Positions 1-38,154 of a stretch of 38,154 bases of DNA are shown in pieces. The first letter of the stretch is position 1. Each line of letters starts with the position of its first letter. A model generated the notes under the pieces. It ran no database searches, was not told the origin of the DNA, and was given only the letters and a program-made list of their open reading frames with translations. Both the position numbers and the translations under genes were made by a program. This stretch comes from Bacteroidota bacterium (lineage in GTDB: Bacteria; Bacteroidota; Bacteroidia; Bacteroidales; F082): NCBI GenBank assembly GCA_018336075.1, contig JAGXRB010000042.1:1-38154 (forward strand), read 5' to 3'.

Positions 1-591
1 AAGGCCAAGCACACGGTGGCCCCTACGAAAAATGTTGTTGTTTATTTCTTCACTGATAGCATCAAGAACGGCATAATAAGTATTGGTGTTTTTTGCCATG
101 CGATGCCCTTGGACAGCAAGAAAACTCTGATCAAAAACTTGGTTAATTTTCGCAAGCACATCATGGGCCATAATATTATCTGCATCAAGAATCATCGCGA
201 TTTCGTAATCATCACCAATTACTTCCATGCATCTGTTAAGCGCTTTTGATTTTTTGCTGATTTCAAAAACAACTTCTACAACTCTGATAGGCAACGCTTT
301 AAGTGCTTCAAGAGTTTCAGGTTTAAATGAGTCTGCAATTACAATTACTTCAAAAAGTTCACGCGGATAGTCTTGTTCCAGTGCATCTCTTGCAACATCT
401 ACGATAACATTATCTTCTTTGTAACCAGGAATTAAAACTGCAAATTTACGCAGTCGTTTTGCTTCTAGAGGCTTTCTTTTTCTGGCAAAAAGTGATGCAA
501 TACTAAAGGAGGCAATGTAAACTGTAGCCATTCCCAGATAGGAAAAAAAGATAATTTCAACAACTGTAATAATAAATCCTATGATTGTCAT
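1..591 (-). CDS. Family 2 glycosyltransferase, membrane-anchored, N-terminal part (runs off the window)
   Basis: Only the first 197 codons are present; the frame is open to the window edge. An N-terminal membrane helix (about residues 4-35) is followed by a basic stretch and a GT-A fold start (FAVLIPGYKED, residues 50-60). A metal/nucleotide-sugar binding DAD motif lies at residues 136-138 in MILDADN, and VQGHR follows at 160-164. This layout is that of processive or membrane-anchored GT2 enzymes that transfer sugars at the cytoplasmic face of the inner membrane; further C-terminal helices would be expected beyond the window. The ATG overlaps the stop of the upstream glycosyltransferase gene by four bases (ATGA), so the two are probably translationally coupled. 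The role is inferred to be sugar addition in exopolysaccharide or capsule synthesis. Donor and acceptor cannot be told. Confidence 0.85.
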   Translation of the reverse strand, partial: MTIIGFIITVVEIIFFSYLGMATVYIASFSIASLFARKRKPLEAKRLRKFAVLIPGYKEDNVIVDVARDALEQDYPRELFEVIVIADSFKPETLEALKALPIRVVEVVFEISKKSKALNRCMEVIGDDYEIAMILDADNIMAHDVLAKINQVFDQSFLAVQGHRMAKNTNTYYAVLDAISEEINNNIFRRGHRVLGL

Positions 592-1526
592 GTCGGTTTT
601 GGTTTTGGATTGTCATAAACTCCTTTAAAATGGCTTAAATTCCACCACATTGCTTTTAAATAGGCCAAAGCAAGGTCGAAGCGGCCTTTAATAGCATAAG
701 AAAATATAGTTTTTGGCAGAACAATCATATACAAATAGAACAAGCTCAATAGTTTAATAAAACCTTTTGTGTTTCTTCTGGCATATAAAACACGTCCCCG
801 ATGAAGATAAAAAATCTGAAATGGACTTTCTTTGACAGTTGAAATTGATTCTTTGTGCAGCACAAGTGATTTTCCCTGAAAGTATATTTTATATCCTGCC
901 TGTTTTATTCTTGAAGCCCAGTCATGTTCTTCATAATATAGAAAAAAGACTTCAGTCATCATTCCAACCTTTTCAATTACACTTCTTGGAACAAGCATTG
1001 CAGCGCCAAATATTGAGCCTGTTTCACAGGTAATATCATACTGACCATGATCCTTTTCACCAAATCCAATGGCTTTGTTTCTAATGGTAATCTCACTAAA
1101 TGGTGTAAATCCAGCGAATTGGAAAGTATTAGGTGTATGAAAATAGTGAATCTTTGGGCTTACCATGCCAATATTTTCATTCATTTCTATAAGTTCAACC
1201 ATTGGTTCAAGAAACCCAGCCTCAACTTCAGTATCGTTGTTAATGAAAAGTAAGTATTTACCTTTTGCTTTTTCAACAGCTACGTTATTGCCACCTGCAA
1301 AACCAAGGTTAATTCCGGTTTTGATAAAATGTACCTCAGGAAATTTTTCCTTGATTACATCCGGATTGTCATTTGGTGAACCATTGTCAACAACAAAAGT
1401 CTCAAGATTTGGATAGGTACATTTCGAAAGCGATGCAAGAAACTCTAGTGTAGTGGATGATTGATTAAAGTTTACTGTTATTACCGAAACAAGCGGGAGA
1501 ACTGAGATTGATTCAGTTTTTTCCAT
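588..1526 (-). CDS. Family 2 glycosyltransferase (rhamnosyltransferase-like)
   Basis: The 312-residue protein starts its GT-A fold at VSVITVNFN (residues 13-21). It has FVVDNGS (44-50), GFAGGNN (75-81) and the DxD-type metal site INNDTEV (95-101). The acceptor-domain motif YYEEHDW lies further on. This pattern matches the GT2 subfamily that contains rhamnosyl- and galactofuranosyl-type transferases of O-antigen and exopolysaccharide loci. A hydrophobic stretch at about 257-281 probably associates with the membrane. The gene sits 46 bases after the polymerase/ligase-like gene and overlaps the next glycosyltransferase by four bases. It probably adds one sugar of the repeat unit on the lipid carrier. 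The exact sugar cannot be read from the sequence. Confidence 0.85.
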   Translation of the reverse strand: MEKTESISVLPLVSVITVNFNQSSTTLEFLASLSKCTYPNLETFVVDNGSPNDNPDVIKEKFPEVHFIKTGINLGFAGGNNVAVEKAKGKYLLFINNDTEVEAGFLEPMVELIEMNENIGMVSPKIHYFHTPNTFQFAGFTPFSEITIRNKAIGFGEKDHGQYDITCETGSIFGAAMLVPRSVIEKVGMMTEVFFLYYEEHDWASRIKQAGYKIYFQGKSLVLHKESISTVKESPFQIFYLHRGRVLYARRNTKGFIKLLSLFYLYMIVLPKTIFSYAIKGRFDLALAYLKAMWWNLSHFKGVYDNPKPKPT

Positions 1527-1572
1527 AACACTGGATTTTTTTTGAATATTTATTACTGGCTAATCTACATTC

Positions 1573-3066
1573 TTATGTGGTATTCTTGATCGACCAAGGG
1601 TTTAATCCCTTGGCAGTTAGGTATATATACTCCCTTTCCAGTTGCTGACTTATAAAAATAATTACCCAACTTAAATAAATCAATATCCCTGTTGGCATCT
1701 GCCCAAGAACACCATTTCCGTAACTAGCCCCCATGATTCCGGTGAAACCTGCCATGAGGGCTGAAACAACTCCACGCAGTTCAGGTTCTTTTAGTCGAAA
1801 CATTATTATAAACGAACCCTTAATTAAAATGTAGGATAATATAAATAGGTGAAGGATTAGCCCAACAATACCTTGTTCGGCCCAAATCTGCACATACCAG
1901 CTATCAGTTGCAATTTGTGCCAGAAAACCTTGAGGTGAAAAACGTTTACCCCAGTCACCAGCACTGCCAATGCCACCTCCGAAAGGCCTGGAGCCAAGAT
2001 ACCCGGAAAGGATTCGCCTGTTTTCTAACCTAACCAGATAAGATTCATCTTCAGCAGGTCTGAATGCAGTACGCATACGTCGAATCTGTGAATTGCTCTG
2101 ACCAATATATGTGTAGGCAAAAAATGCATAAACCAATGCCAGAAAAAGACCACCTATAACAACAGCTCTGAAATTTTTTCGAAGTAAAATATATGTTATT
2201 CCACCCACCATAGGCACTATCATGGCACCACGAGTACCAGATATCATCATTCCCCAAAGGCCGGAAATTCCCATAATGGTAAAAAACACCTTGTTATGTA
2301 ATCCTTTAATATTCAAGGCGACTATAAGCCCAACAACACCTGCCGCTCCTTGTGCGGCTCCAAACTGTCCGGCATCGCTGAAAAAGGAAAATGCACGTAA
2401 TTCTCCGAAAAGAATATGTGTAACAGCTCCTACTGTATCCAGCCAGAATTGTTCTGCAGAGTCAGGGCCAATATATAACTGCTGTAGTCCTTTCAATGTA
2501 CCAAGTATCGAAAAAATCCCCCACAGATATAGAAATATTATAAGATATCTTAGCCTGTTGAAAATTAAGAAACCTATAGGAATGAGTAAAAGCATGTAAA
2601 GAGAAATACCCCTCATCGCATAAAACCATGAGGTTCTGCTTAATGCATCAGGATTAAAAAGTTGAAGCAAGGTATAACCAAACCATAATAGAGCTAGTAG
2701 AACCAAATCCCGGTTAATCTGATCCCATTTAATTTTTTCATAGAAATATCTAAAAAAAATAGCAACATATGTGAGGACTAAAAATCCATCTACACTTAGA
2801 CCAAATGGAACATTACGGATGTATCTTGTCAATCCGATTGCAATAAAACCAAGAATCACAATCGTGTAAAGCCCTACTCTTGGGTCATTTAAAAACCGGT
2901 TGAAAAATATAATTGCCGGAAAAAGCCCTAATAAAGCAAGAGACACAATAAGTCCACCCTTGGCAATAATGTAGCCAAGGACAACTGCAGCTATCACAAG
3001 CAATAAAATTATTGCCGGATGCTGAAGTTTCTCCGAACCTGTTTTGTCCTTAAGTGATGAAAACAT
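1573..3066 (-). CDS. O-antigen ligase / Wzy-type polymerase-like membrane protein
   Basis: This 497-residue protein is strongly hydrophobic along almost its whole length, with about eleven to twelve predicted helices by eye. Its one large polar loop lies in the C-terminal half and contains RLENRRILSGYLG, then GGGIGSAG, then a WYVQIWAEQG segment leading into the next helix. That arrangement, a long periplasmic loop with Arg and Gly-rich motifs followed by a helix, is typical of the O-antigen ligase/Wzy family, which joins undecaprenyl-linked repeat units or transfers them to an acceptor in the periplasm. It is nine bases downstream of the flippase gene. Sequence alone does not separate polymerase from ligase; with a flippase and a chain-length regulator beside it, polymerase is the better guess. 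Confidence 0.75.
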   Translation of the reverse strand: MFSSLKDKTGSEKLQHPAIILLLVIAAVVLGYIIAKGGLIVSLALLGLFPAIIFFNRFLNDPRVGLYTIVILGFIAIGLTRYIRNVPFGLSVDGFLVLTYVAIFFRYFYEKIKWDQINRDLVLLALLWFGYTLLQLFNPDALSRTSWFYAMRGISLYMLLLIPIGFLIFNRLRYLIIFLYLWGIFSILGTLKGLQQLYIGPDSAEQFWLDTVGAVTHILFGELRAFSFFSDAGQFGAAQGAAGVVGLIVALNIKGLHNKVFFTIMGISGLWGMMISGTRGAMIVPMVGGITYILLRKNFRAVVIGGLFLALVYAFFAYTYIGQSNSQIRRMRTAFRPAEDESYLVRLENRRILSGYLGSRPFGGGIGSAGDWGKRFSPQGFLAQIATDSWYVQIWAEQGIVGLILHLFILSYILIKGSFIIMFRLKEPELRGVVSALMAGFTGIMGASYGNGVLGQMPTGILIYLSWVIIFISQQLEREYIYLTAKGLNPWSIKNTT

Positions 3067-3075
3067 AGGTCTTTG

Positions 3076-4512
3076 TCATGAATTTGCAAGATTTTTTCTT
3101 CTCGATTTTGTCAAATTTATTATTGTTTTAAAACCTATCACAAATATAGCTTTTTTATTCAATTGAAGCTCTTTGTTAAGATAATTAAAACCAACTAAGA
3201 TTCCAATGATAGTAAAAAGAATTGTGACAACTGCAACTAATTCAAGTGTTTTAATTAAAGTAAAACCATGGGCTAACCTGTAGGCAACATCAGGTAAATA
3301 ACCTTGTGTAATCAAAATAGTCCATGATATTCCAATGATAATGGTTGATACACCAAAAACTGCTAGAATATCACCCAGAATATTTGCGCTTGCCATATAA
3401 ACAACCTTGAAAAAATTTTGCTTTGGTTTGTTAACGCTATCAAGACCAATACCAATAAACCTGTCGATAGGCAGCAGAAGTCCATAAATGCAGAAAATCC
3501 TGAAAATATTGGCTGTTACCAGATAATCTTTTCCTCCTAAAACAAACACAATCTGTTCAGCAAAAATGAATGAAAAGAGCATGACTGGAATCATCAGAAA
3601 TGTCATGCCACCTGCATTTTGGTAGAAGATTTCTTTAACTTTTACATAGTCTTTTTCAATTGCGGCTTTGGACATATTTGGAAATGCTGTTGCAGCAAAA
3701 CTTCGTAGAGGTATTTCGATTATCTCTGTTAGTTTTAGCGGAATAGAGTAAAGAGCTACTCCAACCGGGCCCATAAATGGGCTAAGTCCGATTATAAAAG
3801 CATCTGAACTTTTAAGGAGATTACTGCCGATAAGTGTACCTGTCGTATATTTGCCAAAGTCCAGTATGATGCGGTTTGTACTCCAATTGGCCTTAAATGT
3901 ATAGCGAATACCATCCCAGTTGCAGAAACTTGCCAGCAAAGAGCTCAAAAGATTGGTAAGTAAATAAACATAAAGGATTATTTCGATATCATAAGCCATA
4001 AACATATTAATTCCTAAAAAAATCATAAAGGAACCTACATTTAACGTTCTAAGCCATAGCATTTTATCAAATTTCATCCTTGCCTGAAGAATGGACTGAG
4101 CGTTGTTGAATGGCAGATTAAAAAATGATAAAACCGGATACCACTTAAAAAACATGGCAAAACCGGAGTCATCAATAACATTTTTAAAAAAGTGATAGAC
4201 AACAATCAGAATAATGGCAATCAAAGTTGTGGAAATAAAATTAATGAGGTTGTTTGATCCCATTAGTTTTTGAGAGTCATTTTCATTTGCTCCCGACAAA
4301 AACCTGATGATTGCTGTGCGTGTTATGCCAAACCGCAGCATGTCTATAAAACCACCTGCGGTAAGAAAAAGTACCCATTCACCAAAAACTTCCTGCGACA
4401 CCATGCGCACCAGCATGATAAAACTAAGAAAACCGAAAACAGCGACTAAGCCGTTATTTGCCAGCGATAAAAAATTATTGCTGGATAGCAGTTTTTTGAT
4501 AAGACCATTCAC
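3076..4512 (-). CDS. Wzx-like polysaccharide flippase (MOP superfamily)
   Basis: The protein has 478 residues and about twelve to fourteen hydrophobic helices. It begins with a short cytoplasmic stretch and the segment LVAVFGFLSFIMLVRMVSQEVFGEW, which is characteristic of the polysaccharide transport branch of the MOP superfamily. A basic C-terminus (TKSRRKNLANS) suggests a cytoplasmic tail. These proteins move undecaprenyl-diphosphate-linked oligosaccharides from the inner to the outer leaflet of the cytoplasmic membrane. Its position between the co-polymerase and the polymerase-like gene, nine bases from each, fits a Wzx/Wzy-dependent pathway. Substrate specificity cannot be predicted. Confidence 0.85.
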   Translation of the reverse strand: MNGLIKKLLSSNNFLSLANNGLVAVFGFLSFIMLVRMVSQEVFGEWVLFLTAGGFIDMLRFGITRTAIIRFLSGANENDSQKLMGSNNLINFISTTLIAIILIVVYHFFKNVIDDSGFAMFFKWYPVLSFFNLPFNNAQSILQARMKFDKMLWLRTLNVGSFMIFLGINMFMAYDIEIILYVYLLTNLLSSLLASFCNWDGIRYTFKANWSTNRIILDFGKYTTGTLIGSNLLKSSDAFIIGLSPFMGPVGVALYSIPLKLTEIIEIPLRSFAATAFPNMSKAAIEKDYVKVKEIFYQNAGGMTFLMIPVMLFSFIFAEQIVFVLGGKDYLVTANIFRIFCIYGLLLPIDRFIGIGLDSVNKPKQNFFKVVYMASANILGDILAVFGVSTIIIGISWTILITQGYLPDVAYRLAHGFTLIKTLELVAVVTILFTIIGILVGFNYLNKELQLNKKAIFVIGFKTIINLTKSRRKNLANS

Positions 4513-4521
4513 AGCAGTTGA

Positions 4522-7365
4522 TTAGTTTTCCTTCACCTGAATTCTGATGCGTGCAGGCATAGTTAAGATATTCTTCAGCTTATAGAAAATATTGTCAGTT
4601 TTATGAACTTTAACCCCGGAAATGAGCTCTTCGATAGCATAATCTTCTGCTTCATTAAGAATAATCATTGGTGGCTCTTTTGCAAGGTCATTGATAATAT
4701 CCAAAGCTCCCTCATCTGCTTTATTCCAGCTGCTCGTACCTTTTATTACTAGGAGAGAAGCATCAGCTTGCTGAATAATCTCCATAGGAAACGAATGAAA
4801 AATGATTGAAGGAATTTCAAGCAAAATATAATCATAGAGAAAGTTGTCTCTACGTAAACTATTGCTGTCAATTAAATCTCTCAAGTTTTTTATTTCACTG
4901 AATTTCTCGTTTAACGGGTAGTTATATGCTAGGTTATAATCATTAACATCGTTATCTGATTCATTGCCAGAGTAGTTAAGAAGCAAAACCTTATCACCAT
5001 AAGTACGCAGTTTATTAGCAATCTTTGTGGTTATAAAAGTCTTACCCGTTTTTTCCTGCGTGCTAAAAAACAGTACTATATAAGGTTTTTGTGCCGGATA
5101 TACAGATTGCTGTGTAATGCTTCTTTTAATATTCTGAATCATCATCTCAATCAAACGATTGCCGATAAAAACTGCATCCTTCATCCTGACAGTTGAACTT
5201 ATATATGGATAAGCGCCAGCAAGTTTAAGACCGATTTTGCTTGTAACTTTATCCGGATTTTTGAGCGATGAATCAAAGTACTCAAGAACCAAGATAATAA
5301 ACAGTATTAAAAAGAAACCTATCATAGCTGCTGCAACCACCAGATACTTTGCTTTGGATGGATTTGCTTGTAAAGGAAAATAGGGTGGGTCAACTATCCT
5401 GATATTTGTTGCCATTTGTAGGTTTTGCTGACGCATTTTGGCAAGATTCAGACTCCGCAGTAACTCCAGATAGGTTTGTTCTGCAATTGTCATTTCACGT
5501 TCAATGCGTTTGAGCATAGCGCCAAGTGGAGCAAATCGTTGGTAGGTCTTTACAAAATCAAGTTTTCTGCGGGCAAGAACCACAAGGCTTGCTTTCGCTT
5601 CCTCGTAAGCAAGTGCATTTTTAAGCCATTCATCCAGAAGTGAGGCCACTGGTATGCCTTGTGTTGAATGACTGTAAAGGTATAGCTGATCTACATAAAG
5701 CTTAATTTCATCACGAAGATGATCACCTCTCAGGCGCAACTTAGATATTTCATCACCAATTCTTTTGTCATAATCCTCGGCGAGCTCATTAATCAGAATC
5801 TTTTCAGTTACATCTGCATACTCTTTCCTTCTCTGATTGATGACATCACTTTTGAGATAAATACTATCCCTTCTTGTGAGCTTGGTTTCAAGTTCGCGCA
5901 ATGCTGCCGAAGATTGAGCCATTCTAACCTGCTCATTCTGATAGAAAAGATCCAGATCTTCTTTTTGAGCTGCAATGTACTTTGTTTGCTCAGCATAATT
6001 GATAATATTATTTCTTCTGTTGAATTTCAGAAGCTTATCTTCCGTTGATTGCAATTGTCTGTCAGCAGAATCTACCTGTCTTCTAAAATATTCAACAACC
6101 AAATCGGTTTGGTTCTCTTTCAACATTTTATAGTTTTTCACGAAAACACTTGCAATGATTTTGAGGGTTTGCTGACATATTCCCGGATCATCTGATAAAT
6201 AAATTAATCGTACTAAGTCGCTATTATTTATACGGTATATCTGAAGAGTTTTTATTGATCTGATGCTGTAGTGCTTGCTTGAACCATAGTGAAGCAAACC
6301 ATAAATGAAATTTGTATCACTTGAATTGTAATAGTTCGTAAAATTCTGAATTGTTTTTTGAAAGTCATCTTCTCTAATGCCTCTGGGAATTATTGGATCT
6401 TTTTCTATTACATTTTCTACTGCATCCTGAGAAAAACTTTGATAAGATATATATGTATCAGTTGCAGGTTCGTTGATAATGTAATCCAATTCTGGAAGGT
6501 ATTCCTCTTCATAAAACCCGCTATCATCCGCAATTACATTTGTGGATTGAGTTACTATATTATTGTTTGCAATCTGAGTATAGTTTGGAACCGAACCTCC
6601 ATCAAGCACAAGACGCTGTCCAGATCTCAATTCCTGCGAACTAAGATTATTTAACTCTCTCAGTTTATTCATGCTTATACCATACTTTTTTGATAATGTA
6701 AGCAATGTTTCGCCAGGTCGAACAATGTGTGTTCGGGCAGTTGAAGCAGAGGCTATTTGTTGAGTTTCGGATGAATATACTGGTGTAGAAAAAGTAGTAG
6801 CCTCTTTTGTCAGACCAGTTGCGGGAAGGTTTTCTGATTCAGTATTTCCTGAATTATAGTCTGTATCATTAATAGGTCTTGACCTTTGTTTCTGATATTC
6901 CTTTTCCAGATTCCTCAATTCTTTCTCAAGAGATCTAATTTGCTCCTCTTTTTCACGCTGCATGCCTGCTTTACCGTTTTTGACAACCATGTCTTTAACT
7001 TTTTTCGGCACAAACTTGCGAAGTTCATCATAATGAATGTTGGAAATGTATTGAGGATTGTAATCTTCAAGTGACAGATTTTGTGCCAAAAGCATTATGG
7101 CTGTTTCTACAATTGTTTGTCTTGAATTAATAAGGTTGATCAGGTTGTCAAATTGGGCACTTGTGCTAAAAAAGTCTGTTGGTCTTTGTGCTGTTGATTC
7201 AATGGAATAGCCTGTGGTGATACCAGTATATATGATAGCTTCGGATTCATAGATTTTATCCTGATTCCGGGTGAGATAAAAAACAACGATTGCCAATAAG
7301 AACGGGATGGCAATCAATAAAAGGAGATTGTTCCTTATGACGCGTATGAATTGAGCTATATCCAT
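4522..7365 (-). CDS. Wzz-like polysaccharide co-polymerase with inserted LysM domain and degenerate kinase-like C-terminal domain
   Basis: The 947-residue protein has a Wzz-type N-terminus with a helix at about 14-31 and a second helix at about 674-695. Everything between should be periplasmic: a short coiled coil (136-160), a LysM domain (212-256, starting HIVRPGETLLTLSKKYG), an acidic linker, and long helical heptad-rich segments (410-650). The Pro-rich stretch before the second helix (VDPPYFPLQANPSKAK) is typical of chain-length regulators. The C-terminal cytosolic domain (about 720-947) resembles the BY-kinase fold. Its Walker A-like loop is STQEKTGKT (768-776), the Walker A' region reads VLLLNYSG without the usual Asp, and Walker B reads YILLEIP with Glu in place of Asp. 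There is no C-terminal tyrosine cluster. It probably controls polymer length and links synthesis to export; kinase activity is doubtful. The gene lies 11 bases after the TolC-like gene. Confidence 0.85.
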   Translation of the reverse strand: MDIAQFIRVIRNNLLLLIAIPFLLAIVVFYLTRNQDKIYESEAIIYTGITTGYSIESTAQRPTDFFSTSAQFDNLINLINSRQTIVETAIMLLAQNLSLEDYNPQYISNIHYDELRKFVPKKVKDMVVKNGKAGMQREKEEQIRSLEKELRNLEKEYQKQRSRPINDTDYNSGNTESENLPATGLTKEATTFSTPVYSSETQQIASASTARTHIVRPGETLLTLSKKYGISMNKLRELNNLSSQELRSGQRLVLDGGSVPNYTQIANNNIVTQSTNVIADDSGFYEEEYLPELDYIINEPATDTYISYQSFSQDAVENVIEKDPIIPRGIREDDFQKTIQNFTNYYNSSDTNFIYGLLHYGSSKHYSIRSIKTLQIYRINNSDLVRLIYLSDDPGICQQTLKIIASVFVKNYKMLKENQTDLVVEYFRRQVDSADRQLQSTEDKLLKFNRRNNIINYAEQTKYIAAQKEDLDLFYQNEQVRMAQSSAALRELETKLTRRDSIYLKSDVINQRRKEYADVTEKILINELAEDYDKRIGDEISKLRLRGDHLRDEIKLYVDQLYLYSHSTQGIPVASLLDEWLKNALAYEEAKASLVVLARRKLDFVKTYQRFAPLGAMLKRIEREMTIAEQTYLELLRSLNLAKMRQQNLQMATNIRIVDPPYFPLQANPSKAKYLVVAAAMIGFFLILFIILVLEYFDSSLKNPDKVTSKIGLKLAGAYPYISSTVRMKDAVFIGNRLIEMMIQNIKRSITQQSVYPAQKPYIVLFFSTQEKTGKTFITTKIANKLRTYGDKVLLLNYSGNESDNDVNDYNLAYNYPLNEKFSEIKNLRDLIDSNSLRRDNFLYDYILLEIPSIIFHSFPMEIIQQADASLLVIKGTSSWNKADEGALDIINDLAKEPPMIILNEAEDYAIEELISGVKVHKTDNIFYKLKNILTMPARIRIQVKEN

Positions 7366-7376
7366 AGTATGTTAAT

Positions 7377-8150
7377 CTATCTTAGTACATTGATTAAATT
7401 GAAGTTGATGCCTGTCAGAATTTCAAGAAAGCGATAGTTTTTGCTAAATTCCGCTACAGCTTGTTGATATTCGATGTCTCCCCTGGTTTGAATTTCTTTT
7501 AATCTGGTATATTCAGCCGTTGTTATTTCTCCATTAAGAAATTGATTCTGTGCCATTTGCATCTGAATCATTGTAAACTTCCTGTAATCGTTGTAAATAC
7601 GAATATAATTTTGCCACTGAATCATCATGTCATATGCTTCAATCACCTGTCTGACAACAAACTGCCGGTTGATTTCGCGCTGAACAAATGACAATTCCTG
7701 CCATTTCTTTTGTTTTGCAATTCTGTTTTGCCTGTCAACGATAGATGCAAGAGGAAAACGAATGTAGAACCCAACTGCAAAATTGTCCCGAAGTGAATTT
7801 AAATCAACCCAGAAATTTTGAGATATGGAGGATGATTGTGTGTCATGGAAATTCCAGATGCCCCAGTTCCAATCCAGATTGAAACTAAAATGTTCCATCC
7901 AGTATCTTTCCTGCGATAATTGTTCATAATAGTAGTAATCTGCTTTAACTTCTTCGTATTTTACTGAGGGAGAATTAGCAACTGCTGAGTCAATCAGAAC
8001 CCTGATGCTAGGCAGTCTTTTTGTAATATCATCTGTGAGAGGATTAAATATTTTGGACTCATCTGTGGCTAAAATCTGTCCATATAATTGATTTCCAAGT
8101 AATAATACTGGAATGAAAAATATAAGGTATCTTAAATACTTTCGAATCAT
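7377..8150 (-). CDS. Short TolC/outer-membrane efflux-like protein of the polysaccharide locus
   Basis: A signal peptide is clear (MIRKYLRYLIFFIPVLLLG, cleavage near QLYGQ). The mature part has the features of one TolC half: a helix with NSPSVKYEEVKADYYY, a strand-rich insert with W-N-W and F-Y-I-R-F-P residues, then long helices (residues about 145-250) ending in YRFLEILTG. TolC family proteins usually carry two such repeats and about 420-480 residues, whereas this one has 257. It may be a one-repeat version that assembles with more subunits, or a periplasmic/outer-membrane partner of the co-polymerase encoded 11 bases downstream. A role in exporting the polymer through the outer membrane is inferred from context. 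No frameshift is visible, since the reading frame is clean from signal peptide to stop. Confidence 0.65.
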   Translation of the reverse strand: MIRKYLRYLIFFIPVLLLGNQLYGQILATDESKIFNPLTDDITKRLPSIRVLIDSAVANSPSVKYEEVKADYYYYEQLSQERYWMEHFSFNLDWNWGIWNFHDTQSSSISQNFWVDLNSLRDNFAVGFYIRFPLASIVDRQNRIAKQKKWQELSFVQREINRQFVVRQVIEAYDMMIQWQNYIRIYNDYRKFTMIQMQMAQNQFLNGEITTAEYTRLKEIQTRGDIEYQQAVAEFSKNYRFLEILTGINFNLINVLR

Positions 8151-8195
8151 AGGTTGTTTCTGGTTAAATTAATGAATCCAGATGATTTTTAATTT

Positions 8196-8211
8196 AAAGT
8201 ACTAAAGTACT
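8196..8211. repeat. Two tandem copies of AAAGTACT
   Basis: Two perfect 8-base copies of AAAGTACT lie back to back in the 125-base gap between the phosphoglycosyl transferase gene and the TolC-like gene. Each contains the palindrome AGTACT. They fall downstream of the candidate -7 box at 8254-8261, so they would sit in the 5' leader of the export genes. A regulator site is possible but unproven. Confidence 0.4.
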
Positions 8212-8253
8212 AAATTAATACTATAACTGAATCTGATAATTTTTTTTTATCTA

Positions 8254-8261
8254 CAAACTTA
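8254..8261 (-). promoter_or_regulatory. Candidate -7 box for the TolC-like/co-polymerase transcript
   Basis: On the minus strand the sequence reads TAAGTTTG, a perfect match to the Bacteroidota -7 consensus TAnnTTTG. It lies about 100 bases before the TolC-like start and just after the stop of the phosphoglycosyl transferase gene, so it could give the export genes their own promoter. No convincing -33 TTTG is seen at the right distance. Confidence 0.3.
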
Positions 8262-8275
8262 TTAACAAACGAATT

Positions 8276-9466
8276 TTAAACATTTTCTTTTTGAAATAAT
8301 GCTGGTATTGTTCTTAAAATTAACCTGATATCACCCCAAAAAGAATAAGTTCTTGCGTATTGATTGTCGAGTGCTTTGCGTTCTTCCTCTGACATTGCAC
8401 CTTTTTTTCCTCGTTTTTCTACCTGCCATAGACCAGTTATACCAGCTGGACCCATAAATCGCTCACTCCAGTCATCGGATGTGAGCAACTCTGCCTCGTA
8501 AAGTGGCAATGGCCTGTTGCCAACAATGGACATGTCACCTTTCAACACATTAATTAGTTGAGGAATTTCATCAATGCTGGTATTTCTTATAAATTTACCA
8601 ACTTTGGTAACGCGGGGATCATCCTTAATTTTAATAAAAGTTGAGCTTCCCTTTCTCTTTTTTGTTTCATCGTACCAATATTCGCAAATCTTTTTTCCTT
8701 CAGAGAAAAGTACCGAAGAACATGTCTCACCATTTTCTAAAACTGCACACTTTGGACAAAATTCCTCTATTTCTTCACCTTTTTCAGAATCTAATTCGTA
8801 CTGATTAAGATGCTTAAGATTTTGCAAAGCACTGTCAGCCCCAATTCGCATCGATCGGAATTTGTAAAAATCAAATATTCTGTAGCTGGTTCCGACTCTT
8901 TTGGAGGTATAGTAAACTTTACCTTTTGATTCGAGACGTATTGCAATGGCTGTTATTATGAAGACTGGCGAGAGCCCCAACAATGCAGCAGAAGAAACAA
9001 AAATATCGAAAAGCCGCTTATTCCATGGAATTTTGTACTCTCTATGCACTTGTTCAAGCGATCTGTCGATAGAGAAGTACTCCAGATAACGAATTAATCC
9101 AGTTATTCGCTGGTAAATTCCTTCCGGATCAACCTTGTTTTCGTAAAAATCTGATATCCTAATTTTGAAAGCTTCCTGCTTAAAGGATGGAGAGGATTCT
9201 TCCGAAAAGATTAGAAATGGCTTATTAGGATGAATATTTTGGATACGAAGCATCTTGAATATCTCAAGTGCATTCATACCTGGAAGGTTAAGTTCACAGA
9301 TTATTGCATCGACATCTGAATTGTTTTTTAAGTAATTAATACATGAAAAACTATTTTCAGAAAGTATCATTGTAAATAACTCAGGCTTACTTTTCAGGCT
9401 GTCGATAAATTTAAAATTACCGCCTGTATATAAGATCTTCAAAACCTGTGTGTCTGAACTGTCCAT
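8276..9466 (-). CDS. Phosphoglycosyl transferase (WbaP/PglC-type sugar transferase) fused to a degenerate receiver domain
   Basis: Residues 1 to about 128 have the layout of a response-regulator receiver (REC) domain without its key residues. The acidic pair of strand 1 is missing (ILYTGGN, 11-17), and the phospho-acceptor Asp is replaced by Glu58 in IICELNLPGM. Ser88 and Lys111 are retained. Residues 145-396 form a bacterial sugar transferase. It has a membrane re-entrant helix (RLFDIFVSSAALLGLSPVF), the KRVG motif (189-192), FYKFRSM (200-206), the catalytic Asp299-Glu300 dyad in SIDEIPQLINVLKGDMSIVG, and GITGLWQV. An insert between FRSM and the dyad carries four cysteines (237, 240, 249, 261). 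This class moves a sugar-1-phosphate from a nucleotide sugar to undecaprenyl phosphate, the first step of polymer synthesis. The gene lies 22 bases after a complete receiver gene. The transferred sugar is unknown. Confidence 0.85.
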   Translation of the reverse strand: MDSSDTQVLKILYTGGNFKFIDSLKSKPELFTMILSENSFSCINYLKNNSDVDAIICELNLPGMNALEIFKMLRIQNIHPNKPFLIFSEESSPSFKQEAFKIRISDFYENKVDPEGIYQRITGLIRYLEYFSIDRSLEQVHREYKIPWNKRLFDIFVSSAALLGLSPVFIITAIAIRLESKGKVYYTSKRVGTSYRIFDFYKFRSMRIGADSALQNLKHLNQYELDSEKGEEIEEFCPKCAVLENGETCSSVLFSEGKKICEYWYDETKKRKGSSTFIKIKDDPRVTKVGKFIRNTSIDEIPQLINVLKGDMSIVGNRPLPLYEAELLTSDDWSERFMGPAGITGLWQVEKRGKKGAMSEEERKALDNQYARTYSFWGDIRLILRTIPALFQKENV

Positions 9467-9488
9467 AGTTAGCTCGCTTTAAAATGTG

Positions 9489-9863
9489 CTATTTTCTGGC
9501 AATCAGAAGTTCAATTCTAATGGAAAGCTCTTCCGGATTAAAAGGTTTAACCATATAATCGTTTGCCCCGAGCTTTAAACATTTGATTTTTTCCTGACTA
9601 CTTTCAATTCCTGAAAGCATTATCATTGGGATGTCTTTAAAATATCCGCTGGATCTTACGTTTTTTATGAACTCATACCCATCCATGTTCGGCATCTGAA
9701 TATCCGCTACTATGAGCTCTGGCATGTTTCCTTCTTCCAGCCATCTCATTCCATCAAGACCATCATTTCTCGTAATAACTTCATAGATCTTGCTTAAATA
9801 ATTCTCAAGTAGCATACGTATGCTAAGTTCATCATCGATAACCAGAATTTTTTTCTTTATCAT
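9489..9863 (-). CDS. Single-domain response regulator (CheY-like receiver)
   Basis: The 124-residue protein is a stand-alone receiver domain with all the conserved residues: the acidic pair in LVIDDE (Asp10-Asp11), the phospho-acceptor Asp54 in LIVADIQMPNMDG, Ser84 in IMLSG, and Lys106 in MVKPF. No output domain follows. I chose the ATG at 9861-9863, giving MIKKKILVIDD; a TTG three codons upstream is the only other in-frame option nearby. It is the first gene of the exopolysaccharide run and lies 22 bases before the pseudo-receiver phosphoglycosyl transferase, so it may regulate that enzyme or another pathway component through phosphorylation. No histidine kinase gene is visible in the window. 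Confidence 0.9.
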   Translation of the reverse strand: MIKKKILVIDDELSIRMLLENYLSKIYEVITRNDGLDGMRWLEEGNMPELIVADIQMPNMDGYEFIKNVRSSGYFKDIPMIMLSGIESSQEKIKCLKLGANDYMVKPFNPEELSIRIELLIARK

Positions 9864-10175
9864 TATTTCCAAGGTTATATTTACTTCTTAAAAAATGTAT
9901 TCTAAATCAATCCTTAAATATGATTGGTATAAAGCTTTTTTATCATTTCGTTAGTACCACTTAAAAACACCACAAAAAATTGCTAAATCTCTTCAAAACG
10001 CATTTCTATTAAATCCATTTTTGCCCATATAAGCAGCAAATTTAAGTAAAAATGTATGCAAAATTTATATTTTTTTTTAAGTTATTTACATTTATTGTTT
10101 CCTGAAAAAAAATAATGTTGTTTTATGGACTACATTTAGAAGAATAAATAAAATCTGTATTCAAAATCGATGTTA
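9864..10175. other. Intergenic region upstream of the exopolysaccharide genes
   Basis: This stretch of about 310 bases is very AT-rich, with runs of A and T, and holds no convincing reading frame, RNA gene or strong hairpin. It separates uvrB from the receiver gene and is the likely promoter region of the exopolysaccharide run. The only motif I can point to is the -7 box at 10037-10044. Confidence 0.6.
10037..10062 (-). promoter_or_regulatory. Candidate promoter of the exopolysaccharide run
   Basis: On the minus strand TAAATTTG (10044-10037) matches TAnnTTTG exactly, and a TTTG lies upstream at 10062-10059. The spacing of 14 bases is shorter than the usual 17 to 20, so the -33 assignment is weak. 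It would give a leader of about 160 bases before the receiver gene. Confidence 0.3.
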
Positions 10176-12200
10176 TTATTTTTTCTTTTCAATCATTAAG
10201 TTCTCATAATCAGCTATTTCATCTCTAAGTCTTGCTGCTTCAACAAAATCTAGCTCTTTGACTGCATCTTGCATGGCTTTTTTATTTTTTTGAATAGCTT
10301 TTTGGATTGCTTCTATTGACATGTAGGCAACAACAGGATCTGCAGCCAGAGATTGGCGACTTTCAAAGGAATAGTTTCCGCTTTCGCTTTCATTTTTACT
10401 TTTATTGGATTGCCCCATTGATGCCGGCATAGACTTAACAATTGAACGAGGAGTTATACCATGAAGGGTGTTATAGGCAATCTGCTTTTCTCTTTTACGG
10501 TTCGTTTCATCAATAGTTCTTTGCATGGATCCGGTTATGACATCTGCATACATAATAACTTTGCTGTTGACGTTTCTGGCAGCCCGACCAGCTGTCTGAG
10601 TTAGTGATCGTTCAGAGCGGAGAAATCCTTCCTTGTCAGCATCAAGAATGGCTACCAGGCTTACTTCCGGTAAATCCAACCCTTCACGCAACAGATTTAC
10701 ACCAACTAAAACATCAAACTCACCCATTCTTAAACCTCTCATGATTTCAACACGTTCAAGGGTTTCAACATCTGAGTGAATGTAACGACTTTTTATATCA
10801 AGTCTGCCTATATATTTGTTTAGTTCTTCAGCCATCCTTTTCGTAAGTGTGGTGACAAGCACACGTTGTCCTGAAATGATTGTCTGTGAAATTTCTTCAA
10901 GGAGATCATCAATCTGGTTCAGACTTGGCCTTACTTCAATGATAGGATCAAGCAATCCTGTGGGCCTAATCAATTGTTCCACTACAACACCTTCTGATTG
11001 CTGAAGTTCATAGTCAGCCGGAGTTGCACTCACATAAATGGTTTGTCCGCTGAGGGCTTCAAATTCATCAAACTTCAGTGGTCTGTTATCAAGCGCTGCA
11101 GGAAGCCTGAAACCATATTCAACAAGGGTTTGCTTGCGCGAACGGTCGCCACCATACATCGCTCTGAGCTGTGGTATGGTGACATGACTTTCGTCGATAA
11201 TTGAAATGTAATCATCAGGGAAATAATCCAACAGGCAAAAGGGTCTTGAGCCTGGTTTACGCCGGTCAAAATACAGAGAGTAGTTTTCAATTCCGCTGCA
11301 ATAACCCAGTTCTCGCATCATTTCAATATCGTAAGTCACTCTGTCTTCAAGTCTTTTAGCTTCTTCATTTTTACCTATTTCTCTGAAATATGCTACATGT
11401 TTAAACAGATCACTCTGGATTTCAAAAAGAGATTCTTTAAGACGGTCAGGGGAAGTGACAAAAATGTTTGCAGGATAAATCGTAACGAGGTCCATTTTAT
11501 CGATGGTTTTACCATTGACAGGATCAAAGCTTTCGATACTTTCAATTTCTTCTCCCCAGAACATAATTCTGAACCCGGTATCCATATAGGCTGGAAAAAT
11601 ATCCAGTGTATCGCCCTTTACCCTGAACTGACCACGTCCGGGCTCAATAATTGACCGGCTGTACAAAGCATTCACCAATGATTGCAATAAAAAGTTTCTG
11701 CTTATTGTTTGTCCTTTTTCGAGAAGAATGACATTATTAGAGAAATCATCCGGATTGCCAATTCCGTAGATGCAAGAAACTGAAGAAACTACAATTATAT
11801 CTCTTCTGCCGGATAGGAGGGAAGATGTAGTAGAAAGTCTCAATTTTTCTATTTCATCGTTTATTGAAAGATCCTTTTCTATATAGGTGTTAGTTACAGG
11901 AATAAATGCTTCAGGCTGGTAGTAATCGTAGTATGAAACGAAATACTCAACTGCATTTTCAGGAAAGAATTGTTTGAATTCACTATATAGCTGTGCTGCA
12001 AGGGTTTTGTTATGACTTAAAATCAATGCAGGCCTTTTCACCTGCGCTAAAACGTTTGCAATAGTGAAAGTTTTTCCAGATCCTGTCACTCCAAGCAATG
12101 TTTGTGCGGTATCACCCCGTGAAAGCCCTTCAACAAGTTGTTTAATTGCATCAGGCTGATCACCTGTTGGATAAAAATCTGATTGTAGCTTAAAATTCAT
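10176..12200 (-). CDS. uvrB: Excinuclease ABC subunit B (UvrB)
   Basis: The 674-residue protein matches the usual UvrB length. It carries Walker A GVTGSGKT (37-44), the beta-hairpin region YYDYYQPEAFIP that clamps DNA, the Walker B/DEAD-like DESH in the helicase core, SATPADYE (motif III), and QTAGRAARN (motif VI). It ends in a C-terminal UVR domain (KAMQDAVKELDFVEAARLRDEI region) that contacts UvrC. In nucleotide excision repair UvrB receives damaged DNA from UvrA and recruits UvrC for incision. The gene is 44 bases downstream of the EEP-fold gene and may be the last member of the mutL run. A -7 box in the gap suggests it can also be transcribed alone. uvrA and uvrC are not in the window. 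Confidence 0.98.
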   Translation of the reverse strand: MNFKLQSDFYPTGDQPDAIKQLVEGLSRGDTAQTLLGVTGSGKTFTIANVLAQVKRPALILSHNKTLAAQLYSEFKQFFPENAVEYFVSYYDYYQPEAFIPVTNTYIEKDLSINDEIEKLRLSTTSSLLSGRRDIIVVSSVSCIYGIGNPDDFSNNVILLEKGQTISRNFLLQSLVNALYSRSIIEPGRGQFRVKGDTLDIFPAYMDTGFRIMFWGEEIESIESFDPVNGKTIDKMDLVTIYPANIFVTSPDRLKESLFEIQSDLFKHVAYFREIGKNEEAKRLEDRVTYDIEMMRELGYCSGIENYSLYFDRRKPGSRPFCLLDYFPDDYISIIDESHVTIPQLRAMYGGDRSRKQTLVEYGFRLPAALDNRPLKFDEFEALSGQTIYVSATPADYELQQSEGVVVEQLIRPTGLLDPIIEVRPSLNQIDDLLEEISQTIISGQRVLVTTLTKRMAEELNKYIGRLDIKSRYIHSDVETLERVEIMRGLRMGEFDVLVGVNLLREGLDLPEVSLVAILDADKEGFLRSERSLTQTAGRAARNVNSKVIMYADVITGSMQRTIDETNRKREKQIAYNTLHGITPRSIVKSMPASMGQSNKSKNESESGNYSFESRQSLAADPVVAYMSIEAIQKAIQKNKKAMQDAVKELDFVEAARLRDEIADYENLMIEKKK

Positions 12201-12217
12201 TTATTGTTTTTAAGCCA

Positions 12218-12225
12218 CAAAGGTA
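12218..12225 (-). promoter_or_regulatory. Candidate -7 box before uvrB
   Basis: The minus strand reads TACCTTTG, an exact TAnnTTTG match, 17 bases before the uvrB ATG. That would leave a very short leader. No -33 element at normal spacing is clear. Confidence 0.3.
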
Positions 12226-12244
12226 CAATTTCAAATGCAAAATA

Positions 12245-13363
12245 TCAGGGGAAGTACTTCAGATTTGCTATAACCGGATAATGATCCGAATAAGGTATCT
12301 TGAAAACTTCTGATTTGGCAGGTTGAAATCCTTGAGAATAAAAAATATAGTCTATTCTTAACCAAGGAAGATTTCCTGCATAGGTGGCACCTAAAAATCT
12401 GCCTGACTTCAAATGAACATCTTTCAGACCCGACTGCTTTAGCATGCTGTATGTGTATGAAGCTGGTGTATCATTAAAATCTCCGGTGATAAGATGTGGA
12501 ATATCTGTTTTTTTTAAAAACTTCCTTAGATCATCCAACTCAATTGCCCTTATCCTAAACGAGTTAAGAAGTTTTCCTAAAATACTTTTTCCATGGGTTT
12601 TGATTTTATCCATTTCCAGCGCTGCTGCTTCACTAAACATATCAATTTCGCCTTTTTGCAGACTAAATGAAACAAGATGAATATTTGAGATTCTTACTGC
12701 CGTAACTGAATCCATTTGAATATCTGCAAAAACGCCAATATTTCGTCCGGTAACAGATGGAATTGAACCTTTACCGACGATGGGATATTTGCTAAGAATT
12801 ACAAAACCATCTGACTGAATTCCACCTTTTTTCCAGTAACCAGCAAAATGATAGTAATCAAAACCACTGTTGGAAGCGAATTTTTTCAGGTCTTCATTAA
12901 TGTTGCCAGACCATGACCTGAATTCCTGAACTGATGCAATGTCTAAATTTCTCTCATTAATAAAGGACATGATATTCTCAGGAGGCTCTAATTTTGTTGT
13001 CATTTTTGCAAAACTTCTGAAGCCATGCACATTGTATGTCATGATCGCAATATTGCCTTCAACAGTAGAATTGTTGTAACCAACATATTTTCTTAAAAGT
13101 GGCAAAGCCAGCAAGAGAATAACGAGTTGAACAAAGGCAAACTTACTATGAAATAAAATTAAAATCAGCAATGAAAGGATGGCCAGAGAAAAAAACAATG
13201 GAAAAAAAAGACCGAAAATTGCCATTACACTTGTCTCGGCAGGATTAAAAGAGCTCGAAAATATTGATAAAAGCAGCAGTAACCCAATGACTGCACTCAC
13301 GGGATTAATTAGAATAAGAAAAATAGTTCTGAACAAAGTCAAAGGTCTTTTCTTTTTACGCAT
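12245..13363 (-). CDS. Endonuclease/exonuclease/phosphatase (EEP) fold protein with N-terminal membrane helices
   Basis: Three hydrophobic helices (about 16-38, 48-70, 76-92) are followed by an EEP domain (about 104-372). The family's catalytic residues can be followed: Asn111 in MTYNVHGF, Glu147 in VQEFRS, His229 in SNIHL, Asp295 and Asn297 in GDFNDTP, Asp338 in RIDYIF, and the Asp360-His361 pair in SDHYPV. The family includes nucleases and phosphodiesterases or phosphatases, all metal dependent. With three helices at the N-terminus the catalytic domain would be on the periplasmic face if the N-terminus is cytoplasmic, which argues against a DNA-repair role despite its neighbours mutL and uvrB. 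It begins four bases after the rhomboid gene upstream, so it is probably part of the same transcript. The substrate is unknown. Confidence 0.85.
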   Translation of the reverse strand: MRKKKRPLTLFRTIFLILINPVSAVIGLLLLLSIFSSSFNPAETSVMAIFGLFFPLFFSLAILSLLILILFHSKFAFVQLVILLLALPLLRKYVGYNNSTVEGNIAIMTYNVHGFRSFAKMTTKLEPPENIMSFINERNLDIASVQEFRSWSGNINEDLKKFASNSGFDYYHFAGYWKKGGIQSDGFVILSKYPIVGKGSIPSVTGRNIGVFADIQMDSVTAVRISNIHLVSFSLQKGEIDMFSEAAALEMDKIKTHGKSILGKLLNSFRIRAIELDDLRKFLKKTDIPHLITGDFNDTPASYTYSMLKQSGLKDVHLKSGRFLGATYAGNLPWLRIDYIFYSQGFQPAKSEVFKIPYSDHYPVIANLKYFP

Positions 13364-13367
13364 GCAT

Positions 13368-14279
13368 TTAACTTTTAGTGTTGCTGTTTCTAAATAAAAT
13401 TTCCTTTTCCCGACTGCTTAGGCTATCATAGCCCGATTTTGAGATTTTGTCTAAAATTGCATCTATTACTTTCTGTTCGGCAATTTTTCTTTTGTTGTAT
13501 TCATCATCATCCAACGGACGTTCAGGTTTTCCGGCAGGATTGCGATAAGTAGTTTTCATCTTTCTTTTTCGTGGAAAAATTTCAGGAAATGACAAAACAT
13601 CTTTCCCTCCTTTTAATATGAAAACATACAGAAACCCCCAAAATGCACCTCCAAGATGTGCAATATGACCCCCAGGATTGGAACCTTGAATGCTAAAAAT
13701 ATCAATAATTATAAAAAAGATTGCAAGGTATTTAAGTCTGACAGGGCCTATCAGAAAGAGGTTAACGGTATATTGTGGTACATAAGCTGCCATAGCCACA
13801 AGTATTGCCAGCACTGAGGCTGATGCCCCCAAAGCAATGGCGAAAGGATTTGATTCAAGAAATACCGGGAAGAAGTTGTAGGAAATAATGTAAAAAAATG
13901 CACCTGTCAGCCCGCCAAGAATATAAGTCCAAAACAATTGTCTCTCGTTAAGGTATTGAAGGAATATAGTTCCTCCGAAATACAAAACCAGCATATTGAA
14001 GAAAAGATGAAAGAAACCCTCATGAAGAAACATGTATGTAACAACAGTCCAGGGTTTTATCATAAGCATTTCAAAAGATGACGGAACAGCCAGCCAATAT
14101 GTCAAAATCGAAAGGCCTGAAGATGTTTTCAACTGAAACAACCATAAAACAAGATTGATCAGGTAAACAAGCGCAAAAACTCCAACATTGATGAGTATTA
14201 ATCGTGGAAAAACAGACTTACGTGAGAAGAAAATCCTTACAGAATCAAAGAAGTTTGAGTTGTTATAGTATGGATTCAT
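13368..14279 (-). CDS. Rhomboid family intramembrane serine protease (first of two copies in coordinate order)
   Basis: The 303-residue protein shows the rhomboid core: HEGFFHLFFNM (residues 86-96, with the oxyanion-site Asn95), the catalytic serine Ser153 in ALGASASVLA, and the catalytic His208 in HIAHLGGAFWGF. The motif around the serine is GASAS rather than the common GASGA, still compatible with the GxSx rule. A polar basic tail of about 75 residues (225-303) should be cytoplasmic. Rhomboids cut single-pass membrane proteins within or near the membrane. It lies 11 bases after the second rhomboid gene and four before the EEP gene. Its substrates are unknown. Confidence 0.93.
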   Translation of the reverse strand: MNPYYNNSNFFDSVRIFFSRKSVFPRLILINVGVFALVYLINLVLWLFQLKTSSGLSILTYWLAVPSSFEMLMIKPWTVVTYMFLHEGFFHLFFNMLVLYFGGTIFLQYLNERQLFWTYILGGLTGAFFYIISYNFFPVFLESNPFAIALGASASVLAILVAMAAYVPQYTVNLFLIGPVRLKYLAIFFIIIDIFSIQGSNPGGHIAHLGGAFWGFLYVFILKGGKDVLSFPEIFPRKRKMKTTYRNPAGKPERPLDDDEYNKRKIAEQKVIDAILDKISKSGYDSLSSREKEILFRNSNTKS

Positions 14280-14290
14280 AATTCATAGTA

Positions 14291-15142
14291 TCAATGCAAT
14301 TCACCTTTTCTTTTCCAGTAAACGATTAAAATGTATCCGAATAGCATCCCACCTAAATGTGCAAAGTGAGCAATGTTATTTCCAGGCCTGTTCATTACAC
14401 CTTCGAATAACTCAAAAGCTCCGTATATCATCACAAAATATTTGGCTTTTATTGGAATCGCAAAATAAAGGTAAATAACTGAATTTGGAAACATCATCCC
14501 AAACGCCAGCAGTATACCAAAAACCGCCCCTGATGCACCAACGACAACGGATTGGTTAAGATAAAATTCCTTATATTCTGTCATGAAAGCTACTGTGGCC
14601 TGCATTGCCTCAATATTATCCGGATTCACTGACAGCATTCTTATATTTCTTTGAAATTCCTGAAAATCTAACCAAATCTGTCCGGAAAACTGATTTAAGA
14701 CAAAAGTATGATTGGAAGTAAACTTACCTAAAACAGCAATTTCCTGGGTATTTAAGAAGGTATTGATGTCGTTGAGAGTTGGCATCATTTGAAAATATAT
14801 CCAGATAATATAAACGATACCAGCACCTATTCCAGTGACCATATAATATATGAGAAATCTTTTGCCGCCCCAGACATTCTCGAGGGTATTCCCAAACATC
14901 CACAGCGCGAACATATTAAAAAGTATATGTGTAAAGCCTCCATGCATGAACATGTAAGTTACAAACTGATAAGGATGAAAGTCGGACGCACTTACAAAAT
15001 GAAGTCCCAGAAGTTTTGTAAGGTCAATTCTGAAAGTGCTTTCAAATGTTATTGTTGCCAGAAAAAAGAGCCCGTTAATGATGAGCAGGTTCTTTACAAC
15101 GGGTGGCAATAACTGAAATCCAGTTGGACGAAATTGAGACAT
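14291..15142 (-). CDS. Rhomboid family intramembrane serine protease with large internal loop
   Basis: The rhomboid core is present. HGGFTHILFNM (67-77) includes Asn76, VGASGAVFG has the catalytic Ser204, and AHFAHLGGMLFG has the catalytic His262. Between the third helix (ending about 118) and the serine helix there is an unusually long polar segment (about 119-197) with several charged and aromatic residues. Many rhomboids have only a short loop here, so this insert might restrict substrate access or bind a partner. It is 11 bases downstream of mutL and paired with a second, diverged rhomboid gene. Both are probably active by their residues; the physiological substrates cannot be guessed. 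Confidence 0.93.
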   Translation of the reverse strand: MSQFRPTGFQLLPPVVKNLLIINGLFFLATITFESTFRIDLTKLLGLHFVSASDFHPYQFVTYMFMHGGFTHILFNMFALWMFGNTLENVWGGKRFLIYYMVTGIGAGIVYIIWIYFQMMPTLNDINTFLNTQEIAVLGKFTSNHTFVLNQFSGQIWLDFQEFQRNIRMLSVNPDNIEAMQATVAFMTEYKEFYLNQSVVVGASGAVFGILLAFGMMFPNSVIYLYFAIPIKAKYFVMIYGAFELFEGVMNRPGNNIAHFAHLGGMLFGYILIVYWKRKGELH

Positions 15143-15153
15143 AAGTTATGAAG

Positions 15154-16992
15154 TTATTGTTTAATTAACGTAAAAAGATCATTTGTAGTCAATACATTAA
15201 GAATTTTTCTTCCATCAGGTGCAACATCAACTATCTGACATGCAAAAAGCTGATCAATCAGAGAACTCATTTCCTGCTCAGATAATTGTTGTCCATACCG
15301 AATGGCAAGATTTGCTGCCAAAGATCTTGCCAGATTCTGTTTTTTGTCAATTTGTAAGTCAGAACTGTTTGTTTTATACATTTCAAGCACATGCTCGATC
15401 ATTTCTGTTGCATTTCTGTCACCGAAACCTTCTGGCGAACCATTGACTACAAAGGTTCTAAGTCCCAAAGATTCAATGTTAAATCCAAGCATATGCAAAT
15501 CTTCATGAAGTTCTGCAAGTAAATCGGCATCGGAGGCGTTTAGCTGTATTGTCTGAGGAAAAAGCTCTTGCTGAGAACCAAGTTTTCTATTTTCGAGCTG
15601 TTTGAGATATTTTTCAAAAAGAATTCTCCAATGTGCAAGATGCTGATCAATAAGCATTAGCCCTGATTTTACTGATGACATGATGAAGGTTGACTGAATC
15701 TGAAGAAATTTTGAATGAGCCGATTGAATTCCTTTCAATGCTGTTTTTTCAGGCAGTATTGTTTCTCTTTCAATGTTGTCAAAATTTACATTTTCATGAA
15801 AAATACGCCAGTTTTCAGTTTGAATTTTAGGTGCTTGAGGTTGAGGGCTCCATTGTTGCTTTGTAGGACCAGGGTTAGAAAACGGATTGTAATCAGGATT
15901 CAGACCTATCGAAGGTGGCTGCACTGGTCTTCCTGTCCGGCTGATATCGCCGAAATCAATTCCATGATCTGAGGTTGATTCAAAATCAATCTGAGGACTT
16001 AGGTTATGCTGACCGAGCGACTTTTTCACTGCTGCATGTATTACAGCGTAAACCAGCTTTGTGTCTTGAAAATTGACTTCAGTTTTTGTGGGATGAATGT
16101 TGATATCGATCTCTGATGGATCAATCATGATATGTAAAAAATACGTTGGAAAGCTATCCCTCGGCAAAAGCTCCTGAAAAGCATTTTCGACAGCATGATG
16201 CAAATAATGGTGTTTTATGAATCTTTTATTCACAAAAAAGTATTGCTCTCCGCGTGTTTTACGTGCGTATTCTGCTTTGCCAATGAAGCCTTCGACAGAT
16301 AGATTTTCTGATTTTTGATGAACAGGGAGAAGTCTTTCGTTGTATAAATTTCCAAAAAGTGCCACAACGCGTTGCTTCATGCTACCGCCATAAAGGTGAA
16401 ACAGCTCCTTTTCGTTATGAATCAGCGTAAAGCCAATTTCAGGATGAATAAGGCTCACACGATGAAATTCATCAAGGATATGACGCATTTCTGCTGGGGG
16501 CGCTTTCAGGAAATTCCTTCGTGCAGGCACATTAAAGAAAAGATTTTTTACCGCAAAACTTGTTCCCGGATCGCATGAACAGATTTCCTGAGATACAAAA
16601 GTTGAGCCTTCAACTTTAATGAAAGTGCCATATTCGACTTCATGGCGCCGACTTTTCATCTCAACTTGCGCAATTGCAGCAATACTCGCCAGTGCTTCAC
16701 CACGAAAACCCATCGTTCGGATAGCAAACAGATCATCCGCCTTGTTTATTTTTGAGGTTGCATGACGTTCGAAGGACATTCGCGCATCAGTTTCTGACAT
16801 GCCACATCCATTGTCGATTACCTGAATAAGCGTTTTTCCGGCATCTTTCAAAATGATATCAATCTTAGATGCTCCGGCATCAATTGCATTCTCCAGCAGT
16901 TCTTTAACAGCTGATGCCGGACGCTGAATGACCTCGCCGGCTGCAATTTGATTGGCTACTGAATCCGGAAGTAGTTTAATGATATCACTCAT
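15154..16992 (-). CDS. mutL: DNA mismatch repair protein MutL
   Basis: The N-terminal GHKL ATPase is complete. It has ELLENAIDAGA with catalytic Glu31 and Asn35, DNGCGM (60-65), HATSKI (77-82) and TMGFRGEALASIA (93-105). The transducer domain follows to about 330, then a Pro/Gln-rich linker (350-395) and the C-terminal dimerisation domain. In that domain the endonuclease motif usually written DQHA(x)2E(x)4E reads DQHLAHWRILFE (449-460), so the first Glu is Trp. The C-terminal metal motif usually ending in GRP reads APDGRKIL. The protein couples MutS mismatch recognition to downstream repair. It is 20 bases after a small membrane-protein gene and 11 before a rhomboid gene. Identity is firm; nuclease activity is questionable. 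Confidence 0.97.
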   Translation of the reverse strand: MSDIIKLLPDSVANQIAAGEVIQRPASAVKELLENAIDAGASKIDIILKDAGKTLIQVIDNGCGMSETDARMSFERHATSKINKADDLFAIRTMGFRGEALASIAAIAQVEMKSRRHEVEYGTFIKVEGSTFVSQEICSCDPGTSFAVKNLFFNVPARRNFLKAPPAEMRHILDEFHRVSLIHPEIGFTLIHNEKELFHLYGGSMKQRVVALFGNLYNERLLPVHQKSENLSVEGFIGKAEYARKTRGEQYFFVNKRFIKHHYLHHAVENAFQELLPRDSFPTYFLHIMIDPSEIDINIHPTKTEVNFQDTKLVYAVIHAAVKKSLGQHNLSPQIDFESTSDHGIDFGDISRTGRPVQPPSIGLNPDYNPFSNPGPTKQQWSPQPQAPKIQTENWRIFHENVNFDNIERETILPEKTALKGIQSAHSKFLQIQSTFIMSSVKSGLMLIDQHLAHWRILFEKYLKQLENRKLGSQQELFPQTIQLNASDADLLAELHEDLHMLGFNIESLGLRTFVVNGSPEGFGDRNATEMIEHVLEMYKTNSSDLQIDKKQNLARSLAANLAIRYGQQLSEQEMSSLIDQLFACQIVDVAPDGRKILNVLTTNDLFTLIKQ

Positions 16993-17012
16993 TTAATCAA
17001 AATCTCCTTGAA

Positions 17013-17324
17013 TTATTTAACAATACCAAAAGCTCGAATCAGGTTATCGATCAAATCAGTGAAAAATACTACATAAATGCCCAAAAGAATTATGCTTCCG
17101 TAGATGATAAAGCTTAGCCTCTTGTATTTTTCACCAAATTCAACAGGGTTTTTTTGTCGCCATCTCGATGACATACGCATGCGTAACTCTTCCTGGTCTG
17201 TAAGTTTTGCTTCAACGCCTAAAGCTGCTTTACGTCTTTCCATCGCTTCCTTATCAGGATTAAAGTAGCGCGGCTTGTATTTATATTGGCGTGGTTTGAG
17301 TGCACGAAACATGATAAACTTCAT
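17013..17324 (-). CDS. Small conserved-type membrane protein upstream of mutL
   Basis: I do not recognise a function. The 103-residue protein has a basic, aromatic N-terminus (KPRQYKYKPRYFNP), a charged middle segment with RMRMSSRWRQK-like composition, and one hydrophobic helix near the C-terminus (about 70-95: LSFIIYGSIILLGIYVVFF). It is probably a single-pass inner-membrane protein with its basic N-terminus in the cytoplasm. It is the first gene of the mutL-rhomboid run, 20 bases before mutL. The Lys/Arg-rich part could bind nucleic acid or acidic lipids, but that is only composition. The start chosen is the first ATG; a second lies four codons later. Confidence 0.75.
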   Translation of the reverse strand: MKFIMFRALKPRQYKYKPRYFNPDKEAMERRKAALGVEAKLTDQEELRMRMSSRWRQKNPVEFGEKYKRLSFIIYGSIILLGIYVVFFTDLIDNLIRAFGIVK

Positions 17325-17340
17325 AATATCTGGCAGTTAA

Positions 17341-17355
17341 TGACAAATTTTGTCA
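17341..17355. repeat. Inverted repeat TGACAAA-T-TTTGTCA
   Basis: Two perfect 7-base arms around one central base lie 17 bases before the start of the small membrane-protein gene. They are downstream of the minus-strand -7 box at 17368-17375. It could be an operator at the beginning of the mutL transcript or a small leader hairpin. Confidence 0.5.
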
Positions 17356-17367
17356 AGTGTTACATTG

Positions 17368-17388
17368 CAAAAATACCGAATATTTTTG
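17368..17388. promoter_or_regulatory. Symmetric divergent promoter: two -7 boxes as an inverted repeat
   Basis: CAAAAATA, five bases, TATTTTTG. The right arm is a perfect TAnnTTTG box for the plus strand (groES-like genes) and the left arm is the same box for the minus strand (mutL run). The two boxes are exact reverse complements. No good -33 TTTG is visible for either direction. A further plus-strand box, TATTTTTG, lies at 17419-17426 and may be the main one for the groES-like gene. Confidence 0.45.
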
Positions 17389-17418
17389 TCGCTGACTGAA
17401 CGGCATAGCTGCTTTTTG

Positions 17419-17426
17419 TATTTTTG
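17419..17426 (+). promoter_or_regulatory. Candidate -7 box for the groES-like operon
   Basis: TATTTTTG matches TAnnTTTG exactly and lies 32 bases before the ATG at 17459, a normal leader length. No -33 TTTG is seen at 17 to 20 bases upstream. Confidence 0.35.
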
Positions 17427-17458
17427 AGGTTTGAACCTAAATTATAACGGACAAAGTC

Positions 17459-17842
17459 ATGACAAAAACAGTTGAATCTCTTGACAAACTAATTGTTGTT
17501 GGCGACAGAGTTTTGGTTAAACCCAAAGCAGCAGCCGGAAAAACAAGAAGTGGTCTTTTTCTGCCTCCAGGCTACAATGAGAAAGAAGAAATTCAAACTG
17601 GATATGTGGTAAAAGTTGGACCTGGATATCCTATTCCTGTTTTGCCTGATGAAGATGTTGAGCCATGGAAACAAAAATCAAGTGAAAAGTCACGCTATTT
17701 GCCACTTCAGGTAAAAGTAGGTGATCTGGCTATTTTTCTGCAAAAAGGTGCTATTGAGATTATGTTTCATAACGACCGCTATTATATCGTACCTCAAAAC
17801 TCAATACTGCTGCTCGAAAGAGAAGATTATTCAGTTGAATAA
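17459..17842 (+). CDS. GroES-like co-chaperonin paralogue
   Basis: The 127-residue protein follows the GroES fold order. It has VGDRVLVKP (14-22), a mobile-loop region with SGLFLPPG (31-38) where GroES has a hydrophobic Ile-Val-Leu contact, TGYVVKVGPG (47-56), then VKVGDLAIF (85-93) and YYIVPQNSILLL (108-119). GroES is usually about 95 residues. The extra length is mainly an insert between residues 57 and 84 (acidic, then Lys/Ser-rich), where the roof loop would be. No groEL gene is nearby, so this is probably a second, specialised paralogue and not the main co-chaperonin. It is four bases upstream of a Fe/B12-type ABC importer, suggesting cotranscription. Confidence 0.85.
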   Translation: MTKTVESLDKLIVVGDRVLVKPKAAAGKTRSGLFLPPGYNEKEEIQTGYVVKVGPGYPIPVLPDEDVEPWKQKSSEKSRYLPLQVKVGDLAIFLQKGAIEIMFHNDRYYIVPQNSILLLEREDYSVE

Positions 17843-17846
17843 TTAA

Positions 17847-19040
17847 GTGTCCAAAAATACGCAATCTATTAAATTTGAATTTATTAACAGCAAAGACATT
17901 AAAAAATTGAGTTACAAAAACAGCCTTTTTTCATTGCTTTTTCTGGGTATTTTTCTTTCTTACGCTTGTAATTCAAGCCATCATGAAAATGAAATTTCAG
18001 CAGAGGAAGAAATAAAATTGCCAGATTATGCAAACGGATTTTCTGTAATTTGTAAAGGAAACCTCAAACAGTTAAGAATTCACAGTCCATGGAATGAGGG
18101 TTCAAATCTAAATGTTTACTATTTATGGCCCGACTCCTTGCCAATTCCCGATAGCCTTCCAGTAGAGAGTACTATTTTAACACCTGTAAGAAATATTGTG
18201 GCACTTTCAGCTACACAATGGGGACCACTTCTAAAGCTTGGGATGGCTTCTACGATTAAAGGTGTTTCAGAATCACGTTTTATAAGAAACGAAACCATTA
18301 AAAATTTACTGGAAAGCGGAATGCTGATTGATGTAGCTTCTGATGGAGTTTATAAAATGGAGCAATTGGTCAAACTGGAGCCTGATCTTGTGCTGTATTC
18401 CCCTGATCCAATGGGTATTTCTTCTTCTTTGCAGCGTTCGGGAATTAAGCTTCTGGCCTGGCCCGATTATTTTGAAACCAATCCACTTGGCAGAGCAGAG
18501 TGGATAAAAGTACTCGGTTTACTTGTTCAAAAAGAGATTGAAGCAAACGTAATATTTGACTCTATCGCTATATCCTATAACCATTTAAAATCACTTACTA
18601 AAGCAGTAGCTGAAAAGCCGGAAATTTTTGCAGATAAAGCGTTTGCAGGTCAATGGTATGTTCCCGGAGGAAAAAGTTATATGGCTGAGATATTCAAAGA
18701 TGCCGGAGCAGATTATGTTTTTTCTGCCAACAATGAGCATGCTAGTTTTCCATTGGACATTGAAACAATTTTGGCGAAATCAAAAAATGCTGATTACTGG
18801 AGAATAGCACAAGCTGCTGATTTTGAATACAGTTATGAAGATTTAGCTCGTGAAAACGAACTTTATCGGGCATTTGAAGCATTTAAAAACAAGAGAATAA
18901 TATTTTGCAACACTGCCAAAACAGCCTATTTTGAACAAAGCCCAATGGAACCTCATCTACTATTGGCTGATTTCATCGCTATTTTGCATCCTGAGCTGCT
19001 GCCTGACCACATTCCTGTTTATCACACATTACTTCGATAA
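17847..19040 (+). CDS. Substrate-binding lipoprotein of a Fe-siderophore/haem/B12-type ABC importer
   Basis: This is a class III (BtuF/FepB-like) binding protein. Its core contains VALSATQWGPLLKLGM, then a QLVKLEPDLVLYSP segment, which is the usual lobe-1 end, and a long connecting helix before lobe 2. A signal sequence (about 25-40) ends in the lipobox LSYAC with Cys41, so the mature protein is lipidated. The first in-frame start is a GTG at 17847, which makes a long polar leader of 24 residues before the hydrophobic core. A TTG at 17907 would give a more normal signal peptide starting MSYKNSLF, so the start is uncertain. The gene is followed within four bases by the permease. The ligand could be ferric siderophore, haem or cobalamin; no TonB receptor is nearby to decide. 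Confidence 0.85.
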   Translation: MSKNTQSIKFEFINSKDIKKLSYKNSLFSLLFLGIFLSYACNSSHHENEISAEEEIKLPDYANGFSVICKGNLKQLRIHSPWNEGSNLNVYYLWPDSLPIPDSLPVESTILTPVRNIVALSATQWGPLLKLGMASTIKGVSESRFIRNETIKNLLESGMLIDVASDGVYKMEQLVKLEPDLVLYSPDPMGISSSLQRSGIKLLAWPDYFETNPLGRAEWIKVLGLLVQKEIEANVIFDSIAISYNHLKSLTKAVAEKPEIFADKAFAGQWYVPGGKSYMAEIFKDAGADYVFSANNEHASFPLDIETILAKSKNADYWRIAQAADFEYSYEDLARENELYRAFEAFKNKRIIFCNTAKTAYFEQSPMEPHLLLADFIAILHPELLPDHIPVYHTLLR

Positions 19041-19043
19041 AAT

Positions 19044-20102
19044 ATGGAAGTGCAAAAGAAATTCCGCAGAAGTTTTATCCTGATGTTTTCATCGGTTTTT
19101 TTGCTGTTTATTTTGTTTTTGCTAAATATATTGTGGGGTTCTGTTTCAATTTCTTTTGCCGAAGTGATTGGTGTAATGTCCGGTTCTTATGATGGAGTTT
19201 CAGCGGCAAATATCATAATTATCGAACAATTTCGTTTTCCTCAGGCTATCACGGCTACTTTTGCCGGAGCAGGCCTTGCAGTTGCAGGTTTACTCATGCA
19301 AACACTTTTCAGAAATCCGCTGGCAGATCCGTCTATCCTTGGTATAAGTGCAGGTGCAAGCCTTGGAGTTGCGCTACTTTTACTTTCAACGGGGATGGTT
19401 TCCGGACAGGCTTTAATCTCATTCGGCTGGCTCAGTCATATTGGAATTATTCTGGCATCTTTTGCAGGAGCCATGCTGGTACTGGCATTGATAACGATTT
19501 TGAGCAAACGGCTTATGAATATGGTAAGTCTTTTAATTGCCGGAATCATGATTGCTTACGTTGCCGGCGCTATTGTAGGCATCATCAAATATTTCAGTCA
19601 CAAGGAAGACCTTCATGCTTTTGTTATTTGGGGTTTAGGTAGTTTTTCCAATGTTGGATTGTCCCAAATTCCATTTTTTGTTATTGCTGTCAGCCTTGGA
19701 TTGGTTGCATCTGTTTTGTTGATGAAGCCGCTTAACCTCATGCTTCTTGGCGAGAAGTATGCGCGCAATCTTGGGCTTAACGTAAAGCATTATCAAACAA
19801 TTCTGCTTTTGGTTGCAGGTTTTCTTACTGCTGTTATAACAGCCTATGCCGGGCCAATTGCCTTTATTGGATTGGCTGTTCCGCATCTGGCCAGAAATCT
19901 GTTTCGAAGCAGCGATCACAAAATCCTGATTCCGTCAACAATAATAATAGGTGCAGCGCTTGCCCTTTTTTGCAACTTAATTGCGCGTCTTCCAGGATTT
20001 GAAGGTAGTCTGCCTGTTAATTCCATCACCTCCCTTATCGGAGCACCGGTAGTGGTATGGATAATTCTTAAACGTCAGCAACTTTATTCGCGGTCGGCAT
20101 GA
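19044..20102 (+). CDS. FecCD/BtuC-type ABC permease
   Basis: The protein has 352 residues and about ten helices. The FecCD family motifs are easy to see: FRFPQAITATFAGAGLAVAG and MQTLFRNPLADPSILGISAGASLG in the N-terminal half, and GPIAFIGLAVPHLARNLF with GSLPVNSITSLIGAPVV in the C-terminal half. The LAVPHLAR segment contains the cytoplasmic loop that contacts the ATPase. As a homodimer it would form the inner-membrane channel of the importer whose binding protein precedes it by three bases. The next gene, the ATPase, overlaps its stop by four bases (ATGA), so the two are coupled. Confidence 0.95.
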   Translation: MEVQKKFRRSFILMFSSVFLLFILFLLNILWGSVSISFAEVIGVMSGSYDGVSAANIIIIEQFRFPQAITATFAGAGLAVAGLLMQTLFRNPLADPSILGISAGASLGVALLLLSTGMVSGQALISFGWLSHIGIILASFAGAMLVLALITILSKRLMNMVSLLIAGIMIAYVAGAIVGIIKYFSHKEDLHAFVIWGLGSFSNVGLSQIPFFVIAVSLGLVASVLLMKPLNLMLLGEKYARNLGLNVKHYQTILLLVAGFLTAVITAYAGPIAFIGLAVPHLARNLFRSSDHKILIPSTIIIGAALALFCNLIARLPGFEGSLPVNSITSLIGAPVVVWIILKRQQLYSRSA

Positions 20103-21109
20103 GTGAATCAGCAAAAATACTGGAACTGAAGAATTTGCAAATTGGCTATAAAACAGGCAATAAGCAAGCCTCAGCGCTGCTTCCACCCATATCACTTTGT
20201 CTAAAGGCAGGTGAATTTGTAGCTATTGTCGGGCCGAATGGTGCTGGAAAATCAACACTGCTGCGTACTTTGACTGCTTTGCAGAATCCTCTCGACGGTG
20301 AAATATTTCTGATGGGAAATGAGCTTCAAAGCTATTCTGCAAGTGAAAGAGCGCTTTTGATCAGCATTGTTCTTACTGATCATCCTGATGACTTTTTTCT
20401 GAAGGCTGAAGATGTAGTTGCAACAGGGCGCTATCCATACATTGATTTTTGGGCCAGACTAAAAGCTCATGACAGAGAAATTATTGCCCAAAGCATGGAA
20501 TTGTGTGGAATCACGCACCTTATTGGTAGAACGCTTATCAGTCTGAGTGACGGAGAACGACAGAAAGTAATGATTGCCAAGGCACTCGCACAGGATACCC
20601 CAATTATCATACTTGACGAACCCGCAGCTTTTCTTGACTATCCCAGTAAAATAGAGTTAATGCAACTTTTGCGAAAACTTTCTGCAGAACAAGGCAAAGC
20701 AATACTTTTTTCATCACATGATCTGGATCTTGTTTTACGCACTGCCGACAGGCTTTGGATGATTTCACATAATCAGCCCCTCATCGATAATATTCCTGAG
20801 CAGTTGGTCATCAACGGAACCATAAACAAGTACTTCGACAGAAAGGAGCTTAAATATAACCCTTATCTGGCACAGTTTATGCCAACTTTGACAAACCGAA
20901 AAAGTTTTTTCATAAAATCGGATAATCTGGAATCGAAATGGGTGAGAAATGCCTTTCTGCGCAAAGGTTTTTTACCGGCAAGTGCTGATGATGCCGAAAT
21001 ATTGATCACATTTGCAGATGAACAATTTATTGTTGAGTACAGCAATAAGCTCCATATTTATAAAACTATAGAAACTTTGATAAATGAAATACACATCTTT
21101 AACAGCTAA
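20099..21109 (+). CDS. ATPase subunit of the Fe/B12-type ABC importer, with a C-terminal extension
   Basis: All ABC ATPase motifs are present: Walker A GPNGAGKST (45-53), signature SLSDGERQ (148-155), Walker B IIILDEP (169-175), D-loop FLDYP and the H-loop His207 in FSSHDLD. The signature has LSDGE where LSGGE is usual, a common variation. After the normal end at about residue 245 there are some 90 more residues. They include an Arg/Lys-containing helix, a DDAEILITF strand segment and a final helix, so this looks like a small folded domain and not a tail. It overlaps the permease by four bases and the amidohydrolase gene by 26, indicating one transcript. Function of the extension is unknown. 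Confidence 0.95.
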   Translation: MSESAKILELKNLQIGYKTGNKQASALLPPISLCLKAGEFVAIVGPNGAGKSTLLRTLTALQNPLDGEIFLMGNELQSYSASERALLISIVLTDHPDDFFLKAEDVVATGRYPYIDFWARLKAHDREIIAQSMELCGITHLIGRTLISLSDGERQKVMIAKALAQDTPIIILDEPAAFLDYPSKIELMQLLRKLSAEQGKAILFSSHDLDLVLRTADRLWMISHNQPLIDNIPEQLVINGTINKYFDRKELKYNPYLAQFMPTLTNRKSFFIKSDNLESKWVRNAFLRKGFLPASADDAEILITFADEQFIVEYSNKLHIYKTIETLINEIHIFNS

Positions 21110-22748
21110 AAGACTTGGATTTGCATTAATCCTGCTTATGACGCTTCAATCCTGCCAGACCATGAAACAAAACGTAGATTTAATCCTGATCAATGGAAAA
21201 GTTTATACCGTTAATGAAGCATTTGATGTTGCAGAAGCATTTGCCGTGAAAGACGGCAAATTTGTGGCAGTTGGTACTACAAAAGAAATACTGGCTACGT
21301 ATCAGTCAGAATTTATGCATGATGCAGATGGTCAAGCTGTTTATCCAGGATTAATTGACGGACATTGTCATTTTTATGGTTTTGGCGAAAACTTATACCG
21401 TTATGCCAATCTTGCTGGAACTAAGTCATTTGCAGAGGTGATAGAAAGGCTTGAAAAACATAGCTTAAGTCATCCATCGGAATGGCTTTTAGGTAGAGGC
21501 TGGGATCATAATAACTGGGAAATAAAAGAGTTTCCTGATAATGATCTGTTGGAGAAATATTTTTCTGAAAAGAAAATCCTTTTGATCCGTGTTGATGGTC
21601 ACGCTACTTTGGCGAGTAAAGCGGCACTAAAAGCTGCCGGAATTGATGCCAAAACCAAGGTTGCCGGAGGAGAGGTTTTACTCGATAAAAACGGTCAGCC
21701 GACAGGAGTGCTTATTGACAATGCCGATCTGGCAGTGAAAGCACTTGTTCCAAAACTTACTGAAGCTGAAAAAACAAGTGCTCTGCTCGAAGCGCAGGAG
21801 AAGTGCTTTGCTGTGGGGCTAAGCAGTGTGGTAGATGCGGGTTTGCCTTTTCAAACCATTGAACTGATAAGAAAATTACAGGAAGAAGGTCAGCTTAAAA
21901 TGAAAATTAATGCCATGATCGATCCTGATGATGCTACACTGGACTTCTATTTGCCGGGAGGAAAGCAGTTTAGTGAACGTTTGTCAATCACAGCAGTGAA
22001 AATGTATGCCGATGGCGCACTTGGTTCCCGAGGTGCAAAACTATTTGAGCCATACTCGGACGAGATCACTAAAACAGGTCTGATTTTGCATGAAAATGAT
22101 TTCTATACCAATGTTGCTCAAAGGGCTTACGATGCAGGATTTCAGGTGAACATGCATGCTATTGGAGATTCAGCTGTGCGATTTGTGTTAGAACTTTATG
22201 CAGATAAGTTGAAAGAAAAAAATGACAGACGTTGGCGTATTGAACATTCGCAAGTGGTTGCTCCTGATGATTTTGAAAAATTTGAAAAATTCAGCATTAT
22301 TCCATCCATTCAGAGTACACATGCCACTTCTGATATGCGCTGGGCCATTGACAGACTTGGCGAAGAAAGAATAAAAGGTGCTTATGCCCAACAAAAACTC
22401 CTTGCGCAAAATGGCTGGATTGTTAATGGAACAGATTTTCCAATCGAAGGAATCAATCCGATCAATACCTTTTATGCTGCCGTTTTCAGAAAGGATGAAA
22501 CAGGTTATCCGGAAGATGGATTTCAAATGGAAAACGCGCTAAGTCGCGAACAAGCGCTTCGATCGATGACAATATGGGCTGCAAAAGGGAATTTTGAAGA
22601 ACAACAAAAAGGAAGTATTGAATCTGGAAAGTTTGCTGATTTCGTAATCCTGAATCAGGACATTATGGAGACAGAAGAAAAAAGAATTTTGGAAACTAAA
22701 GTTCTGACTTTATACATTTCGGGTGAACGCGTTTACCGCGCGGAGTAA
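21084..22748 (+). CDS. Amidohydrolase 3 (YtcJ-like) lipoprotein
   Basis: An N-terminal lipoprotein signal (MKYTSLTAKRLGFALILL, lipobox LQSC with Cys24) precedes an amidohydrolase-superfamily protein of 554 residues. The small beta domain starts at VDLILINGKVYT. The metal-site motifs are DGHCHF (His94, His96), a Lys in VKMYADGALGSRGA, His in NMHAIGDS, His in RIEHSQVV and the Asp in NGTDFPIEG. The C-terminal GKFADFVIL closes the fold. Members of this branch hydrolyse C-N bonds of diverse compounds, and the substrate cannot be predicted. Lipidation places it at the periplasmic or outer face. Its first 26 bases overlap the ABC ATPase gene, so its product may process a compound linked to the importer, which is inference only. 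Confidence 0.9.
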   Translation: MKYTSLTAKRLGFALILLMTLQSCQTMKQNVDLILINGKVYTVNEAFDVAEAFAVKDGKFVAVGTTKEILATYQSEFMHDADGQAVYPGLIDGHCHFYGFGENLYRYANLAGTKSFAEVIERLEKHSLSHPSEWLLGRGWDHNNWEIKEFPDNDLLEKYFSEKKILLIRVDGHATLASKAALKAAGIDAKTKVAGGEVLLDKNGQPTGVLIDNADLAVKALVPKLTEAEKTSALLEAQEKCFAVGLSSVVDAGLPFQTIELIRKLQEEGQLKMKINAMIDPDDATLDFYLPGGKQFSERLSITAVKMYADGALGSRGAKLFEPYSDEITKTGLILHENDFYTNVAQRAYDAGFQVNMHAIGDSAVRFVLELYADKLKEKNDRRWRIEHSQVVAPDDFEKFEKFSIIPSIQSTHATSDMRWAIDRLGEERIKGAYAQQKLLAQNGWIVNGTDFPIEGINPINTFYAAVFRKDETGYPEDGFQMENALSREQALRSMTIWAAKGNFEEQQKGSIESGKFADFVILNQDIMETEEKRILETKVLTLYISGERVYRAE

Positions 22749-22841
22749 ACCTTTTTTAAAGCAATGGGCTTCTTTTGATAAATTTTCTGAAATAATGAGT
22801 ATTATACTCAAAAAGGATTTCTGCATTTAAACAAAAGGTCT

Positions 22842-22849
22842 TAATTTTG
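22842..22849 (+). promoter_or_regulatory. Candidate promoter of sucD
   Basis: TAATTTTG matches TAnnTTTG exactly, 33 bases before the ATG at 22883. A TCTG, a near match to the -33 TTTG, lies about 18 bases upstream at 22820-22823. The motif also argues against a TTG start at 22847, which lies inside it. Confidence 0.45.
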
Positions 22850-22882
22850 GCCAATCGAAAACATAAACCTAATTTAAAAAAA

Positions 22883-23752
22883 ATGAGTGTTCTGGTAAAT
22901 AAAAACTCGAAAGTTATTGTTCAGGGATTTACAGGCAGTGAAGGTACTTTTCATGCCGGACAAATGATTGAATATGGAACCAATGTCGTTGGTGGTGTGA
23001 CACCGGGCAAAGGTGGTCAGTACCACCTTGGAAAGCCTGTTTTCAATACAGTTGCAGACGCCGTTGCAAAGGCAGGCGCTGATGTAAGTGTGATTTTTGT
23101 GCCACCGGCATTTGCTACTGATGCTATTATGGAGGCTGCTGAAGCCGGTATAAAAGTAATCGTTTGTATCACTGAAGGCATTCCTACAGCCGATATGGTG
23201 AAAGCAAAAGAGTTTTTAAAAGGCCGCGATTGTCGCCTTATTGGCCCAAACTGTCCTGGTGTGATCACTCCAGGAGAGGCAAAAGTTGGCATTATGCCAG
23301 GTTTTATTCATTCAAAGGGCAGGGTAGGGATTGTTTCGCGCTCCGGAACTCTAACGTATGAAGCAGTCGATCAGTTGACAAAAGTTGGATTGGGACAAAC
23401 CACAGCAATCGGCATTGGCGGTGATCCAGTTATTGGAACCACAACAAAAGAGGCTGTTGAATTACTCATGAATGACCCTGAAACAGAGGGAATTGTTATG
23501 ATTGGTGAAATTGGTGGAAGCATGGAAGCCGAAGCTGCTTACTGGGTAAAAGAACACGGAAACAAACCTGTTGTCGGCTTCATTGCTGGTGCAACAGCGC
23601 CAAAAGGAAGAACGATGGGTCATGCAGGTGCCATTATTGGTGGAGTTTCAGATACAGCAGAGGCTAAAAAGGAAATCCTTACTGAATGTGGAATTCATGT
23701 CGTTGATTCTCCTGCAGATATTGGAACTAAAATGTTGGAATTACTTTCTTAG
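22883..23752 (+). CDS. sucD: Succinyl-CoA synthetase (ligase) alpha subunit
   Basis: From this ATG the protein has 289 residues, exactly the size of the E. coli subunit. It shows the CoA-binding start [14 protein letters not shown] (11-24), GGVTPGKGG (37-45), the SRSGTLTYE segment (152-160), [10 protein letters not shown] (177-186) and the active-site phosphohistidine His247 in GHAGAIIGG. The enzyme interconverts succinyl-CoA and succinate with nucleotide phosphorylation in the TCA cycle. An upstream in-frame TTG at 22847 would add 12 polar residues but lies within the -7 box, so I reject it. The beta-subunit gene sucC is not adjacent, so the two subunits are encoded apart. A strong terminator follows. 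Confidence 0.97.
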
Positions 23753-23768
23753 AAACCTATATTTCATT

Positions 23769-23806
23769 AAAAAAGCCAGCTTATCGATTGATCAGCTGGC
23801 TTTTTT
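23769..23806. terminator. Bidirectional terminator between sucD and the GNAT-like gene
   Basis: A perfect 13-base stem (AAAAAAGCCAGCT paired with AGCTGGCTTTTTT) encloses a 12-base loop. It lies 16 bases after the sucD stop and 17 before the stop of the convergent gene. The flanking A and T runs let it serve both directions. Confidence 0.92.
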
Positions 23807-23823
23807 GTGAAATCATTTCCATT

Positions 23824-25017
23824 TTACGACTTTTCTTCTTTTTCCTGTCTTTGCGCACGTTTAAACGGCTTTGTTCTGTCAAAAAGAAAGCGATAGGTAA
23901 CATGTGTTTTAAAAACTTCACCTCCGATACCCTCTACAATTTTGATCATAGGAGGATTGAAATCTCCTATCCAGTTCATCTGAAGTTCTTTGTAAGGGAA
24001 ACCTTTTCGCATGGCTATTTCTCTGAAATATAAAATAATAGCTCCATCCACACCTTTTCCCTGATGCTCGGGAACTATTCCGAAAATTCGGCCGATAATT
24101 CTGTTACATTTTTTCTGAACCTTTAATCTGAACAAAAATTTCAGTTTATTAAGCCAGTTGAGCCTGCCATTAAAATCATAAATTATTTGATTCAAGTCCT
24201 GGACAGCGATAAAGAAGGCGATTGGTTCACCTTTATAATAACCAAAATTAACAAGACGCCTGTCCAGTATCGGTTTCATCTGATTCAAAAGGGCAATTGC
24301 GTGTGCCTGTGTAATCATTTTCACACCTGGAATTACACCCCATGCCTTATTATAGATGGTCATGAAATCATTGGCATACTTGTCCCTATCTTTCCAATTT
24401 ACATTCTCAAAAGTGTAGAAGGGATTTTGTGCAATCCTTGCAGCTTTTTCATACACTTTATCGCGTAAGGTACCACCATGAACCATTCGGCGAAAAGTAT
24501 ACTGATTGAAGTAGTTTTGAAAACCATAGGCTTCAAACAGATCTTTATAATACGGAAAATTGTATGGCATATTGAAAACGGGTTCTGAAAAGCCATCGAC
24601 CAGCACTCCCCAAAAGTTGTCGCGATCACCAAAATTGACAGAGCCGTCCATGGCTTCCATTCCACGCTCCTCAAGCCAGTTTTTAGAAGCTTCAAAAAGT
24701 ATATTAGCTGCTTCCTGATCGTTAATGCAATCAAAAAACCCACAACCTCCTGTTGGTTGATCATTGTTTGAAGCTGTGTGAGGGTCAATGAAGGCGGCTA
24801 TTCTTCCAACAATTTTGTTTTCACCGTCACGCAAAAGCCATCTTATGGCATCACCCTTTCGCAGTTTTTTATTACTTTCTTTATCAAAAAGCTTTTCCAC
24901 ATCCTGATCTAATGGACGAACATATATAGGATCGTTTTTATATAGTTTTGATGGAAAACTCAGCCACTCTGATTTTGAAAAAGGACTTAAAACCTCTTCA
25001 ATAGTATAGTTCTGCAT
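23824..25017 (-). CDS. GNAT-superfamily-like protein (YghO-like)
   Basis: The 397-residue protein reads as a GNAT acyltransferase-like fold. A first part contains VGRIAAFIDPH and a GFFDCINDQEAANILFEASKNWLEERG segment, and a second part contains IFGIVPEHQGKGVDGAIILYF, whose QGKGVDGAI resembles the acetyl-CoA pyrophosphate loop (Q/RxxGxG/A). Proteins of this type are widespread and poorly characterised; a substrate cannot be named. The start is set at the ATG at 25015-25017 because the promoter at 25042-25071 lies between it and the upstream in-frame GTG at 25053, whose leader would not be transcribed. It converges on sucD with a shared terminator. Confidence 0.7.
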   Translation of the reverse strand: MQNYTIEEVLSPFSKSEWLSFPSKLYKNDPIYVRPLDQDVEKLFDKESNKKLRKGDAIRWLLRDGENKIVGRIAAFIDPHTASNNDQPTGGCGFFDCINDQEAANILFEASKNWLEERGMEAMDGSVNFGDRDNFWGVLVDGFSEPVFNMPYNFPYYKDLFEAYGFQNYFNQYTFRRMVHGGTLRDKVYEKAARIAQNPFYTFENVNWKDRDKYANDFMTIYNKAWGVIPGVKMITQAHAIALLNQMKPILDRRLVNFGYYKGEPIAFFIAVQDLNQIIYDFNGRLNWLNKLKFLFRLKVQKKCNRIIGRIFGIVPEHQGKGVDGAIILYFREIAMRKGFPYKELQMNWIGDFNPPMIKIVEGIGGEVFKTHVTYRFLFDRTKPFKRAQRQEKEEKS

Positions 25018-25041
25018 AATGAAACAATTATTTTCTGTGGG

Positions 25042-25071
25042 CAAATATAGCACAGATGATAAGAATACAAA
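25042..25071 (-). promoter_or_regulatory. Bacteroidota-type promoter of the GNAT-like gene
   Basis: On the minus strand TTTG (25071-25068), 18 bases, then TATATTTG (25049-25042). Both elements and the spacing fit the -33/-7 promoter of this phylum. It would start transcription roughly 15-20 bases before the ATG at 25017. This is the best-formed promoter in the window. Confidence 0.65.
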
Positions 25072-25125
25072 AAATGTTTTGAATTTATCTAAATCAAACG
25101 GCCTGGCTTTATCCTTGGCAAAGGA

Positions 25126-26430
25126 TCAATTTTGATATTGAGCAAGCGCCTTTTTATACGCTTCAAGTGCCCTGTTTCTGGCAAAAGCATGGTCAACAAT
25201 GGTTTTACCCAAATAACTTAGGTCATCGACTTCCGGCACCCATCGCCTTACATATTTCATTTCAGAATCAAACTTTTTAAGCTGTTCTGATGGATTGAAA
25301 ACCCTGAAATAGGGAGCGGCGTCACAACCTGTGCCAGCTGCCCATTGCCAGTTGCCGACGTTGGAAGCCAACTCAAAATCCAAAAGTTTTGATGCGAAAT
25401 ATGCTTCGCCCCAGCGCCAATCAATCAGGAGGTGTTTGGTCAGAAAACTAGCTACTACCATTCTTACGCGATTGTGCATATGACCTGTTTCATTCAGCTC
25501 CCGCATTCCTGCATCCACCATTGGATAGCCTGTTTGTCCTTCACACCAAAGTCTGAATTCCTCCTCGTTATTCCTCCACAAAACATGGTTGTATTTTGGA
25601 TTGAAGTTTTCATTTGCACTGTACGGAAAATGATAAAGAATCTGCATGAAAAACTCCCGCCAGATAAGTTCATTGAGATAAGTTTCACTTGATGAAGTGG
25701 CTTGCTTTACCAAATTGCGAATACTTATCGTTCCAAAGCGCAGATGTGGCCCAACATGCGAAGTGCCATCAATTGCCGGGATATTTCTTGTATCTGCATA
25801 TGATTGCAGCCTTTCTTTTTCGGTCATTATTTCCGAAGCTTTAATCGGAGAAGACCGAAATCCTATCTCTGCCAAAGTTGGTAAGGAGTGTTCTATTTGA
25901 ATAAAATTTTTAAGGAAATTTTCAGATGGAAAAGCGTTCAACATTTTATCTTGAAAATACTCTTTCCATTTTCTCGAATAGGGTGTAAAAACAGTGTAAG
26001 GTTTTCCATCTGGTTTCAAAACTTCGTCTTTTTCAAAAATAACATGGTCTTTAAAAGATTGAAAATTAATGTTTTTGAAACCAAGAAGTTTTTTCAGCTC
26101 GATATCTCTAGCAATTCCATAAGGTTCATAATCACTGTTGCAAAAAACCTGTTCAATCTCAAATTTACTACAAAGACCTTCAAAAACATCCGCTACTTTT
26201 CCATAAGTCACATACAACGAGGAACCTACAGTTTGAAGCTGTCTGTTGATTTCTTCAATTTGATTATGAATAAACTGGACTCTGGCATCGTTATTATTTT
26301 CAAGTTTACGAAGTATATCTGTGTCAAAAATGAACAAAGGCAAAACTTTACGTCCTGCACTCAATGCTTTGAATAATCCGTGATTGTCGTTTAGTCGCAA
26401 ATCACGTCTGAACCAAAATATGTTTATCAT
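25126..26430 (-). CDS. phrB: Deoxyribodipyrimidine photolyase (cryptochrome/photolyase family)
   Basis: The 434-residue protein begins with the photolyase signature INIFWFRRDLRLNDN (2-16) of the antenna-binding Rossmann domain. The FAD domain shows TSHVGPHLRFGTIS (223-236), ELIWREFF (254-261), TGYPMVDAGMREL with HMHNRVRM (300-324), LLIDWRWGEAYF (334-345) and NVGNWQWAAGTGCDAAPYFRVFNP (357-380). These are typical of class I CPD photolyases, which use light to split cyclobutane pyrimidine dimers. Several Trp residues for electron transfer to FAD are present (for example Trp361 and Trp363). Cryptochrome or single-strand-specific roles cannot be excluded. The gene stands apart from its neighbours, with gaps of about 66 and 108 bases. 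Confidence 0.95.
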   Translation of the reverse strand: MINIFWFRRDLRLNDNHGLFKALSAGRKVLPLFIFDTDILRKLENNNDARVQFIHNQIEEINRQLQTVGSSLYVTYGKVADVFEGLCSKFEIEQVFCNSDYEPYGIARDIELKKLLGFKNINFQSFKDHVIFEKDEVLKPDGKPYTVFTPYSRKWKEYFQDKMLNAFPSENFLKNFIQIEHSLPTLAEIGFRSSPIKASEIMTEKERLQSYADTRNIPAIDGTSHVGPHLRFGTISIRNLVKQATSSSETYLNELIWREFFMQILYHFPYSANENFNPKYNHVLWRNNEEEFRLWCEGQTGYPMVDAGMRELNETGHMHNRVRMVVASFLTKHLLIDWRWGEAYFASKLLDFELASNVGNWQWAAGTGCDAAPYFRVFNPSEQLKKFDSEMKYVRRWVPEVDDLSYLGKTIVDHAFARNRALEAYKKALAQYQN

Positions 26431-26496
26431 GATTTTTTGTTTGAAAACAAATCCGCAGCAAAAATGTTGAAAACTTTCTTTTTAGAAACAGAATTC

Positions 26497-27375
26497 CTAG
26501 TCCTTAAAAATCCATGCCTCTGGATAGGACGAACTTAGTCTATCTTTTGCATTCATGGCATCTTTGAGATTATCATAAACATCGATTGCAATTCTGAATC
26601 TACCTTCTTTTTCAAGGATTAGTACATTTTTTAAGCCTGAATTTTTATAGCGTCTTACAGCTTCATTTGCATCAGCTTTGGAATTAAAGCTCCCATAGAT
26701 TATGTAATATTTTGCGTTATTCGACTTCTCAGTTATATCTTTTCTTTCGCTTGTAAAAGTGGCGGCAAAGGTTTCCTGCTTATCATTATCGCATTTATTT
26801 GGCCTGCCTGCAGGGTCTGCGCGCTGACCAAACCAAACCGACACATAGTTTTCACTTAGACCAAGACCCATTGCGAGCCATTTTTTATCAGCATGGTCTT
26901 CACGGGTTAGGAGCATATCTCTGGCAGCTGGTGTTGAATTCCATAATTTGAAAACACTGTCAACATTCACAATTCCTTCTTCAAAATAGGAAAGCTCATA
27001 TCCTCTGTAAGTGTACGAAGTTAATTCCTTAGGCTTATCCCACATGCACTCATACTTCAACACATAGCTGTTGAAGCAGCATGGTGACCAGCGACCTTTA
27101 TCCGACCAACTGGCTGTATTGCAGATGCTCGTATCAGGTTTGTTGGTCTGAAGGTCGGCCACATGAGTTTTTGCGACAAAAGTCAGGGAAACCGAAAGTG
27201 GGATTTCAGGAAGTCTGTTCTGTTTTCTGAGATTATTTATGAGGTTAGCAAGCCTCATTTCATCTGTACTCATGCATACTTGTCCTAGGCTAGTTGGCTG
27301 ACATAAAACATTTTGAATGCTAAAAAACCATGCCAAAATCAAAAACAGAATGTATTTAGTTTTTATACTTATCAT
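26497..27375 (-). CDS. Secreted CAP-domain protein with C-terminal SPOR domain
   Basis: A signal peptide (MISIKTKYILFLILAWFFSIQNVLC) leads into a CAP/SCP-like domain at about 35-185. The opening helix is MRLANLINNLRKQNRLPEI, a CAP-type His lies at position 71 in KTHVADLQ, and YVSVWFGQRADPAG gives the terminal strand. Several cysteines (34, 85, 99, 100, 110) could form disulfides. After a linker, residues 221-291 form a SPOR domain (YYIIYGSFNSKADANEAVRRYK, then a second half ending YPEAWIF). SPOR domains bind denuded glycan strands of peptidoglycan; CAP proteins act outside the cell and have diverse roles. The combination suggests an envelope protein held at the cell wall, perhaps at the division site. 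No enzyme activity is certain. Confidence 0.8.
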   Translation of the reverse strand: MISIKTKYILFLILAWFFSIQNVLCQPTSLGQVCMSTDEMRLANLINNLRKQNRLPEIPLSVSLTFVAKTHVADLQTNKPDTSICNTASWSDKGRWSPCCFNSYVLKYECMWDKPKELTSYTYRGYELSYFEEGIVNVDSVFKLWNSTPAARDMLLTREDHADKKWLAMGLGLSENYVSVWFGQRADPAGRPNKCDNDKQETFAATFTSERKDITEKSNNAKYYIIYGSFNSKADANEAVRRYKNSGLKNVLILEKEGRFRIAIDVYDNLKDAMNAKDRLSSSYPEAWIFKD

Positions 27376-27398
27376 TACAGTGACTTGAATATTTTATA

Positions 27399-27406
27399 CA
27401 AATATA
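27399..27406 (-). promoter_or_regulatory. Candidate -7 box for the CAP-SPOR gene
   Basis: TATATTTG on the minus strand is an exact TAnnTTTG match 23 bases before the ATG. No -33 element is clear. Confidence 0.35.
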
Positions 27407-27427
27407 CCAAAACAATCAGATTTGATT

Positions 27428-28255
27428 CTATTTGAAGGATTTCAGATACGCTTCAATCGATTCATCAAATGCAGATGTTACCATTTTCAAGGTTTTATTA
27501 TTCGTATCATAGCTTTTTACATCAAGGATTTTGCTGATTGCTAAAACCTTTGGTGAGGTACCGGATAAAAATGCAGCTTCAAAATCATTTAATTCATCGA
27601 TAAAAATGTCCTTCTCAATGAATTCCAATTTTGATTTTTCACACAGCCCGATTATTTTTTTTCGCGTTATTCCCTTCAAAACATTTTCAGCTTTTGATGT
27701 GTATATCGTTTGCCCTTTGATAAAAAAAATATTTGATCTGCTCCCTTCAGTGATTTTTCCATCCGTTGCCAGTAACAGCTCATAAACATTATGTATTTCT
27801 ATCAATTTAGCGACTTCGTTTTTGAATGAGCTTCTCAATATTTTGGCATTTGGATTTTCACGCTTATATTCAAAAATGTTCAAATCAACGCCATCTTGAT
27901 ACATTTGCAGTGTAGGGTAGGAGTGAGGTGTAAACCAGGCAGCAAACCAGAAAGTCGCCTCCGGATTTCGTGGGCCGCCAAGAAATTTGATATTTCCGAT
28001 TTCAACTTTATTGGATGCAATCAACACTTTCAATGCATTGGCCAATTGCTTTTCATTAAGCGGAAATTTAATATTTTTAAGTGTGAAAGTCTCGTAAAAT
28101 CTTTCCAGATGATCTTCCAGGAATAGAATTTTGCCGTCAATAACTCTTACAACTTCATACACATAACCTTGGCCTGCATAATTTTCCGGGATAAAATCGC
28201 AGGTGCTTTTTAAATCTTCATTAACGATAAAATGAAGATGAAGACATTGATCCAT
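27428..28255 (-). CDS. Class IV aminotransferase-family protein (PLP-dependent)
   Basis: The 275-residue protein has the fold-type IV features. GKILFLEDHLERFYET (41-56) is the usual opening, the probable PLP lysine is Lys145 in SSFKNEVAK, and ELLLATDGKITEGSRSNIFF (159-178) contains the conserved Glu170. VLKGITRKKI near 192-201 matches the phosphate-binding segment. The family covers branched-chain aminotransferase, D-amino-acid aminotransferase and aminodeoxychorismate lyase (PabC). The length and the lack of an obvious branched-chain signature leave PabC-like or another aminotransferase equally possible. It lies six bases after the DUF2007 gene, so they are probably cotranscribed. Confidence 0.82.
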   Translation of the reverse strand: MDQCLHLHFIVNEDLKSTCDFIPENYAGQGYVYEVVRVIDGKILFLEDHLERFYETFTLKNIKFPLNEKQLANALKVLIASNKVEIGNIKFLGGPRNPEATFWFAAWFTPHSYPTLQMYQDGVDLNIFEYKRENPNAKILRSSFKNEVAKLIEIHNVYELLLATDGKITEGSRSNIFFIKGQTIYTSKAENVLKGITRKKIIGLCEKSKLEFIEKDIFIDELNDFEAAFLSGTSPKVLAISKILDVKSYDTNNKTLKMVTSAFDESIEAYLKSFK

Positions 28256-28261
28256 TTTAAT

Positions 28262-28492
28262 TTACCTTTTGCTGAAATATTCTTCAATTATTTTTACAGC
28301 CTTTTCAGCAAGCGACACTTCAACCTGAATAATAGCTGAATCTTCGGGTGACCCTGATCCCCAGCCAGCGATAACACTTTCACCAAGTGTGTCCCTTAAA
28401 ATACTTCCTATATTGTTTTCCTGCAGCAGTTCAACCAGATAAGTGGCTTCAACAATTGAACCTGTATAAACATTTTGTAATTCACTTGTCAT
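28262..28492 (-). CDS. DUF2007-type small protein
   Basis: The 76-residue protein has the DUF2007 pattern: an opening VYTGSIVEATYLVELLQENNIG, a Gly-rich middle (IAGWGSGSPE), and IIQVEVSLAEKAVKIIEEYF at the end. The family resembles a ferredoxin-like or ACT-like fold and is called a putative signal-transducing protein; no activity is established to my knowledge. It precedes the class IV aminotransferase by six bases. It is preceded by an unusually strong Shine-Dalgarno sequence. Confidence 0.8.
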   Translation of the reverse strand: MTSELQNVYTGSIVEATYLVELLQENNIGSILRDTLGESVIAGWGSGSPEDSAIIQVEVSLAEKAVKIIEEYFSKR

Positions 28493-28496
28493 TTTG

Positions 28497-28504
28497 ACCT
28501 CCTT
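28497..28504 (-). promoter_or_regulatory. Strong Shine-Dalgarno before the DUF2007 gene
   Basis: On the minus strand AAGGAGGT lies four bases before the ATG at 28492. It is a full match to the anti-Shine-Dalgarno core, whereas most starts in this window have no recognisable ribosome binding site. Confidence 0.75.
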
Positions 28505-28576
28505 CTTACTTTAGATTATTATTTTCTGCTAAGGTAAGCAAAATCGAAAGGTATTCAAAAAAAACAAAGCTAAATA

Positions 28577-29497
28577 TCAGACTTTTTCTGGCGCTGCATT
28601 CAACCTTATAATGGCATAGATCATTATCGCAGCAGCGATCCACTGTATCGGAGAGAGTATGCTTTTATTAATAAAATAGTCAAATAAAACTGCTGAAATC
28701 GGAAACATCAGTTCGCTGATAGTTGCTGACATGGCTTTAACCTTGCGTAAACCATAGTAATAGAGGATGATTGCTCCCGAACCTGTTGTAAGACCAATAA
28801 GAATTATGAAAGACCATTCTTTGGTAGTAGTAGTTTCAAAAGATGCAAAATTACCGGCAATAAGCATAAAAATGAACATGATCACACTCGTGAATCCATA
28901 CCTGTAAAAGGTGGAAGTTACAAAATGATAGTTTGAAAGGATCTTTTTTGAAAAGACAGTTGAACTTCCAAAAGAGAAAGCTGCAAGCAATGCTAATAGT
29001 GCAGCTTGAATCGTTTTCTCACCAGTGTTTATATCTGGGAACGACCAGCCGAAAGTGAGAAAATAGCCGCCAACAATAGCTATCGCAGCCCAAAGCAAAT
29101 AACGCTGTTTTAGTTTTTCTTTAAGCAAGATGGCTGCCAGAGCAATTGCAAAAACGGGCTGAAGTTTTTGTAAAAGTACAACCACAGACAAATGGTTGAA
29201 ATCAAGCAAAAACAGTGCTTTTACAATTGCCAGGGTGCCAATGGCACCCCCAAACAGACTGATTAAAAGAAAAGTGATCAGATCTGAACGCTTCATCGTT
29301 ACGAGATGTTTGTATTCCTTGAAAAGGAAAATATTCATCAGCGCAAAAGGAAAAAGGTGTAATATAAACACAACATAAACGACGTCAAGATTATAGAGTT
29401 GAGGTGTTAAAACCACTCCGTCGAAACCCCATAAAATTGCTGACAAGCCCACTGCAACTGATCCCTTGATCAGCGTAAGCCGGTTCAAATCTTTCAT
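28577..29497 (-). CDS. EamA/DMT-superfamily transporter
   Basis: The 306-residue protein has about ten hydrophobic helices in two EamA repeats. The first repeat contains GLSAILWGFDGVVLTPQLY at the start and VVLLQKLQPVFAIALAAILLKEKL at its end. The second starts near ALLALLAAFSFGSSTVFSK and ends with SELMFPISAVLFDYFINKS and ATIMIYAIIRL-like helices. Such proteins are inner-membrane exporters of amino acids, nucleotides or other metabolites, and the substrate cannot be read. The gene stands alone between the DUF2007 gene and the K+ channel gene. Confidence 0.9.
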   Translation of the reverse strand: MKDLNRLTLIKGSVAVGLSAILWGFDGVVLTPQLYNLDVVYVVFILHLFPFALMNIFLFKEYKHLVTMKRSDLITFLLISLFGGAIGTLAIVKALFLLDFNHLSVVVLLQKLQPVFAIALAAILLKEKLKQRYLLWAAIAIVGGYFLTFGWSFPDINTGEKTIQAALLALLAAFSFGSSTVFSKKILSNYHFVTSTFYRYGFTSVIMFIFMLIAGNFASFETTTTKEWSFIILIGLTTGSGAIILYYYGLRKVKAMSATISELMFPISAVLFDYFINKSILSPIQWIAAAIMIYAIIRLNAAPEKV

Positions 29498-29516
29498 TAA
29501 TTAATGATTTAGCCTG

Positions 29517-29524
29517 CAAAAGTA
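29517..29524 (-). promoter_or_regulatory. Candidate -7 box for the DMT transporter gene
   Basis: TACTTTTG on the minus strand matches TAnnTTTG exactly, about 20 bases before the ATG. The nearest upstream CTTG is 13 bases away, too close for a typical -33. Confidence 0.3.
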
Positions 29525-29555
29525 AGAAAATGTAGCTCAAGTTACATCAGCTAAA

Positions 29556-30392
29556 TCATGGCGCAGGCTTTTCAAACTTTTCTCCACAGTTTATGCAATA
29601 ATTGGCATCATGCACATAAGTTACAGTATTACATTGCCTGCATTCTTTGCTGTGAACAGGTTTACGTGATTTATCACGGGTCATTTCTGAAGTTATGATT
29701 CCCGTTGGAACTGCGATTATTGCATAACCTGTAAGCATAAGAATGGAAGCAATAACCTGACCTAGTGGAGTGACAGGAGTTATATCTCCAAATCCTACAG
29801 TGGTTATAGTAACGATTGCCCAATATATACTTGTTGGAATGCTAACAAAACCAGAATCCGGACCTTCTACAATGTACATAATGGTTCCTAAAATTGTGAC
29901 TGTGATTAATACAGAGCCAAAAAATACCATTATTTTTTCACGGGAATGCTGCAGCGCATGGATCAAGTAGATCGAGGCGGAGGTAAAGCGTACCAGCTTT
30001 AAAATCCTAAAAACTCTGAACAGCCTCAGGATGCGGATGATTATCAAGAATTGTGTGCCTGCAAAAATCAAACTCAAATATGTTGGTATAATTGAAAGAA
30101 GATCAATAACTCCATAGAAACTGAAAATGTACTTTTTCTTTCTGGGGGATATAATGATTCGTATAAAATACTCAATAGTGAAAAGAAATGTAAAAAGCCA
30201 CTCAAGTGATAGCAGCAGCCATCTATACCTTTCGTGAATACTTTTCATGCTGTCGAGGAAAACGACAGTCACACTCAAAAGGATAATAACCAGCAGAATT
30301 TCATCAAAGAGTCTACCTTTTTTGGTATCATGACGAAAAATGATTGTGTACCATTCAACTTTCCAATCTTTGTTTTTCATTATTTGAACCAT
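29556..30392 (-). CDS. Voltage-gated K+ channel (6TM) with C-terminal zinc ribbon
   Basis: The 278-residue protein has six helices. S4 is a textbook voltage sensor with a positive residue at every third place (Arg120, 123, 126, 129, Lys132, Arg135). The pore loop carries the K+ filter TTVGFGD (197-203). After S6 (about 212-236) the short cytoplasmic tail contains four cysteines in a C-x2-C-x11-C-x2-C pattern (251, 254, 266, 269), a zinc-ribbon arrangement. Acidic countercharges lie in S2-S3 (Glu64, Glu74, Asp97). It should form a tetramer in the inner membrane. The ribbon could bind zinc, sense redox or recruit a partner. Start could also be the ATG four codons later. It is 48 bases from the end of the CotH gene upstream. 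Confidence 0.93.
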   Translation of the reverse strand: MVQIMKNKDWKVEWYTIIFRHDTKKGRLFDEILLVIILLSVTVVFLDSMKSIHERYRWLLLSLEWLFTFLFTIEYFIRIIISPRKKKYIFSFYGVIDLLSIIPTYLSLIFAGTQFLIIIRILRLFRVFRILKLVRFTSASIYLIHALQHSREKIMVFFGSVLITVTILGTIMYIVEGPDSGFVSIPTSIYWAIVTITTVGFGDITPVTPLGQVIASILMLTGYAIIAVPTGIITSEMTRDKSRKPVHSKECRQCNTVTYVHDANYCINCGEKFEKPAP

Positions 30393-30413
30393 AAATCACT
30401 CAAAATTAAAAGC

Positions 30414-30421
30414 CAAAGATA
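30414..30421 (-). promoter_or_regulatory. Candidate -7 box for the K+ channel gene
   Basis: TATCTTTG on the minus strand is an exact TAnnTTTG match in the 48-base gap before the channel gene. A second one (TAATTTTG) lies at 30401-30408. No -33 element is clear for either. Confidence 0.25.
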
Positions 30422-30440
30422 AAATGAAAACATGAATTTC

Positions 30441-33428
30441 TTATTTGAAAACAATTTTTGCACTCGCCTGATTACCATTTTCATCATAGAATGAAATCAT
30501 GTAAACACCCGGGAGCAAATCATTTCTATTGACAACAACCCTGTTATTGTTGATGTTATCGTAGGTTCTGATTCTTGTTCCAAGCATGTTAAATAATTCC
30601 AGCCGACCATTTTTTATGACAGATCTGCTGCTGAAGTTTATAGTTGTGCTTTCAATTGCCGGATTAGGAGTAACCTGCATGCTAAAGTGACTTTTAGATT
30701 TGGCTGAAATCTGAGGCAATGAAACAAGCTGACTATTCATAGCACCAGGGCTTCCATGTCCTGGAGAAGCCATCCAGCTTTGAGGAAGTGCGTTGTCCAG
30801 TTCAGGGCGAATTAGTTCTAAAGTAGGTCCATTGCCATCAGGAGCCGTTGGCCAGGGAGCTTTATCATCATATTCCACATGGTCAACCAAAGTCAAATTG
30901 CTGTTGTAAAGTCTCAAAAGTTCACCGCTTCCACTAAATCCAAAACTCATTTCGCCAATCACATTTGTGACATCAGGAAACAAAGCTGAAAACATGTTTA
31001 GATTTCTGCAGATAACAAGATAGCCAGAGGGTTCAATAATGGTTCCTTCAGGAAAAATAAATTCATGAGCGTCGTCTTCATCTTTAAAAATCCAGCCAGT
31101 AATGTCAAGTTCATAGGAATGTGGATTGTAAAGTTCAACCCAGTCTTCAGTATTAAAGTTACTTGCAGAATTATAATTTATCTCATTAATAACAAGGGAA
31201 TCCGAGAAAGTTTTTGGTCTGAAATGAGCAATAACGTTCTCCCAATCAGTTGGAAACAGAGTTATTTCCGAACTGGTATCACTTGGAAAAGCACTATGAT
31301 TTATAAGTTCCCAATAGTCGAATTCATAATCAGTGCTGATAGGAATTGCCTTTAATTTAACTGCAACGCCTCCAAAATAAGATCCTTCCCAGGGATATTC
31401 ATCGATTTGCAATGAATTTATTTGAATCGTTCCGGTTTCTGCTGGCAAAGTATTAAGCTCAAAGTTATACGGTCCGGTTAGATTGTAGCAGTTTCTGAGT
31501 CCTTCTGGAAGATAAGCATAACGTGTGTTAATAAAGTTTCTTATTTTTTGAACATTGCTTAGCCAACGTGTCATTGAGCCACCCCAACGCAAAATATGCC
31601 GGGGCATTTCAGGTGTCATCTTTGCAACTAATTCATCTAAGTAAGTAATAATTTCGTCCGGACGAAAGGCGGTATTGTACAAATCAATGTAACGGGAAAT
31701 GTAATACTGATTGAATTCGGCATTGTTTCGCAATCTGTTAAGTACTAATATATGCTGACCCGGGTCGGAAGTTAGTCCTTCTGGATAGCATGGCGAAACG
31801 GTGGGATGTGTTCCCGGCACACCGGTATAATTGATGTAATGATTGAAGGTGGCATCTTCATCCCACAAAATATAGGCCCACTTCAAATGACCTCCCTCAG
31901 GATTCAAGCCTCTCCACCAGCCTACATTCCAATTGATCCAGTCAGAACAAACAACAAATGAGTTGATGATAACATAATCCACGAGACTGGTATAATCATA
32001 ACGTGATTTCACATATTCAAAATGATCCTGATTGCTCATGTCGTTATTTTTGATGTAGTTACGAATCTCATACCAATCATCAAAAGCTGCCTGACCACCA
32101 TATTCGGCCCAGGTTGTTCCCCAGAGTTTTAGAAAGCGTAGATTGTATTTATCCTGATTGTAATAGTAGCTTGTAAAATCATGATCGTCCACTTTTTCGC
32201 GCATGCCATAAACACCCCAATATTGACCATTGGCGTACATCACACATTTTTCACCTTTTCGAACATCGAGCTGCATACCGTTTTTTGACGCAACATTTTG
32301 TACAAACATATCCCGCAGCAAAGCGCTTGAATCGATTCCGGGATAGTTATCATCTCCAGCAGCTCTTAAAATTATCCGCTGAAATTCATTTCGGTCAGTC
32401 AAAGGAATCAATGCTTCACGGATGGCATAATTGTAACCGCATTCATCGCGGCTTACATAATCGATACTGCGTTGATTATGAACCCATGAATCTTGTCCGT
32501 GTTTGTTGAATTCACCATATCCATAGGTAGTTCTTACTCCTTCAGCATTAAAATATTCGAAAGTACCAAAAGGTTCAAGGTATTGATTTCCATTTAACAG
32601 TTGGGTGAGTTGATTTGCAGATGTCGAAATCACAGGCATTGTGTGATTTGCACCTATGAAAAAGGTATTGAATTCCAGAAGCCCGGGATGAACTGAAGGA
32701 TTGTTGCTGAAAGTACGTGCGATTACAATTGTGGTCTGAGAAATTGTAATCGGACCTGTATAAAGTGTTGAGTTGAGTGTAGGTTCATTGCCATTAAGTG
32801 TGTAGCGAATTTGTGAATTTGGTTCCAATGTAGAAATCTCAATTGTTATTGGAAAGGGATAAAATCCTGCGGTTGCACTCATTTGTGGTCTTGCAGAATA
32901 AGATGTGAATACACCACTTGTCAAATTCACAAAGCCTGGAGTAGGTGTGGTAAAAATGACCCAGTCTGAGTTTTGAAGTGAGCGCCCTCTTGAATGCTCT
33001 TTCATTGTCAATTCAAGCTGTTTTTGGTCTACTATTTCACCTGATGGACTTGAAAATACGATATGTTCCGGTTCATCTTTCGTTTGCGAAAGCTTAAAAT
33101 TGGTATGAAAATGGCCTCCTGCTACTTCGTTCCTGCCAGAAGCCCAAACTTTTATGTACCCTCCGGCTTGTATTGTGACACCCTCAGGAAATTGCCATTT
33201 GAAAGGCCTGTTTGGATTGTCACTCAAGTAATAACCTGCCAGGCTATGAGCTTGTGAACCTGAATTATACAATTCTATCCAATCTTCATATTTGCCATAA
33301 TTATCCACAAATCCAACTAAATTAGAAACAGAATACTCGTTGATTATGACCTGACTTTTTAATGTGTTTTTTTCACTAAAGGAAATAACAGATAAAAGCA
33401 GCAGCAAAAAACAAAGATTTTTTTTCAT
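30441..33428 (-). CDS. Large secreted CotH-kinase protein with two lamin-tail domains and T9SS sorting domain
   Basis: From the ATG at 33426-33428 the protein has 995 residues and a signal peptide (MKKNLCFLLLLLSVISF). Domains in order, numbered from that start, are: a lamin-tail domain (LTD, about 26-165, VIINEYSVSN, EDWIELYNSG), a chitobiase C-terminal-like beta domain (181-241, RYTLNGNEPTLNSTLY), a CotH kinase domain (about 260-615, with LRAAGDDN, RDMFVQNVA, GQYWGVYGMREKVD and WAYILWDEDATFN), a repeat-like beta domain (661-738), a second LTD (741-881) and a T9SS type A sorting domain (914-995, VTPNPAIESTTINF to KIVFK). CotH domains are secreted protein kinases. LTDs may bind surfaces or nucleic acid. 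It is probably exported and anchored at the cell surface. An alternative ATG four codons upstream exists. A near-consensus -7 box (TTACTTTG) lies at 33487-33494. Confidence 0.9.
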   Translation of the reverse strand: MKKNLCFLLLLLSVISFSEKNTLKSQVIINEYSVSNLVGFVDNYGKYEDWIELYNSGSQAHSLAGYYLSDNPNRPFKWQFPEGVTIQAGGYIKVWASGRNEVAGGHFHTNFKLSQTKDEPEHIVFSSPSGEIVDQKQLELTMKEHSRGRSLQNSDWVIFTTPTPGFVNLTSGVFTSYSARPQMSATAGFYPFPITIEISTLEPNSQIRYTLNGNEPTLNSTLYTGPITISQTTIVIARTFSNNPSVHPGLLEFNTFFIGANHTMPVISTSANQLTQLLNGNQYLEPFGTFEYFNAEGVRTTYGYGEFNKHGQDSWVHNQRSIDYVSRDECGYNYAIREALIPLTDRNEFQRIILRAAGDDNYPGIDSSALLRDMFVQNVASKNGMQLDVRKGEKCVMYANGQYWGVYGMREKVDDHDFTSYYYNQDKYNLRFLKLWGTTWAEYGGQAAFDDWYEIRNYIKNNDMSNQDHFEYVKSRYDYTSLVDYVIINSFVVCSDWINWNVGWWRGLNPEGGHLKWAYILWDEDATFNHYINYTGVPGTHPTVSPCYPEGLTSDPGQHILVLNRLRNNAEFNQYYISRYIDLYNTAFRPDEIITYLDELVAKMTPEMPRHILRWGGSMTRWLSNVQKIRNFINTRYAYLPEGLRNCYNLTGPYNFELNTLPAETGTIQINSLQIDEYPWEGSYFGGVAVKLKAIPISTDYEFDYWELINHSAFPSDTSSEITLFPTDWENVIAHFRPKTFSDSLVINEINYNSASNFNTEDWVELYNPHSYELDITGWIFKDEDDAHEFIFPEGTIIEPSGYLVICRNLNMFSALFPDVTNVIGEMSFGFSGSGELLRLYNSNLTLVDHVEYDDKAPWPTAPDGNGPTLELIRPELDNALPQSWMASPGHGSPGAMNSQLVSLPQISAKSKSHFSMQVTPNPAIESTTINFSSRSVIKNGRLELFNMLGTRIRTYDNINNNRVVVNRNDLLPGVYMISFYDENGNQASAKIVFK

Positions 33429-33440
33429 GATGAAATACAT

Positions 33441-33752
33441 TGTGAAACTAAAGGATTCAGGATAATTTCTAAAAGTTAATCAAAGTCAAAGTAAGCTGTT
33501 TTTTATAAGAATTGCAAGTTTTAAGACCATCAATTCAACCAAAAAAAAACACTCTTGATGCATATGCTTAAATGCTGGTTTATAACTTGACCAATTACAT
33601 TGAAGAACAAAGGCTATAAGCACGTCCACAAACAAATTAGATTTTTTAATGAATTCAGACTAAACCCATTTATTTTCAACATCAAGAGATCCGCAACAAT
33701 TTATGGAAGATTTATAGCAATATTGGCTATTTTTGCTTCAAATACTCAAAAA
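33441..33752. other. Divergent intergenic region between the CotH and SDR genes
   Basis: This stretch of about 310 bases is AT-rich. An open frame on the plus strand beginning with a TTG at 33600 runs into the SDR gene, but its codons encode a basic, Phe-rich stretch unlike any SDR N-terminus, and a promoter motif lies inside it. I see no RNA gene. It should hold both divergent promoters. Confidence 0.55.
33728..33735 (+). promoter_or_regulatory. Candidate -7 box for the SDR gene
   Basis: TATTTTTG matches TAnnTTTG exactly, 17 bases before the ATG at 33753. Its presence supports that start and not the upstream TTG. No -33 element is obvious. Confidence 0.4.
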
Positions 33753-34529
33753 ATGGACTTAAAAATAAAAGACAGTTTCTTTATCGTTACCGGTGCAGGC
33801 AGCGGATTTGGCCGTGCAATTGCTGAACAACTTTTAAAGGATGGCGCCGAGGTGCTTGCCATTGCAAGAACACTTGACGTTTTGGAATCTTTCAAAACTC
33901 ATCATCCAAAAAAACTACATATTATAGATGGTGACATTACCAAGTCTTCCATTCAACAGCAGGTAATTAAATTTTGCGAAGGGAAAAATCTTTCAGGTGT
34001 CGTGATCAATGCAGGTGGTCCTCCCGCAGGAGCATTTCTCGAAACGAAACTTAACGACTGGGATGAGGCTTACAGATTAATTTTGCGCTGGAAAGTGGAT
34101 TTTGTGCAACAGATAGTTCCGATTTTGCTTAAACAAAACTATGGAAGAATACTTTTTATTGAAAGTGTCTCGGTAAAGCAGCCTGTAGAAAATCTTGTTT
34201 TGAGCAATTCTCTGCGACCGGCTGTAGTCGGATTCGTTAAAAGTTTGGCAGGTGACCTTGCAAAAAATAATATAACCTTAAACATACTTGCACCGGGCTA
34301 TCACAATACTGCTGCAATGCAAAGACTTTTTAAAAAGAAATCGGAACTAACCGGAATGTCAATGGAGGAAGCAAAAGAAGCATTTGAGCAACAGATTCCG
34401 GTTGGGAAAATGGGAGAGGCTTTTGAAATGGCAAGTCTTGCGGCATGGCTGCTTTCACCTTTGTCAAGATACACCACTGGCCAGACTTTCAGCCATGATG
34501 GCGGGCTTGTGAGAGGTATTTTTGGGTAA
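33753..34529 (+). CDS. Atypical short-chain dehydrogenase/reductase (SDR)
   Basis: The 258-residue protein has the SDR Rossmann start with FIVTGAGSGFGRAIAEQLL (the TGxxxGxG cofactor motif), VINAGGPPAG in place of the classical NNAG, and a C-terminal HDGGLVRG segment. The catalytic YxxxK motif is missing: where it should lie the sequence reads VLSNSLRPAVVGFVKSLA, with Leu at the Tyr position and Leu-Arg near the Lys position. A Ser is present just before (ESVSVKQP). A subfamily of SDRs with this kind of motif is familiar and may use another mechanism or be non-catalytic. It is a single gene; the substrate is unknown. Confidence 0.88.
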   Translation: MDLKIKDSFFIVTGAGSGFGRAIAEQLLKDGAEVLAIARTLDVLESFKTHHPKKLHIIDGDITKSSIQQQVIKFCEGKNLSGVVINAGGPPAGAFLETKLNDWDEAYRLILRWKVDFVQQIVPILLKQNYGRILFIESVSVKQPVENLVLSNSLRPAVVGFVKSLAGDLAKNNITLNILAPGYHNTAAMQRLFKKKSELTGMSMEEAKEAFEQQIPVGKMGEAFEMASLAAWLLSPLSRYTTGQTFSHDGGLVRGIFG

Positions 34530-34745
34530 GCTTGACGAAACGAAAAATCAAAAAACTATTTTTTAAAAACTATTATCTGAAATTGTCATTTGATAATTTT
34601 CAAAGAGGCCCTTAACTTTAGAAGAAATTATTCAATCCGGAAAACACTTGTATCAATCAAAAACATTAAGGGAAAAGATTCCTGAAGGTTTTCTTTTATC
34701 ATCTTTTTTTTCAGTGTTTCTAAGCATTCAGATTCACTTCAGATT

Positions 34746-35915
34746 CTATATTTTTACAACTTTTAACTGGTAAATAAAGTCTTTGCTTTCCAGCACTAAA
34801 AAATGCATTCCTGCAGGTAGATGTGAGATTGACAAATGATCTGCACTTTCTGCTGTCCCAATCTCATGAGTCAATAGCAGATTGCCGGCAGTGTCAAATA
34901 TACTGGCTTTTACATTTTTCATACTACCCGTATTTATTTGAATCACTCCATTTGTTGGATTAGGAAAAATTGAAATAGCTTCTGGAGCAAAGGAGGATAA
35001 CGCCGTTTGAATTGTCATATTTTTAAAATAAAACATCTGTCCATCCTCGTTTCCAATGAAAAGATCGGCATCACCATCATTATCTACATCTGCAAAGGCA
35101 GGTTTTGATTCAGTACCCAGATCGATGCCATTGAAAGGGTTTTCAAGGCCAGTTTTTGGAACAAAATCCGGCACAAAAACAGTACCTTCATTTTCATAAT
35201 AGTGCAGCGCCCCACTATCCTCACCAAGCAAAAGGTCAAAATCTCCATCATTATCTATATCTGCAAAAGCTGGAGTCACAAAATCACCTACATAAATACC
35301 AGTCAATGGATTCAATGCTTCCGTTTGTTCAACAAATACAGGAGAAACGCTGTTGCCTTCATTCAAATAAAAGCGTACAACGCCATAATCGTCACCTATA
35401 AAAACATCAAAATCTCCATCATTGTCTATATCCACAAAACTCATTTTGGCTTCCCATCCAATTTCGTAATGAACTAAAGGATTTTCATTACCATATCTTC
35501 GAGCAAAAACCGGATTTGATGCATCGCCGATATTTTCGTAAAACTGAATTACAGCCCAAACGCTTCCAATAAACGCATCGAAATCACCATCGTTGTCGAT
35601 GTCGACAAAGGCTATGCTGGAATAAGCAATTGCATCCGCAGAATCAAGTGGGTTAGCTTCGCCTGTTTTTTGTTCAAAAATCGGATGATTGGTAGTCCCA
35701 GTATTTTTATAGAACAAAATGTTGCCACCTGATTCACCAAAGAAAACGTCTTGCAAACCATCGTTATCTATATCGACAAATGCTGGTGAAAGATAATCAC
35801 CGATTATAAGACCATTAAAAGGATTGAGATTTCCAAATTGTTGTTCGAAAAAAGGTTGCGCATTCAAAAAGGCTATTGAGATAACTAAAGATAGTGTTAA
35901 GATGATTTTTTTCAT
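34746..35915 (-). CDS. Secreted FG-GAP/VCBS-like repeat protein with T9SS sorting domain
   Basis: A signal peptide (MKKIILTLSLVISIAFLNAQ) is followed by five repeats spaced almost exactly 57 residues apart. Each has a calcium-type loop D(I/V)DNDG at residues 48, 105, 162, 219 and 277, followed by (D)xFxG. These DxDxDG loops are typical of VCBS/FG-GAP beta-propeller blades and bind Ca2+. The five to six blades suggest a small propeller. Residues about 310-389 form a T9SS type A sorting domain (IFPNPTNG to LKVVKI). The protein is probably exported to the surface and may mediate adhesion or binding. It converges with the SDR gene. No enzymatic motif is visible. Confidence 0.88.
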   Translation of the reverse strand: MKKIILTLSLVISIAFLNAQPFFEQQFGNLNPFNGLIIGDYLSPAFVDIDNDGLQDVFFGESGGNILFYKNTGTTNHPIFEQKTGEANPLDSADAIAYSSIAFVDIDNDGDFDAFIGSVWAVIQFYENIGDASNPVFARRYGNENPLVHYEIGWEAKMSFVDIDNDGDFDVFIGDDYGVVRFYLNEGNSVSPVFVEQTEALNPLTGIYVGDFVTPAFADIDNDGDFDLLLGEDSGALHYYENEGTVFVPDFVPKTGLENPFNGIDLGTESKPAFADVDNDGDADLFIGNEDGQMFYFKNMTIQTALSSFAPEAISIFPNPTNGVIQINTGSMKNVKASIFDTAGNLLLTHEIGTAESADHLSISHLPAGMHFLVLESKDFIYQLKVVKI

Positions 35916-36314
35916 TTTTTTTTGCTGTCAAAATTTAAGTGTCTGAAATCATGACAAGGCTGAATTTCATCATTCACTTGAATTGCCGGATTTCAATGAT
36001 TATTCTTTTCAGAGGTGTTTGTGTATCTTGATTAAATTCAATTATTCAAACTATTGATGTGCGTAAAAATACAAATTTCTTTAAGTTTTCGAAAATAATG
36101 AAGTCATTTTTTGAAGTAAATGATTCAAAAAATAGATCTTTTTTTCATCTGTTTTCTTGGATTATCAAGGCTTTCATTCTAATTGGCAGTTTCACTAACT
36201 TCATAACATCTAATGATTTATGAGAGAATTACTTGCATTTTGGCAATTCTTATCGTATTTTTAAGATCAATTTTCTTTTTAAAAATCTCCATGTTAAACC
36301 TAAAATCATGAGTT
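35916..36314. other. Intergenic region between two divergent T9SS cargo genes
   Basis: About 400 AT-rich bases hold no convincing reading frame, RNA gene or hairpin. A plus-strand TATTTTTA at 36256-36263 differs from TAnnTTTG by one base and has a TTTG upstream at 36239-36242, but only 13 bases away. I see nothing else to annotate. Confidence 0.5.
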
Positions 36315-37895
36315 ATGAAATTTATTTATCATTTCAGAAAAATCACGGTGTTATTGCTTTTGGTTATTGGTCTTAATGGATTTTCTCAAACCTTTGAGAC
36401 CACATTCAATGTTGATATGACAGAAGCGACCGGCTTTAATCCTTCAACTGATATTGTGTACCTAACTGGAACAATGTTTAGCTGGGCCATGCCCGGAACA
36501 CAGCCAGAAAATCAAACAATGTCCCGTGTGGGAAACTCAATGATCTGGACAAAAACAGTAACTGTTTCTGCCGGGATCCATGAGTATAAATACTTTGTTA
36601 ACGATGGTTGGAGCGGGGGAGAATGGCAGGGAGATCCAAACAGGATTATCGATGTTTTCCAAAACACTATTTTGAATGATATCTGGGCAATCTATGGAAG
36701 TCAATTTGCTGTAACATTCAATGTAGATATGTCATCTGCAGATAATTTCGATCCGGAAACGGATATTGTTTATTTAACAGGATCAATGTTTGGGTGGTCT
36801 GATCCGGGTTCTGAACCTGATGTTCAAACCATGAATCGTGTGGGAAGCAGCATGATCTGGACGAAAACATTAAACATTCTGGAAGGCATAATTCATTTCA
36901 AATATTATATAAATGAGGGATGGGATGGAGCTGAATGGCTTTCGGGGCCTAACAGACAGTATAATATTACAGGTGAAAGCATTTTGAATAATGTTTGGGG
37001 TGTTTTGGAAAATATGTATTCAATCACATTTAATGTTGATATGTCTTTGGCTATTGATTTTAATCCTGAAGAGGATACTGTTTTTCTGACAGGATCGATG
37101 TTTGCCTGGGCTGAGCCGGGAGCACAGTTGGAAAATCAAATGATGTCACGTGTTGAAAGTACTTTTATCTGGACAAAAACAATTTTGCTTATTGAGGGAT
37201 ACTATGAGTATAAGTATTTTGTTAATGTTGGATGGATGGGTGGAGAATGGATGGGCGATCCCAACAGAGTCTTTATGGTGAATCAGGATAAGGTTATCGA
37301 TAACTATTTCGGGCTATACGATAATTTTTATTCTCTGACTTTTAATGTTGATATGACTTCAGCCACTGATTTCAATCCACAGACTGATGTTGTTTATATA
37401 ACCGGTTCGATGTTCGATTGGCTTGAACCTGGCTTATTTCCAGAAGAGCAAACCTTGAGCAGAGTTGGTAGTTCCATGATCTGGACAAAATCCATCACAT
37501 TTATTCCAGGTGGCTATTATCAGTACAAATACTTTATCAATGCAGGTTGGGATGGTACAGAATTTCCGGATGTGCCCATAAATCGTGATTTATACTTCTT
37601 CGAGGACATGGTTCTAAATGATACCTGGGGTATTCTGACATTTGAAGCAGAAAATATGGCTCCAGAAATGGTTAGTTTATATCCGAACCCATTTACAGAT
37701 CAGATTGTCCTTGGCAATCTTGAAGATTTTGACAGATTATTAATTTATGACATTACTGGAAGAATCATCTCTGACCTAAAACTGTCACGCTCAAATGAGA
37801 TAATTTCTGACCTGAATCTTCAAAAGGGTTTGTATCTTTTTTGCTTTATGAATGACAAAGGTGAAAACAAAACTTTTAAAATGGTTCGAAGATAA
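36315..37895 (+). CDS. Secreted protein with four 104-residue carbohydrate-binding-like repeats and T9SS sorting domain
   Basis: A signal peptide (about 1-25) is followed by four repeats that each begin FNVDM at residues 31, 135, 239 and 343, exactly 104 apart. Each repeat has a (V/F)(Y/F)(L/I)TG(T/S)MFxW segment, a PG turn, an xSRV or xNRV segment, IWTK, (Y/F)KY(F/Y)(V/I)N and a GWxG site. The fold looks like an immunoglobulin-like starch-binding module (CBM20/48-like), with Trp residues that could stack on sugars; this is inference from pattern. A C-terminal T9SS type A domain (about 450-526, LYPNPF to FKMVRR) directs export. No catalytic domain is present. The four copies have clearly diverged in sequence, but their spacing is unchanged. 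Confidence 0.85.
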   Translation: MKFIYHFRKITVLLLLVIGLNGFSQTFETTFNVDMTEATGFNPSTDIVYLTGTMFSWAMPGTQPENQTMSRVGNSMIWTKTVTVSAGIHEYKYFVNDGWSGGEWQGDPNRIIDVFQNTILNDIWAIYGSQFAVTFNVDMSSADNFDPETDIVYLTGSMFGWSDPGSEPDVQTMNRVGSSMIWTKTLNILEGIIHFKYYINEGWDGAEWLSGPNRQYNITGESILNNVWGVLENMYSITFNVDMSLAIDFNPEEDTVFLTGSMFAWAEPGAQLENQMMSRVESTFIWTKTILLIEGYYEYKYFVNVGWMGGEWMGDPNRVFMVNQDKVIDNYFGLYDNFYSLTFNVDMTSATDFNPQTDVVYITGSMFDWLEPGLFPEEQTLSRVGSSMIWTKSITFIPGGYYQYKYFINAGWDGTEFPDVPINRDLYFFEDMVLNDTWGILTFEAENMAPEMVSLYPNPFTDQIVLGNLEDFDRLLIYDITGRIISDLKLSRSNEIISDLNLQKGLYLFCFMNDKGENKTFKMVRR

Positions 37896-37949
37896 GTTTT
37901 GTTAAAATTCGTTTGCCAGCTCCCTTAACTTCAGAAAAGAAATGTCTTC

Positions 37950-38024
37950 GAATAGATAGGATTCGAACCTACGACCCTCCCGACAAAAGCATTTGTCGGG
38001 ATGCACCAGCGGTAATTGCGCTGA
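37950..38024 (-). pseudogene. tRNA-like sequence, probably a degenerate tRNA copy
   Basis: On the minus strand there is a D-stem-like pair (GCGC with GTGC), a 5-base anticodon stem (TCCCG with CGGGA), a 5-base variable region, and a T-arm (GTAGG, TTCGAAT, CCTAT). The acceptor strands do not pair, U8 is missing, and the anticodon loop has 14 bases instead of 7. It is probably nonfunctional, derived from the neighbouring tRNA-like gene. Confidence 0.5.
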
Positions 38025-38059
38025 AATGTGATATTGAAATCAAAGTACTTAAAACAGAA

Positions 38060-38087
38060 AAAGGCTACAGTTTTCACTGTAACCTTT
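38060..38087 (-). terminator. Terminator after the tRNA-like gene at the window edge
   Basis: A hairpin with a 6-base core (ACTGTA paired with TACAGT, loop TTTC on the plus strand) is extended by a C-A mismatch, two G-C and three A-T pairs. On the minus strand it is followed by TTTTTC, fitting Rho-independent termination of the tRNA-like transcript that ends at about 38098. Confidence 0.7.
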
Positions 38088-38097
38088 CATCTTTAAG

Positions 38098-38154
38098 TCG
38101 GGGCAGTAGGATTCGAACCTACGACCCTCCCGACAAAAGCATTTGTCGGGATGC
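38098..38154 (-). tRNA. tRNA 3' part, truncated by window edge, possibly Pro
   Basis: On the minus strand the 3' acceptor strand TGCCCCG with discriminator A, a perfect T-arm (GTAGG, TTCGAAT, CCTAC) and a 5-base variable region GGGTC are present. G72 with A73 fits bacterial tRNA-Pro, but the identity is a guess. CCA is not encoded. Upstream, the anticodon stem TCCCG/CGGGA would enclose a 14-base loop, which is abnormal. The 5' half is outside the window. Confidence 0.5.

Follow-up and report, generated by a model that had tools for sequence, protein, structure and literature searches.

A phosphoglycosyl transferase carrying a pseudo-receiver is encoded beside an intact single-domain receiver in many Bacteroidota

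We analysed a 38,154-nucleotide stretch of a Bacteroidota bacterium contig (JAGXRB010000042.1; hereafter the window) and found that the pairing it contains, a phosphoglycosyl transferase (PGT) with a pseudo-receiver next to an intact free receiver, is a conserved feature of many Bacteroidota. The initial annotation of this locus had suggested looking for the same domain pair elsewhere in the phylum, and the pair proved to recur beyond chance: an upstream single-domain receiver was present in 174 of the 176 evaluable fused members in a survey of 215, a count that reflects sampling by similarity to the window protein, with the best matches taken per search, and is not a frequency in nature. The features on which the analysis rests, all on the (-) strand, are as follows.

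588-1526, (-) strand: GT2 glycosyltransferase (Pfam Glycos_transf_2, E 9.5e-22)
1573-3066, (-) strand: Wzy-type polymerase/ligase (Pfam Wzy_C, E 2.5e-11)
3076-4512, (-) strand: Wzx-type flippase (Pfam Polysacc_synt_3, E 1e-13)
4522-7365, (-) strand: 947-aa co-polymerase for polysaccharide, of GNVR type with a weak Wzz match and a LysM domain (Pfam; GNVR and Wzz below cut-offs, LysM above its cut-off)
7377-8150, (-) strand: short outer-membrane-efflux-type protein (OEP), 257 aa, the gene after the PGT (Pfam OEP, E 5.7e-9)
8276-9466, (-) strand: PGT (small monotopic, Bac_transf) with N-terminal pseudo-receiver, 396 aa (Pfam, AlphaFold2, Foldseek)
8285-9025, (-) strand: catalytic monotopic PGT domain, residues 148-394 (PF02397; Foldseek to PglC 8e37, TMt 0.77)
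8684-8758, (-) strand: four-Cys insert CxxC-x8-C-x11-C inside the catalytic domain, residues 237-261 (alignment of relatives)
9074-9454, (-) strand: predicted pseudo-receiver domain, residues 5-131 (Response_reg, E 1.5e-7; AlphaFold2 pLDDT ~90; Foldseek)
9107-9109, (-) strand: Arg120 in alpha5, second in conservation in the pseudo-receiver (R in 156/179)
9149-9151, (-) strand: Asp106 at the start of beta5, the most conserved residue of the pseudo-receiver (D in 158/179)
9293-9295, (-) strand: Glu58 codon, at the phospho-acceptor Asp position (Glu in 110/179 relatives)
9419-9424, (-) strand: G15-G16 at the acidic-pair positions, within the family motif LYIGG (alignment to the free receiver and relatives)
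9489-9863, (-) strand: intact single-domain receiver, 124 aa, with D10, D11, D54, S84 and K106 (Pfam, E 2.9e-25)
9702-9704, (-) strand: phospho-acceptor Asp54 codon of the free receiver (D in 171/174 partner receivers)

A receiver-like N-terminal domain on the PGT that starts polysaccharide synthesis had been read from the sequence at the outset, and profile searches (Response_reg and Bac_transf in Pfam), AlphaFold2 and Foldseek agree with that assignment. The Response_reg profile (PF00072) matches PGT residues 37-121 with 32.0 bits against a cut-off of 30.2. In an AlphaFold2 model of the fused PGT built from 26 sequences (the window's and those of named loci; mean pLDDT 79.8, pTM 0.55), residues 11-130 have a pLDDT of ~85-95 and alternate strands and helices in the beta-alpha receiver topology. 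Foldseek matched the N-terminal half to solved receivers at E ~1e-7 to 1e-6, including 9of3 (TMt 0.86) and 8fk2 (TMt 0.85), where TMt is the TM score normalised to the target. Residues 5-131 of the transferase are therefore predicted to fold as a receiver, the outcome that the initial annotation had looked for from structure prediction of this region. Alignment with the free receiver places G15/G16 opposite D10/D11, Glu58 opposite Asp54 and N110 opposite K106, with K111 of the fused domain lying one residue off the catalytic Lys position, and leaves S88, at the Thr/Ser position, as the sole canonical residue. The missing acidic pair and the Glu at the phospho-acceptor position had thus been identified correctly; the Asn in place of Lys is a third catalytic loss that had gone unremarked. 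Judged by model and alignment together, the fused domain is a pseudo-receiver, having a predicted receiver fold without the residues for the usual phosphorylation. In L090, a distantly related protein from Chitinophaga cymbidii, the N-terminal domain drew no receiver match from Pfam. The best non-PGT matches of its model were receiver-containing proteins, at a weak E of 5e-4 to 1e-2 and with single-receiver TMt mostly 0.5-0.68, which is suggestive of a receiver fold in the most diverged members as well. In a viral fold library the first ranks likewise went to receivers and kinases, with unrelated folds further down, which added nothing to this picture.

The remainder of the protein is a PglC-like transferase. 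Residues 150-391 match Bac_transf (PF02397) at E 2.8e-55, with 187.1 bits against a cut-off of 27, and the C-terminal half matches PglC (8e37) in Foldseek at E 4.1e-13. By homology, the helix predicted at residues 148-179 corresponds to the re-entrant helix. D299 and E300, which we take to be the Asp-Glu catalytic dyad of monotopic PGTs, are kept in 153 and 152 of 154 fused relatives, respectively, and all four Cys of the insert are kept in 24/24 close relatives and in 118 of the 154. The layout of large PGTs, an N-terminal bundle of TM helices with a cytoplasmic DUF, was not found, the AlphaFold2 model having only the receiver fold before helix 148-179, and the window PGT scored below the NCBIfam cut-offs for WbaP, WcaJ and EpsZ. 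Given the OEP, GNVR co-polymerase, Wzx, Wzy and GT2 genes downstream on the (-) strand, a Wzx/Wzy-type polysaccharide locus is the natural reading. When neighbourhoods were compared, 15 loci had a member of the OEP family, 14 of them at +1 or +2, and the co-polymerase family occurred in 22/31 loci, in 16 of them at +2.

To define the extent of the pairing, we combined partly overlapping samples of genomes (61 related, 395 phylum-wide, 149 from the family, 393 from the order, 395 from the class and 98 from another class) with the best 80 loci from a scan of 84,980 species genomes and with 74 of 75 stretches retrieved by their coordinates. Rows scoring below 220 bits to the PGT profile were left out, as were duplicates judged by the last 240 residues. 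Of the 215 distinct members of this PGT branch that resulted, 179 were fused, with 100 or more residues preceding the catalytic domain. A receiver was counted where a same-strand ORF of <260 aa lay within 500 bases, and a locus was evaluable if it had at least 350 bases upstream or if a receiver was found; three fused members and one unfused member with <350 bases upstream and no receiver found thereby fall outside the evaluable counts. The two fused members without a receiver neighbour are L038, from a one-contig genome, and L249. A smaller, earlier set of 190 family members had given 149 of 151 evaluable fused members with the receiver.

The same arrangement is seen at closer and at wider range. 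With the pseudo-receiver and linker as query against the 61 related genomes, we recovered 24 fused loci, the window's included, and in every one the receiver gene lies directly upstream on the same strand. In the phylum-wide draw, 31/395 genomes had a match at E 1e-60 or better, yielding 18 fused and 9 unfused loci after removal of duplicates. Thirty of the best 80 loci (L066-L095) belong to this PGT branch, with names that include Flavobacterium, Pedobacter, Mucilaginibacter, Chitinophaga, Hymenobacter, Rufibacter, Prevotella and Rikenella; the receiver is directly upstream in 27 of these 30, is absent in L084 and L091, and lies one ORF further upstream in L074 owing to a split PGT frame. As a control we took the remaining 50 of the 80, loci of other PGT branches (L096-L145) that come from many phyla and include one Bacteroidales MAG (L107). 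None of the 48 evaluable control loci has a directly upstream single-domain receiver, L106 and L144 having been left out with <150 bases upstream; two weak profile matches at L117 (17.5 bits, 238 bases upstream, and 22.3 bits, 170 bases downstream) were not counted.

The free receiver itself is complete. The product of 9489-9863 consists of a receiver only (Response_reg match in Pfam) with the D/D, D, T/S and K positions of a canonical single-domain receiver intact. Its coordinates and catalytic residues agree with the earlier description of a complete receiver gene with Asp54 lying 22 bases upstream of the PGT gene; the gap is 9467-9488 and both genes share the (-) strand. Asp54, Ser84 and Lys106 are present in 24/24 free receivers of the close relatives and the acidic pair in all 23 that are readable. 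Among the partner receivers of the large survey, Asp54 is kept in 171/174, Lys106 in 174/174 and all five catalytic residues in 167/174, and of the seven incomplete ones at least two are truncated or split ORFs (L021, L068). Glu is found in the free receiver as well in L063 and L275. These observations bear on whether the receiver gene is simply carried along by operon inheritance with no regulatory link to the PGT. The neighbouring pathway genes are partly syntenic too, as this explanation would have it, but no other neighbour is as constant as the receiver, a receiver-related gene standing at -1 in 28/30 loci with a located PGT against 22/31 loci for the next family. The strong constraint on the catalytic residues of the free receiver also argues against mere co-inheritance, which we regard as very improbable.

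We next considered the phosphorylation site of the fused domain. The initial annotation had proposed that Glu58, as a possible mimic of a phosphorylated Asp, may hold the domain in an active-like state. Of the two outcomes that it had named as refuting its reading, residues 1-128 failing to fold as a receiver and relatives commonly carrying a full Asp with Glu unconserved, neither was seen in the form stated. A complete site was found in 0/179 fused receivers: both acids at 15/16 are present in 2, and Lys at 110 is present in 16 and absent in 163. Position 58 holds Glu in 110, Asp in 29, other residues in 38 and a gap in 2, with Glu at 64% after down-weighting of similar sequences. In the 24 close relatives it is Glu in 20 and Asp in 4, with an acid at 15 or 16 in none, and within the window's genus Asp58 occurs in 3 of the 6 relatives carrying the gene (L009, L010, L022). 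Parsimony on a catalytic-domain tree of 154 rows gives at least 15 changes between Glu and not-Glu at this position. Glu58 is thus favoured but replaceable. A Glu58 lock, with the free receiver then pairing with the fused domain so locked, would account for the preference for Glu, which is well above the 26% at which Glu, the commonest substitute, occurs in Asp-less receivers generally (PMC4395418). It is weakened by the replacement of Glu even within the genus, and most fused domains are missing the very Lys with which a Glu mimic would be expected to interact. Glu alone does not account for the activity of ChxR either (PMC4395418, PMC12632262). Of the earlier proposal, putative control of the PGT by the free receiver by way of the pseudo-receiver is still the reading that we favour; a Glu58 lock as the basis of the pairing appears improbable.

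These data allow us to propose how the pair may work. We hold it about evenly probable that the gene pair works as a valve, controlled by phosphorylation, at the first committed step of a Wzx/Wzy-type polysaccharide pathway. A kinase or phosphorelay would phosphorylate the free receiver at Asp54, and the phosphorylated protein would dock on the alpha4-beta5-alpha5 face of the pseudo-receiver to give an unequal receiver-receiver pair. Docking would move or order the pseudo-receiver relative to the membrane-bound catalytic domain, and transfer of sugar phosphate to undecaprenyl phosphate would be switched, most likely on. In this scheme the free receiver would be the half of the switch that signals, the pseudo-receiver the half that is fixed; Glu58, where present, may favour the active-like shape but would be dispensable. 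Activation is suggested as the direction by analogy, because phosphorylated EpsW raises the activity of the PGT EpsZ. Small PGTs function as monomers (PMC12802240), so that the dimer-stabilising part of the EpsW-EpsZ model may be inapplicable here. The narrower proposal, that the half-receiver on the Bacteroidota PGT is a dedicated dock for the phosphorylated free receiver and gates the commitment of undecaprenyl phosphate to surface polysaccharide rapidly and without new transcription, is more tentative, and we place it somewhat short of even.

Residues on the putative docking face are consistent with this model. Conservation in the pseudo-receiver is highest at Asp106 and Arg120, which lie on the alpha4-beta5-alpha5 face with a spacing of 14 residues. 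An acid at 106 together with a base at 120 is found in 160/179 pseudo-receivers, and the equivalent pair in 136/174 free receivers and in 18/39 readable control receivers, the controls being a small set from the same loci (52 distinct, of which 13 with a gap at either position were left out) and related sequences not being independent of one another. The free receivers keep K/R92 in 167/174 and E112 in 164/174 and mostly keep D102 and R/K116 too; the charged set of the pseudo-receiver is only partly kept, with K/R96 in 87/179 and an acid at 116 in 56/179. A charged network on this face holds OmpR/PhoB-type dimers together (PMC2586830, PMC4773095), and the kept residues support docking of the free receiver on the pseudo-receiver as far as sequence comparison can indicate. 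In NsrR, Asp100/Lys114 have the same 14-residue spacing on the same face and pair within one monomer (PMC4773095), and conservation of D106/R120 may thus reflect the fold instead. Direct-coupling analysis of covariation over 148 pairs and 246 columns gave interprotein signals that were scattered, some at residues expected to be buried, and that we read as noise. No single ORF joining free receiver, pseudo-receiver and PGT, which would have weighed heavily in favour of the pairing, was found among the 179 fused members, in which the longest N-terminal extension is 215 residues.

The main rival to docking is action of the free receiver on the catalytic domain itself, as in the EpsW-EpsZ model, with the pseudo-receiver being structural only, for example a homodimer piece that replaces the cytoplasmic domain of large PGTs. 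It holds this place because five relatives (L062, L064, L085, L092 and L056/L306) retain an intact receiver gene beside a PGT without the fused domain. In the Myxococcus model, moreover, EpsW contacts both the cytoplasmic and the catalytic domains (PMC12802240), and the pseudo-receiver diverges fast: mean identities of pseudo-receiver, PGT and free receiver are 23.5%, 67% and 50% in a wider set of 149 pairs and 36%, 75% and 76% in the close relatives. The unfused members as a whole point the other way. Of these 36, 35 are evaluable, and an upstream receiver is found in 6/35, one of them with a broken frame (L264); setting aside L264 and the split frame of L074 leaves 5/33. The receiver gene is thus missing in 28/33 unfused members and follows the fused domain, and the retention of dimer-face residues in the pseudo-receiver is likewise at odds with a purely structural part. 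We therefore consider direct action on the catalytic domain unlikely, although it is the alternative to be taken most seriously.

The distribution of fused and unfused forms also hints at the history of the pair. In the trees the unfused forms lie between branches of fused ones, with 7 changes in a tree that includes eight outgroup PGTs and 4 in a second tree, deep support being weak in these trees, and the fused state is accordingly probably old in this PGT branch, as far as the sequences indicate. Twenty unfused paralogues, most of them from the window's family, group in one clade that has probably lost the domain and the receiver gene together. When such simultaneous loss was tested on independent pairs, 2 pairs were supported, too few to give the test power.

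If the docking model is correct, the free receiver needs a source of phosphate. In the window, the pair has uvrB upstream and, by Pfam, no adjacent kinase. We scanned 10 of the 29 next-upstream genes taken from named loci, mostly longer ones, and three were hybrid histidine kinases (L066, L075, L089); the other seven were three nucleotide-sugar enzymes, a GT2, a sigma-54 regulator, UvrB and a protein of DUF domains. Five further upstream ORFs, selected because they carry a receiver (L026, L028, L041, L062, L064), were all kinase pieces, either HATPase with a receiver or a receiver with Hpt. A phosphorelay is plausible given that several of the upstream kinases are hybrid, with receiver and Hpt domains. 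The same observation would suit a different arrangement, in which the pseudo-receiver serves another partner or ligand (the co-polymerase, a kinase or a nucleotide such as c-di-GMP) and the free receiver, simply placed in the operon, passes phosphate along a relay or acts as a sink for it; the pseudo-receiver of ShkA indeed binds c-di-GMP (PMC7010744). Against this, the free receiver precedes the PGT almost without exception while a kinase stands beside the receiver in only 3/10 scanned loci, and a receiver that drained a kinase differing from locus to locus would not follow the transferase. We judge this arrangement to be rather improbable.

If phosphorylated receivers do dock on pseudo-receivers in this way, two-component signalling would have a widespread output that acts after translation, on a membrane enzyme instead of DNA. 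A switch placed at the initiating step would, in addition, save undecaprenyl phosphate, on which cell-wall synthesis also draws. The switching of bacterial pseudo-receivers is called a mystery in a 2025 review (PMC12632262), and a conserved pair of one inactive and one active receiver with an assayable enzyme as output makes it directly testable. PGTs controlled by a receiver and PGTs fused to one are each already known in print, fusions to small monotopic PGTs having been described by O'Toole et al. 2021, as cited in PMC12802240. An inactive fused receiver or an accompanying free receiver gene is not mentioned in the sections of PMC12802240 consulted. By title and abstract, we found no description of the free-receiver/pseudo-receiver-PGT pair of Bacteroidota in the open-licence literature; the terms 'sugar transferase' and 'Bac_transf' are absent from PMC12632262, and 'sugar transferase' is absent from PMC4395418.

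Several known systems resemble the pair in part. Asp-less receivers share with the fused domain a receiver fold without the phospho-acceptor, with Glu as the commonest replacement, and heterodimers of a pseudo-receiver with a receiver have been discussed for WhiI/BldM and CmrRST (PMC4395418, PMC12632262). WhiI/BldM are transcription regulators, however, and CmrRST is a proposal, whereas the output of the window pair is a membrane enzyme (PMC4395418, PMC12632262). ShkA likewise has a pseudo-receiver that controls an enzyme, but there the ligand is c-di-GMP and the enzyme a kinase (PMC7010744). The closest parallel in function is found in Myxococcus xanthus, where the phosphorylated single-domain receiver EpsW stimulates EpsZ post-translationally, as supported by proximity labelling and heterologous activity (PMC12802240). 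Both systems combine a single-domain receiver with the initiating PGT of a Wzx/Wzy pathway (PMC12802240). They are not orthologous by the NCBIfam models for EpsW and EpsZ, which gave 64.6 bits against a cut-off of 200 (NF041866) and 156.8 bits against a cut-off of 800 (NF041877), and their architectures differ: EpsZ belongs to the large PGTs, having a bundle of TM helices plus a cytoplasmic DUF and no fused receiver, whereas the window PGT is PglC-like and carries a fused pseudo-receiver. If our model holds, control of polysaccharide initiation by single-domain receivers would reach well beyond the myxobacteria, with different parts.

The catalytic domain of the phosphoglycosyl transferase (PGT), which follows its N-terminal pseudo-receiver, carries an insert that we identified by pattern match:

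8684-8758, four-cysteine insert of the form CxxC...C...C, within the PGT catalytic domain

This insert represents a possible metal site. A pattern search of the PGT family recovered it in 118 of 154 fused members, which bear an N-terminal receiver-like domain, and in 26 of the 36 unfused members that do not; several distant members lack it. Because fused and unfused proteins alike contain the four cysteines, the insert is, as judged from these sequences, independent of the receiver domain.

The unfused form is also found in the genome from which the window derives, where a second PGT of the same branch, 265 aa in length and without a receiver domain, is encoded on contig C102 (locus L005). Paralogues of this kind are present in many related genomes and, among those fetched, mostly have no adjacent receiver gene. 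Separately, two fused receiver-PGT genes were observed near each other on one contig at L253 and L267 (G833, G895).

Upstream of the free receiver gene, eight loci of relatives (L026, L028, L041, L062, L064, L066, L075 and L089) encode hybrid histidine kinases or fragments of such proteins, and these are candidates for the cognate kinase. At L063 and L275, Glu replaces Asp54 of the free receiver, so that in that lineage the free partner is likewise without a phospho-acceptor.

Elsewhere in the window, other genes were noted:

23824-25053, 409-aa ORF with a GTG start
30441-33440, 999-aa protein that combines a CotH kinase domain with lamin-tail and chitobiase C-terminal domains and bears a type 9 secretion tail

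A Pfam search with the 409-aa ORF gave no match at E 0.001; this ORF overlaps another, of 129 aa, on the same strand. The secretion tail of the CotH protein recurs in the genes at 34746-35915 and 36315-37895.

Downstream of the PGT, the polysaccharide locus continues with:

7377-8150, OEP protein of 257 aa
4522-7365, polysaccharide co-polymerase in which a LysM domain (residues 213-254, Pfam) separates the Wzz-like and GNVR parts

Homologues of the co-polymerase are between about 695 and 965 aa long, and the LysM-bearing insert may therefore vary among them. At 257 aa, the OEP protein is about half the usual length for such proteins. Given that its complete homologues are similarly short (about 237-262 aa) and that, in 14 of the 15 loci where the family occurs, they lie one or two genes downstream of the PGT, it looks like a genuine short form rather than a truncation of the usual OEP protein.
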